A stretch of DNA of 39,653 nucleotides from Methanobacteriota archaeon (GTDB lineage Archaea; Thermoplasmatota; Thermoplasmata; RBG-16-68-12), in NCBI GenBank assembly GCA_020029475.1, contig JAIBJG010000006.1, positions 1 to 39,653 on the forward strand. Direction: 5' to 3'. Made by a program: the position numbers and the translations under genes. The notes below the pieces were generated by a model. It worked only from the letters and a program-made list of their open reading frames with translations. It made no database searches and was not told where the DNA came from. Of this stretch, positions 1 through 39,653 are shown one piece after another. Numbering within the stretch: position 1 is the stretch's first letter; every line of letters starts with the position of its first letter.

Positions 1-1109
1 AGGAGGCGGCCGTACGCCGCGAGGGCGGACGCGACGGACGAGTCGCCCACGATCAGCAGCTGCGGCTTCGGCGAATGCGGCTCGATGTAGATGTCCATGG
101 CACCACCGCTGTGACATTCCATCACGTACTCCACGATGCCCTCCGGGACGGGGGCGGCGCCGACGTCTCGCGCGAGCCGCAGGAGCCGCGGGCGTCCGTC
201 CCGCATCGAGGCGAGGGACTCCGCGAGAACGACGGATTCCGCGCAGCTCCCGCCGATCCACCCGAGCATGCCCTTGTCGGGCCGGACGACGGCCTTGTTT
301 CCAGGTCTCCCCGAGGTGGGCTTCACGATGCGGACGACCGTCGCGAGGGCGAACGGCTCGTTGCGGGCGGTGAGGTCGTGGGCGATCGCGAGGACGTCGA
401 CCGTGGGCCGCATGGCGGCTCGGTCCGCGGGGGGCGCCTGGGCTCCGTGGAGGTGAACCCGCGAGGGCGCAATCTGGGCCGCAATCGCCTCCTTGGACTC
501 GCCCCGATCCAGGGCGGCCTGAACGCGCCCGACCTGGTCCTCCGTGTCGACGTCGATCAGGACCCCCGGGTCGTCGACCTCGACCTCCGAAATCTCCCCC
601 GCGTGGCCCGGGAAGATCGCGCGGCATCCCTGGTCCCCGGTGATCTTCTCGATCTCCGAAGAGAGGGACCGGTCGAGGAGCACGGGGTTCCCGCGGGCTC
701 CCCGGTAGGTCGGAATCAGGATCTTCGCGCCGGTCGCGGACCACCGGTCGATGAGGGCGTCGAGGGTCGCAGGGTCGACCAGGGGCTGGTCTCCCAGGAC
801 GACGAGGAACGCCCGCGAGCCCTGGACCGCCGCCCGGACCCCCGCGCGGATCGAGGTGCTCATGCCCTCCGCAAATCGCGGGTTCACGACCGTCCTCGCA
901 CCGTCAAAGGCGACCTCGCGCCGGATCCTCTCGGCGTCGTGGCCGAGAACGACGACGATGTCCCGCACCCGCGACCGATGGACCGCGGACAGGACGTGGG
1001 CGAGGAGCGGTCGGCCCGCGAGGAGGACGAGGGCCTTCGCGCGGCCCATCCGGGTGGACGCGCCCGCCGCGAGCACGATCGCCGACACTCCGGGGTCTTC
1101 CCCCGCCAT
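1..1109 (-). CDS. MobA-like molybdopterin nucleotidyltransferase fused in frame to XdhC/CoxI-type domain (partial, runs off left edge)
   Basis: Manual minus-strand translation from ATG 1109: MAGEDPGVSAIVLAAGASTRMGRAKALVLLAGRPLLAHVLSAV...LGDQPLVDPATLDALI...GARGNPVLLDR...VDTEDQV..., then without a stop ...RPTVDVLAIAHDLTARNEPFALATVVRIVKPTSGRPGNKAVV...GWIGGSCAESVV (XdhC signature). Not in the ORF track because it leaves the window. Confidence 0.85.
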   Translation of the reverse strand, partial: MAGEDPGVSAIVLAAGASTRMGRAKALVLLAGRPLLAHVLSAVHRSRVRDIVVVLGHDAERIRREVAFDGARTVVNPRFAEGMSTSIRAGVRAAVQGSRAFLVVLGDQPLVDPATLDALIDRWSATGAKILIPTYRGARGNPVLLDRSLSSEIEKITGDQGCRAIFPGHAGEISEVEVDDPGVLIDVDTEDQVGRVQAALDRGESKEAIAAQIAPSRVHLHGAQAPPADRAAMRPTVDVLAIAHDLTARNEPFALATVVRIVKPTSGRPGNKAVVRPDKGMLGWIGGSCAESVVLAESLASMRDGRPRLLRLARDVGAAPVPEGIVEYVMECHSGGAMDIYIEPHSPKPQLLIVGDSSVASALAAYGRL

Positions 1110-1110
1110 C

Positions 1111-1980
1111 TCACCTCCGCTCCCGCGAGACCGCGACTCTCTCCCGCCCCTCCGCGGGCTTGTGGGGGACGTACTTCCCGTACTTCGTCGCAACGACCTC
1201 CCCGAGGATCGCGAGGGCGAGCTCCGCGGGCGTCTTCGCCCCGATGTCGAGCCCCACGGGCGCGTGGAGTGCGGCGAGGAACGCCTCCGGCACGCCGCGG
1301 GACCGGAGCTCTTCGAGGTTCTTCTGGAGCCGCGAGCGGCTCGCGAGGAAGCCGACGAACCGCGCCTTCGAACGGGAGAGGGCCTCGAGGACCCCCGCAT
1401 CCCTCTCCCCCTTCGTGAGGACGACGACCGAGTCCTTCTTCCCGATCCCGAGGGCCTCCGGGTCGACGACGTCGCTTTCGATCGTCATGTCCGGTGCGTT
1501 CTGGAGGACGGGCATCGGGTCGACAACGACGACCTCAAACCCGAGTTCCTTCCCCATCCGGACGACGGCCTCTTCGATGTCGTCCTTCCCGCCCTGGCCG
1601 ATGACGACGAGTCGCTCCGTGGGCAGCATCGGTTCGATGAACACCTCCAGGGTCCCTCCGCAATCGGTCTCGACGTAGATGTCCTCTTCGCCCGCCGCGC
1701 GGACGAACCCCGCGACCGCAGTCGCCGCGTCGACGAGATGGATCCGGACGACACGGGCTCGACCGTCCCCCATCGCGCGCTCCGCGACCTCGACGACTGG
1801 CCCCTCCGGGCAGCCGCCGCCGAGGGTCCCACCGAGGATGTCGCCCCCCTGGGAGATCACAATCTTGAACCCCACTTTCGCGAGGGTGGAGCCCTCCGTC
1901 CTCGTCACCGTGGCCACGACGAAGGGCTCGCGACGGGACGCCAGATTAGAGAGCAGCGAGGCGAAGTCCGGGGCCTTCAC
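1111..1980 (-). CDS. XdhC/CoxI family protein
   Basis: FASLLSNLASRREPFVVATVTRTEGSTLAKVGFKIVISQGGDILGGTLGGGCPEGPVVEVA...DCGGTLEVFIEPMLPTERLVVIGQGG. The track start at 2079 overlaps the L40e paralog; GTG at 1980 (VKAPDF) is more likely. Confidence 0.85.
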   Translation of the reverse strand: MKAPDFASLLSNLASRREPFVVATVTRTEGSTLAKVGFKIVISQGGDILGGTLGGGCPEGPVVEVAERAMGDGRARVVRIHLVDAATAVAGFVRAAGEEDIYVETDCGGTLEVFIEPMLPTERLVVIGQGGKDDIEEAVVRMGKELGFEVVVVDPMPVLQNAPDMTIESDVVDPEALGIGKKDSVVVLTKGERDAGVLEALSRSKARFVGFLASRSRLQKNLEELRSRGVPEAFLAALHAPVGLDIGAKTPAELALAILGEVVATKYGKYVPHKPAEGRERVAVSRERR

Positions 1981-2027
1981 GGCCCGTATAGCAACGATGG
2001 CGGGGGTTATCTCGATTTCCCCGGTGC

Positions 2028-2138
2028 CTACTCCTTTCGAGCTTCTTTCGCCGTCGGGCGAAGATCCCTGCTCCTGCACTTCCGGCAGCGGGTCGCGCGG
2101 ATCGCGTTCCGCGCGTAGCAGTTCATGTGCAATGCCAT
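2028..2138 (-). CDS. 36-aa paralog of ribosomal protein L40e, N-terminally replaced, first Zn ligand Cys changed to His
   Basis: [36 protein letters not shown]; nearly identical to the L40e C-terminal part encoded at 2769..2918; GGAGGA just upstream of the ATG. Confidence 0.65.
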   Translation of the reverse strand: MALHMNCYARNAIRATRCRKCRSRDLRPTAKEARKE

Positions 2139-2217
2139 GCTCCTCCGATGCACGGGGGGTTTGGGCGGTGGCGGCTCACGATGCATGGAGCGCACAACTA
2201 GCAGCCTCCCTTAAGTA

Positions 2218-2583
2218 ATGGCGGCGCAATACGCGTATTACATGCAACGCGAGCGTCTTACGAAGCCCACGACGTCGATCCGCCTCTCGGCGGAACAACT
2301 CCGGGATGTCGACGAACTCGTACGGCGAACCGGCATGAAATCCCGGACGGAACTCATCGAACGTGCGATCGAGCGCTACATCGAGGATTTGAAGGGATCA
2401 AAAGTCCTGGTACTGAGGGAGTGGACCCCAACGAAAGCGAAGGCGGCGGTCGTGAAATTCCTCAAAAATCGGCCATCCGCGTACGTGTCGGATATCATCG
2501 AGGCCCTCGGGATGGAGCCCGACCTCGCGTTTCGGACCGTCGACACGTTGCTCAGGGAGGGCGCCGTTGACCGAGCTGCGTGA
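2218..2583 (+). CDS. Ribbon-helix-helix (CopG/NikR-type) DNA-binding protein with C-terminal winged-helix-like extension
   Basis: TTSIRLSAEQLRDVDELVRRTGMKSRTELIERAIERYIEDL is a typical RHH; followed by ...AVVKFLKNRPSAYVSDIIEALGMEPDLAFRTVDTLLREGAVDR. Confidence 0.8.
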   Translation: MAAQYAYYMQRERLTKPTTSIRLSAEQLRDVDELVRRTGMKSRTELIERAIERYIEDLKGSKVLVLREWTPTKAKAAVVKFLKNRPSAYVSDIIEALGMEPDLAFRTVDTLLREGAVDRAA

Positions 2584-2743
2584 GCCAGGCGATTCCGTCG
2601 TCGGGGAGAAGCTCGTCGCATGGGGCAAGAAGATTGGCCGGGTCCACTTGATCTCCGGAACGTCGGCCCATCGCGCCCAAAGCGTCTACGTATGGGGAGC
2701 CCCTGCGAAGTGTCGAATCGACATTGCCGTTCGGTTGCGGTAG
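2567..2743 (+). CDS. Small ORF (58 aa) overlapping the 3' end of the RHH gene, TTG start; hypothetical
   Basis: Manual translation: (M)TELREPGDSVVGEKLVAWGKKIGRVHLISGTSAHRAQSVYVWGAPAKCRIDIAVRLR*; 17-nt overlap with the preceding gene. Below the track length cutoff. Confidence 0.35.
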   Translation: MTELREPGDSVVGEKLVAWGKKIGRVHLISGTSAHRAQSVYVWGAPAKCRIDIAVRLR

Positions 2744-2768
2744 GTTCGGAGGGGGCAAGCGGGCGGCC

Positions 2769-2918
2769 TTACTCCTTCCGGGCTTCCTTCGCCTTCGGGC
2801 GGAGCTCCGTGCTGTGGCACTTCCGGCAGCGGGTCGCGCGGATCGCGTTCCGCGCATAGCAGTTCATGCAGATCATCTTGATCAGGAGCCGCTTCTCGGC
2901 TTCCGGGAACCGCGCCAT
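2769..2918 (-). CDS. rpl40e: 50S ribosomal protein L40e
   Basis: [49 protein letters not shown], 49 aa, CxxC..CxxC zinc ribbon characteristic of archaeal L40e. Confidence 0.9.
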
Positions 2919-3044
2919 CGGAGGGAGGCCCAATCCCCTCCGGGTTATGAAGGCTTCGGGCGGGAGGGCCACCGATCTCCGCTTCTCGTGTCCCCCGGCC
3001 CGCCACAGGGTTGATGCCCTTCGAGGGCGGTGAGGGGGGTCCGC

Positions 3045-3593
3045 ATGGCTCCGGCCCAGACCGCGAAGGCGTACCTCGGAAAGACTTCTCCGCGATTCCG
3101 CGAGGTCCACGCCTCCCTCGGGCGCTCCATCGAGGACCTCTTCCCCGACGCCCGGAGCGCGTTCGAACATGGCATGCCGGGTTGGAGGATCCCCCGGCCA
3201 CGGCGGGTGGACCCCGCCTCCGTGAAGGGCACGATCGACCCGAACTGGGTCCACGTATTCCTCGCGGAGCGGAAGGCGGGGATCACCCTCAACCTCTGGA
3301 ACCCCGTGGACGTCGGCGGCTTCCGCAGGCGCAAGCGCGAACTCGAGCGGGCGGGGTTCAAAGTGATGGTGGGATGCCTCCAGTTCAACCGGAAGTCCGC
3401 GTATCCGATCGGCCTCGTTGTCGAAATTCTCCGAGACGTCAAGAAATCGCTCGAGGAAGACGGACGGGACACTGCGGGTGGGGTCGAGGGGGGCAGCCGC
3501 ACACCGACGCGAGGGAAGGACCCGGATCAAGCAGCCCTCCTCCGCGAGCTCGATGAGTGGTCGTCGGAACCGCCGATGGATGGCGGGGACTGA
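3045..3593 (+). CDS. DUF1801 domain protein
   Basis: [52 protein letters not shown]...; DUF1801-like. Track start is 3030. Confidence 0.6.
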
Positions 3594-3635
3594 GGCCGAC
3601 TCAATCTTCTTGAGCCGGCGCGGGCTCGCGGGGCC

Positions 3636-3998
3636 ATGTCGTACTCGGCGCCCCAGGCCGCCCGGGTCCGGAAGGCCCTGGGGAGCCGTCCCGGGCTCAC
3701 GGAGAAGGAGATGTTCGGAGGGGTCGCCTTCCTCCTCGACGGGAACATGGCCGTCGGCGTCCGGGACGAGGACCTCATCGTTCGCGTGGAGCCCGGAGAA
3801 ACGGTCGCCCTGCTGAAGGAGCCCGGTGCGAAGCCGTTCACCCTCGCGGGGCGAGGGGGGATGGCGGGGTGGCTCCTCGTGGATCCCGAGGGGTACGAGA
3901 GCGAGGCCGGCCTTCGCACCTGGATCGCCCGCGGGGTCGCGTACGCGTCGTCGCTGCCCGCGAAGAGCGGGGCGGGCAAGTCCAAGTCGAAGCGGTGA
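3636..3998 (+). CDS. TfoX/Sxy N-terminal domain family protein
   Basis: [39 protein letters not shown]...[37 protein letters not shown]. Confidence 0.8.
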
Positions 3999-4008
3999 CG
4001 CCTGCCGC

Positions 4009-5394
4009 TCAGAGTCCCTGGAGGAAGGGGAGGCTGGGGGCGAAGAAGTACTCGCCTCCCCGCAACCGGACATGGTCCCCGAAGTTGAACAACCGCCGGC
4101 CGATGAACCGTCCGGACCGGCCCCACTCCCGGGGCCATCGCTGCACCGCCCTCGGGTGCTGCCCGATCAGCGCGTCATCCCCCGTGTTCAGTCCCGGGAC
4201 GATCCGGAACTCCGGGAAGTTCGGGTTGTCGACCCAAGTCCGCTGGATGAACTCGAACTGGCGGGAGATGTCGCTCTGGAAGGCCTGGAACAGGAGGCCC
4301 ACCTCCCCGGAGACGGGGGGACGGATCCCGTAGGGGATCCCCCGCCGCACGATCCGCCGCTTCCGTTCCTCCACCAATCCAAGAGCCGCGTTCGACCCCC
4401 GCTGGTTCGCCTTCCGGATGTGGGCGTGGAACGGGCACCGGTTCCCGGTCGGGTCGTCGGGCAGGTACGTGAAGTCGTTGAACGCGCCGCGACCCTTGCT
4501 CGCCTGGAGGGTCACCGGGGTCCCGTCCTTGAACCGCCCCACGACGAGGGCCCCCGCGAGGGGCTCCGTCACGGCGAGGCGGGTCGCGAGGGCGGACACC
4601 CGCGCGTTGAATCCATCGACATCCTGTCGCAGCTTCCGGAAGACGAAGTAGCTGCCGACGCTGTCCTCCACGTCCGTGTGCGGGTCGTCGACGAGGACGA
4701 GGCCCAGGGGAGCGGAGGGGTCCCAGTGGGCCACCCCGTCCCGACGCTCCCGGTCGATGTCGTCCTTGAGGAAGAGGGGCTGGCTCCGGGCATCGATGTA
4801 CCCGAAGTGCTCGATCGCCTCCCCGTTCGCATTCCGCAGGACCGTGCCGCCCTCGACCGCCAGGACCGTGGCGATCCCCTGGAGAGCCTGGGAGACCGCC
4901 TGGGTCTTCGCCTCCACGGCGGCCGCGGAATCGTCCGCGAGCGCGACGAGCGCGTCGATTCTCCCGCGATACGGCTCCTCCCAGTCCGAAGGCATTGGGT
5001 CCCGGTTCCTCGCGAGGAGGGAGAACTCCCGGTGTTTCATGCCGTTCCGGAACGAGGCGCCCGCGGGGCCGAAGGCCGCGGTGTCGACCCCGAGCGCCGC
5101 GTAGCCCGTCGCGGAGAGGTAGAGGTTCGCGAACATCCCGCCCGTCGCACCGCGTCCGCGGAACGCCGTCGCGGTGTCGATCTGTTCTCTCGCGGACGTG
5201 ACCTCGTCCCGGGCGAACCCGCGGACCCAGGACCGGACGGCGGCGCGGTCCCCGGTGAACCGGAGGAAGAGATGGTCGGACTCCTTCCGGCCGTGGGGCT
5301 TCAGGACGTTCCCCTGGAGGTTGTCGAGCATCCGGTGATACTTCGGATCCGCGGGGTCGATGTCGGTGTCGTTGAGGTCGACGGCCACGGCCAC
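4009..5394 (-). CDS. Dyp-type peroxidase family protein
   Basis: [23 protein letters not shown]...[18 protein letters not shown]...[14 protein letters not shown]...[11 protein letters not shown]...[31 protein letters not shown]; Dyp-peroxidase arrangement. Confidence 0.8.
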
Positions 5395-5421
5395 CCGAGG
5401 GGCGGGGCGATTAGAAAGCTC

Positions 5422-6201
5422 TTACGTCTTGAGCTCGCGGCGACGAAACAACACGGTCGCGACGATGGAGCCGATGACGAAGTACCCCGCGAAGACCGCG
5501 AGGGACGTCGCCGCGTCCGGGACGAACCCGAACCCCGGCGGGCCACTGGACGTGCCCAGCACGTTCGAGATGATCCCCGCGGCTTCGTTCGGAAGAAACC
5601 ACGGCGACACCTTCCCCACCTGGAGGAGCGCGCCCACGATGGTGAAGATTAGGGTGAAGAGGAAGAACGTCAGGACGGTCGCGGAGATTGTTCCCTTCAG
5701 GATGGAGGAGAGCAGGAACGCGACCCCGGTGACGCACGCGACGTATGCGAGGGCGTACACCGCGGAGAGGGCGACCTCCCACGAGAGGGTCTTCGTGATC
5801 GCGAGCGCGGCGACGCTCGCGACCCCGTAGTACAGGAACACAATCAGCCACGATGCGGCCAGGCTCGCGAGGAGCTTCCCGAGGACGATCGTCTCTCGCC
5901 GCACGGGGTTCGGGAACAGGAAGTATCCTGTCCGCTTCTCGTGCTCGGAGCACAGCGCGTCCGCCGCGAACAGGACTCCGCACAGGACGGCGAGGAGGCT
6001 CGTGAAGCCCGCAAACGTCCCGACGAACGCGTTCGGGCTCGACGGGTACGCAGACCCGAGCGCAGGCGGGAGGCCGAGGATCAGCCCGATGATCAGGGCG
6101 AGGAGGACGGCCATCCCGAGGAGCCGCCGGCTCCGGAGGTACTTCCGGAGCTCGTACGATGCGACGACGAACGCCTGCCGGAGGTCCTCCTTGGCGGTCA
6201 C
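5422..6201 (-). CDS. ABC transporter permease (ABC-2 type)
   Basis: GTG start 6201 overlapping the stop of the upstream ATPase by 4 nt; TAKEDLRQAFVVASYELRKYLRSRRLLGMAVLLALIIGLILGL... with several hydrophobic segments. The first part of the track ORF (to 7044) is a shadow of the ATPase. Confidence 0.85.
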   Translation of the reverse strand: MTAKEDLRQAFVVASYELRKYLRSRRLLGMAVLLALIIGLILGLPPALGSAYPSSPNAFVGTFAGFTSLLAVLCGVLFAADALCSEHEKRTGYFLFPNPVRRETIVLGKLLASLAASWLIVFLYYGVASVAALAITKTLSWEVALSAVYALAYVACVTGVAFLLSSILKGTISATVLTFFLFTLIFTIVGALLQVGKVSPWFLPNEAAGIISNVLGTSSGPPGFGFVPDAATSLAVFAGYFVIGSIVATVLFRRRELKT

Positions 6202-7136
6202 TGCGCGGTCTCCTTGATCTGTTCGAGATAGAGCTGCTCGAGGGCCGTGCCGACGGGCCGGAACGCGGTGAGCGGGAGCCCGCTCCGGACGATCGCGCTG
6301 ATCACCGCCGCCTGGACCTCCGGCCCGCCGGAGAGGTGGATCTCCACGACGCCGTTCCCGGAGTCCGTCGCGCTCTTCACGCCGGGGAGCCCGCCGATCC
6401 ACACGAGCTCGTCCGGGTTCAGCGGCGCGAGGAACACCGCCTGGAACAGGGTCGCCTCCGCGCGCTTCGCGAGCTCGTCGAGGGTTCCCTGGAGGAGGAG
6501 TTTCCCGTGGTCGATCAGGGCCGCGGCGTCGCACACCTCCGTGACCTCGCCGAGGAGGTGGGAGCTCATGAAGATCGTCCGGCCCTCCCGCTTCAGGGAT
6601 TTCACGATGTCCCGGACCTCCGCCATCCCCCGCGGGTCCAGGCCCGACGTCGGCTCGTCGAGGATCAGGAGGTCCGGCTCGTGGAGGAGGGCCTGCGCGA
6701 CCGCGAGCCGCTGCTTCATGCCCTTCGAGAACGTGTCCACGCGTTTGTCTCCCCAGCCCGTGAGCTTCACGGTCTTCAGGACCGCCTCGGAGCGGGCCGC
6801 GAGGGCCGCCTTGGACATCCCCCGGAGCCGCCCCGCGTACGCGAGGACCTCGAGGGGGCTCAGATATCCGTAGAACTCCGGGGTCTCGATCACGGTCCCG
6901 ACCTTCCGGAGGGCCTGCGTCGGCTTCCGCTGGACGTCCACGCCGAAGAGGGCCGCCTGCCCCCGAGAGGGGCGGATCAGGTTTGTGAGGATCTTGATCG
7001 TCGTGGACTTCCCGGCCCCGTTCGGCCCGAGGAAGCCGAAGCACGTCCCCGCGGGGATCGTGAGGTCGAGGGACCCGAGGGCGGTGAACGTGCCGTAGTC
7101 CTTCCCAAGACCTTTCATTACGATCGGCTCCGTCAC
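6198..7136 (-). CDS. ABC transporter ATP-binding protein
   Basis: GFLGPNGAGKSTTIKILTNLIRPSRG...DTFSKGMKQRLAVAQALLHEPDLLILDEPTSGLDPRGMAEV. Confidence 0.95.
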   Translation of the reverse strand: MTEPIVMKGLGKDYGTFTALGSLDLTIPAGTCFGFLGPNGAGKSTTIKILTNLIRPSRGQAALFGVDVQRKPTQALRKVGTVIETPEFYGYLSPLEVLAYAGRLRGMSKAALAARSEAVLKTVKLTGWGDKRVDTFSKGMKQRLAVAQALLHEPDLLILDEPTSGLDPRGMAEVRDIVKSLKREGRTIFMSSHLLGEVTEVCDAAALIDHGKLLLQGTLDELAKRAEATLFQAVFLAPLNPDELVWIGGLPGVKSATDSGNGVVEIHLSGGPEVQAAVISAIVRSGLPLTAFRPVGTALEQLYLEQIKETAQ

Positions 7137-7183
7137 GACGCGCGCCTACCCGGCGGGGAGATAAGAGGGTTTCGACGCGGTTC

Positions 7184-7855
7184 CTACGAATGCGAGAACT
7201 CCGCGATCACCGCGGCGTGGTCCCGCTGGAACGGGTCGAGGGGCACGGTCCCGAGGACGTGGAGTCCCTTTTTCCGGAGGGCAGACTCGACGGTGCGGTA
7301 CACAGCGGCGGGCTCCCGCGCGACGTCGATGCTCCGGGACTTCACGATCAGGATCACTGTGCCGTCCGGGTTCAGGAAGCGGAGGTTCCTCTCCAGAATC
7401 TCGACCTGGTCCCGCTGCGCGATGTCCTGATACACGAGGTCGACGCGGCCCACGGTCCCCGCGTACGCGTCCGGCTTCGACGCGTCCGCAAGGATCGGCA
7501 GGACGTTGTGGCGGGCCTCCGCGAGGTCGAGGAGCTTCTGGAACACGCGGCGGGAGACCTCCACCGCGTACACGGTGCCCTCGAGGACGATGTCGGAGAC
7601 GTGGCTCACCGTCGTCCCGCTCGCCGCGCCGAGGTAGAGGACCTGGGACGACCGCTGGAGCGGGAGGATCTTCCAGCCCTTCAGGAGGAGGGCCGCGAGC
7701 TTGCTCCGCCGCGGGTCCCACTGCCGGTACTCGATCCCGCGGAGAGTGACGAGGCGCTCGCCATAGACGTCGCGCCCCGGCGTGAGGTTCTCCGTGTACA
7801 GGTTCCGGCCGTCCGTGAAGGCCCTGGAGACACCGAGGGGACGGAGCTCGACCAC
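7184..7855 (-). CDS. flpA: Fibrillarin-like rRNA/tRNA 2'-O-methyltransferase
   Basis: WDPRRSKLAALLLKGWKILPLQRSSQVLYLGAASGTTVSHVSDIVLEGTVYAVEVSRRVFQKLLDLAEARHNVLPILADASKP...VDLVYQDIAQRDQVEI. Confidence 0.93.
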   Translation of the reverse strand: MVELRPLGVSRAFTDGRNLYTENLTPGRDVYGERLVTLRGIEYRQWDPRRSKLAALLLKGWKILPLQRSSQVLYLGAASGTTVSHVSDIVLEGTVYAVEVSRRVFQKLLDLAEARHNVLPILADASKPDAYAGTVGRVDLVYQDIAQRDQVEILERNLRFLNPDGTVILIVKSRSIDVAREPAAVYRTVESALRKKGLHVLGTVPLDPFQRDHAAVIAEFSHS

Positions 7856-7894
7856 GGACGCGCGATTCCCGCCGCGGGCTTGAACGTTCCCGCC

Positions 7895-9043
7895 TCAGGG
7901 GGCGCGGGTCCGTTTCTTCGCGGGTCGCGAGGTCGCGCGCTTCTTAGCAGGGGATCGGGACTTGCGCGCCGAGGGACTTCGGGCCTTGGCGGGCGTCTTC
8001 GCGGGCTTCTGCTTCGGAGCCTTGGCGGGGGCCGCCGAAGGCATCCTCGGAGCGGCCCGTCCCGGGGCGAGCCGGTCCCACGCCTTCACCGCCTCCGGGT
8101 GCTCGGGGACGATGTGGACGACTCGGGAGATCGTCGCCCGGGCCTCCGGGAGCGCGCCCTCCCGCTCGAAGAGGGCGGCCTCGTTCAGCATGATCCTCGG
8201 GTCCTCGGCGATCCGGCGTGCGGCCGCGAGTTTCTTCATCGCCTCTCCGAGGCGATCGGCGGAGGCGAGCGCGACCGCGAGGTTGTTCAGGACCCCCGCA
8301 TCACGGGGTCGGAGGGCCGCGGCCTTCTTCAGCGCCTCCACGGCCTCCCGCCACTGCCCCCGCTTCATGAGACAGACGCCGCGCTGGTTCCACGCGACCG
8401 CGTCGTCGGGGTGATCCGCGAGGTGCTCCTCGAGCGCCGTCCCCGCCTCGTCAAAGCGGCCCGCCCGCATCAGGATTTTCGCGAGCCCGAGGCGCGACCG
8501 CCCGAGGTCCGCGATCTTCGCGTGGGACTCGTGGACCCGCTCCGGATCCCCGTCCGCCTCCGCGATCACGGCCCGCATCGCCCACGCCCGCACGTTCGCC
8601 GGGTTCCCGACGAGGGCGGCGTCGACCTCCGAGGCCGCGGCGTCGCTCCGCCCCGCCTGCATCAGGGCGTTCGCCTTGTGGAGCCGCGCCCCCGCGTCCC
8701 CCATCCCGATCGCGCGGTCGTAGCACTTCACGGCCTCCTCGATTCGGCCCGCCTTCGCGTACGCGGTCCCGAGGCCGACCCACGGTGCGGGGGCGTCGAG
8801 GGTGATCGTGGATTCCCAGAGGGACGCCGCGGCGGCCGCGGCCCCGATCCGGGTGAGGAGGGCGGCCTGCTCCGCCTTCCCCGCCCGCCACTCCGGTCCC
8901 CGGGGCTGCGTCCGGAGGTGGTCGAGGACCCGCTGCCGCACGAGGCCGCTCCGGCCCTTCGGGTTCAGCCCGAGCCCCGTCGCGAACGTCTTCAGGGCGG
9001 GCCAGTCCGCGTGCTCGACCTCCGCGGCGCTCGGCAGGGTCAC
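7895..9043 (-). CDS. SAP-like N-terminal region + TPR repeats + Lys/Arg/Ala/Pro-rich C-terminal tail
   Basis: GTG 9043; ADWPALKTFATGLGLNPKGRSGLVRQRVLDHLRT (SAP-like), multiple TPR units, tail KAPKQKPAKTPAKARSPSARKSRSPAKKRATSRPAKKRTRAP. Confidence 0.75.
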   Translation of the reverse strand: MTLPSAAEVEHADWPALKTFATGLGLNPKGRSGLVRQRVLDHLRTQPRGPEWRAGKAEQAALLTRIGAAAAAASLWESTITLDAPAPWVGLGTAYAKAGRIEEAVKCYDRAIGMGDAGARLHKANALMQAGRSDAAASEVDAALVGNPANVRAWAMRAVIAEADGDPERVHESHAKIADLGRSRLGLAKILMRAGRFDEAGTALEEHLADHPDDAVAWNQRGVCLMKRGQWREAVEALKKAAALRPRDAGVLNNLAVALASADRLGEAMKKLAAARRIAEDPRIMLNEAALFEREGALPEARATISRVVHIVPEHPEAVKAWDRLAPGRAAPRMPSAAPAKAPKQKPAKTPAKARSPSARKSRSPAKKRATSRPAKKRTRAP

Positions 9044-9957
9044 CTCGTCACCTCCACGCACCGGGCCTGGATCTCGCACTCCGCGCACCCGGGATCGCCC
9101 GCCTCGAACGTGCCGAAGCACTCGTACGCGCCCCGGTACAGGTCCACCCGCTTCCGGAGTTCCTTCGCCCTCCGCAATCCCTCGTGGGCCTGCTTCTGCT
9201 TCGGCTCGAGCTCGAGGGCCCGCTCGAAGGACCGCGCGGCGAGGGAGGACTCGAGGAGGGCGAGGTGGCTGAGCCCCTTCAGGGTCCAGAGCCACGGAGG
9301 CTGCCGCAGGGCGAGGGCGCGATCCGCGGCGATCACGGCATGGCCGTGCTTCCCCCGCCGCTGCCACGCGAACACGCGGTTCACGTGCGCGTCGAAGAGG
9401 TCCGGGTCGAGGCGGGTCGCCCGCTCGAACGAGGCGAGGGCGTCCTCGACCTTCCCGCGACGGAGGAGAGCGGCCCCCCGGTTGTTCCACGCGGGCGCGT
9501 ACTCCGGCCGCGCGGCGAGGACGGTGTCGTAGCACCGCTCCGCGTCGTCGTACTTCCGGAGGGCGTGGAGGGCGGCGCCCTTGTTGATCAGCGCCTCCAC
9601 GTTCCTCGAGTTCAATCGGAGGACCTGGTCGTACGCCTCGACCTCCTCCCGGTACCGCTTCATCCGGTGGAGGACGCCGGCGAGGGCGATCCACGCCTCC
9701 TCGTTCTCCGGCTTCAGGACGAGGGCCTCCGCGAAGGAGCCGAGGGCCTCCTTGAACTCCCCCTGGAGCTTGAGGACCTGGCCGCGGGCGATCCACGCGA
9801 CGTCGTACCGCGGCTTCAGCTTCAGGGCCGCGTTGAAGTGGCCGAGGGCCTCCCCGAGGCGCCCGTCCGCGAGGCTCTGCTTCCCCGCCCGCATCGTCGC
9901 CTCCAGGGTGACGACGCTCGGGAGGAACCGGTCCCCCTCCGGGGCGGGGCCGCTCAC
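9040..9957 (-). CDS. TPR repeat protein with C-terminal four-Cys cluster
   Basis: GTG 9957 overlapping the upstream stop; AALKLKPRYDVAWIARGQVLKLQGEFKEALGSFAEALVLKPENEEAW...; C-term CFGTFEAGDPGCAECEIQARC. Confidence 0.8.
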   Translation of the reverse strand: MSGPAPEGDRFLPSVVTLEATMRAGKQSLADGRLGEALGHFNAALKLKPRYDVAWIARGQVLKLQGEFKEALGSFAEALVLKPENEEAWIALAGVLHRMKRYREEVEAYDQVLRLNSRNVEALINKGAALHALRKYDDAERCYDTVLAARPEYAPAWNNRGAALLRRGKVEDALASFERATRLDPDLFDAHVNRVFAWQRRGKHGHAVIAADRALALRQPPWLWTLKGLSHLALLESSLAARSFERALELEPKQKQAHEGLRRAKELRKRVDLYRGAYECFGTFEAGDPGCAECEIQARCVEVTR

Positions 9958-12362
9958 CCGCCCGCCTCCAGCCGCTTCCGGACCGTCTCCCGCCACTTCG
10001 TCGCGAGGTCGTGGCCGGGCCTCAGCGCGAGCGCGGTCTCGTACGCGGCGAGGGCCTCCGGGTACTTCTCCTGGTACTGGAGGGCGACCCCCTTCCCCGC
10101 CCACGCGTCCGCGGACCTCGGGTCCTTCTGCAGGGCCTGGTCGTACCGCACGATCGCCATGTCCGCGTCCCCGCCCTCGAGGGCCATCTCCGCGAGCTGG
10201 AGGAGGGTCTCCGTCTCCTCCTTCTCCGGCTCCACGGCCTCGATGAACGCCTTGAAGTCCGCGGGGAGCTCCTCGGGCTCCGTGCGGACGGCCTCCTCGA
10301 CGCTCTCGAAGAGGTCCGCGATCCCCTTCACCGCGGGGGACTCCGGCGCGAGCTGGAGCGCGCGGTTCAGGCACGCCTGCGCGGTGTCCTTCTCCTCGAG
10401 GGCCCAGTGCGCCTGCGCCTTCCCGAGCCACGCGTCCACGGACTCCGCGTGGAAGGAGAGGGCCTTGTCGAAGCACTCGAGGGCCTCCTTCGGCTTCTCC
10501 TGCTTCAGATGGATCTCCCCCTTCCCGACCCAGGGCTCCGGGTAGTCCCACTTCAGGGCGATCGCGCGGTTGTACAGCTGGAGGGCGGCGCCCCACCGGC
10601 CCTTCCGGTTCAAAAGCGCGCCCTTCCGGAACAGCGCGCCGGGGTTCGCGGGATCCCGACCGAGGGCGCGGGTGACGAGGGCCTCCGCGGCGTCCACGTC
10701 CCCGAGGGCCATCAGGGTGTCCCCGAGGCCGAGGACGGCCCGCTGGTTCTCCGGGTCCCCCTCGAGGACGGTCTGGAACAGGAGGGCCGCGTCGTTCCCC
10801 TTCCCGTCGATCCGGAGCTGCTCCGCCTTCAGGAGGATGTCCGCGGCCTTCGACGGGTCCAGGCGGAGGACCTCCTTCAGGCAGTCGATCGCGTCCGCGA
10901 GCCGGCCCGCCCCGAAGAGGAGGTTCGCCTTCTCGTACCACGCCTGGCGGTTCGACCGGTTCAGGTCCAGGACCCGGTTGTAGCAGTGGAGGGCCTCCGA
11001 GGGCCGCTCCAGCATCACCATCAGCTCCGCCTTGTCGAACCACGCGGTCTCGTCGTCCGGCCGCTCCCGCAGGTGCTGCTCGATCACCCGGAGGGCGCCC
11101 TCGTTGTCCCCCTCCTCGAGGAGGGCCTGCGCCTGCTCCCGCAGGTCCATCGGCGCCTCCAGGGCCTCCGGGGCGGTGAGGGCGCGGATCTCCTTCGCGA
11201 GGGCCTCCGTGACCCCCTCGCACTGGGTCAGCGCGCGGATCTCCGCGGCCCGCACGGACTCCATGTCCGGGAACGCGTTCGTGATCGCCTTCGCGGTCCG
11301 GATCGTCATCCCGGGGACCGTGTCGAGGAACTCCATCACGGCCCGGCGGCGGTCGTCCTTCTCCGCCCACGCGACCCGCTGGCGGACGTCCCGCTCCTTC
11401 GCTTCGAGCTCGGAGACCTTCGCGACCGCCTCCCGCTCCTTCTCGCGGACCTCCGCCTCCTTCTCCTCGATCGTCCTCGCACGCTCCCGGATCTTCGACT
11501 CCTTCTCGAGGATCTCGGACTCCTTCGCCTCCAGGTCCTTGCTCTGCTTCTGGACCCAGGACGTGATCTGCTCCTTCTCCCGCTCGAGTTCGGACCGCGC
11601 GGCCATCAGGCGGGCCGACTCCTCCGCGGTGCGTCGCTCCCCGTCCGTCGGGCCCCTCGCCTCCGGCTCGGGTTCGACCTCGGGTTCCGGTTCGGGCTCC
11701 GGTTCGGGCTCCGGACCCGGCGCGGGCGGCGGGATCTCTGCGGAGGCGGGTGCGGGGGGCTCCTCGACGGTATCGGGCTCCGGGGGCGTCGCTTCCTTCG
11801 GCCCCGCCAGCCAGTCCATCTCCTCCATGAACGTGGACTCGGCCTTCGCGGGGGCCGGCTCCATCGAAATCGGTTCCGCCTCCGGGACGGCGACGGGCTC
11901 CCGCGGCCTCGACAGGACCCTCGCGCGGGTCGCGTACTCGTCCGCGAGGTGCGGGGGCATCGAGGGGATGCTCGCGATGTGGCGGCACAGCGCCGCGAGG
12001 GCCTCCCGCTCCCTCGGGTCCCGCGGGGGGCGGCCCCGCGCGTGGGCCAGGAACGTGTGGAGGACCTCCGCGTCCCCCTCGCTCAGGAGGGCCTGCCCCT
12101 CCCCAAGGCGGAGGCCGTCGACGATCGCGATCGCGGCGGCGGAATGGGTCCTCGCGTCGGGCGGGTGCCACTCGAGGGGGGCCTCGGGGTCCACGGCGAG
12201 CCACGCCTCGTCCCGCGGGTCCAGGACCTCGAGCAGGGAGGGACCGGGGAGGAGGTCCGGGTCGAGCCACAGCGGGTGGTACTGCGTGAGGTATTCCACG
12301 CACTGCGAGCAGAGCGCATCCCGTGTCGGGGCTCCGCACCTCGGGCACTTCGAGGGGAGCAC
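9954..12362 (-). CDS. Zinc-ribbon / Pro-Glu linker / coiled-coil / helix-hairpin-helix / TPR protein
   Basis: GTG 12362; CPRCGAPTRDALCSQC; PEPEPEPEPEPEVEPEPE; long EK-rich coiled coil; FLDTVPGMTIRTAKAITNAFPDMESVRAAEIRALTQCEGVTEALAKEI (HhH); ~10 TPR units. Confidence 0.8.
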   Translation of the reverse strand: MLPSKCPRCGAPTRDALCSQCVEYLTQYHPLWLDPDLLPGPSLLEVLDPRDEAWLAVDPEAPLEWHPPDARTHSAAAIAIVDGLRLGEGQALLSEGDAEVLHTFLAHARGRPPRDPREREALAALCRHIASIPSMPPHLADEYATRARVLSRPREPVAVPEAEPISMEPAPAKAESTFMEEMDWLAGPKEATPPEPDTVEEPPAPASAEIPPPAPGPEPEPEPEPEPEVEPEPEARGPTDGERRTAEESARLMAARSELEREKEQITSWVQKQSKDLEAKESEILEKESKIRERARTIEEKEAEVREKEREAVAKVSELEAKERDVRQRVAWAEKDDRRRAVMEFLDTVPGMTIRTAKAITNAFPDMESVRAAEIRALTQCEGVTEALAKEIRALTAPEALEAPMDLREQAQALLEEGDNEGALRVIEQHLRERPDDETAWFDKAELMVMLERPSEALHCYNRVLDLNRSNRQAWYEKANLLFGAGRLADAIDCLKEVLRLDPSKAADILLKAEQLRIDGKGNDAALLFQTVLEGDPENQRAVLGLGDTLMALGDVDAAEALVTRALGRDPANPGALFRKGALLNRKGRWGAALQLYNRAIALKWDYPEPWVGKGEIHLKQEKPKEALECFDKALSFHAESVDAWLGKAQAHWALEEKDTAQACLNRALQLAPESPAVKGIADLFESVEEAVRTEPEELPADFKAFIEAVEPEKEETETLLQLAEMALEGGDADMAIVRYDQALQKDPRSADAWAGKGVALQYQEKYPEALAAYETALALRPGHDLATKWRETVRKRLEAGG

Positions 12363-12530
12363 GGGCGCACTAATCCCCGCACCCGCGATAAGAGGATTGC
12401 GGCCCGATTTCCCGCACCCCTCCGTGATGGCGGGGACGGAGAAACGGTTAAGCCCTGCCACCCCGATGGCGAAGCGTCGGCCCGAGGAATCGGCGGCGCG
12501 CGCGTGCGGACGCCCGCCACCGCGGTGTCG

Positions 12531-13628
12531 ATGACGGGGGGAACGGAGATGGCGGCGCCGGCGGGGGAAGCTGGGGTGCGGACGGCTGCGTCGGACGACT
12601 GGGAGGTCAGCGACGAGGGCGTCCCGCCGATGCGGCTGAACACGGAGCAGGTCCTCGCGCTGATCGCGCAGGGCCGCCTCGGATTCGACTCCCAGGCCCG
12701 TCGCCCGGGGGATGCGAAATGGACGCGGACCGCGAGCCTCGGGGAGTTCGGGTTCGCATTCCCGCACATGAACTTCCTGAACTGGAAGAACAGCGGGAAG
12801 TACAACGAGGCGGACGGGATCGCGGCGATCAACCCGAGCTTCGATCGCGCGACGGACCTTGCGAGGAAGGTCGCGATGGGCGCGTCCTCCCAGGAATATG
12901 CGTTCTGGTTCTCCGCGCACGTGGACTGGATCCCCGCCCCAATCGTCCGGAAGGCGAAGCTGTTCAAGATGTGGGATGGGTTCTGGGTCTCCCCGCTCGT
13001 GGAGTCGAGCACGGTCCGCCCCGGCACGTGGCTGAACGTCTACCTCGTCGCGTTCAACTTCACGAACAAGACCCAGCAGCGGACGATCCGCGCGACGGAC
13101 GCCCCGGTCCCGGAGGAGACGAAGGGGAACCTCACGTTCACGGTGCCGTCGTGGCGGTGGACCGTCCAGCGGATCTCGGTCCCCGCGACGCAATCGCCCG
13201 GGGAGCACAAGGTCGGGTTCACGACGAGGACGGGGGCGGAGCGTGCGGCGACCGCGCTCGCGGTCGGCGTGCTCACCCTCGGGACGGTGATCGCCTCGCC
13301 CGGCGCGTCCGGCTTCACCCTCACGTACCGGATCCTCCCGCCGGCGGTCGCGAAGACGGTGACGGACTGGGAGGCGTGGGCCCTCCAGGCGGCGGAGAAG
13401 CGGTTCGACGCGGCCCGGGCGGTCGCGATCGCGGACGCGGCGGGGCGGGAGATCCCGAGGGAGACGGTCCTCCAGCGGTTCCGGCCGTACCTCACGCCGT
13501 CCCTCGTCCTCGCGGCCCTCGAGGACAAGGAACGCGGGCCCCAGGTCGCGATCACCTCGTACTTCGACGACTTCATCTTCGACGCGTTCGGCGTGGACGG
13601 CGCGGAGAAGGCGTTCGTCGTGAAGTGA
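12531..13628 (+). CDS. Hypothetical protein with N-terminal GYF_2-like segment
   Basis: DEGVPPMRLNTEQVLALIAQGRLGFDSQARRPGDAKWTRTASLGEF then a novel body. Confidence 0.6.
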   Translation: MTGGTEMAAPAGEAGVRTAASDDWEVSDEGVPPMRLNTEQVLALIAQGRLGFDSQARRPGDAKWTRTASLGEFGFAFPHMNFLNWKNSGKYNEADGIAAINPSFDRATDLARKVAMGASSQEYAFWFSAHVDWIPAPIVRKAKLFKMWDGFWVSPLVESSTVRPGTWLNVYLVAFNFTNKTQQRTIRATDAPVPEETKGNLTFTVPSWRWTVQRISVPATQSPGEHKVGFTTRTGAERAATALAVGVLTLGTVIASPGASGFTLTYRILPPAVAKTVTDWEAWALQAAEKRFDAARAVAIADAAGREIPRETVLQRFRPYLTPSLVLAALEDKERGPQVAITSYFDDFIFDAFGVDGAEKAFVVK

Positions 13629-13653
13629 GTCCGGCGACCCGCCGCGAAGCCTT

Positions 13654-14445
13654 TTGCCGGGGCCCCCGATTCCTCCCGTCACGAAGCCGATCCGCGTGGA
13701 CGACCCCGAGGCCGTGAGGGGATTCCTCGAATCCGATCCGGTGGGGAACGCGTTCGTCGTGAACTGGGCGCTCCACCAGACCGCCCGCGATCTGTACGTG
13801 GACCGCGTCCCGCCGCGCGCGGTGTTCACGTCGAGCCACGGGACCCCGCCGATGACGTTCCGCTTCTGCGGACTGTCTGCGATGGATGCGCAGGCCGCCG
13901 ATGTCGTGCTCGAGAGTGCCGCCCCCGGCGAGGCGTTCCTCTTCCTCCCCGATCTCGGACTGCTCGATGCGGTGCGCCGCCACGCGAACGTCGTCCACGT
14001 CCGGCCCGCCTGGCTGTACCGCCTCGACCCGGAGTCCTTCGTGGACGTCCAAGAGCACGGGGTCCGTCCCGTGCCACCGTCGAATGCGGCGATGATCGCG
14101 AAGCTCTGGGAGCCCGAGTGGGACGCGACGCCGTACATCCGGAGCCGGCTCGAGTCCGGGCCTTCCGTCGGCATCTTCGATGGTGCACGCCTCGTCGCGT
14201 GGTACGGGACCCACATCGTCACGGACCGGGTCGCCGTGATGGGCTTCCTTCATGTCCTCGACGAGTACCGCCACCGCGGGTATGCGAGGTCCCTCTCGTG
14301 CGCACTCTCGGAAGAAATCTTCCGTGGCGGGAGGATCCCCGCGTGCCACGTGTACCAGGACAACGAGCCCTCTCTGCACCTCATGGATTCCCTCGGGCTC
14401 CGACGCGTGAAGCAGCAGGCGTTCGTGGAGGTCGAGTTCCGATGA
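13654..14445 (+). CDS. GNAT family N-acetyltransferase
   Basis: C-terminal GNAT motif: VAVMGFLHVLDEYRHRGYARSLSCALSEEIFRGGRIPACHVYQDNEPSLHLMDSLGLRRV. Confidence 0.75.
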   Translation: MPGPPIPPVTKPIRVDDPEAVRGFLESDPVGNAFVVNWALHQTARDLYVDRVPPRAVFTSSHGTPPMTFRFCGLSAMDAQAADVVLESAAPGEAFLFLPDLGLLDAVRRHANVVHVRPAWLYRLDPESFVDVQEHGVRPVPPSNAAMIAKLWEPEWDATPYIRSRLESGPSVGIFDGARLVAWYGTHIVTDRVAVMGFLHVLDEYRHRGYARSLSCALSEEIFRGGRIPACHVYQDNEPSLHLMDSLGLRRVKQQAFVEVEFR

Positions 14446-14464
14446 GTGGCGGGTCGGCGGGGAA

Positions 14465-14749
14465 TCCTTTCCGGAGACGACGCCGGTAATTCTTGAGTGC
14501 AACCGTCGCCACCTCGAATGCTGACGGGATGTACTGCTTGTACACAATATGCTCAGCGCTCAATCGAGCATACGCTGCACGGGTGAGACCGTAGCGACTT
14601 CGCACGTCCTCTGCAAGAGCAATTCGAATGGACTTGTTCACAATCAGGCGAAACTCCGCCATCAGCCATCGGAGACTTGATGGCAGCTGAACGCCCCGAA
14701 AAACGAGACTACGGATCACCCGCGATGTCACGAGTTCGAGACGTACGTC
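14465..14749 (-). pseudogene. Truncated IS200/IS605-type TnpB (OrfB) N-terminal remnant
   Basis: RVIRSLVFRGVQLPSSLRWLMAEFRLIVNKSIRIALAEDVRSRYGLTRAAYARLSAEHIVYKQYIPSAFEVATVALKNYRRRLRKG resembles the archaeal TnpB N-terminal helical region; then runs into unrelated sequence; locally AT-richer. Confidence 0.55.
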
Positions 14750-14830
14750 GGGACGATGATGATGTTTCAGGGGGGGTCGGTGAAAGTGCAAAAGCGCCTA
14801 AAGCCACTACCCCTTGAGGCCCTCAAAGCC

Positions 14831-15739
14831 ATGAAAATCCTCCCCGTTGCAGCGGACTCGATGGGCGCTCGAAGCATGTGCACGTTTGTTGAGACAAAGG
14901 ACTGCGCAATTCTCATCGACCCGGGGGTTCGGCTGGCACCTTGGAGGTATGATCTTCAGCCCCACCTGGAGGAGGATGAGCGCCGCAGCCGGATGTGGCA
15001 TTCAGTTCGAAACGCAGCGGCGACCGCCGATATCCTCACTGTTTCCCATTACCACTTCGATCATCATGAGCCAGACGCCCCATCGATCTACAAGGGGAAG
15101 CAGGCGTTCCTGAAAGACGGGAAGTTCCACATCAACCGCAGCCAGCGGGAGCGCGCGACCGCGTTCGTGAAGGCCCTGAAGAAGTACCCGAAGGAAATCC
15201 AGGTCTCGGACGGGAACGCGCTCGATGTCGGCGGCACGGAGATCGTGTTCAGCCCCGCGGTCCCTCACGGGTACAGCGACGAGCTCGGGTACGTCGTGAT
15301 GGTCCGGGTCGCGCAGGGTGGGGAGACGTTCGTCCACACCTCGGACGTCCAGGGGCCGCCCCTGAAGGAGCAGCTCTCGTTCATCCTCGATTCCGACCCG
15401 ACGGTCCTGTACGTGGACGGCCCGATGACCCACATGCCGGACCACTATCCGGAGGAGATGACGAATCGGTCGATCGCGAACCTCACGCGGATCCTGCGGA
15501 CCACGAGCGTCCGCACGCTGATCCTGGACCACCACCCGCTCCGGGACCGCGAGTGGCGGGCGCGGATGGCCCTCGTCCTCGCGGCGGGGGAGGACCACGA
15601 CGTGCGGGTCGTCACCGCCGCGGAGTTCCTGGGGAAGGCGGTGGACCAGCTCGAGGCGAACCGGGACCGGCTCTACGGGTTCGAGCCGAAGAAGGAGGAG
15701 CGCGACGCGTCGGAGAGGGTCCGGAGCCCGTTCCCTTGA
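14831..15739 (+). CDS. UPF0282 family metallo-beta-lactamase-fold hydrolase
   Basis: MKILPVAADSMGARSMCTFVETKDCAILIDPGVRLAP...ADILTVSHYHFDHHEP...FSPAVPHGYSDELGYVVMVRV...LYVDGPMTHMP...TLILDHHPLRD. Confidence 0.85.
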   Translation: MKILPVAADSMGARSMCTFVETKDCAILIDPGVRLAPWRYDLQPHLEEDERRSRMWHSVRNAAATADILTVSHYHFDHHEPDAPSIYKGKQAFLKDGKFHINRSQRERATAFVKALKKYPKEIQVSDGNALDVGGTEIVFSPAVPHGYSDELGYVVMVRVAQGGETFVHTSDVQGPPLKEQLSFILDSDPTVLYVDGPMTHMPDHYPEEMTNRSIANLTRILRTTSVRTLILDHHPLRDREWRARMALVLAAGEDHDVRVVTAAEFLGKAVDQLEANRDRLYGFEPKKEERDASERVRSPFP

Positions 15740-15785
15740 TCGGTGGGGTCGAAAACGTCTTTGAGCGCGGCCCGCTTCGCCCGCC

Positions 15786-16313
15786 GTGGACGCAGGGTCG
15801 AAGCATCTCGTCGAGCTGAAGGCCCGCTACGAGGACCTCGGGAAGGCGCGCGCCCTCTTGGCGGGGTCCGAGACCGTCGGCACGTTCCGCCAGGTGGACA
15901 CGTACTTCTCCCTCGGGGAGCGGCGGCTCAAGGTCCGGTCCGTGGAAGGGCAGCGGGAAGGGCAGCTCGTGTACTACGAGCGCCCGGACGACGGCGGGGT
16001 GAAGGAGAGCCACGTGCTCCTCGCGCCGCTCCCGGAGGTCGCGACCGTGTTGGAGATCCTGCGGCGGGTCTTCCCCGTCCAGGCGGAGGTCCGGAAGACC
16101 CGCGAGGTCCACCGGTATCGCGGCGTCCAGGTCCACCTCGACACCGTGAAGGGGCTGGGGAAGTTCATCGAGTTCGAGAAGGTCCTCCGGGATGAATCGG
16201 AACGGGAGGCGGGGCGGCGGGAGCTCGAGACCCTCCGGCGGTACTTCCAGATCCCGGACGAGGACGTGATGGCGTCCTCATACTCCGATCTCGTGGAGCC
16301 GGGCGGGACCTGA
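15786..16313 (+). CDS. CYTH domain protein (class IV adenylate cyclase / ThTPase-like)
   Basis: HLVELKARYEDLGKARALL...RQVDTYFSLGERRLKVRSVEGQREGQLVYYERPD...VRKTREVHRYRGVQVHLDTVKGLGKFIEFEKVL. Confidence 0.88.
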   Translation: MDAGSKHLVELKARYEDLGKARALLAGSETVGTFRQVDTYFSLGERRLKVRSVEGQREGQLVYYERPDDGGVKESHVLLAPLPEVATVLEILRRVFPVQAEVRKTREVHRYRGVQVHLDTVKGLGKFIEFEKVLRDESEREAGRRELETLRRYFQIPDEDVMASSYSDLVEPGGT

Positions 16314-16457
16314 TTCACCGACGCCATGGCGGGTCGGAAGCCCTCGGTCCGCAGTTGGCCTTACTTAAGGGTAACTCGCCGACGGGCCGCCGCGTGCGCC
16401 GCATGGGGAAGGCTAAAGGCCCCCGTCGCGTTCCCGTGCCGCTCCCGAGGGTCCACG

Positions 16458-17123
16458 ATGGGCGACGAAGACGACATCATCGACGCGGTCAGACGCAACG
16501 ACGTGGTGAAGGTGAAAGAGCTCCTCGCGGCGACCCCGAACCTGATCCTCACGAAGACCCCCGACGGCTCCTTGCTCCTCACCGCCGTGTTCCACGGCGC
16601 CCGGGACGTGATGCGGGCCATCCTCCCGCGATTCCCGCAGCTGAACATCCACGAGGCGTCCTCCGTCGGGGACGCGCAGCGGCTCCAGCGGATCCTCGAG
16701 GAGGATCCCGCGGCCGTGAACGCCCTGCACGTACAGGGCTTCTCCCCCCTCGGCCTCGCCGCGTTCTTCGGCCACAAGGCCGCGGTCCAGGTCCTCCTCG
16801 CGCGGGGCGCTGAGGTGGACGCGGTGGACAAGAGCCAGTTCGCGAACACCCCCCTCGACGCCGCGGTCGCGGCGAACCACCTCGAGGTCGTGAAGGTCCT
16901 CCTCCAGAACCATGCGTCCGTGAACGTGCGGGCCGCCGCTGGGCACTCGCCCCTCCACAAGGCCGCGATGAACGGGAACGTGGAGATCGTGAAGCTCCTG
17001 ATCGAAGCGAAGGCGGACGTGAACGCGACGGACGACGCGGGGAAGACCCCTCTCGTGTGGGCGGAGGAGAAGGGGCATGCCGAGGTCGCGACCCTCCTAC
17101 GCGAGAAGGGCGCGACCGGCTAG
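16458..17123 (+). CDS. Ankyrin repeat protein
   Basis: GFSPLGLAAFFGHKAAVQVLLARGAEVDAVDK...TPLDAAVAANHLEVVKVLLQNHASVNVRAAAGHSPLHKAAMNGNVEIVKLLIEAKADVNATDD. Confidence 0.9.
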   Translation: MGDEDDIIDAVRRNDVVKVKELLAATPNLILTKTPDGSLLLTAVFHGARDVMRAILPRFPQLNIHEASSVGDAQRLQRILEEDPAAVNALHVQGFSPLGLAAFFGHKAAVQVLLARGAEVDAVDKSQFANTPLDAAVAANHLEVVKVLLQNHASVNVRAAAGHSPLHKAAMNGNVEIVKLLIEAKADVNATDDAGKTPLVWAEEKGHAEVATLLREKGATG

Positions 17124-17195
17124 CGCGGGGCCGACCCCGCGAGCCGTGTGCCAGCTTAGCAAGGATAATGCCCCGCGAACGCCATGGGGGAACGT

Positions 17196-18299
17196 ATGGG
17201 GGAGAACCGGATCGAGTCGCCCCCCGAGTTCATCGAGGCGGTGAAGCGCGGGGACGTGTCGAAGGTGCGGGACCTCGTGAGGGCGAACCCCGCCCTCCTG
17301 AGCTCGCGGACGAAGCGCGGGCTCTCCCCGGTCCTCGTCGCCCTGTACTCCGGCCAGAAGGTCGCCGCCGCGAACCTGATCGCCCTCGGCGCGGACCTCG
17401 ACGTCCACGACGCCGCCGCCTCCGGTCGCATCGAGCGCGTCCGGGAGCTCGTGGAGCGGGACCCCGCCCTCGTGAACGCGGTCTCCGCGGAGGGGTTCCC
17501 TCCGCTCGGGCTCGCCGCGTACCTCGGGCAGGAGGAGGTCGTCGAATACCTGATCGCGAAGGGTGCGGACGTGAACTTCGCAGCCCCTTCGACGGGGTTC
17601 ACCGCCCTCACGGGCGCCGTGTCCCAGCGCCACGGGCGGGTCGTGGACTTCCTCCTCCGCCACGGCGCGGACGTGAACCACGTGTACGAGAGCACCCTGA
17701 CCCCGCTCCTCGTCGCGACCGCGCAGGGGGACCTGAACCTCGTGCGCCTCCTCCTCGACCGCGGCGCGGACCCGAACCTCGGCGGGATGGACGGGAAGAG
17801 CGCCCTCGACCTGTCGAAGGAGAAGGGGAGCCGGGAGATCGCGGAGGTCCTGCGCCACCATGGCGCGACCCGGTGGGCCCCCGACGTCCCGAAGGAGACC
17901 GCCGCGGCGGACCCGAAGACCGTCGTCGAGAAGGTGCGGCGGGCGATGAACGCGCACGACCTCGAGGGGCTCCTCGCGCTGATCGACCCGGAGTACGAGA
18001 GCGAGCAGCCCGCCCACCCGGACCGTGTGTTCTCGGGGCGGGAGCAGGTCCGGAAGAACTGGGGCGCGATCTTCACCCGCGTCCCGGACCTGCGGGCGGA
18101 TGTCCTGCGGACCATCGTGGACGGGGACACCGTGTGGACGGAGTGGCACTGGCATGGAGTGCGGGCGGACGGCACGAAGTTCGACTACCGGGGCGTCACC
18201 CTGTTCCGGATCTGGAACGGGAAGCTGATGGCGGGCCGCCTGTTCATGGAGCCCGTCCAGGAGCGGAAGAAGGAAGGCCCATACGGCGGGTCGCCATAG
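17196..18299 (+). CDS. Ankyrin repeat protein with C-terminal SnoaL-like (NTF2-fold) domain
   Basis: Ankyrin units (GFPPLGLAAYLGQEEVVEYLIAKGADVNFAAP...) then VEKVRRAMNAHDLEGLLALIDPEYESEQPAHPDRVFSGREQVRKNWGAIFTRVPDLRADVLRTIVDGDTVWTEWHWHGVRADGTKFDYRGVTLFRIWNGKL. Confidence 0.85.
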   Translation: MGENRIESPPEFIEAVKRGDVSKVRDLVRANPALLSSRTKRGLSPVLVALYSGQKVAAANLIALGADLDVHDAAASGRIERVRELVERDPALVNAVSAEGFPPLGLAAYLGQEEVVEYLIAKGADVNFAAPSTGFTALTGAVSQRHGRVVDFLLRHGADVNHVYESTLTPLLVATAQGDLNLVRLLLDRGADPNLGGMDGKSALDLSKEKGSREIAEVLRHHGATRWAPDVPKETAAADPKTVVEKVRRAMNAHDLEGLLALIDPEYESEQPAHPDRVFSGREQVRKNWGAIFTRVPDLRADVLRTIVDGDTVWTEWHWHGVRADGTKFDYRGVTLFRIWNGKLMAGRLFMEPVQERKKEGPYGGSP

Positions 18300-18319
18300 C
18301 CCGCACCGGGGATCCCGCG

Positions 18320-18793
18320 ATGGCGTACCGCCTGCGACCCGCACGGAAGGCCGACGAGCCCGCGATCTGGAAGGCGACGATGGAGACGGTCTGGGCGGAC
18401 GTGCCCGAGGACGAGAAGGCGGGGCTCGACCGCCGCGCGTTCGAGGCGTCCTTTCGCGGGTACGCGGCGGAGTTCGTCGAGGGCCGGCGGGGGGAGCGGT
18501 TCGTCGCGGAGGACGAGGCGGGCCGCTTCCTCGGCTACATGATCCTCGGCGAGCTGAGGCCGTTCTTCTCCCCGCGGGGGGTCGGGTTCGTGTACGACCT
18601 CTGGGTCTCCCCGGACCGCCGCCGTGCGGGGGTCGCCGGGTTCCTCCTCGGGGAGGCGGAGCGGTGGGCGAGATCCCGCGGGTACGAGAAGATCAAGCTC
18701 GAGGTCGCGGAGCCGAACCGGGCCGCCCGCGCGCTGTACGACATGGCGGGATACTCCGCGGAACGCATCTACATGGGCAAGCGGCTCGCCTGA
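18320..18793 (+). CDS. GNAT family N-acetyltransferase
   Basis: VYDLWVSPDRRRAGVAGFLLGEAERWARSRGYEKIKLEVAEPNRAARALYDMAGYSAERIYMGKRL. Confidence 0.92.
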   Translation: MAYRLRPARKADEPAIWKATMETVWADVPEDEKAGLDRRAFEASFRGYAAEFVEGRRGERFVAEDEAGRFLGYMILGELRPFFSPRGVGFVYDLWVSPDRRRAGVAGFLLGEAERWARSRGYEKIKLEVAEPNRAARALYDMAGYSAERIYMGKRLA

Positions 18794-18815
18794 CCCTCCG
18801 CCCGCGTGGTGATAC

Positions 18816-18928
18816 GGACCCCACGGTCCTGTCACAAATCGGGTTACAGAATCACCCCCGATTGCGACTCCACTCCGCTCGGCTCCTCCCGTGCGCCTCC
18901 CCCTCCTCGGAGAAGGTCGTAGAGGGGG
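18816..18928. other. Intergenic region with three consecutive perfect inverted repeats (candidate structured RNA)
   Basis: GGACC-CCAC-GGTCC (18816-18829); AATCGGG-13nt-CCCGATT (18837-18863); CCCCCTC-16nt-GAGGGGG (18899-18928). Confidence 0.4.
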
Positions 18929-18978
18929 ATTACGGCGCGTATTATCGTTCGTCAGCCGAAGCCCGGACCCACAAATGC

Positions 18979-18986
18979 TTATATAA
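18979..18986 (+). promoter_or_regulatory. TATA box of the IscA-like gene
   Basis: aatgcTTATATAAcaag about 35 nt upstream of ATG 19020. Confidence 0.7.
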
Positions 18987-19019
18987 CAAGGGCACATCGT
19001 TCGGGTACCGGGTGAATCG

Positions 19020-19430
19020 ATGGTCCAGCTCACCGTTTCCGAGACCGCGGCGAAGAGACTCAAGGATGCGATCCAGAAGGTCGACCCTGAGACGGGGAAG
19101 CCCCTGGGTACCCCCGAGGACACGTACATCCGGGTCTTCGTCCGGGGCGGCGGGTGCTCCGGGTTCCAGTACGGGATGGCCCTGGACCACAAGGTCCACG
19201 ATGGGGACGAGGTCGTCCAGAACGACGGCGTGAAGTTCATCGTGGACCAGATGTCGAAGGAGTTCGTGGACGGGTCCACGGTGGACTACGTGGAGTCGAT
19301 CTCCGGCAGCGGGTTCGCGATCACGAACCCCGCGAACGAGGCGACGTGCGGGTGCGGCCAGTCCTTCAGCCGGAAGGGCGAAGCGGCGCCGGACGCCTCC
19401 GAGAAGCACGCCCACGCCCACAACCACTGA
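19020..19430 (+). CDS. IscA/SufA/ErpA (HesB) family Fe-S assembly protein, His-rich C-terminus
   Basis: VSETAAKRLKDAI...YIRVFVRGGGCSGFQYGMALD...VDYVESISGSGFAITNPANEATCGCGQSF; tail HAHAHNH. Confidence 0.93.
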   Translation: MVQLTVSETAAKRLKDAIQKVDPETGKPLGTPEDTYIRVFVRGGGCSGFQYGMALDHKVHDGDEVVQNDGVKFIVDQMSKEFVDGSTVDYVESISGSGFAITNPANEATCGCGQSFSRKGEAAPDASEKHAHAHNH

Positions 19431-19488
19431 GGGGCGTCCCCGTTCGTCCCAGGGCTCCCGCGGGCGCCGTCCCGCTGCTCTCTGAATC

Positions 19489-19508
19489 AAAAACCATCGA
19501 TTGTTTTT
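19489..19508. promoter_or_regulatory. Near-perfect 20-bp palindrome ending in a T-run (operator or terminator)
   Basis: AAAAACCATCGATTGTTTTT between the iscA-like and VWA genes. Confidence 0.45.
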
Positions 19509-19555
19509 AGCGGGGGAACCTTTAAGCGACCTCCCATGCTTCATCGGGGTTGCCT

Positions 19556-21499
19556 ATGGTCCCTCGCCGGAGGACCTTGGGCGCTCCCCGCCCGCGCGGC
19601 CTTCGCCGGGACGAACGGGGCGTCGCGTCCACGGTCGCCACGATGCTCTCGCTCCTCGTGATCCTCCTCTTCCTCGACCTCGCGATCGTCGAGATCGTCC
19701 CCCGACAGCAGAACGACGCGGAGTTCATGACGACGCAATCCGCGATCTCGAGCTTCCAGCAGATCCACGGACTCGCGCAGGGCGCGGTGGTCCCCGGCGG
19801 GGACTCGTTGGGGTCGCCCGGGATCACGGTCGCAATCCCCCTCGGGACCCTCGGCGTCTCCCCCCTCCAGGCCCCCACGGCGGGGACCCTCACGTTCGAC
19901 CCCACCTCCGGCAGCGCGCAGATGTGGTTCACGTTCGTCCCCCACTTCCGGCGCGGGGAGGTCACCCACGTCGACCAGGACATCGTCCTCGTGATCGACA
20001 GCTCCGGCTCGATGGCGCAGAACGACCCGACGCGGCTGCGGGTCTCGGGCGCGAAGGAGTACATCGGTCGGCTCTCGTGCCCGGACCACGTCGCGATCGT
20101 CGACTTCGACAACGACGCCTTCCTCACGAAGCAAAACGTTGGCGGTGCGCCGCACCACCTGACGACGGTCTCCCACAACTGCTTCCCGAACTTCAACGAG
20201 GCGAAGACGGACGTGGACACGATCGACCAGAGCGGGAGCACGAACGGCGGGGGGGCCCTGTACGTTGCGGTGAACGAGCTCCTCGGGTACGGGGACCCGA
20301 GGCGGGCGCGGGTGATTATCTTCCTGACGGACGGACAGAACACGATATGCACTCCGATTCCGCCTTGTTTTGATCCCGACGGCCCGGGAGGCCAGACGGC
20401 GGGCAGTGGCGCCGCCAGCGACGCCTTGGCGAAGCAGCAGGCCCGGCGGGCCCGGGACAACGGGATCGTGATCTACACGATCGGCCTCGGCCCCGACATG
20501 GACTCGCCCAACCCCCGGTGCCCGGGCGGCGAGGTGAGGGGATGCTTGAAGGAAATCGCTGACCTCACGGGCGGGACGTACTACGACGCCCCGACCGCGG
20601 CGTCGATCCGCTGGATCTACTACGAGATCTCCCGGCACTTCACGGGCGCGTTCGTGTGCGGGGACCTCACCTCCGGGGACACGGGTTCCGGGAGGCTCTC
20701 CCTCGAACTCCGGAACCGGGAGTTCCCGTCCCAGACGATCTCGTACGAGTCCGGCGGCGTCGTACGGACGCAGTCGGACGGCGGGCGCGTCCTCGCCGGA
20801 CCCGGGGTGCAGTGGCACAGCACGGACCCGAAGGGGCCCCAGGGCGAGCTCACCCTGGACCTCGTCGCCCTCACGGGACAGGAGTTCCGCGTGGACGGCT
20901 CGGAGAACCAGCTCGTCTCGATCCGGCCCGTGGCCCGGGACCTCCAAGAGCTCGCGATCACGAAGGTGAACCTCACGGACGCGAACAACTTCCTGACGTC
21001 CGAGAAGGCGATCCTCGACTACTGGACGACGCAGGGCGCGTCCACCGCCAACGCGACGGCGAACGTGAAGGGAAAGATCGACCAGGTAAAGACGGCCCTC
21101 ACCGCCGGCCAGAACCACGTGAACCAGGGCAACCTCACCGCGGCGAAGTTCGACATCGACTCCGCGTCCGCGAGGCTCTCGGACGTGATCGCCCAGGCGC
21201 AGACGGAAGCGACCGCGGGGACGATGCAGCAGTGGCTCGCGGACGACACGACGGACGACATGCTCCTCCAGGCGTGCTACCTCACGCAGTGGGCGAACTG
21301 GTACGAGGGGGTGTCCCTCGAGATCACGAGCGTGGACGCCCTCGCCTGGGAGGCGTGGCTGAGCCGCGCCGCGACGTCGACGAAGATGCAGTACATCGTC
21401 AGCCGCCCCGGGAACGGCAACACCGCGATCCTGACGATCCGCGCGGTGGACAAGGTCACGATCGAGCGCCGGATCCTCTCCGTGTCCCTCTCCGGGTAG
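19556..21499 (+). CDS. VWA domain protein with type IV pilin-like N-terminus
   Basis: N-term RRDERGVASTVATMLSLLVILLFLDLAIVEI; VWA MIDAS motif DIVLVIDSSGSMAQND...; ARVIIFLTDGQNT. Confidence 0.85.
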   Translation: MVPRRRTLGAPRPRGLRRDERGVASTVATMLSLLVILLFLDLAIVEIVPRQQNDAEFMTTQSAISSFQQIHGLAQGAVVPGGDSLGSPGITVAIPLGTLGVSPLQAPTAGTLTFDPTSGSAQMWFTFVPHFRRGEVTHVDQDIVLVIDSSGSMAQNDPTRLRVSGAKEYIGRLSCPDHVAIVDFDNDAFLTKQNVGGAPHHLTTVSHNCFPNFNEAKTDVDTIDQSGSTNGGGALYVAVNELLGYGDPRRARVIIFLTDGQNTICTPIPPCFDPDGPGGQTAGSGAASDALAKQQARRARDNGIVIYTIGLGPDMDSPNPRCPGGEVRGCLKEIADLTGGTYYDAPTAASIRWIYYEISRHFTGAFVCGDLTSGDTGSGRLSLELRNREFPSQTISYESGGVVRTQSDGGRVLAGPGVQWHSTDPKGPQGELTLDLVALTGQEFRVDGSENQLVSIRPVARDLQELAITKVNLTDANNFLTSEKAILDYWTTQGASTANATANVKGKIDQVKTALTAGQNHVNQGNLTAAKFDIDSASARLSDVIAQAQTEATAGTMQQWLADDTTDDMLLQACYLTQWANWYEGVSLEITSVDALAWEAWLSRAATSTKMQYIVSRPGNGNTAILTIRAVDKVTIERRILSVSLSG

Positions 21500-21529
21500 C
21501 CGTCGCCGAGATCCGGCGATTCTGAGATC

Positions 21530-22447
21530 TCACCAGCCTGCGAGAACGCTGACCCGCAGGCGGTCCCCCAGGCCCGGGTCCGCGTACCCGCCGACGAGCG
21601 GCGCGGCGCGCGGCGCCGCGAGGCGGACCTCGCGGGCGACCTCCCCCGCCAGGGCCTCCCCCCAGTCCGGGGCCGCGACGATCGCGACGATCCCCCCGAG
21701 GAGGTCCGGGTCCCTCGGGAGCCACGGGGACGCGAACGCCTCCTCCACCGCCGCGTACGCGCGGTGCTTCCCCTCCCCGCTCCCGCCCCCGAACCGCCAC
21801 CGGGCCCTCGATTGCAGGAATCCCCGCAATGTCGCGGCGTCCGTCCGGGTCATCGCCCGGGCGAGGTCGACGAGGGGGCGGACCATGATCTCCCCGAGGA
21901 CCTGGAACGCCCGCAGGAGGGGGAGCTGGGGGGCGAGCCTCAGGAGCTCGTCGTTCGAGAACGCGACGAGGCCGTCCACCTTCCTCGAGAGGAGGGCGAG
22001 GGCCCGCTCCGCCGCGACGCGCCGGTTGATCCCCTCCGCGGTGAACGGGGTCGCGGCGAGGCCCAGGGTCGCGGTCCCGAGGATCCTCGCGACCCGCCCG
22101 ACGAGGGCCGCGGCGGGCCCGCCGGTCTCCCCGCCGAGCCCCGCGAGGGGCACGACGAGGTCGTGGTTCAGGATCGCCCCGGAGATCCCCTTCTCCTCGG
22201 GGGTGGACAGGGTCTTCACCGCGGCGTCGTCCATCGACGCGAGGCCGAGGAGGGACTCCCGGGGGAGGAGGAGGCGTGCGGGGATCCCCGCCATGGACCG
22301 GTGCGCGGCGTCGTTCAGGGCGACCCGCGTGAGGCCGAGGTCCGCCGGCACCTGTTGGAGGACGTTGCAGCCCGCCCCGCCGCAGCCTACGACCGCAATC
22401 CGCGGCGGCACCGGGTCTCCCTGCCCCAAGCGGAGGACGTCCGGCAT
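21530..22447 (-). CDS. Divergent FtsZ-like/tubulin-superfamily protein
   Basis: RIAVVGCGGAGCNVLQQ (FtsZ-type N-terminal loop), GLGGETGGPAAALVGRVARILG at the GGGTGTG position, TPFTAEGINRRVAAERALALLSRKVDGLVAFSNDELL, ...AYAAVEEAFASPWL. Confidence 0.75.
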   Translation of the reverse strand: MPDVLRLGQGDPVPPRIAVVGCGGAGCNVLQQVPADLGLTRVALNDAAHRSMAGIPARLLLPRESLLGLASMDDAAVKTLSTPEEKGISGAILNHDLVVPLAGLGGETGGPAAALVGRVARILGTATLGLAATPFTAEGINRRVAAERALALLSRKVDGLVAFSNDELLRLAPQLPLLRAFQVLGEIMVRPLVDLARAMTRTDAATLRGFLQSRARWRFGGGSGEGKHRAYAAVEEAFASPWLPRDPDLLGGIVAIVAAPDWGEALAGEVAREVRLAAPRAAPLVGGYADPGLGDRLRVSVLAGW

Positions 22448-22532
22448 TGCCGCACGATGCGGGCGACCGCGAATAAACGTTCGCCGCCACGGTGCTCAGC
22501 GAAGGGTCCGTGAGAGAGCCGGCCCCGAGCGC

Positions 22533-22598
22533 CTACCAACTCGTGTACGGGCTCACGACGCGCCGCGGCTCGTAGTGTTTCGTGTCGTCCTCGACCAC
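22533..22598 (-). CDS. Candidate 21-aa micropeptide
   Basis: (M)VEDDTKHYEPRRVVSPYTSW*; upstream AGAGG and a TTTAT-type box (complement of gataaag near 22641). Confidence 0.25.
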   Translation of the reverse strand: MVEDDTKHYEPRRVVSPYTSW

Positions 22599-22737
22599 GG
22601 CGGGTGTCCTCTGCGCGCCTCGCGGATGCGGGACGCGGATGATAAAGCTCGCGCGGGGATACCAAGGTGGCTAGGGGAGCCGACGATCACCGCGGCCCGG
22701 GGTCGTTTGATACTTTCGCCGACGTTCCCACTGAACC

Positions 22738-22743
22738 TATATA
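22738..22743 (+). promoter_or_regulatory. TATA box of the mre11 operon
   Basis: aacCTATATACcc 30 nt before ATG 22770. Confidence 0.7.
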
Positions 22744-22769
22744 CCCGCACCTCGCGTTCCGCGCCGCGG

Positions 22770-23972
22770 ATGCATGAAATCGTCTGCGTGGGGGACGTCC
22801 ACGAAGGGATCTCGTTCGGGTTCCGCGTGGATCCCGAAACGGCGATCTCGGAGCGGGCCCTGGACCTCCACCGGAACTTCGCCCGGGCCGCGGCGTGGGC
22901 GATCGAGCACGGGACGAAGCTCTTCATCGTCCTCGGGGACCTGTTCGACCGCCCGAACGTCGCCCCCGTGTTCCGGGAGCTCGTCCGGAAGGACGTGATC
23001 GAGCCCCTCGGGAAGGCGGGGATCGAGGTGTGGCTCCTCGCGGGGAACCACGACCAGCCCCGGGCGGACGCGCGGTCCACGAGCTTGGAGGACTTCCGCG
23101 GGTACCCGCACGTCCGCGTGTTCCGGAGCCCCGAGGCGGTCGAGAAGGAGGTCGCGGGCCACCGGGTCGGGTTCCTGATGCTCCCGTACCTCCACCCCGA
23201 GCAGGTCCTCGAGAACGCGAAGGGGAAGGGGATCGAGGAGGTGGAGGGCCTCACGATCGAGGAAGCGTACGTCGTCGCCCGCTCCCTTTGGAAGGGGTGG
23301 ATCGCGCAGCACGCGGAATCGATGAAGGACTCGACGTTCCGGCTCGTCCTCGGCCATTACTACGTGGAGGGCGCGCGGGTGTCGAGCACGACGAACATCG
23401 AGGTGATCCCCGGGGAGTTCAGCTTCACGCGGGACATGATCCCGCCCTCCGTGGACCTCGCGGTGATGGGGCACATCCATCTCCACCAGACGATCTGGGG
23501 GAACGTCGTGTACACGGGAGCGCCCGAGCGGATCGACTGGGGGGAGCGGGGGGACCCGAAGGGGTTCCTCGCCCTGAGCCCGGAGACGAAGGCGTGGGAG
23601 TTCATCGAGCTCCCCGCGCGGACGATGGAGAAGATCGAGGTCACGGTCCGGGAGGGGGACGACCCGACGGCGACGATCCTGGCGGGGCTCCCGCCCGCCG
23701 TGAAGGACTCGATGGTGCGCCTCGAGGTCACGATCCCGGACGCGCTGCGGATCCGCGTGGACGATCGGAAGATCGCGGAGCGCCTCCAGGACGCGTTCCA
23801 CTACGAGGTGCGATGGATCGCCGTGGAGCGGGAGACCGTCGCCCCCTCGGAGTACACGCTGGACCCGCTGCGGCTCCTCGGGGACTTCGTGGACCGCACG
23901 TTCGAGAAGGACCCGCGGCGGGACGCAATCCGGACGGAGGGCGAGAAGATCCTCCGGGAGGTGCTCGGGTGA
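22770..23972 (+). CDS. mre11: DNA double-strand break repair nuclease Mre11
   Basis: CVGDVHEG, VLGDLFDRP, LLAGNHDQPR, VLGHYY, VMGHIHLHQT phosphoesterase motifs; followed by Rad50. Confidence 0.93.
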   Translation: MHEIVCVGDVHEGISFGFRVDPETAISERALDLHRNFARAAAWAIEHGTKLFIVLGDLFDRPNVAPVFRELVRKDVIEPLGKAGIEVWLLAGNHDQPRADARSTSLEDFRGYPHVRVFRSPEAVEKEVAGHRVGFLMLPYLHPEQVLENAKGKGIEEVEGLTIEEAYVVARSLWKGWIAQHAESMKDSTFRLVLGHYYVEGARVSSTTNIEVIPGEFSFTRDMIPPSVDLAVMGHIHLHQTIWGNVVYTGAPERIDWGERGDPKGFLALSPETKAWEFIELPARTMEKIEVTVREGDDPTATILAGLPPAVKDSMVRLEVTIPDALRIRVDDRKIAERLQDAFHYEVRWIAVERETVAPSEYTLDPLRLLGDFVDRTFEKDPRRDAIRTEGEKILREVLG

Positions 23973-26377
23973 AGGCGGACGAGGCGGTCGAGTCCGTCTC
24001 CGAGGCGGTCCCCGAGTCCGCGGCGTCGGGCACGGGCTTCGTGATCGAGGAAATCGAGCTGAAGGGGTTCATGCGGTACCTCGAGAGGACGGAGCCGCCG
24101 ATCCGGTTCCCGGAGAAATTCACCGTGATCACGGGGAAGACGGGGGCGGGGAAGAGCTCGATCCTCGACGCAATCACGTTCGTCCTGTACAAGGCGACGA
24201 CGCGGACGGACCCGCCCGCGAACGCGACGATCAACGAGATCTGCCGGCCCGGCGGGTACGTGCGGGTCGCGTTCCGGCAGGGGGAGACCCGTTACGAAGT
24301 GAAGCGGGGGTTCACGTCGAAGAAGGAGGCGTACCTCGAGCTCGCGCGGGACGGCGAGCCGATCGGCGGGTCGATCCCGGAGCGGGAGCACGCGATCCGG
24401 GACATCCTCGGCCTCGACTACGCGGGGTTCACGAACTCCACGTTCGTCCGCCAGGAGGAAATGAAGGACCTCGGGTCCCAGCGGGGGTCCGACCGTCTCC
24501 TGATCTTCCAGAAGCTGTTCCGGCTCGAGACGTTCGAGCGGGCCCAAGAGCGCGCGAAGGAGCGGCACGCGGAGGTCCACGCCCAGGTCGAGTCCCAGGA
24601 GCGGGAGATCGCGACGCGTGCGGAACGAGTGTCGAAGCTACCGGAGCTCGCCGCCGGGATGGAAGGCCTCGAACGGGAGAGCACGGAGAGCGCCGCCCGC
24701 GTCGCGGGTCTTGCCCGCCAGACGGACGATGCGATCGCCAGGTTGAAGGAGCTCGAGTCGAAACACTCCGAGTACCTGAAGGCGGAGTCCTCGATCGCGC
24801 AGCACGGGAGACGGATCGCGGAGCTCGACGCGAAGATCGCGAGCGTCACGGCGGAGGCGGAGAGGGCGGAGCGGCTGAAGGCGGAGATCTTTCTCCTCGA
24901 GGAGGAGACGAAGGACTTCGAGCGGTTCCAGGAGGACGGCGAGCGGCTGAAGGACATCCAGCAGCGGCACCAGCTCCGGCTGAAGGACCGCGAGGCGGCG
25001 TACCAGCGGCAGCAGGAGTTTCTCCGCGAACACGACAGGAAGTTGAAGCAGCTCAGTGAGAAGCTATTCGCCGCGGAGCGGCGGGTCGCGGAACTGAAGA
25101 CGGACATCACGAAAGAGCAGGCGTTCGAGTTCCTTCGGCAGGACGGTGCCCTCGAGGAGCGCCTCGCGCGTATCGAGAAGGAGGTCGCGTGGCTCGCGGA
25201 CCGGCCGGACATCCTCAAAGAGCTCGACTTGGACCGCCGCAAGGCGGGGATCCTGCGGGAGCGGGTCCAAACGGACGTCGCGAAGATCAGCGGGGACTCC
25301 TTCCTCCTCTCCGAGCTCCGCCGCCAGATCGACGACGTGAAGGCGGAGATTCGCACGGTCAACGAGACGAAGTCCGCCCGCCTCGCTGAGTTCGACGCGC
25401 AACTGGAGTCCGTGGACCGAGAGGTCGCGAAGATCGGCTTCACGGACGACGCCCGGAAGCGCCTCGGCGAGGTCCGCGAGATCCTTGTGAAGCTGAGGCC
25501 GCGGCGGGATGCCCTCGAGGAGACGAAGCGAAATCTCCGCGCCTCCGGGGACGCCTCGAAGGTCCTCGAGGAGCTCCGGAGGCAAGCCGAGTCCGCGCGG
25601 GAAGAACTCGAGGCGTTGGAGGCGTCGATGGCGGACCTGACGGCGGCGGAGCGCGCATACGGGGCCGCGAAGGACGGGCTCGAAGGCCTCCAGAGGGACC
25701 TCTCGGACGCGCGGTCCGCGGTCTCCCTCACGGAGGGCCTCCTGACGGAGCGCCGTCGCGCGATCGCGGAACTCCGGGAGGACGACCGCCGGAACGCGGA
25801 GGCGACGGCGAAGCTCAAGTCCATGTTCCAGGAGCGGGAGCTCCTCGCGATCCTCAAAGACCAGGTGTTCCACAAGAAGGGGGTCGTGATGTTCGCGGTC
25901 CACCAGCTCCTTCCCGGACTCCAGATCGAAGCCTCAAGAAACCTCGCGGACCTCACGGACGGTCGGTTCTCGAAGATCCGCCTCGAGACGTACGAGGAGG
26001 GGAAGGGGCACGGGATCCGGATCCTCGTCGAGGGCGTCGACGGCCTCTGGCACGACGTCGGGGAGTTCAGTGGCGGGGAGAAGACGCAGATCAACGCGGC
26101 CCTCCGGTTCGCGATCGCGAAGGAGCTCGCATCGATGCCCCAAGTCGGCCGCACGTACGCGCGGATGAAGACCCTGTTTATCGACGAGGGGGACATCGGC
26201 TCCCTCGACCCCGCGGTCTCCAGGGACCTCTTCGTCGGAAAGCTGTTCAAGATGGGCGAGTTCTTCGACAAGGTGATCCTGATTACGCACATCGAGGACG
26301 TCGCGGAGAAGTTCCCCGGACGGATCCGCGTCTCGATGACGCCGAAGCAGGAGTCCCGGGTCGAGTACCTCCCATGA
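23969..26377 (+). CDS. rad50: DNA double-strand break repair ATPase Rad50 (no CxxC zinc hook)
   Basis: GTG 23969 overlapping the mre11 stop; Walker A GKTGAGKSSILDAI; signature EFSGGEKTQINAALRFAIAKEL; Walker B KTLFIDEGDIGSLD; long coiled coil. Confidence 0.92.
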   Translation: MKADEAVESVSEAVPESAASGTGFVIEEIELKGFMRYLERTEPPIRFPEKFTVITGKTGAGKSSILDAITFVLYKATTRTDPPANATINEICRPGGYVRVAFRQGETRYEVKRGFTSKKEAYLELARDGEPIGGSIPEREHAIRDILGLDYAGFTNSTFVRQEEMKDLGSQRGSDRLLIFQKLFRLETFERAQERAKERHAEVHAQVESQEREIATRAERVSKLPELAAGMEGLERESTESAARVAGLARQTDDAIARLKELESKHSEYLKAESSIAQHGRRIAELDAKIASVTAEAERAERLKAEIFLLEEETKDFERFQEDGERLKDIQQRHQLRLKDREAAYQRQQEFLREHDRKLKQLSEKLFAAERRVAELKTDITKEQAFEFLRQDGALEERLARIEKEVAWLADRPDILKELDLDRRKAGILRERVQTDVAKISGDSFLLSELRRQIDDVKAEIRTVNETKSARLAEFDAQLESVDREVAKIGFTDDARKRLGEVREILVKLRPRRDALEETKRNLRASGDASKVLEELRRQAESAREELEALEASMADLTAAERAYGAAKDGLEGLQRDLSDARSAVSLTEGLLTERRRAIAELREDDRRNAEATAKLKSMFQERELLAILKDQVFHKKGVVMFAVHQLLPGLQIEASRNLADLTDGRFSKIRLETYEEGKGHGIRILVEGVDGLWHDVGEFSGGEKTQINAALRFAIAKELASMPQVGRTYARMKTLFIDEGDIGSLDPAVSRDLFVGKLFKMGEFFDKVILITHIEDVAEKFPGRIRVSMTPKQESRVEYLP

Positions 26378-27402
26378 GTTTCGCGGGCGAGATGCGGTCG
26401 GAGCTGGCGAAGGCCCTGAAGGCCCACGAGGACTCCGCGATTCCGCAGGACGCGGTCCCGGAGTTCCACGGGTTCGAGCCCGCCCCGCAGGTCCGGGACC
26501 TCGTCGCCGTGGACGGCTCGTACAATTTCCTCCTGAACATCTCCAGCTGGTGGCTCGCCCTGATCTCCGTCGCGCTCCTGCGGTACCGGTTCGATGGGGC
26601 CGCGTACCACCGGGAGGACTGGCGACTCGTCCAACGGGCCGTCGGGGTCTCGACGTGGGCACAATACGTGGAGACGCAGGACGAGCGGCTCCGGGCCCTG
26701 TACGAGTTCACCCGGAACTCCCCGGAGCAGCACCGGGAGATGGTGAACGAGCTCCGGCGGTTCATCGAGGGCGAGGTCGCCGCGAACTACGCGTCGGACT
26801 CCGACGGGCTCATCGTCGCCGTGGACGGCGCCCTCCAGGAGTTCCCGAAGCGCTTCGAGGTGATGGAGCAGCTCGTGAGGGTATGTGAGAAGCGGGGGCA
26901 CCTCCTGGTCGGGGTGTCGAAGGATTCCCAGCTCCACGCGTTCGGCCAGACCCTGACGGACGAGGACTTCCTGAAGCGGTGCGAGTCCCGGGCGGGGGGC
27001 ACCGGCCCCGCGTACGTGAGGGCGCCGCCGAGCGTGCCCGTGGCGCAGAAGGGACTCCTCCTCGGGGACGTGTACTACGTCCGGTTCCACGCGCACGCCC
27101 CGAAGTGGTTCCGGGTGGACCTCGGCACGCACAAGGACGACCCGGAGTTCGTCTTCGGCCAGGTCGCGCCGTACTGCCGCTCCCTGATCTCGATTGGGTA
27201 CCCGCTCCCCCTCCTGGAGGCCCACCGGATGGCGGTCACCGTGCGGCAGCTCCGGGGCGCGTACCAGGAGATGATCATCCGCACCGCCACGGGGATGGGA
27301 ATGGACATAAGAGCGGTCCTCAATGGGCTCACGGAGATGGAGGGCCGGAAGCGCGGGGCGTTCCACGAGTACCTCGACCGGATCTCCAGGGGACTTCGAT
27401 GA
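26374..27402 (+). CDS. nurA: DNA repair nuclease NurA
   Basis: DLVAVDGSYNF, GLIVAVDGAL, GVSKDSQL, YYVRFHAHAPKWFRVDL, YPLPLLEAHRMA; ATGA overlap with rad50. Confidence 0.9.
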   Translation: MSFAGEMRSELAKALKAHEDSAIPQDAVPEFHGFEPAPQVRDLVAVDGSYNFLLNISSWWLALISVALLRYRFDGAAYHREDWRLVQRAVGVSTWAQYVETQDERLRALYEFTRNSPEQHREMVNELRRFIEGEVAANYASDSDGLIVAVDGALQEFPKRFEVMEQLVRVCEKRGHLLVGVSKDSQLHAFGQTLTDEDFLKRCESRAGGTGPAYVRAPPSVPVAQKGLLLGDVYYVRFHAHAPKWFRVDLGTHKDDPEFVFGQVAPYCRSLISIGYPLPLLEAHRMAVTVRQLRGAYQEMIIRTATGMGMDIRAVLNGLTEMEGRKRGAFHEYLDRISRGLR

Positions 27403-28946
27403 AGATCGGGGAGATCGTGTCCGCGAGCGTGATCGACGGCCTCCTCGCGAAGCTCCAGATCGCGGACCCGGAGGAGCTCCGGATCGCGTACCCCGTGATC
27501 GTCGAGGGGGAGCGATACGACTTCTACTGCCTCGTGGAGGACGTGATGAACGAGGAGAGCGACGTCGCGAAACAGCTCGCGGGGTCCGCGGTGAAGGACG
27601 TCGTCCTCCCCAGCGGCCAGAGCGACGAGAGTTTCTCGGGCCCGATCTTCTACTCGATGGCGAAGCTCCGCCCGATCCAACTGATCGAGAAGGCCTCCGG
27701 GAACCTGAGCGAGCCCCAGACGATCCCGCCGTACTTCTCCGCGTGCCGGTACGCGACGAAGACCGATGTGGACCTGATCTACGAGGTGACGCCGAAGTCC
27801 GCGCCCGTCGGGACGATCTCCGGCGTCGAGAAGTTCCACGTCCACCTCGACTTCGGGAAGCTCGCGGAGAAGCCGTTCGCGATCTTCGGCCGGACGGGGA
27901 CGGGGAAGTCGATCCTGAACAAGCTGATCTGCTGCGGGATCCTCGCGAAGGACGCGGGGAGCGTCCTCCTGTTCGACATGCACTCCGAGTACGGCGTGTA
28001 CTCGAAGACGGATTCCACCCAGGGCCTGAAGTACTGGTTCCCGGACAAGGTGGAGATCTTCTCGCTGGACCCGGAGAACAAGGAGGGGTGGCCGTTCCGG
28101 CTGAACCTGAAGGAGATCACCCCGGAGGACCTCATCATCGCCCTCCAGAACCTGACCCCCGCGATGGTGGACGCGCTGTACCAGATCGACAAGACGAAGG
28201 GGGGCCGGGACCTGATCACCGCGATCAAGCAGGCGTCCATGGAGGAGCTCGGGGAGGAGCGGGCCCACGAGATGTCCCTCGCGGGGCTGAAGCGGCGGAT
28301 CGGCCGGCTCGACCGCCTCCCGTTCCTCTCGGAGACCGGGAAGGACGCGTTCGGCCAGATGACGGAGCTGATCCGGGACGGGAAGTCCGTCGTCCTCGAC
28401 TTCGGGGACTACGGCACGGACCAGATGGTGTACCTGTTCGTCGCGAACGTGATCTCCCGCCGGCTCTTCGACCTGTACACGGAGCGGAACGCGGAGTTCC
28501 CGAGGCTCCTGCTCTTCCTGGAGGAGGCCCACAAGTTCCTCGACCCCGCGATCGCGGACCTCGCGCCGACCTTCAGCAGGCTCGCGCGGGAGACCCGGAA
28601 GTTCAATCTCATCCTCGCTCTGATCGACCAGCGGCCCGCCCGGATCAGCGACGAGGTGCGGAGCCAGCTCGCGAACCGGTTCGTGATGTCCCTGAAGGAG
28701 CCGAGCGACGTGGAGGCGGCCCTCGCGGGGGTCCCGGACAAGGCGATGTGGACGAACATCCTGTCGAAGATCCCGAACCGGACGGTGGCGGTGATGGGGG
28801 ACGCGATCCGGATCCCGACGGTGATCGACGTGATGGAGTACAACGACGAGAACGTGGAGGCCCACATCGTGGGGCGGGAGCGGATCACGGAGGAGAAGCT
28901 CTCGAAGATCGCGTCGAAGGCGGACGAGGTGTTCGGCCGGCGATAG
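27399..28946 (+). CDS. herA: Bipolar DNA helicase HerA
   Basis: FAIFGRTGTGKSILNKLI, VLLFDMHSEYG, RLLLFLEEAHKFLDP, LALIDQRPARISDEVRSQL; ATGA overlap with nurA. Confidence 0.93.
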   Translation: MKIGEIVSASVIDGLLAKLQIADPEELRIAYPVIVEGERYDFYCLVEDVMNEESDVAKQLAGSAVKDVVLPSGQSDESFSGPIFYSMAKLRPIQLIEKASGNLSEPQTIPPYFSACRYATKTDVDLIYEVTPKSAPVGTISGVEKFHVHLDFGKLAEKPFAIFGRTGTGKSILNKLICCGILAKDAGSVLLFDMHSEYGVYSKTDSTQGLKYWFPDKVEIFSLDPENKEGWPFRLNLKEITPEDLIIALQNLTPAMVDALYQIDKTKGGRDLITAIKQASMEELGEERAHEMSLAGLKRRIGRLDRLPFLSETGKDAFGQMTELIRDGKSVVLDFGDYGTDQMVYLFVANVISRRLFDLYTERNAEFPRLLLFLEEAHKFLDPAIADLAPTFSRLARETRKFNLILALIDQRPARISDEVRSQLANRFVMSLKEPSDVEAALAGVPDKAMWTNILSKIPNRTVAVMGDAIRIPTVIDVMEYNDENVEAHIVGRERITEEKLSKIASKADEVFGRR

Positions 28947-28985
28947 GCCCGGCGACCGCGGCCGCCGCACGGCGGGTCAAACCCG

Positions 28986-29210
28986 ATGGTTCGCGGGACG
29001 CTTGCTTTCCTCATGGCAGCGACAATCGTTACTGGGCAGATCCCCATGGGGATCGATCCCCGGGACTGCGACCACCGCGAGCTCGCGTACCTCGGGGCGG
29101 GAGGCGGAATCTCGTACTACCGGTGCCGGGGATGCGGGAAGGCGGTGATCGAGGAGCGGGGCCGCCGGTGGATGATCCGCAGCACGGCGAGCGAGCTCCC
29201 GGGCCGCTAG
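28986..29210 (+). CDS. Small Cys-containing (zinc-ribbon-like) hypothetical protein
   Basis: MGIDPRDCDHRELAYLGAGGGISYYRCRGCGKAVIEERGRRWMI; start uncertain (could be ATG 29047). Confidence 0.5.
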   Translation: MVRGTLAFLMAATIVTGQIPMGIDPRDCDHRELAYLGAGGGISYYRCRGCGKAVIEERGRRWMIRSTASELPGR

Positions 29211-30832
29211 GCGGCGAGCCCGAGGTACGGGGCCACCCGCTCCGCGACCGCGGGGTCGTCGAGGGACGCGGCGAACTTCGGCCAGGAGTCGAACGGGCGC
29301 GCCCTCAGGATGCGAGCGGCCCGCTTCGCGCCGATCCCCGGGAGGGCGGAGATCGCCCGCATCGAGGCGCGGTTCACGTCGAGCGGGTACTCGATCGCGG
29401 TGAGGGACCGCTGGCCGTGGCTCACGACCTTCGCGTCCACGAACCGGTCCACGGCTGCGTCGTAGGGGAAGCCGACGAGGATCCCGTACGACCCGATCTG
29501 GCGGCCGTACGTCACGTGGCCGTCCTGGAGCTCGAGGTACACGTCGCGGAGCACGGTCCCCTCCGGGACCACCCGCTGCAGCATCTCGTGGTCGAACGTC
29601 GTCCGCACCGCCTCCTTGAACCGCCGGAACTCCCGGTACAGGTGCGTGGGCTCGAACTCCCGCCGCACGGCGCGGACCTGGCGGATGTTCACCCGCCGGA
29701 CCCACAGATCCTCCGCAAGGAGGTTCTTCAGGAAGGCGAGGTTCAGGTCGAACGTCTTCCGGGTCTCGCCCTCCAGACCCGCGACGAAGTTCAGGCCCGG
29801 GAGGAGGCGGGGCATCCCGTTCTCCCCCCGCTCCCGCCCGATCGCGTTCACCATCCGGATCGCTTCGAGGCAGCCGTCCGCGTCCACGTTCAGGTTGTTC
29901 GCCTCCGTCACCGCGGGGTCCGCGGTCTCCAGGCCGAAGGAGAGGAGGGTCCCGGGGGTCGCGGTGCGGACGAGGGCCCGCATCGCCGCCATCGCCTCCT
30001 CCGGGTGGGCGATCATCATCGCGGGGTCCCCGTTGTCCGTATGGAGGACCTTCAGGGCGGGGGCCGCCTCCCGGATCCCGTCGAGAAGGCGCGTGATCAC
30101 GGGGACGTTGATCTGCGGGGTCGCGGAAGAGCCGAGGCCAATCGCCGCGTAGCTGAAGAAGTCCGCCTGACCGCCGAGGCGGAAGTTCACCGCCCCGAGC
30201 TCCGCGAGCCGGCGGACCTCCGCGAGGACGTTCTCGACGTCCCGGAACCTCGGCTTCCCGTACATCGGCTCGATGCAGAACGAGCATCCCTTGTTCACGT
30301 ACCGGACGCACCCCTTCGAGGTGTCGAGCTCGACAATCAGCGGGTTCGGGAAGTCCGGGTGGTGAGAGATCACGTCCGCCCCGAGGAGGGCCCACCGGTC
30401 CCACTCCTCGTCCGTGCGGTCCCGGTCCTTCCACGCCCCGTCCGCGAGGCGGTCGTGGAGGGCGGAGTCGTAGTCCCGGAGGGCGACCCAGTCGAAGGGC
30501 TCAGACAGGTCCTCGTCGAAGTACCGGAAGCGGGCGAGGGGGCCCCCGAGGACGGTCTCCCCGTCGAACATCGAGGCGTGGCGGACGATCTCCCGCTCGC
30601 TGATCGGGAGTCCCCGGAGATACTTACCCGGAACGATGGGGCCGGAGATGATCGCGAGGATGTCCCCGCGGAGCGGGCGGCCCGCGCGGACCTGATCGAT
30701 CGTCGCGTACTCCCATTCGTGGCCCGCGTCGCGCACCGCGCCGACGAGGTACCTCGGGTATGGGGAGATGTACGGGGGCACGCCGAAGTTCGAGGGCTCG
30801 TCCACGTACCCGTCGAGGACCACGACCTTCAT
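29207..30832 (-). CDS. B12-binding-like/radical SAM protein with C-terminal helix-hairpin-helix
   Basis: LDTSKGCVRYVNKGCSFCIEPMYGKPRFRD (Cys cluster), ADFFSYA, LSFGLETADPAV, C-term ASMRAISALPGIGAKRAARILRARP (HhH). Confidence 0.88.
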   Translation of the reverse strand: MKVVVLDGYVDEPSNFGVPPYISPYPRYLVGAVRDAGHEWEYATIDQVRAGRPLRGDILAIISGPIVPGKYLRGLPISEREIVRHASMFDGETVLGGPLARFRYFDEDLSEPFDWVALRDYDSALHDRLADGAWKDRDRTDEEWDRWALLGADVISHHPDFPNPLIVELDTSKGCVRYVNKGCSFCIEPMYGKPRFRDVENVLAEVRRLAELGAVNFRLGGQADFFSYAAIGLGSSATPQINVPVITRLLDGIREAAPALKVLHTDNGDPAMMIAHPEEAMAAMRALVRTATPGTLLSFGLETADPAVTEANNLNVDADGCLEAIRMVNAIGRERGENGMPRLLPGLNFVAGLEGETRKTFDLNLAFLKNLLAEDLWVRRVNIRQVRAVRREFEPTHLYREFRRFKEAVRTTFDHEMLQRVVPEGTVLRDVYLELQDGHVTYGRQIGSYGILVGFPYDAAVDRFVDAKVVSHGQRSLTAIEYPLDVNRASMRAISALPGIGAKRAARILRARPFDSWPKFAASLDDPAVAERVAPYLGLAA

Positions 30833-30891
30833 GGGCCGCAAACGATGCCCTGCGAGCGATAAAAGGGCTTCGCCAGGAGGCGGACGATTCT

Positions 30892-31170
30892 CTAGCTCGT
30901 TTCAGGTTCCTTTTCTGGTTCCTTCACCGCGAGGCGCCCCACGAGGATGATCAGGATCACCATCACGACGGTCAACACGATCGCCGTCACGACAAAGAGG
31001 GCCCAGCTTACGGCATTAGCCGGTGCCGTGGTGCTTATGCCCACGAGCGTTAGCCCGCTCGTGACGACCGCGCTCCAGAGTAAGGCTATCACGAATCCGA
31101 ACGCCGTCGCCAGGGAGGTCGAGATTGCATTCCGCACCGCCGCCATTGTGGACTTCCGTGTGCCCGCCAT
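30892..31170 (-). CDS. Small two-TM membrane protein (DUF5654-like)
   Basis: MAGTRKSTMAAVRNAISTSLATAFGFVIALLWSAVVTSGLTLVGI...ALFVVTAIVLTVVMVILIILVGRLAVKEPEKEPETS. Confidence 0.65.
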   Translation of the reverse strand: MAGTRKSTMAAVRNAISTSLATAFGFVIALLWSAVVTSGLTLVGISTTAPANAVSWALFVVTAIVLTVVMVILIILVGRLAVKEPEKEPETS

Positions 31171-31298
31171 GCGGGGGGAACGGTGGAACGGGTTCATAAA
31201 ATAATTGGTCAGCAATAAAAACGCGGCGGGGGGCTCCCTCCGCCGGGGCTCCCTTCGACGGATTCTTATACTCCCATCAAAATGATTGCATCTCGAGC

Positions 31299-31961
31299 AT
31301 GGCGTTCCTGGACCTGGACCCCAGCGTCGTGTGGGCGATCGCGGGCGCCCTCGTCGTCGTCGGCCTCGCTTTCGCGTTCTTCGGCCGCCGGATCCTCAAA
31401 TCCCTGATGGCGATCATCGGCGCCGTCCTCGGCGGCATCATCGGGTACCTCGCGGGCGCCGCCCTCGTTTCGGGGGGCGGGAGCCTCCTCGCGATCGGCC
31501 TCGGGCTCGTCGGGGCGTTCATCGGCTTCATCCTGTTCTGGAAGCTGATCAAGATCGGCTTCGCGCTCGCCCTCGGCGTCCTCGCCGCGGCCCTCGTCTT
31601 CATCGCCTTCGGGGCCCCGTCGGGCACGGGGGCGGGGGACTCCCGGGTCATCGGGGCGATCGTCGCGTTCATCGTCGTCTTCGCGATCGCGTATTACTTC
31701 ATCGAGGAACTCATCGGAATCATCACCGCGCTCATCGGCGGGATCCTGGTCGGCGCAGGCGCGTACCTGTTCCTCGGACCCGGCGCGCCGGGCGGGGTCC
31801 AGTCCTGGATCGTGGCCGTGGGGGCGGGCGCCGCGATGTTCTTCGCGGGAGCGTTCGTCCAGACGTTGAAGGTCCGTCGCGAGAAGCGGGCGAAGGCCGC
31901 GATGGCAGCTCCCCGCGTGGTCGCGTCCCCGCCGCCCCCGCCTCCGCCGCCCCCGCGGTAG
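31299..31961 (+). CDS. Multi-TM membrane protein with C-terminal nine-proline run
   Basis: Repeated Gly/Ala-rich TM helices; C-term KVRREKRAKAAMAAPRVVASPPPPPPPPPR; TATA-like cttatact upstream. Confidence 0.8.
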   Translation: MAFLDLDPSVVWAIAGALVVVGLAFAFFGRRILKSLMAIIGAVLGGIIGYLAGAALVSGGGSLLAIGLGLVGAFIGFILFWKLIKIGFALALGVLAAALVFIAFGAPSGTGAGDSRVIGAIVAFIVVFAIAYYFIEELIGIITALIGGILVGAGAYLFLGPGAPGGVQSWIVAVGAGAAMFFAGAFVQTLKVRREKRAKAAMAAPRVVASPPPPPPPPPR

Positions 31962-32028
31962 CGGGAATGCGGGCGTTCCCGCGAACGTTTTGAGTCCCCC
32001 GGCTCGATGCCCGAAAGGGGGAGTGCGG

Positions 32029-32829
32029 ATGGCATCGCGTCGCGCGGAGGGATTCCCGAGGGAACTGCTCACCTCGGACGAGACGATCCTTCTCGAGATC
32101 AAGCCGAGCGCCATCCCGTTCGTGATCGCACCCGCCCTCGCGATGTCCGCGGTCCTCGTCGTGTTCTTGATCGGGTTCGCGTCGCTCGCGGTCGTGAGCG
32201 TGCCCCTCGCAATCCGGACCTGCGGGCTCCCGCTCGTGATCTTCGCGATCATCCTCGTCCTCACGAGCTTCATCGGGTACCTGACGTGGATGAACACGTT
32301 CTACGCGGTCACGGACAAGCGGGTCCTCCAGAAGTCCGGGCTCATCGGCATGAACGCGTTCGACGCCCCGCTCACCTCGATCCAGAACGTGACACTGATG
32401 CAGCCGTTCTTCTTCAAGCTCTTCGGGATTGGCACGATCGTCTTCGCGACCTCCGGAACGGGGGGCGGGGCCGCGGTCCAGCGCGCGCAGATCGCGCGGG
32501 GGATGGCGAACGCGATGTGGCTCGCGGGGAACATCGTCTTCGCGGGTGTCAAGGACCCCGTCGCGATGCGGAAGCGGGTCCAGGAGCTCGTCGAGCAGGC
32601 CGTTGCGCGGCAGAAGGAGAGGGACTACCGGAAGATGGCGGAGACGTTCCGGGACGTCGGCACGACCCCGATGGCCTCCATCACGATCCCGCCGTCCGGG
32701 GTGCCGGCGGCGCCGCCCGTCGCGACGATCGCGCCCCCGCGGAAGTCCGCGAAGTTCTGCGAGTTCTGCGGGGCCCGAATCGAGGGCAGCCCGACGTTCT
32801 GCGCGAAGTGCGGGGGCCGCGTGAACTGA
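32029..32829 (+). CDS. bPH_2-like membrane protein with C-terminal zinc ribbon
   Basis: TM pair then FYAVTDKRVLQKSGLIGMNAFDAPLTSIQNVTLMQPFFFKLFGIGTIVFATSG (bPH-like); FCEFCGARIEGSPTFCAKCGGRVN. Confidence 0.82.
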   Translation: MASRRAEGFPRELLTSDETILLEIKPSAIPFVIAPALAMSAVLVVFLIGFASLAVVSVPLAIRTCGLPLVIFAIILVLTSFIGYLTWMNTFYAVTDKRVLQKSGLIGMNAFDAPLTSIQNVTLMQPFFFKLFGIGTIVFATSGTGGGAAVQRAQIARGMANAMWLAGNIVFAGVKDPVAMRKRVQELVEQAVARQKERDYRKMAETFRDVGTTPMASITIPPSGVPAAPPVATIAPPRKSAKFCEFCGARIEGSPTFCAKCGGRVN

Positions 32830-32839
32830 GGAGGGGCGA

Positions 32840-33433
32840 ATGAAGAAGGTCTGGTACCTGGTCCTCGGGATCCTGCTCTTCCTCGGCGGCCTCCTGTTCG
32901 TCCTCACGACGGTCGTGGCCGCCCTCGACCCGACGATCGGCGGGACGGGGATCGCGATTTTCTCGGGCGTGTGCTCCGCGGTCCTCCTCGCCCCCGCCGT
33001 CCTCCTCTTCTACCTGTACTGGCGGGCGAGCGCCCAGGACAAGGTCCTCCAGACCGTGGGCGCCATCCTCCGGAGCGTGCGGGAGATTGGCGTCCAGGAC
33101 GTCGCGAAGCGGGTGGGGAAGACGCCCGCGGAGGCGGAGGTCCTGATCTCCCAGTCCGTCGCGGCGGGGTACGCGCAGGGGTTCGTGGACCCTCGGGAGG
33201 GGAAGTTCGTCGCGACGGCGTGGGGCGGCTTCGCCCCCGGGCAGGTCCCGCAGATTGTGATCCAGGCCCCGGCAATCCCCCAGGCGGCGTACCCGCCCCC
33301 ATACGGTTCCGCTGCGGGGGCTCCGCCGACGGGCACGCCGGAGTCCCGGTTCTGCAGAGATTGCGGGAGCCGGATCGAGAAGACCCCCGGCCAGACATAC
33401 TGGCAGTGCGCGCACTGCGGGAACATCCAGTAG
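32840..33433 (+). CDS. Two-TM membrane protein with winged-helix-like middle and C-terminal zinc ribbon
   Basis: MKKVWYLVLGILLFLGGLLFVLTTVVAALDP...; FCRDCGSRIEKTPGQTYWQCAHCGNIQ. Confidence 0.78.
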   Translation: MKKVWYLVLGILLFLGGLLFVLTTVVAALDPTIGGTGIAIFSGVCSAVLLAPAVLLFYLYWRASAQDKVLQTVGAILRSVREIGVQDVAKRVGKTPAEAEVLISQSVAAGYAQGFVDPREGKFVATAWGGFAPGQVPQIVIQAPAIPQAAYPPPYGSAAGAPPTGTPESRFCRDCGSRIEKTPGQTYWQCAHCGNIQ

Positions 33434-33449
33434 CGGGTCCCGCCACTGC

Positions 33450-33473
33450 GGGCACTTTCGCCCACCTCCCCCC
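33450..33473 (+). promoter_or_regulatory. Shared upstream element, copy 1
   Basis: GGGCACTTTCGCCCACCTCCCCCC; TAAATA begins 31 nt after CACTTTC. Confidence 0.55.
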
Positions 33474-33524
33474 GGCCCCCGCCTAAATAGCCTCCCGCCC
33501 CATGGAGACGCGGGGAGGAGCCCA

Positions 33525-34325
33525 ATCGACTCCGAGGCTCGAACCGAGGTACTTCCGCAGGAGCTCGTCCAGCTCCCCGAGCGGCGGCTCCTCGCGACGT
33601 CGATCCCCGTCCTGGACCGCCTCCTCGGGGGGTTCGAGGGCGGCCGTATCACGCTGATCGACAGCGGGTCCGACTACGTGTTCCACCTCACGTCCCTCCT
33701 GTGCGTGCGGGCCGTGATGGAGGGGGACGAGGTCGTGTTCGTGGACGGCGGGAACTCCGTGGACCCCCACGGGATCGCCGCGATCGCGCGGCGGGTCGGG
33801 CTCGCGCGGCTCGATGTCCTCCCGAAGATCCACGTCGCGCGGGCGTTCACGTGCCACCAGATGGCGACAATATTATTGGAGCAGCTCGATGAAAAGGTGC
33901 GGGAGGTCGGGGCGGGGCTCGTCGTCCTGTCGTGCCTCCCGGAGCTGTACCTGGACGAGGACGTGCCCCTCTCGGAGGCCCACCAGCTCTTCCTGAGGTC
34001 CGCGCGGGCGATCCGGAGGGCCGCGGAGGAGAGCGGGGCCGTCGTCGTCGCGACGAACGCGGGGCTCGCGAAGCTGTACCGCCGGAAGTCGATCCGCCGC
34101 GTCCTGTACGAGACCGTGGACCGCGCGGTCCGGTTCCAGCACCACCGGGGCGGGCTGAGGATCGTCGTGCCGGACCTCGGGGTCGAGGAGCTGTACCGCC
34201 CCGTGCCGCCGGACCAGACGACCCTGGAGGACTTCGAGTACCCGCTCCCGCGGATCCGGGGCCTCCAGGAATCCGTGGACCCGAAGGAGGTCAAGGCGTC
34301 CGGGTACCTGCGCCTCGGGTGGTAG
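33525..34325 (+). CDS. RecA/RadB-fold protein with degenerate Walker motifs (no canonical start in frame)
   Basis: Manual translation in the frame of track ORF 33678: IDSEARTEVLPQELVQLPERRLLATSIPVLDRLLGGFEGGRITLIDSGSDYVFHLTSLLCVRAVMEGDEVVFVDGGNSVDPHGIAAIARRVG...; strongly GC3-coding from ~33525. Confidence 0.75.
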   Translation: MDSEARTEVLPQELVQLPERRLLATSIPVLDRLLGGFEGGRITLIDSGSDYVFHLTSLLCVRAVMEGDEVVFVDGGNSVDPHGIAAIARRVGLARLDVLPKIHVARAFTCHQMATILLEQLDEKVREVGAGLVVLSCLPELYLDEDVPLSEAHQLFLRSARAIRRAAEESGAVVVATNAGLAKLYRRKSIRRVLYETVDRAVRFQHHRGGLRIVVPDLGVEELYRPVPPDQTTLEDFEYPLPRIRGLQESVDPKEVKASGYLRLGW

Positions 34326-34367
34326 CGGGAACCCTTTTATCCGCCGCGGGGCCTCCGTGGCGGGCCC

Positions 34368-35321
34368 ATGCGGTACTTCGTGACGGGGGCGACGGGTTTC
34401 ATCGGCACCCGGCTCGCACGACAGCTCCGCGAGGCGGGGCACGAGGTCGATGCGATCGCGCGGGACCCCGGGAAGGCGGGGGACCTCGCGAGGATCGGCG
34501 TCCGCCTCCACAAGGGGGACATCACGGACAAGGAATCGATGCGAACTCCGATGGCGGGGGCCGACGGCATCTTCCACCTCGCGGCCTGGTACAAGATCGG
34601 GGAGAAGGACAAGTCTCCCGGGGTGCGGAGCAACATCGAGGGCACCCGCAACGTCCTCGGGCTCATGGAGGAACTCGGGATCCCGAAGGGCGTGTACACG
34701 AGCACCCTCGCGGTCTTCGGGGACACGAAGGGGCAGGTCCCCGACGAGTCGTACCGGCACGACGGCCCGTGGCTGAGCGAGTACGACCGCACGAAGTGGG
34801 TCGCCCACTACGAGGTCGCGGAGCCGATGATGAAGAAGGGGCTCCCGCTCGTCGTCGTGCAACCCGGCGTCACGTACGGGCCCGGGGACCCGAGCCAGAT
34901 GGGGATCGCCCTGCGGGAGTACCTGGAACGGAAGCTCCGCGGTGTCCCCAAGGGGTCAGCGTACTGCTGGGGGCACGTCGAGGACACGGCCGCGGGCCAC
35001 GTCCTCGCGATGGAACGCGGGAGGCCCGGGCAGAGTTACATCATCGCGGGCGAGCCGAAGACGTTCATCGACGCGATCGAGATGGCGGAGCGGATCACGG
35101 GGATCCCCGCCCCGCGGATGCGGCCGTCGCCCGGGTTCGTCCGGTTCCTCGCCGCCCTCACCCGCTCCGAGATGCTCCGCGTGAGCGCGGGGGCGACGTA
35201 CCTGGGGAGCAACGTGAAGGCGAAGCGGGACCTCGGCCTCCGCCACCGCCCCCTTGAGGAGGGCCTCCGGGAGACGCTCCTCGCGGAGATGCGGACCCTC
35301 GGGATCCCGGCACCGGGGTAG
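34368..35321 (+). CDS. NAD-dependent epimerase/dehydratase (extended SDR)
   Basis: MRYFVTGATGFIGTRLARQLREAGHEV...IFHLAAWYKIG...VYTSTLAVFGD...YDRTKWVAHYEV...VVVQPGVTYGPGD. Confidence 0.92.
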   Translation: MRYFVTGATGFIGTRLARQLREAGHEVDAIARDPGKAGDLARIGVRLHKGDITDKESMRTPMAGADGIFHLAAWYKIGEKDKSPGVRSNIEGTRNVLGLMEELGIPKGVYTSTLAVFGDTKGQVPDESYRHDGPWLSEYDRTKWVAHYEVAEPMMKKGLPLVVVQPGVTYGPGDPSQMGIALREYLERKLRGVPKGSAYCWGHVEDTAAGHVLAMERGRPGQSYIIAGEPKTFIDAIEMAERITGIPAPRMRPSPGFVRFLAALTRSEMLRVSAGATYLGSNVKAKRDLGLRHRPLEEGLRETLLAEMRTLGIPAPG

Positions 35322-35325
35322 GGCC

Positions 35326-36270
35326 GTGGACCGGATCGAGGTGACGATCGGGGACATCGAGGAGGCCGTGCCCGTCGTCCAGAAGGTCGCCCGCCGGACG
35401 CCGACGATCCTGCTGGAAGGCCCGGACGGCGAGGTGTGGCTGAAGCTCGAGAACCTGCAGCGCCTCGGCGCGTTCAAGATCCGCGGCGCGTGGAACCGGA
35501 TCTCCCGCCTCACCCCGGAGGAACGGAAGCGCGGGGTGACGACCCTGAGCTCGGGAAACCACGGCCGCGCGGTCGCGTGGTCCGCCCGACGCCTCGGCCT
35601 GCGGTGCGTGATCCGCGTCCCGGAGGGGGCGGCCCCGCAGAAGCTCGCCGCGATCCGAGCCGAGGGCGCGGCGGTGATCCCGATCCCCCGTTCGGAGCTG
35701 GTCCGGGTCCACGGGGAGGAGACGTGGCGGGCGTGGCCCGAGACGTACCTCCCGCCATTCGCACATCCGCTGATGATCGCCGGGAACGGGACCGCGGGCC
35801 TGGAGATCGCCGAGGACGCGCCGAACGCAAAGACGGTCCTCGTGCCCGTCGGAGGCGGGGGCCTCGCAGCCGGAATCGCGATCGCGGTGAAGGCCCGCCA
35901 TCCGGGCGCGAAGGTGTTCGGCGTCCAGCCGGACGGGGCCGCGAGCCTTCCCACCGCCCTGAGGACGGGGCGGGGGTTCCACCTCGAACGACCGGAGACG
36001 ATCGCGGACGGCATCGGGGTCGGGCTCATGTTGCCCGCCATAGTCGAACTCCTCCGGCGGAATCTCGACGGCTGCCTCCTTGTCTCGGACGCCGACATCC
36101 GGGCCTCGATGCGGAGGCTCGCGCTCGATGCGAAGGTCGTTGCGGAACCCGCGGGTGCGGCGTCCCTCGCGGCGTGGTCCCGCCATCGGGAGACCTTGGA
36201 ATCCCCCGTCGTGGCGGTCGTCTCCGGAGGGAACGTCGACCCGGCGCTCCTCTCTGCAGTCCTGAAGTAG
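35326..36270 (+). CDS. PLP-dependent threonine/serine dehydratase family protein
   Basis: VWLKLENLQRLGAFKIRGAWNRI...SSGNHGRAVAWSARRLGL...VLVPVGGGGLAAGIAIAVKARHP...AEPAGAASLAA. Confidence 0.9.
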   Translation: MDRIEVTIGDIEEAVPVVQKVARRTPTILLEGPDGEVWLKLENLQRLGAFKIRGAWNRISRLTPEERKRGVTTLSSGNHGRAVAWSARRLGLRCVIRVPEGAAPQKLAAIRAEGAAVIPIPRSELVRVHGEETWRAWPETYLPPFAHPLMIAGNGTAGLEIAEDAPNAKTVLVPVGGGGLAAGIAIAVKARHPGAKVFGVQPDGAASLPTALRTGRGFHLERPETIADGIGVGLMLPAIVELLRRNLDGCLLVSDADIRASMRRLALDAKVVAEPAGAASLAAWSRHRETLESPVVAVVSGGNVDPALLSAVLK

Positions 36271-36323
36271 GAAGCTCCCCGCCCCGCGGAAAGGCCTATG
36301 TGCCGCGGCGGCCTCGCTCCCGC

Positions 36324-37058
36324 GTGGTCCGGATCGGCGGTTCCACGTACAGCAAGCGGCCCTTCGAGCCCCAGGTCCGCGAGCTGAAGGAGGCGGGGTT
36401 CGACTACTGGGAGTTCGACCTCTCGTGGATCGAGCCGACCCCGAAGCTGCAGGCGGAGGCGACCGCCGTCGTGGGGATCCTTCCCGCGGAGACGGCGCAT
36501 CTCCCGCCACCGAGGTTCACGAAGGAGGACCAGGCGCGGTTCCAGAAGTTCCTCGACATCGCCGCCCCTGTCGGGCCGAGGATCTTTAACGTCCACCTGA
36601 TGCCCGCGAAGTCTGCGGCGGGAGTCCTGCTCGATGTCCGCACCGCGTGGCTCGCGGAGCTCGTCGACGCGGCGCACTCACGTGGGCTGACGATCACCCT
36701 GGAGAACGTGGAGGAACCCCTCTCAATTCTCGCTGAGGTCTTCACGCGGATCCCGAGGATGAAGGCATGCCTCGATATCGGGCACGCATCCCTCGACGGG
36801 GACAACGAGCGGCCCTTACAGCTCCTCTCCTTGATCCGCGACCGCCTCGCGCTCGTCCACGCCCACGACAACCGCCAGGGCCACGGTGAGGCGGGGGACC
36901 TGCATCTTCCGCTCGGAAAGGGAACCATCCGGTTGGAGGGGATTCTCCGCGCCTTGAAGGAGAACGGATTCGACGGCCATGTGACCCTCGAGCTGTTCTC
37001 CGGCATGAAGGAGGAGAAAGCGGAGAGCCTGCGCAGGGCCCGTGTGTGGCTCGTGTAG
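36324..37058 (+). CDS. Sugar phosphate isomerase/epimerase (xylose isomerase-like TIM barrel)
   Basis: ELKEAGFDYWEFDLSWIEPTP...LTITLENVEEPL...MKACLDIGHASLDGDN...LALVHAHDNRQGHGEAGDLHLPLGKGTI...VTLELFSG. Confidence 0.88.
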   Translation: MVRIGGSTYSKRPFEPQVRELKEAGFDYWEFDLSWIEPTPKLQAEATAVVGILPAETAHLPPPRFTKEDQARFQKFLDIAAPVGPRIFNVHLMPAKSAAGVLLDVRTAWLAELVDAAHSRGLTITLENVEEPLSILAEVFTRIPRMKACLDIGHASLDGDNERPLQLLSLIRDRLALVHAHDNRQGHGEAGDLHLPLGKGTIRLEGILRALKENGFDGHVTLELFSGMKEEKAESLRRARVWLV

Positions 37059-37137
37059 TAGTTTCGGCCAACCCCGGGGCAAAGTCCCAAGACCCACCGA
37101 AGATTATATCTATATGCATACAAATATGACAATTCCG

Positions 37138-37377
37138 ATGGCGAAGACGATCGCAATCGCCCAAGATGTCTACGAGCTGCTCTCGAACGACAAAGGGGAT
37201 ACTGAGAGCTTTAGCGACGTGATCCGGCGGTGGCGTCGGAACCGAGGAAGCCTCCTGGACTGCTACGGGTTGTGGGGCGACATCCCGGAGAAGGAGTTCA
37301 AGGAGATGGAGAGCGCAATCTATGGGGCCGACCGGCCCGCATCGAAGGAACTGAAGCGCAGGAAGGTCTGGAGATGA
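37138..37377 (+). CDS. VapB-type antitoxin
   Basis: MAKTIAIAQDVYELLSNDKGDTESFSDVIRRWRRNRGSLLDCYGLWGDIPEKEFKEMESAIYG; AT-rich promoter with TTATATCTATATG; ATGA overlap with the PIN gene. Confidence 0.82.
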   Translation: MAKTIAIAQDVYELLSNDKGDTESFSDVIRRWRRNRGSLLDCYGLWGDIPEKEFKEMESAIYGADRPASKELKRRKVWR

Positions 37378-37772
37378 AGCTGCTCGACACGACCCTCTTG
37401 GTGGATTTTCTCCGGCGGCGGGAGGGTGCACGACGCGTCGTCCTGGCCATGGAGGAGAGGGGGGAGCCGGCGGGGACGACCGAGGTCAATGCATTCGAAC
37501 TCCTGCTCGGGGCGTATCCTCGCGGCCGCCTCGACCCGAAACGACTCGCTCCTGTGGAGAAGTTGCTGAATCGACTCGAGGTACTTCCCCTGACCCGCCC
37601 CGCCTCTATGCAAGCCGCGGAAATCCTGTCGAAGTTGCGCGCCGAGGGCCGGGACATTGGACTCTTGGACGCGCTAATCGCGGGAGTCGCGATCGCATCC
37701 GGGTGCGACACGATCGTTACCCGCGACGAGGGTTTCCGACGAATCTCCGGATTGAAAGTGGAGACCTATTGA
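37374..37772 (+). CDS. VapC-type PIN domain toxin
   Basis: MKLLDTTLLVDFLRRRE...TEVNAFELLLGAY...LLDALIAGVAIASGCDTIVTRDEGFRRI; PIN acidic residues present. Confidence 0.92.
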   Translation: MKLLDTTLLVDFLRRREGARRVVLAMEERGEPAGTTEVNAFELLLGAYPRGRLDPKRLAPVEKLLNRLEVLPLTRPASMQAAEILSKLRAEGRDIGLLDALIAGVAIASGCDTIVTRDEGFRRISGLKVETY

Positions 37773-37795
37773 GCACTTTCGGCCATCCCTCCCCC
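37772..37795 (+). promoter_or_regulatory. Shared upstream element, copy 2
   Basis: AGCACTTTCGGCCATCCCTCCCCC right after the vapC stop; TTGATAGG about 29 nt after CACTTTC. Confidence 0.45.
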
Positions 37796-37841
37796 GCTCC
37801 CGTTGATAGGCCGTGGAGCCTCTCTCGGCGGGAGAGCCGCC

Positions 37842-38093
37842 ATGGGCCGCACCGTGCCGACGTACCGCCTCCATACGGAGTCGATCATCAACGAGTGGAT
37901 GGACTACCGCCGCGCCCTCCGGGAGAAGGACCGCGAGGTGTTCGACGAGCTGATGTACAAGGCCCGCCTCCATTCGAGCGCGGGGAGCTACACGGCCCGC
38001 CTCGACCCCGTCGCGACGATGTTCCTGTCGATCCTGCTGGAGATCGAGAAGGAGATTCGAGAGTCGAAGGCGCGGCTCGGCCCCACCGGCTAG
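37842..38093 (+). CDS. DUF8156-like small archaeal protein of unknown function
   Basis: MGRTVPTYRLHTESIINEWMDYRRALREKDREVFDELMYKARLHSSAGSYTARLDPVATMFLSILLEIEKEIRESKARLG; recalled similarity to conserved archaeal MGRTVPxxR... proteins. Confidence 0.7.
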   Translation: MGRTVPTYRLHTESIINEWMDYRRALREKDREVFDELMYKARLHSSAGSYTARLDPVATMFLSILLEIEKEIRESKARLGPTG

Positions 38094-38131
38094 GATTCAC
38101 AATTATCTCTAGGAAGGGCATACGCAATCTG

Positions 38132-38683
38132 ATGCATGGGAGTCCGGATTGGAGGGAACGCACAAGGAAAGTTCTCTACCCCGCGGACCCGGATGATGCC
38201 GACACCCTCACCGAGGGGATTTGGGTTCTCCCCCTGGTGGGCGATGAAAACGAGGGGACGGGAATCATTCTCAACACCTCCGTCTCCGGGGAAACGCGTT
38301 TCCAGACAGGTGATCTCGCGACGTGGATTTCCGCGAACCCGGCCACGCAGAAAGCGGAAATCGTATCCTCCATGCGGACCGACTGGGACTTGGCGGAGCC
38401 GCTTGAGGCCTTCCTCGCCCGGGCGGGAATCGCCCTCGCCCAAGCGTACCACGCCGAAAACGAGTCGCGACGGAAGGAGCGCGTCAAGACGATGGCGATT
38501 CTCCGTTGCGAGCTCTGCGGCGAACCGGGAATCGGTCGTCTCCTTCCAGACGAAGTGTGGCATGCGATTATCCCCGCGGAGCACCAATCCAAGGCGCTTT
38601 GCGATTCCTGCATCAATCGGTTCGAACTGGCGTCGCGGGAACGCGAGACCCCACGGTCGCGATGGGCCTTCTGGAGACGATGA
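38132..38683 (+). CDS. Hypothetical protein with C-terminal CxxC..CxxC
   Basis: MHGSPDWRERTRKVLYPADPDDADTLTEGIWVLPLVGDENEGTGIILNTS...; CELCGEPGIGRLLPDEVWHAIIPAEHQSKALCDSCINRFE. Confidence 0.6.
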   Translation: MHGSPDWRERTRKVLYPADPDDADTLTEGIWVLPLVGDENEGTGIILNTSVSGETRFQTGDLATWISANPATQKAEIVSSMRTDWDLAEPLEAFLARAGIALAQAYHAENESRRKERVKTMAILRCELCGEPGIGRLLPDEVWHAIIPAEHQSKALCDSCINRFELASRERETPRSRWAFWRR

Positions 38684-38706
38684 AGCGCACCCCGTCTGAT
38701 GCCGTG

Positions 38707-38728
38707 GGCACTTTCACCCACCTCCCCC
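38707..38728 (+). promoter_or_regulatory. Shared upstream element, copy 3
   Basis: GGCACTTTCACCCACCTCCCCC; TTAA begins about 30 nt after CACTTTC. Confidence 0.55.
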
Positions 38729-38783
38729 GCCCTCCCCCTTAACCGCCCGCCATGAAATCCTCATTCCAAGGGGGAGTCGTCCC

Positions 38784-39653
38784 ACGCAGGGCTGGCTCAT
38801 CGACGCGTATCCGGACTACGAGAAGGACACGATCGTCCTGTGGCTCTGGAACCAGGACGGGGCCCACCGCATCGAGGACAAGGCCTTCGAGACGTCGTTC
38901 TACATCCGACCCCCGCCAGCGGAGATCCCGGAGGTCCGGAAGCGGCTGGAGATCCTCGACCAGGTGAAGGAGGTCCGCGAGGTCGAGCGGCGGGTGGACA
39001 TCGGGAGCGAGGACACCGTGCCCGTCCTCGAGGTCGTCCCCCGCCACTACCGGGAGCTCCAGGACATCGCGAAGATCGTGGACTCGAACGGCGGGTACCA
39101 CGACTATGCCCTGTACAACGTGGACCTCCGGTTCGGCCAGCGATACTGCATCAAGCACGCGATCTTCCCGTTCGGCCTCCTGTGGACGAACAACGGCCGG
39201 TGGCGGGCGGAGGAGGAGCAGTTCGCCCTCGACTACCCGATCCCGCCGCTGCGGCCCGCCCTGCTCGACCTTCGCGTGGACACGCCCCTCGGAATCCCGC
39301 GGTTCCAGGACAAGCTCCTCAGCGCGCGGGTCGGCGACATCGAGGTGGGCGGGAGCGAGTCCGAGATTCTCGAGAGGCTGAACGCCGCAGTGAAGGACCT
39401 CGACCCGGACGTCGTCCTCACGGACAACGGGGACGCGTTCCTCATGCCGTACCTCGCGAGGAAGGCCGCGGAGCACGCGGTCCCCCTGCAGCTCGGGAGG
39501 GACCCGGACCGGTTCGTGGAGAGGCGGGGAAAATCGTACTTCACGTACGGGAAAATCGTGTACAAGCCCGGGCAGTACCTCCTGAAGGGGCGGCTCCACC
39601 TGGACCGCGGGCACTTCGCGTTCCGGGAGGCCGCGATGGCGGGGCTCGCGGAG
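38784..39653 (+). CDS. Family B DNA polymerase, N-terminal/exonuclease region, exonuclease motifs degenerate (partial, runs off right edge; start unresolved)
   Basis: Manual translation: TQGWLIDAYPDYEKDTIVLWLWNQDGAHRIEDKAFETSFYIRPP...YHDYALYNVDLRFGQRYCIKHAIFPFGLLW...PALLDLRVDTPLGIPRFQDKLLSA...DLDPDVVLTDNGDAFLMPYLARKA. Confidence 0.8.

Follow-up and report, generated by a model that had tools for sequence, protein, structure and literature searches.

A conserved helical apex in the place of the zinc hook in Rad50 from a group of soil and sediment archaea

The zinc hook at the apex of Rad50 is generally present in the three domains of life (PMC9569753). Apical dimerization is the function that this hook shares with the hinge of SMC proteins, and fission yeast Rad50 tolerates a MukB hinge at its apex (PMC6969161), as B. 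subtilis Smc tolerates a Rad50 hook (PMC5344682). Scattered losses of the hook in bacterial SbcC may have been noted earlier. A literature search that missed most subscription journals found no paper on a natural hookless Rad50, and priority is not established; what is new here is a Rad50 with a different apex.

The window, meaning the whole 39,653-nucleotide stretch of Thermoplasmatota DNA that was analyzed, encodes a Rad50 whose N-terminal head finds its best sequence match among solved structures in archaeal Rad50, represented by the proteins of Methanocaldococcus jannaschii and Pyrococcus furiosus (3aux, 5f3w and 1ii8). The apex of those proteins bears a zinc-dependent CxxC hook (1L8D), whereas PDB searches gave no convincing match to the hookless apex. 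With the hooked Rad50/SbcC proteins of its own class (L069-L078, L082, L096-L107 and L129-L135), which are mostly about 805-880 aa long, the protein shares the head halves and the antiparallel coil, and mre11 adjoins rad50 in most of their loci that have flanking sequence. Their tip, however, reads CPxC...RPL, in contrast to an ADRP-type turn between two conserved helices in the hookless clade. The window Rad50 also resembles the ASRPs (coalescin ClsN, Sph) in joining archaeal Rad50-like heads to a coil, but its weak match to their NCBIfam model (NF045487, 42.8 bits) falls far under the cut-off of 300 bits, and it lacks the zinc hook that most ASRPs retain (PMC9389158). Zinc-free apical dimerization would be a working principle shared with SMC proteins such as Smc and MukB. 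Unlike these, the protein has no globular hinge: the apex consists of about 57 residues in two helices that form a predicted hairpin, and it has no Pfam hinge match. The best of the weak fold matches to the apex include generic stretches of coil from Smc5/6 and Pyrococcus Smc, and the window's genome has a separate SMC-length protein (a 1230-aa frame, C5).

Gene neighborhood and ATPase head

The genes of the locus are as follows.

22770-23972, + strand: mre11, a 400-aa calcineurin-like phosphoesterase (PF00149, E 1.9e-11; TIGR00619 SbcD, 53 bits, below the cut-off)
23969-26377, + strand: rad50, hookless, 802 aa, with a GTG start overlapping the mre11 stop (GTGA); the sole Rad50-type gene of its genome
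26374-27402, + strand: nurA nuclease, 342 aa (PF09376, E 3e-6), with an ATGA overlap with rad50
27399-28946, + strand: herA helicase, 515 aa (PF01935, E 3.7e-24), with an ATGA overlap with nurA

The rad50 open reading frame is unbroken over exactly 23969-26377 (+), and a 4-nt overlap is found at every junction of mre11-rad50-nurA-herA. A TATA-like box (cctatata) lies about 30 nt 5' of the mre11 ATG, and the Mre11 sequence contains the motifs GDVH, GDLFDR, GNHD and GHIH. In all ortholog loci with sufficient flank, mre11 is located directly 5' of rad50, and the full mre11-rad50-nurA-herA order is repeated in most ortholog loci; in some, nurA-herA is set apart by extra sequence or absent from the stretch examined. 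The constant mre11 neighbor and the recurring gene order mark this protein as the working Rad50 of its lineage and not a stray SMC-like protein.

In eight relatives (L037, L040, L042, L043, L055, L064, L110 and L111), nurA-herA begins about 0.2-2.7 kb past rad50, and extra genes may intervene. Within the window, a 982-aa open frame runs antisense to rad50 and nurA (24418-27366, - strand); the G+C content is high, and the frame is most likely a shadow ORF. A 305-aa ORF (21530-22447, - strand) carries IAVVGCGGAGCNVL near its start, which by eye resembles an FtsZ/tubulin-like nucleotide-binding motif in an otherwise divergent protein. Also by eye, a 649-aa ORF (19550-21499, + strand) with an N-terminal hydrophobic segment displays a von Willebrand factor A-like DxSxS...DG pattern (VIDSSGS).

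The following features were located in the Rad50 head.

24134-24160, + strand: Walker A GKTGAGKSS, residues 56-64 (sequence; kept in orthologs)
24242-24244, + strand: C92, the sole cysteine, located in the N-terminal lobe of the ATPase; some orthologs have V or F here
26066-26080, + strand: ABC signature FSGGE, residues 700-704 (sequence, ortholog alignment)
26171-26188, + strand: Walker B TLFIDE, residues 735-740 (sequence, ortholog alignment)

The original prediction described a Rad50 with intact ATPase motifs and a single cysteine near its N terminus, and both statements stand. Walker A, the Q-loop (Q162 in FVRQEEM), the signature (extended form FSGGEKTQ, 700-707) and Walker B are all present, along with an ITH774 switch, and the only cysteine among the 802 residues is C92, within the ATPase head. 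Pfam matches on the protein are restricted to AAA_23/SMC_N-type head domains, and the Pfam search gave no match to the zinc hook family PF04423 in the window Rad50. Among curated NCBIfam families, SbcC and Rad50 come closest, with every score under the equivalog cut-off (TIGR00618, 125 bits versus 478.5; Rad50 equivalogs, about 106 bits versus 700-1000). These scores are those of a divergent lineage, and the equivalog names are not claimed. The identification as Rad50 is based instead on the split ABC head, the Mre11/SbcD partner gene alongside and the long antiparallel coil that AlphaFold2 places between the head halves. The top sequence matches among solved structures are archaeal Rad50 heads (3aux, E 5e-16), and the closest fold match of the AlphaFold2 model is the near-full-length Chaetomium Rad50 7zr1 (E 1e-18).

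Architecture and conservation of the apex

Between the head halves, the protein is divided into the following elements.

24524-25093, + strand: N-terminal coiled-coil arm, residues 186-375 (AlphaFold2 helices)
25094-25111, + strand: joint before the apex, residues 376-381 (LKTDIT; T378 invariant; AlphaFold2, alignment)
25112-25192, + strand: apical helix 1, residues 382-408, with invariant F386, L389, G393, L395, E397, R398, R401, I402, E405 and W408
25193-25204, + strand: tip turn of the ADRP type (LADR/P), residues 409-412, at the CPxC place of hooked relatives
25205-25282, + strand: apical helix 2, residues 413-438 (AlphaFold2, alignment)
25283-25291, + strand: second break, residues 439-441, opposite the first and followed by a conserved DSFxLSE (443-449)
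25292-25867, + strand: C-terminal coiled-coil arm, residues 442-633 (AlphaFold2)

AlphaFold2, run with an input of 37 related sequences only, predicts the isolated apex with a mean pLDDT of 94 as a helical hairpin between the breaks at 376-381 and 439-441, and the full-length model contains the same apex elements. The hairpin core suits an antiparallel coiled coil, with positions 388/395/402/409 and 385/392/399/406 set against 416/419/426/430/433/437/440. An early guess at the apex, WLADRPDILKELD, corresponds to residues 408-420 (25190-25228), and the predicted tip turn falls within it, which bears the guess out. Residues 376-452 of the window protein include no Cys and no His, and no column of the apex alignment is conserved for either. 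No Pfam family covers the apex, where the scattered Pfam matches are generic coiled-coil noise. Searches of the PDB with the apex yielded nothing convincing by sequence (best E 0.1) and no fold match at E <= 0.001.

A conserved module without gaps spans residues 376-452. Most of the coil is variable (conservation of about 0.35-0.5 in blocks of 20 residues), but values climb to 0.5-0.7 at 381-460, where many residues are invariant, and the peak lies at residues 380-450; across the 106-aa apex region, 14 of the 106 columns are invariant (29-37 sequences) and the 37-sequence alignment contains no indel. Helix 1 is conserved on its core side as well as its outer side, which left conservation moments uninformative, and the residues of the outward face are invariant or nearly so (F386, R390, G393, E397, R401 and W408). 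At the outward b/c/f positions of the alignment, mean identity is 0.71 for helix 1 and 0.34 for helix 2, and none of the control windows along the coil (n = 285, 28 residues each) exceeds 0.50. No conserved matching surface was seen in the neighboring coil, where mean identity is 0.38-0.45.

A one-sided invariant face on helix 1 implies that a partner is needed. Because the coil offers no matching surface, a fold-back within the chain is less likely than contact with the same helix of a second copy or with another molecule. The proposal that this Rad50 has a different apical interface is supported, in the form of a conserved one-sided surface in the place of the hook. An antiparallel scan of helix 1 against helix 1' performed no better than shuffled sequences (observed 3.4 versus a null mean of 4.5), and a specific antiparallel register derived from the palindromic F386...W408 spacing was rejected because it did not beat the shuffles. 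Elsewhere in the coil, a conserved GD[VA]SK surrounds a predicted break (residues 525-528, 25541-25552), and H266 (24764-24766) is invariant.

Distribution and direction of the change

A scan of GTDB genomes produced 38 loci, from which the near-full-length orthologs were aligned (n = 37). These are about 800 aa in length and share 41-77% identity with the window Rad50, and the ortholog with 77% identity comes from a separate MAG. The earlier claim that the coil lacks a CxxC was borne out, as none occurs in the window Rad50 or in any of the 37 aligned orthologs. A lone Cys in 802 aa is by itself not far from chance expectation. The absence of the hook is not attributed to chance, because CxxC is found in 0 of 37 orthologs but in each of the 19 further Rad50/SbcC proteins identified in the class, whose tips carry CPxC or another CxxC like it. 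The orthologs all lack the hook, and the alternative that relatives retain CxxC while this copy has a local deletion fails; assembly error and local deletion are both ruled out by the CxxC-less, indel-free orthologs.

Of the 37 genomes of the order, 33 yield a single copy with a profile of the apex module, among them all 11 of high quality. In a broader sample, 7 of 390 evenly drawn genomes of the phylum match, 3 of these 7 lying outside the order, and the module also occurs in two further class-level families. A search with a hooked-Rad50 profile covered ten good genomes of the order, including the window's own, and revealed no additional Rad50 with a hook. In twelve genomes reached via the ortholog loci, the profile finds the hookless Rad50 alone; its other matches in the searched genomes are SMC-length or unrelated ABC frames. 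These searches cover sampled genomes, some of them incomplete MAGs, and exclude a hooked copy elsewhere less than fully. The weak PF04423 matches that were examined in the order (L074, L079, L084 and L085) proved to be zinc-ribbon-like CxxC of other proteins.

The nearest relatives are MAGs with the isolate names EA_22 and EA_19. Soil genomes from the Angelo Coast Range and the RBG dataset have been placed in the order RBG-16-68-12, Ca. Angelarchaeales (PMC9038741), and the relatives suggest that this is probably the order carrying the hookless Rad50. The hookless form is shared across this group of archaea from soil and sediment. MAGs labeled Methanocellales or Methanosarcinales (L049, L050, L054, L065 and L066) also have a hookless Rad50, and L065 is a closed genome. 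Provided that the depositors labeled them correctly, the gene possibly crossed a phylum border; the alternative is that the MAGs are mislabeled. A 6-kb contig filed as Candidatus Aminicenantes bacterium (L051) carries an archaeal-type mre11-rad50-nurA-herA, by contamination or transfer.

In a profile-profile comparison, hooked and hookless proteins align end to end with about 20% identity (probability 100, E 1e-63). The CPxC lies 372-387 residues past Walker A in most hooked relatives, and the hookless tip turn lies about 354 past it. Run against the window protein, the hooked-Rad50 profile gives two separate half-matches (24029-25183 and 25307-26368) and is silent across the apex. In a tree of the heads, which has long branches and no outgroup, all hookless sequences lie beyond one branch (99% SH-aLRT). 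This fits one origin of the hookless form, and the tree itself gives no direction; the direction is taken to be loss of the hook in this clade because the hook is general in three domains (PMC9569753). In two families of the class, hooked Rad50-like proteins (L096, L100 and L101; about 805-825 aa) are remote from other hooked Rad50s, with a branch length of 5.45.

Function of the apex

Replacement of the hook by a conserved helical apex is well supported. Taken together, the evidence makes it probable, at moderate confidence, that this is a genuine Mre11-partner Rad50 in which a zinc-independent apical contact, itself probably homotypic, took the place of the hook. Under this model, the CxxC zinc hook would have disappeared in an ancestor, and a conserved helical hairpin free of metal would have arisen at the apex. 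ATP and Mre11 would be bound by the head halves in the ordinary way, with the arms pairing in an antiparallel coiled coil of about 190 residues per side. At the tip, residues 382-438 would form a hairpin that two opposed breaks set off from the arm, with the outer face of helix 1 (F386, R390, G393, E397, R401 and W408) acting as a dedicated contact surface. Contact of helix 1 with helix 1' would join two Rad50 arms and so take over from the hook without zinc, either by closing the ring of Mre11 and Rad50 or by holding two complexes together. Metal-free joining of the arms is the simplest reading, since joining arms is what hook and hinge have in common and each can be swapped for the other in living cells. 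The apex surface is predicted to dimerize Rad50 arms, and the homotypic partner of the helix 1 face is a guess, since the pairing scan was no better than its shuffled controls.

Some residues of the invariant stripe on helix 1 are charged, and its partner could just as well be another protein or DNA. An apex of this kind might join no arms at all, the helix 1 face instead docking NurA, HerA, a replication/recombination factor or another protein, or DNA, while Mre11 and the heads alone hold the complex together. A one-sided invariant surface calls for some partner, whatever its nature, R390 and R401 belong to the stripe, nurA and herA adjoin rad50 in most loci, and a DNA contact has been proposed for the archaeal hook apex (review PMC10418313). 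Such docking is a serious rival but the less probable reading, given that the shared role of hook and hinge in Rad50/SMC proteins is apical dimerization (PMC6969161). Where NurA or HerA is the proposed partner, it also has to contend with L049, L050 and L065, in which full flanks place neither gene beside rad50 and the apex is unchanged.

Survival of a metal hook through His/carboxylate ligands or the cysteines of another protein appears very improbable, even with the invariant or nearly invariant acidic residues of the apex (E392, E397, E405, E422, D443 and E449). Carboxylates alone are a poor stand-in for a Cys4 zinc site, and the stretch 376-452 has neither Cys nor His to add to them, nor a column conserved for either. 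Relaxed selection could alone cost the CxxC and leave a degenerate hook with no function of its own, but this idea is scarcely credible and is contradicted by an apex that is the most conserved part of the coil, with its 14 invariant columns of 106 and no indels. Although the source MAG is fragmented into 136 contigs, an artifact of sequencing, assembly or annotation is refuted by MAGs from different sites that were assembled separately and show this form too, as do contigs titled chromosomes (L043, L046 and L048) or a complete genome (L065).

With a zinc-independent, probably homotypic contact as the preferred explanation, the lineage may represent a natural, clade-wide swap of the zinc hook for a protein-only dimerization module that is related neither to the hook nor to the SMC hinge, a wider claim on which confidence is evenly divided. 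The cells of this group must link their Rad50 arms, or use the tip, by other means. Laboratory swaps with an SMC hinge already suggested that linkage suffices (PMC6969161), and a lineage that has lost the hook and keeps another conserved structure there is their natural counterpart. The small size of the apex (about 57 residues) makes its assembly directly testable. If true, the contact proposed here would be a third solution for closing rings of the Rad50/SMC type.

Follow-up and report, generated by a model that had tools for sequence, protein, structure and literature searches.

In a Thermoplasmatota draft genome, the three genes of the PolB2 mutasome are preceded by one common cis-element, which is probably the operator of a DNA-damage regulon, whereby its inducibility and its regulator are inferred. 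The conservation of this box before repair genes throughout the phylum is well supported at the level of the DNA; inducibility and regulator are only predicted. The mutasome itself is published, and the box regulon appears to be new within the open-access literature, in which no archaeal DNA-damage regulon with a defined cis-element was found described outside the Sulfolobales. The window, i.e. the whole stretch of 39,653 nt that was analysed, is the entire contig C136; the draft genome to which it belongs has 1.94 Mb and is about 91% complete. Families are numbered from the window's own family f1; f1 to f6 form one order, f7 to f24 belong to the same class and higher numbers to the same phylum. 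In the proposed mechanism, the mutasome is split into three transcription units that would be tied together by one cis-element in place of a single operon. The box would act as an archaeal counterpart of the SOS box and may raise the mutasome, RadA, NreA, Hjc, Mre11, ExoVII, helicases and MCM together; its putative reader is a second, divergent Cdc6/Orc1 that occurs in nearly all genomes with the box, a weakly supported step.

PolB2, PPB2 (arCOG07300) and iRadA constitute the PolB2 mutasome (Makarova 2014, PMC4104785; Timinskas 2025, PMC11791011), a known archaeal complex for translesion synthesis of which models as a heteropentamer have already been published (PMC11791011). Judged from its sequences, the window trio is this known system and not a new one. 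The gene of iRadA, an inactive RadA/Rad51 paralogue, was placed at 33525 to 34325 on the forward strand on the basis of a Pfam Rad51 match (E 1e-8 for the frame 33486-34322), an alignment to human RAD51 and the analysis of start codons. In this alignment the P-loop segment reads D-S-G-S-D-Y and GK[ST] is absent, and the RadA fold with loss of ATPase residues that defines iRadA is thereby met. The PPB2-like gene (37842 to 38093, forward strand) encodes 83 aa with the N-terminus MGRTVPTYR, in agreement with the size of about 90 aa and the MGRT arm known for PPB2; an alignment of ten sequences from all six families f1 to f6 contains 25 invariant columns. Besides its occurrence in the order, PPB2 was detected in 84 out of 150 genomes that were sampled from the class.

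The PolB2 gene (38784 to 39653, forward strand) is cut off by the contig end after about 290 N-terminal aa, and its exonuclease signatures are lost: the Exo I region reads LLDLRVD where D-x-E is expected, and Exo II reads TDNGDAFLMPYL where NxxxFD is expected. The D(K/R) motif before the palm is F-Q-D-K-L-L in the window; most relatives have DK or DR at this position, with D-P or D-S in f4 and f6. Motif A is LYPS or LYPN in full-length relatives, and motif C is G-I-V-D-S or G-I-I-D-S in all of them, the first Asp of D-x-D being replaced; motif C was read from relatives only, as the window's own PolB2 ends before it. A separate ordinary PolB lies on contig C25; its exo I ('DIE'), motif A and motif B are intact, and its motif C was not found with a simple pattern. 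Because of this separate PolB and the I-V-D motif C of the PolB2 relatives, the polymerase of the window is not considered replicative.

The initial annotation had proposed, without naming the published system, an archaeal mutasome-like set of a RecA/RadB-fold protein without Walker A GK[ST], a small conserved 'DUF8156-like' protein and a PolB with apparently lost Exo I/II acids, all behind the same upstream element, and would have given it up if the PolB were the ordinary replicative one or if the genes lacked co-occurrence or co-regulation. Its main idea was right and already known, since the trio shows the features by which PolB2, PPB2 and iRadA are recognised in the literature, and the residues described above agree with both protein readings. 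The polymerase is not the ordinary PolB, and the genes do occur together: PPB2 and PolB2 were each detected in 30 of the order's 37 genomes, and among the better genomes in 11 of 11. As to co-regulation, the expectation holds at the level of the cis-element, a common element being present in nearly all families examined. The small protein is real, being PPB2, but the label 'DUF8156-like' is unsupported because it has no Pfam match; among ten relatives a single weak match to DUF922 was obtained. Of the suggested analogy to the bacterial ImuA-ImuB-DnaE2 cassette, the likeness of function remains and nothing beyond it. The polymerase belongs to the B family and ImuB was not among the neighbours scanned, so that a Y-family-like ImuB and a C-family DnaE2 are not matched. 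This SOS/LexA-controlled system and the Thermoplasmatota have in common that a single operator stands in front of an error-prone polymerase module, of a RecA-type recombinase and of nucleases, whereas the LexA palindrome, ImuB and DnaE2 are missing on the Thermoplasmatota side, the promoters are archaeal and the regulator is unknown. The trio agrees with the published PolB2 mutasome in all of its three proteins, in the signature residues and in the association of the proteins with one another; the differences are that f1 has three separate promoters with one common box and no operon, that PolB2 and iRadA have near-cognate starts, and that PolB2 of some relatives contains inteins or a +1 shift.

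The box GCACTTTC, with the general form ACTTTCRSSSAYCYCYCC, is common to the promoters of iRadA, PPB2 and PolB2 in the window, as the initial annotation had noticed; that its occurrence extends well past these three genes could not be recognised there. The three copies, GGCACTTTCGCCCA at 33451, AGCACTTTCGGCCA at 37772 and GGCACTTTCACCCA at 38707, are alike over about 22 nt and each is followed by a TATA-like stretch. All lie on the forward strand: GGCACTTTCGCCCACCTCCCCC upstream of iRadA (33451 to 33472; TATA-like CCTAAATAG at 33482), AGCACTTTCGGCCATCCCTCCC upstream of PPB2 (37772 to 37793; TATA-like TTGATAGG) and GGCACTTTCACCCACCTCCCCC upstream of PolB2 (38707 to 38728; TATA-like CTTAACC). 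A looser form of the pattern has four matches in the window, and the fourth copy, itself a strict one (14767 to 14790, reverse strand, match at 14787), precedes a TnpB-like gene. Before PPB2 the box is kept in f1, f2 and f5 and degenerate in f3, with flanks that are not conserved, and in f4 and f6, where iRadA is the first gene, it stands before iRadA.

The frequency of the box is far beyond chance, since 14 one-mismatch matches to GGCACTTTCNNCCA were found in the own genome versus 3 for the reversed pattern, and 88 matches to the strict CACTTTCRNSSAYCYCYCC versus 0 reversed in the 37 genomes of the order. A sample of 395 phylum genomes gave 49 matches to the strict pattern versus 1 reversed. 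Some near-matches in this genome were weak (C26, C28, C69, C133 and a glyoxalase at C92) and were excluded from the regulon. The AT content reaches its maximum 29 to 32 nt past the A of ACTTTC, which is the expected TATA position. An exact-pattern scan of GTDB (264 billion bases) yielded 88 stretches; among the 80 matches listed, 49 were from Thermoplasmatota, 29 of these with a correctly placed TATA-like box. The other 31 came from outside the phylum, and just 1 of them has a box of this kind; from the pattern and the number of bases, some 31 chance matches are expected by arithmetic. Taxa were assigned by record titles and in one case by a match to a phylum genome. Viral carriers of the box were considered and rejected, as IMG/VR contained 3 matches, none of them beside a repair gene. 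A palindromic structure was also considered; GAAANT on the opposite strand was counted at 6 of the 95 sites, which is close to the background level of other control hexamers, so that no dyad is assumed.

A matrix trained on 59 non-mutasome sites only was applied to 20 mutasome operons of f8, f11, f15, f19, f21 and f24, in each case to the 260 nt surrounding the start. Sense-strand matches were obtained in 17 of them (p <= 0.02 in shuffles), with a TATA-like stretch 26 to 30 nt after the match, and most mutasome promoters scored 11 to 25 bits. Since some training sites came from f8 and f11, the fully independent families are f15, f19, f21 and f24. Three of the 20 loci, one from f15 and two from f24, gave no box with the matrix: one operon (p 0.042, without TATA box) was not counted and two failed.

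For the analysis of targets, the first gene past each site was translated and representatives were named with Pfam. At 99 of 121 distinct sites an identified gene starts within 260 nt, and about three quarters of these 99 genes belong to DNA repair, recombination or replication. The targets comprise PPB2 and XseA (15 sites each), iRadA and PolB2 (8 each), MCM (7), RadA (4), Hjc and an XPD-like helicase (3 each), and NreA, Top6B and a DNA methylase (2 each). Single targets are an SSB-like OB protein, DprA, an SplB-like radical-SAM protein, a Hef-type helicase, Mre11, Lhr and a 189-aa protein without Pfam match that is nuclease-like by our own reading. Hef, Mre11 and SplB are likewise named by our own reading, as Pfam gives only helicase, metallophosphatase and radical SAM. 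Within the 37 genomes of the order the box precedes iRadA, PPB2, PolB2, XseA, MCM, RadA, XPD, NreA, Top6B, DprA and Lhr, and in Methanomassiliicoccales additionally Hjc, Mre11 and the Hef-type helicase. In other classes of the phylum it was found before PPB2 (G053), RadA (G111) and a Hel308-like helicase (G073), again named by our own reading. The remaining targets are TnpB-like (5), Sel1-repeat (4) and LAGLIDADG (3) genes and unknown families. The presence of TnpB, LAGLIDADG and Sel1-repeat genes does not suit a damage regulon, nor are MCM and Top6B classical damage-induced genes. A phylum-conserved box with clear targets offers candidate repair genes of unknown function.

In Sulfolobus, UV-inducible promoters require a non-palindromic A(N)TTTC that lies upstream of BRE/TATA and has the form ACTTTC at upsE and upsA (PMC5817253); it is bound by Orc1-2 (PMC9738581), and the Dpo2 genes are strongly induced by DNA damage (PMC10470591). 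TFB3 also belongs to this Sulfolobales system. The ANTTTC core of the Thermoplasmatota box probably corresponds to this element. The cores vary between ACTTTC, AGTTTC (f15) and ATTTTC (f11, f21), so that the same second position is free, and the element is likewise non-palindromic, in sense orientation upstream of BRE/TATA and placed before PolB2 genes, which it would control. The Thermoplasmatota box differs in that it lies about 14 nt further from TATA and has an extended C-rich half without described counterpart, and its targets differ, no ups/ced genes having been seen. In addition, orc1-2 carries the element in Sulfolobus, whereas self-regulation of the cdc6 genes, which was considered here, found no support: neither cdc6 gene has a box, the matrix maximum in about 35 windows before these genes being 8.7 bits. 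The greater TATA distance, the C-rich part and the boxless cdc6 genes are points that a damage regulon of the Sulfolobus type leaves unaccounted for.

Two Cdc6 proteins, one canonical and one divergent, are encoded in 18 of 20 phylum genomes and likewise in nearly all genomes of the order; orthology with Orc1-2 is unresolved. Given these two proteins and the arORC2 genes near PolB2 in many euryarchaea (Makarova et al., PMC4104785), the divergent Cdc6-2 is the leading and most likely reader of the box, an assignment that is weakly supported and unproven. It is a serious possibility that the damage regulon is real and an unrelated factor reads the box, the likeness to Sulfolobus being coincidental. 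The different TATA distance, the extra C-rich part and the cdc6 genes without box would fit such a factor, and by our own estimate chance alone would fit a five-base pattern somewhere into 1-2% of 18-nt motifs. Coincidence would nevertheless have to extend to the free second position, the orientation and the mutasome as target, and a divergent Cdc6 is present alongside the box. It would also have to cover tandem units: 16 of the 95 non-redundant sites have a second ANTTTC upstream, its offset being -6 (6), -10 (5), -18 to -20 (4) and -33 (1), as compared with 0 to 7 sites for ten other hexamer patterns, and in Methanomassiliicoccales the unit ACTTTCGGTC can repeat at a 10-bp period.

Control by replication or growth phase without any damage response, as in MluI-box/E2F control, is an unlikely origin of the target set; repair genes would be included because they act at the fork. 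MCM, RadA, Top6B and the SSB-like protein are among the targets and Cdc6 paralogues are replication proteins, but the commonest targets are mutasome genes and XseA, accompanied by Hjc, Mre11, NreA, DprA and XPD, the mutasome genes of Sulfolobus are damage-induced (PMC10470591), and the cdc6 genes themselves have no box. That the box is merely a BRE-like core-promoter element of GC-rich genomes, as its C-rich stretch near BRE/TATA might suggest, is highly improbable, given that strict sites number only 1 to 8 in a genome and are concentrated at repair genes, and given the low scores before cdc6 genes compared with most mutasome promoters.

The reading as a damage regulon is directly testable in cultivated gut and rumen methanogens, and such work would show whether a damage response under an origin-recognition paralogue predates the Sulfolobales; no expression data exist for any Thermoplasmatota. 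It is suggested only tentatively that the PolB2 mutasome and recombination genes were already under an ANTTTC-type box, with a Cdc6/Orc1 paralogue as reader, before the split of Thermoplasmatota and Sulfolobales, and that the f1 mutasome is also held down by conserved near-cognate starts. If such ancestral control existed, an SOS-like regulon would therefore have been present early in archaea.

Initiation of PolB2 in the window's family and of iRadA in several genomes seems, as far as the reading frames indicate, to take place on ACG, CTG or ATC. Before the conserved iRadA N-terminus no in-frame ATG, GTG or TTG was found in the window and two congeners; the probable start in the window is ATC at 33525, which stands at the proper distance behind GGGGAGGAG, and relatives have ATG or ATC at the equivalent place. 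For PolB2 the probable start is ACG at 38784 behind GGGGGAG. Behind the conserved GGGG-AG, ten genomes of f1 have ACG and two have CTG, while ATC and ATG are found in a single genome each; f3 to f6 all have ATG at the same position. It is inferred that near-cognate initiation keeps the mutagenic enzyme scarce. One of the f1 genomes with ACG has an additional in-frame ATG six codons upstream of the PolB2 start.

Translation initiation at near-cognate codons seems to be used for PolB2, a family-B polymerase with lost exonuclease acids, in the window's own family (f1), as well as for iRadA, an inactive RadA paralogue, in several genomes. The putative PolB2 start codon was ACG in ten of the 14 f1 genomes, CTG in two, and ATC and ATG in one each, and the putative near-cognate start codons of f1 PolB2 and iRadA are preceded by a strong Shine-Dalgarno sequence. 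In the window, the putative start codons are located at 38784-38786 (PolB2) and 33525-33527 (iRadA).

In two relatives (genomes G028 and G030), the PolB2 frame is shifted by +1 at an identical site in motif B, between TTTC and GGT (loci L110, position ~3677, and L114, position ~8580), while the downstream half is still open and conserved. In-frame PolB2 inserts with intein-like sequence were identified at the identical motif-B position in other relatives (loci L089, L102 and L112; also genomes G002, G018, G023 and G034). Is the shift a case of recoding, or the scar of a lost intein?

Between PolB2 and the gene of the small MGRT protein PPB2, a 183-aa protein with a CxxC...CxxC pair is encoded (window 38132-38683), for which no match was found in Pfam or NCBIfam. 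The box of PPB2, i.e., the ACTTTC-core element upstream of its gene, is directly preceded by a VapB-VapC-like toxin-antitoxin pair (37141-37374 and 37374-37772).

In two orders, some of the genes downstream of the box encode TnpB-like transposon nucleases, which fall into at least three types; they occur in the window (box at 14767-14790, minus strand) and at loci L071, L098, L166, L175, L233, L257 and L264. LAGLIDADG endonucleases follow the box at L094, L103 and L109. Mobile elements may thus exploit a damage promoter, the damage induction itself being inferred.

Furthermore, unnamed protein families were detected behind the box. A family of ~150 aa (MAYDDLKxFxG...GGEHSW...), located behind it in two classes (L078, L087, L117 and L361) and without a Pfam match, is a candidate for a new damage-response protein, its function being inferred. 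Small unnamed proteins comprise the FIVTWDVDSAD family (L059, L096 and L116), an 80-aa protein (L005 and L091) and a 102-aa protein reminiscent of Cas2 (L092). At L065, L067, L070, L084, L099 and L120, a zinc-ribbon ORF of 47-58 aa separates the box from MCM.

Follow-up and report, generated by a model that had tools for sequence, protein, structure and literature searches.

Upstream of the TATA box of the UV-B-induced genes radA1, top6B, vng17 and vng280 of Halobacterium sp. NRC-1 lies the sequence TTTCACTTTCA, and sequences resembling it are found before radA in other haloarchaea and in Methanospirillum; the motif was published in 2008 and no factor was named for it (PMC2556686). In Sulfolobus, the hexamer ANTTTC (ACTTTC in upsE and upsA) at -44 to -39 is essential for UV-inducible promoters, and substitution of ACTTTC abolished promoter activity and did not raise it (PMC5817253). 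In Sulfolobales, Orc1-2 is the protein that binds the ANTTTC damage element (PMC9738581). After UV, repair genes are not induced in Sulfolobus and replication genes are repressed (PMC2246294). The eukaryotic E2F/MBF and the bacterial LexA regulons coordinate replication and/or repair genes by a single element. It is less clear whether repair or replication in euryarchaea is governed by a regulon of its own, and by which protein such a regulon would be read. Archaeal damage-response promoter motifs are already known as a kind; a more replication-centred regulon with class-wide conservation was not found described in the open-access literature searched, nor was any replication/repair promoter element for Thermoplasmata.

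The window analyzed in this work, i.e. the whole stretch of 39,653 nucleotides from a Methanobacteriota archaeon of the class Thermoplasmata (contig JAIBJG010000006.1), contains three copies of a promoter element (Table 1). Almost certainly, this element is a functional regulatory site of a replication/repair regulon, and it probably serves a sequence-specific regulator of replication, recombination and repair genes in Thermoplasmata. Binding or expression data are not available for either statement.

Table 1. Promoter elements, TATA boxes and genes in the window.
Feature	Position	Strand	Support or remark
Element copy 1, GGGCACTTTCGCCCACCTCCCCCC	33449..33473	+	R2 26.3 bits, E 3.4e-7 in the window
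TATA box of the radB-like promoter, CTAAATAG	33483..33490	+	A+T peak at this offset in 85 aligned sites
RadB-like recombinase gene	33525..34325	+	Pfam Rad51 1e-8; NCBIfam RAD51/RadA 1.9e-9
Element copy 2, AGCACTTTCGGCCATCCCTCCCCC	37770..37795	+	R2 25.0 bits, E 9e-7
TATA-like box of copy 2, TTGATAGG	37804..37811	+	Sequence and offset
83-aa conserved ORF (MGRTVPTYR...)	37842..38093	+	Central gene of the ancestral operon radB-like/ORF/polB
Element copy 3, GGGCACTTTCACCCACCTCCCCC	38705..38729	+	R2 25.2 bits, E 8e-7
TATA-like box of copy 3, CTTAACC	38738..38744	+	Sequence and offset
Family B DNA polymerase gene (polB)	38784..39653, cut by window end	+	Pfam DNA_pol_B_exo1 2.5e-7; NCBIfam type B polymerase 5e-19

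Alignment of the copies yields GRGYACTTTCRSCCAYCTCCCCC as the consensus of the element family, with the core CACTTTC[A/G]. The box of about 20 bp is directional and non-palindromic and consists of A[C/T/G]TTTC, R, about three variable bases and a C-rich run. In 85 aligned sites the A, the TTT and the C of the hexamer are invariant, the second position is C, replaced by T or G in distant relatives, and information is at background outside about -5 to +17 with the exception of the TATA box, which appears as an A+T peak separate from the box. This peak usually lies 24-30 nt 3' of the hexamer, a near-constant distance, and about 9 nt behind the C-run. The box has one orientation relative to the gene and is located upstream of BRE/TATA, about 10 nt above that region. 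With start sites that are predicted and not mapped, the hexamer falls near -57 to -52 and the box about 50-57 nt before the expected transcription start. Since loci with a G+C content of 40% still carry the element, the C-run is not an effect of base composition. The flanks are unrelated between copies, which have the box alone in common.

In the window, GCACTTTC begins at 33452, 37773 and 38708, and CACTTTC is followed by TAAATA (33484), TTGATAGG (37804) and CTTAACC (38739). An earlier note, made from the sequence alone, had placed the copies at 33450, 37772 and 38707, which is correct to within one base, and had claimed a fixed distance of 29-31 nt between CACTTTC and TATA, which also held (30-31 nt at all three copies). 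Its claim that the element is restricted to these three genes failed, as about 17 good copies exist in the organism's own genome. The same is true for the pairing flanks proposed for copies 1 and 3 when taken as a family feature: the pairing is not conserved, a stem-loop at the element was rejected for this reason, and in most copies the consensus 5' flank G(A/G)G(C/T) does not fully pair with (G/C)CC(A). The central proposal, a transcription-factor site and not a mobile repeat, is supported, albeit without binding data, because the element is one-directional, tied to a TATA box, kept at orthologous polB, radB-like and radA promoters of many families and, where the genes behind it are annotated, directed mostly at replication and repair. 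The three checks suggested along with it, a genome scan, phylogenetic footprinting and enrichment for replication/repair genes, were all positive.

When up to three mismatches to the 21-base consensus are allowed, the window contains four matches, compared with 0.03 on average over 100 shuffles. The fourth, at 14769-14789 on the minus strand, is weak, has no TATA at the proper distance and is probably due to chance. In the own genome (1.94 Mb) the same search gave 20 matches, and the reversed pattern gave none. R2, a sequence-only profile built from 61 sites and used at a threshold of E≤0.01, matched 18 times in the own genome. Across the 40 genomes searched it matched 162 times, with 34 of them represented, as opposed to no match in the same 40 for R3, a control profile with the columns of R2 in reverse order. 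The building sites match R2 by construction; the plain-pattern scan and the footprints are independent of it. Viral contigs contained four exact matches versus two for the reversed control, none of them with a convincing TATA and gene.

The annotated genes behind the element belong mostly to DNA replication and repair. In the own genome they encode PolB, MCM, which the element reaches through a small zinc protein, RadA (L031), the RadB-like recombinase, a Rad3/XPD-type helicase and the large subunit of exonuclease VII. The element also precedes the 83-aa ORF, five genes of one paralogous family (proteins of about 115 aa) and genes for some small conserved proteins with no assigned family. The same orthologues recur in the genus, the family and the order, joined by RPA and Top6B (the latter at L142 with an NCBIfam value of 1.1e-58). 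According to our own tally, about 36 of 62 sites in relatives lie before genes of replication, recombination or repair or before the partner ORF of radB/polB, and promoters of ribosomal or other housekeeping genes did not turn up among the matches. Replication and repair do not account for the whole regulon, because the genes behind about half of the own-genome copies encode small proteins of unknown function. The paralogous proteins of about 115 aa gave a fair structure model without a significant match in the PDB. Several copies of the element precede a multi-copy paralogous family, the genes of which are flanked by palindromes. Additional targets that resemble homing endonucleases, transposases and radical SAM proteins are less certain, having been assigned by visual inspection or on weak matches.

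In distant families of the class, the radB-like gene, the 83-aa ORF and polB reside in one operon (radB-like gene in 23 and ORF in 25 of 27 loci), with a single element that precedes the radB-like gene and lies about 1 kb 5' of polB. In the lineage of the window this operon has been split up and a separate copy stands before each gene at equal distance, which is the simplest account of why three copies occur so close together. Copy 1 is kept 5' of the radB-like gene in six loci (L118, L125, L130, L140, L143 and L173), copy 2 is kept 5' of the orthologous 83-aa ORF in relatives, and the polB promoter has the element in 13 of 13 named relatives with a contig covering it, 64-82 nt before the polB start region. 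Copies at all three genes are present in the window, at the ORF and polB in the named MAGs L088-L091 and L093-L098, and at the radB-like gene and the ORF in L081. The split operon with its per-gene elements constitutes a natural experiment.

Conservation extends over the class. A strict pattern, ANTTTC-R-N3-5-CYC, is found on the coding strand in 13 of 23 promoters of the radB-like operon and in 17 of 29 radA promoters, never on the other strand in either set, and in 0.4% and 1.1% of the respective background windows. Several of the loci missed by the strict pattern carry close variants (GCTTTCGG.., ATTCGG..). From the radA promoters of two or three class families (L265, L272, L273) the element is missing. 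At the level of the phylum, polB loci offer scattered support only (L225 and L226; L228 is doubtful).

The Halobacterium UV-B motif shares with the Thermoplasmata element the core CACTTTCA upstream of TATA, here at 24-30 nt, and the targets radA and top6B. In 214 kb of class-level loci the exact Halobacterium 11-mer has only two occurrences, each at a radA element, and this links the two motifs. The full 11-mer with its TTTCA repeat is confined to the radA genes of these two distant class members and does not occur in the window copies; in the lineage of the window the 5' TTTC repeat is missing and GRGY precedes ACTTTC instead. Furthermore, the published Halobacterium motif lacks the C-rich half, and the Thermoplasmata regulon differs in taking in polB, mcm, rpa and radB-like genes.

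In common with Sulfolobales, the element has a non-palindromic A[N]TTTC hexamer upstream of BRE/TATA, which in Sulfolobales belongs to DNA-damage-linked promoters. In contrast to the Sulfolobales hexamer, that of Thermoplasmata is located about 13 nt further upstream, as judged from predicted start sites, and the element possesses a second conserved C-rich half. The targets are pili, Ced, tfb3 and dpo2 in Sulfolobales and replication/repair genes in Thermoplasmata. Unlike the Sulfolobales orc1-2 promoter, the orc1/cdc6 genes analyzed here lack the full element: it is absent from both such genes of the own genome, and the model found no match for it in 13 orc1/cdc6 loci. A bare AACTTTC is kept before orc1-1 within one family (f1), which is weak evidence. 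The damage reading from Sulfolobus is not simply transferable, because repair genes are not induced there, the spacing differs and the orc1/cdc6 genes here are devoid of the full element.

The archaeal ORB likewise has a TTTC-containing half beside a G/C run, but the element studied here is located at promoters and not at an origin. Identity with ORB was rejected, as the TTCCANTGGAA dyad is present at two places in the genome, neither of them at an element. A palindromic operator of the LexA/SOS type was considered as well and is not met by the asymmetric consensus. From E2F/MBF and LexA the element is set apart by a different DNA site and an asymmetric box, and there is no evidence of a related protein.

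We consider it likely that the element is an archaeal DNA-damage/replication activator site in the form it takes in Thermoplasmata, although neither the binding protein nor the inducing signal has been shown. An activator is predicted to sit at the box and would help TFB/TBP at the promoter. It is proposed because the site leaves BRE, TATA and the start site free; archaeal repressors usually cover one of these. The position about 10 nt above BRE at a near-constant distance, by inference, would also fit an activator. An activator is thus the probable alternative to a repressor, inferred without binding data. DNA damage or replication stress is the likely inducing signal, an inference based on the match of the core CACTTTC[A/G] to the Halobacterium UV-B motif and the Sulfolobales ANTTTC. 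On balance, we lean towards DNA damage as the main signal over cell-cycle timing, by analogy only and without expression data. The reader could conceivably be an Orc1/Cdc6-family regulator as in Sulfolobales; none has been identified.

Several other explanations have to be weighed against an activator site of the damage response. The element could serve S-phase timing in a manner similar to E2F/MBF, with replication genes raised once per cycle and not in response to damage. This remains possible, and the core replication genes for PolB, MCM and RPA are indeed among the most conserved targets; however, RadA, the RadB-like protein, exonuclease VII and the Rad3/XPD-type helicase are encoded by repair genes, the motifs that match the element in Halobacterium and Sulfolobus have a link to UV, and no orc1/cdc6 copy has the full element. 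A functionally LexA-like repressor that keeps the genes low and leaves upon damage cannot be dismissed either. The SOS-like gene content and an additional palindrome around TATA in a few promoters speak in its favor. Against it stand the location of the non-palindromic box upstream of BRE/TATA and over neither of them, and the loss of activity upon ACTTTC substitution in Sulfolobus (PMC5817253).

A constitutive upstream promoter element resembling an extended BRE, read by TFB or a TFB paralogue and setting nothing but a high basal level, would agree with the fixed position just above BRE/TATA and the gap of about 9 nt between C-run and TATA. It is improbable in view of the selectivity of the element, with targets of one pathway and without ribosomal or housekeeping promoters seen among the matches, and of the separation of the box from the BRE position. 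That the element is a mobile repeat spread together with its promoter can practically be ruled out. Copies do precede the palindrome-flanked paralogous family and ORFs resembling homing endonucleases and transposases, but outside the box the copies are unrelated, orthologous single-copy promoters throughout the class bear the element with TATA downstream, and viral contigs are no richer in it than in the control pattern in a meaningful context.

If the reading as a DNA-damage/replication activator site is taken further, the CACTTTC of Thermoplasmata, the TTTCACTTTCA of haloarchaea and Methanospirillum and the ANTTTC of Sulfolobales might share one ancestral cis-element and one conserved type of regulator, possibly Orc1/Cdc6-like. 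This is a bolder and tentative proposal; if it were true, a relative of the replication initiator would time the firing of repair and replication genes. The element connects motifs known so far from separate descriptions in three archaeal lineages. It is class-wide and comes with a precise consensus and a list of targets, several of them conserved proteins of unknown function; the identity of the regulator becomes directly testable.

Some observations concern the genes behind the three copies in the window. The 83-aa ORF has no Pfam match, its function is unknown, and its structure model is of low confidence. For polB, a start alignment suggests ACG at 38784, following GGGGGAG, as the start codon. 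The proposed start codon of the radB-like gene is ATC at 33525, following GGGGAGGAG; ATC is likewise present in five relatives, and L173 has ATG at the same place.

From the sequence and an alignment of the relatives' polB loci (L088-L100), the apparent start codon of polB is an ACG at window position 38784, with GGGGGAG immediately 5' of it. The same position is occupied by ACG in nine more of the relatives' genes, by ATC in L089, by CTG in L092 and by ATG in L099 and L100, such that every non-ATG codon found at this position differs from ATG by a single base. An ATG at window position 38752 is not in the polB frame and is located upstream of the expected transcription start. In the radB-like gene the apparent start is an ATC at window position 33525, which is preceded by GGGGAGGA; among six further loci (L118, L125, L130, L140, L143 and L173) five carry ATC and only L173 carries ATG. 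The occurrence of conserved near-cognate starts in two genes of one regulon suggests an additional layer of translational control.

A conserved microprotein of about 43-50 residues (SWEEVYASFGCSV...) is encoded immediately 3' of the element, the inferred CACTTTC-type regulatory site, at L008, L083, L123, L074 and L172 and could conceivably be a small protein induced by damage or replication. At L005 and L077, MCM is preceded by a gene for a small zinc protein that is similar to the zinc domain at the C-terminus of B12-dependent ribonucleotide reductase (NF006417, 2.3e-8). Upstream of orc1-1, AACTTTC is conserved within family f1 (L104/L113, L105, L106, L107, L109) and followed after about 40 nt by an A/T-rich ATAAA-type block; the two may possibly form part of a replication origin.

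The paralogous family listed below has no match in Pfam; its AlphaFold2 model adopts a ferredoxin-like fold with weak resemblance to Cas2. In its promoters a palindrome often surrounds the TATA box or lies close to it; this palindrome differs among paralogue groups, and at some loci a second copy lies 3' of the gene.

The element is also present in promoters of homing-endonuclease-like and transposase-like ORFs (L139, L145, L147, L132). The homing-endonuclease-like (LAGLIDADG) call in this group was made by eye, and the pieces tested matched neither Pfam nor NCBIfam. The pattern is as if selfish genes had borrowed a host repair promoter. The end of the VapB/PIN-domain pair falls right at element copy 2.

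Location of the toxin-antitoxin pair and of the paralogous family
Feature	Location	Pfam E-value
VapB antitoxin and PIN-domain toxin pair	window 37138-37772	6.7e-13 (VapB); 1.3e-21 (PIN)
Paralogous family, ~115 aa	L006, L007, L010, L012, L020; relatives L060, L082, L114-L116, L119, L126, L135, L141
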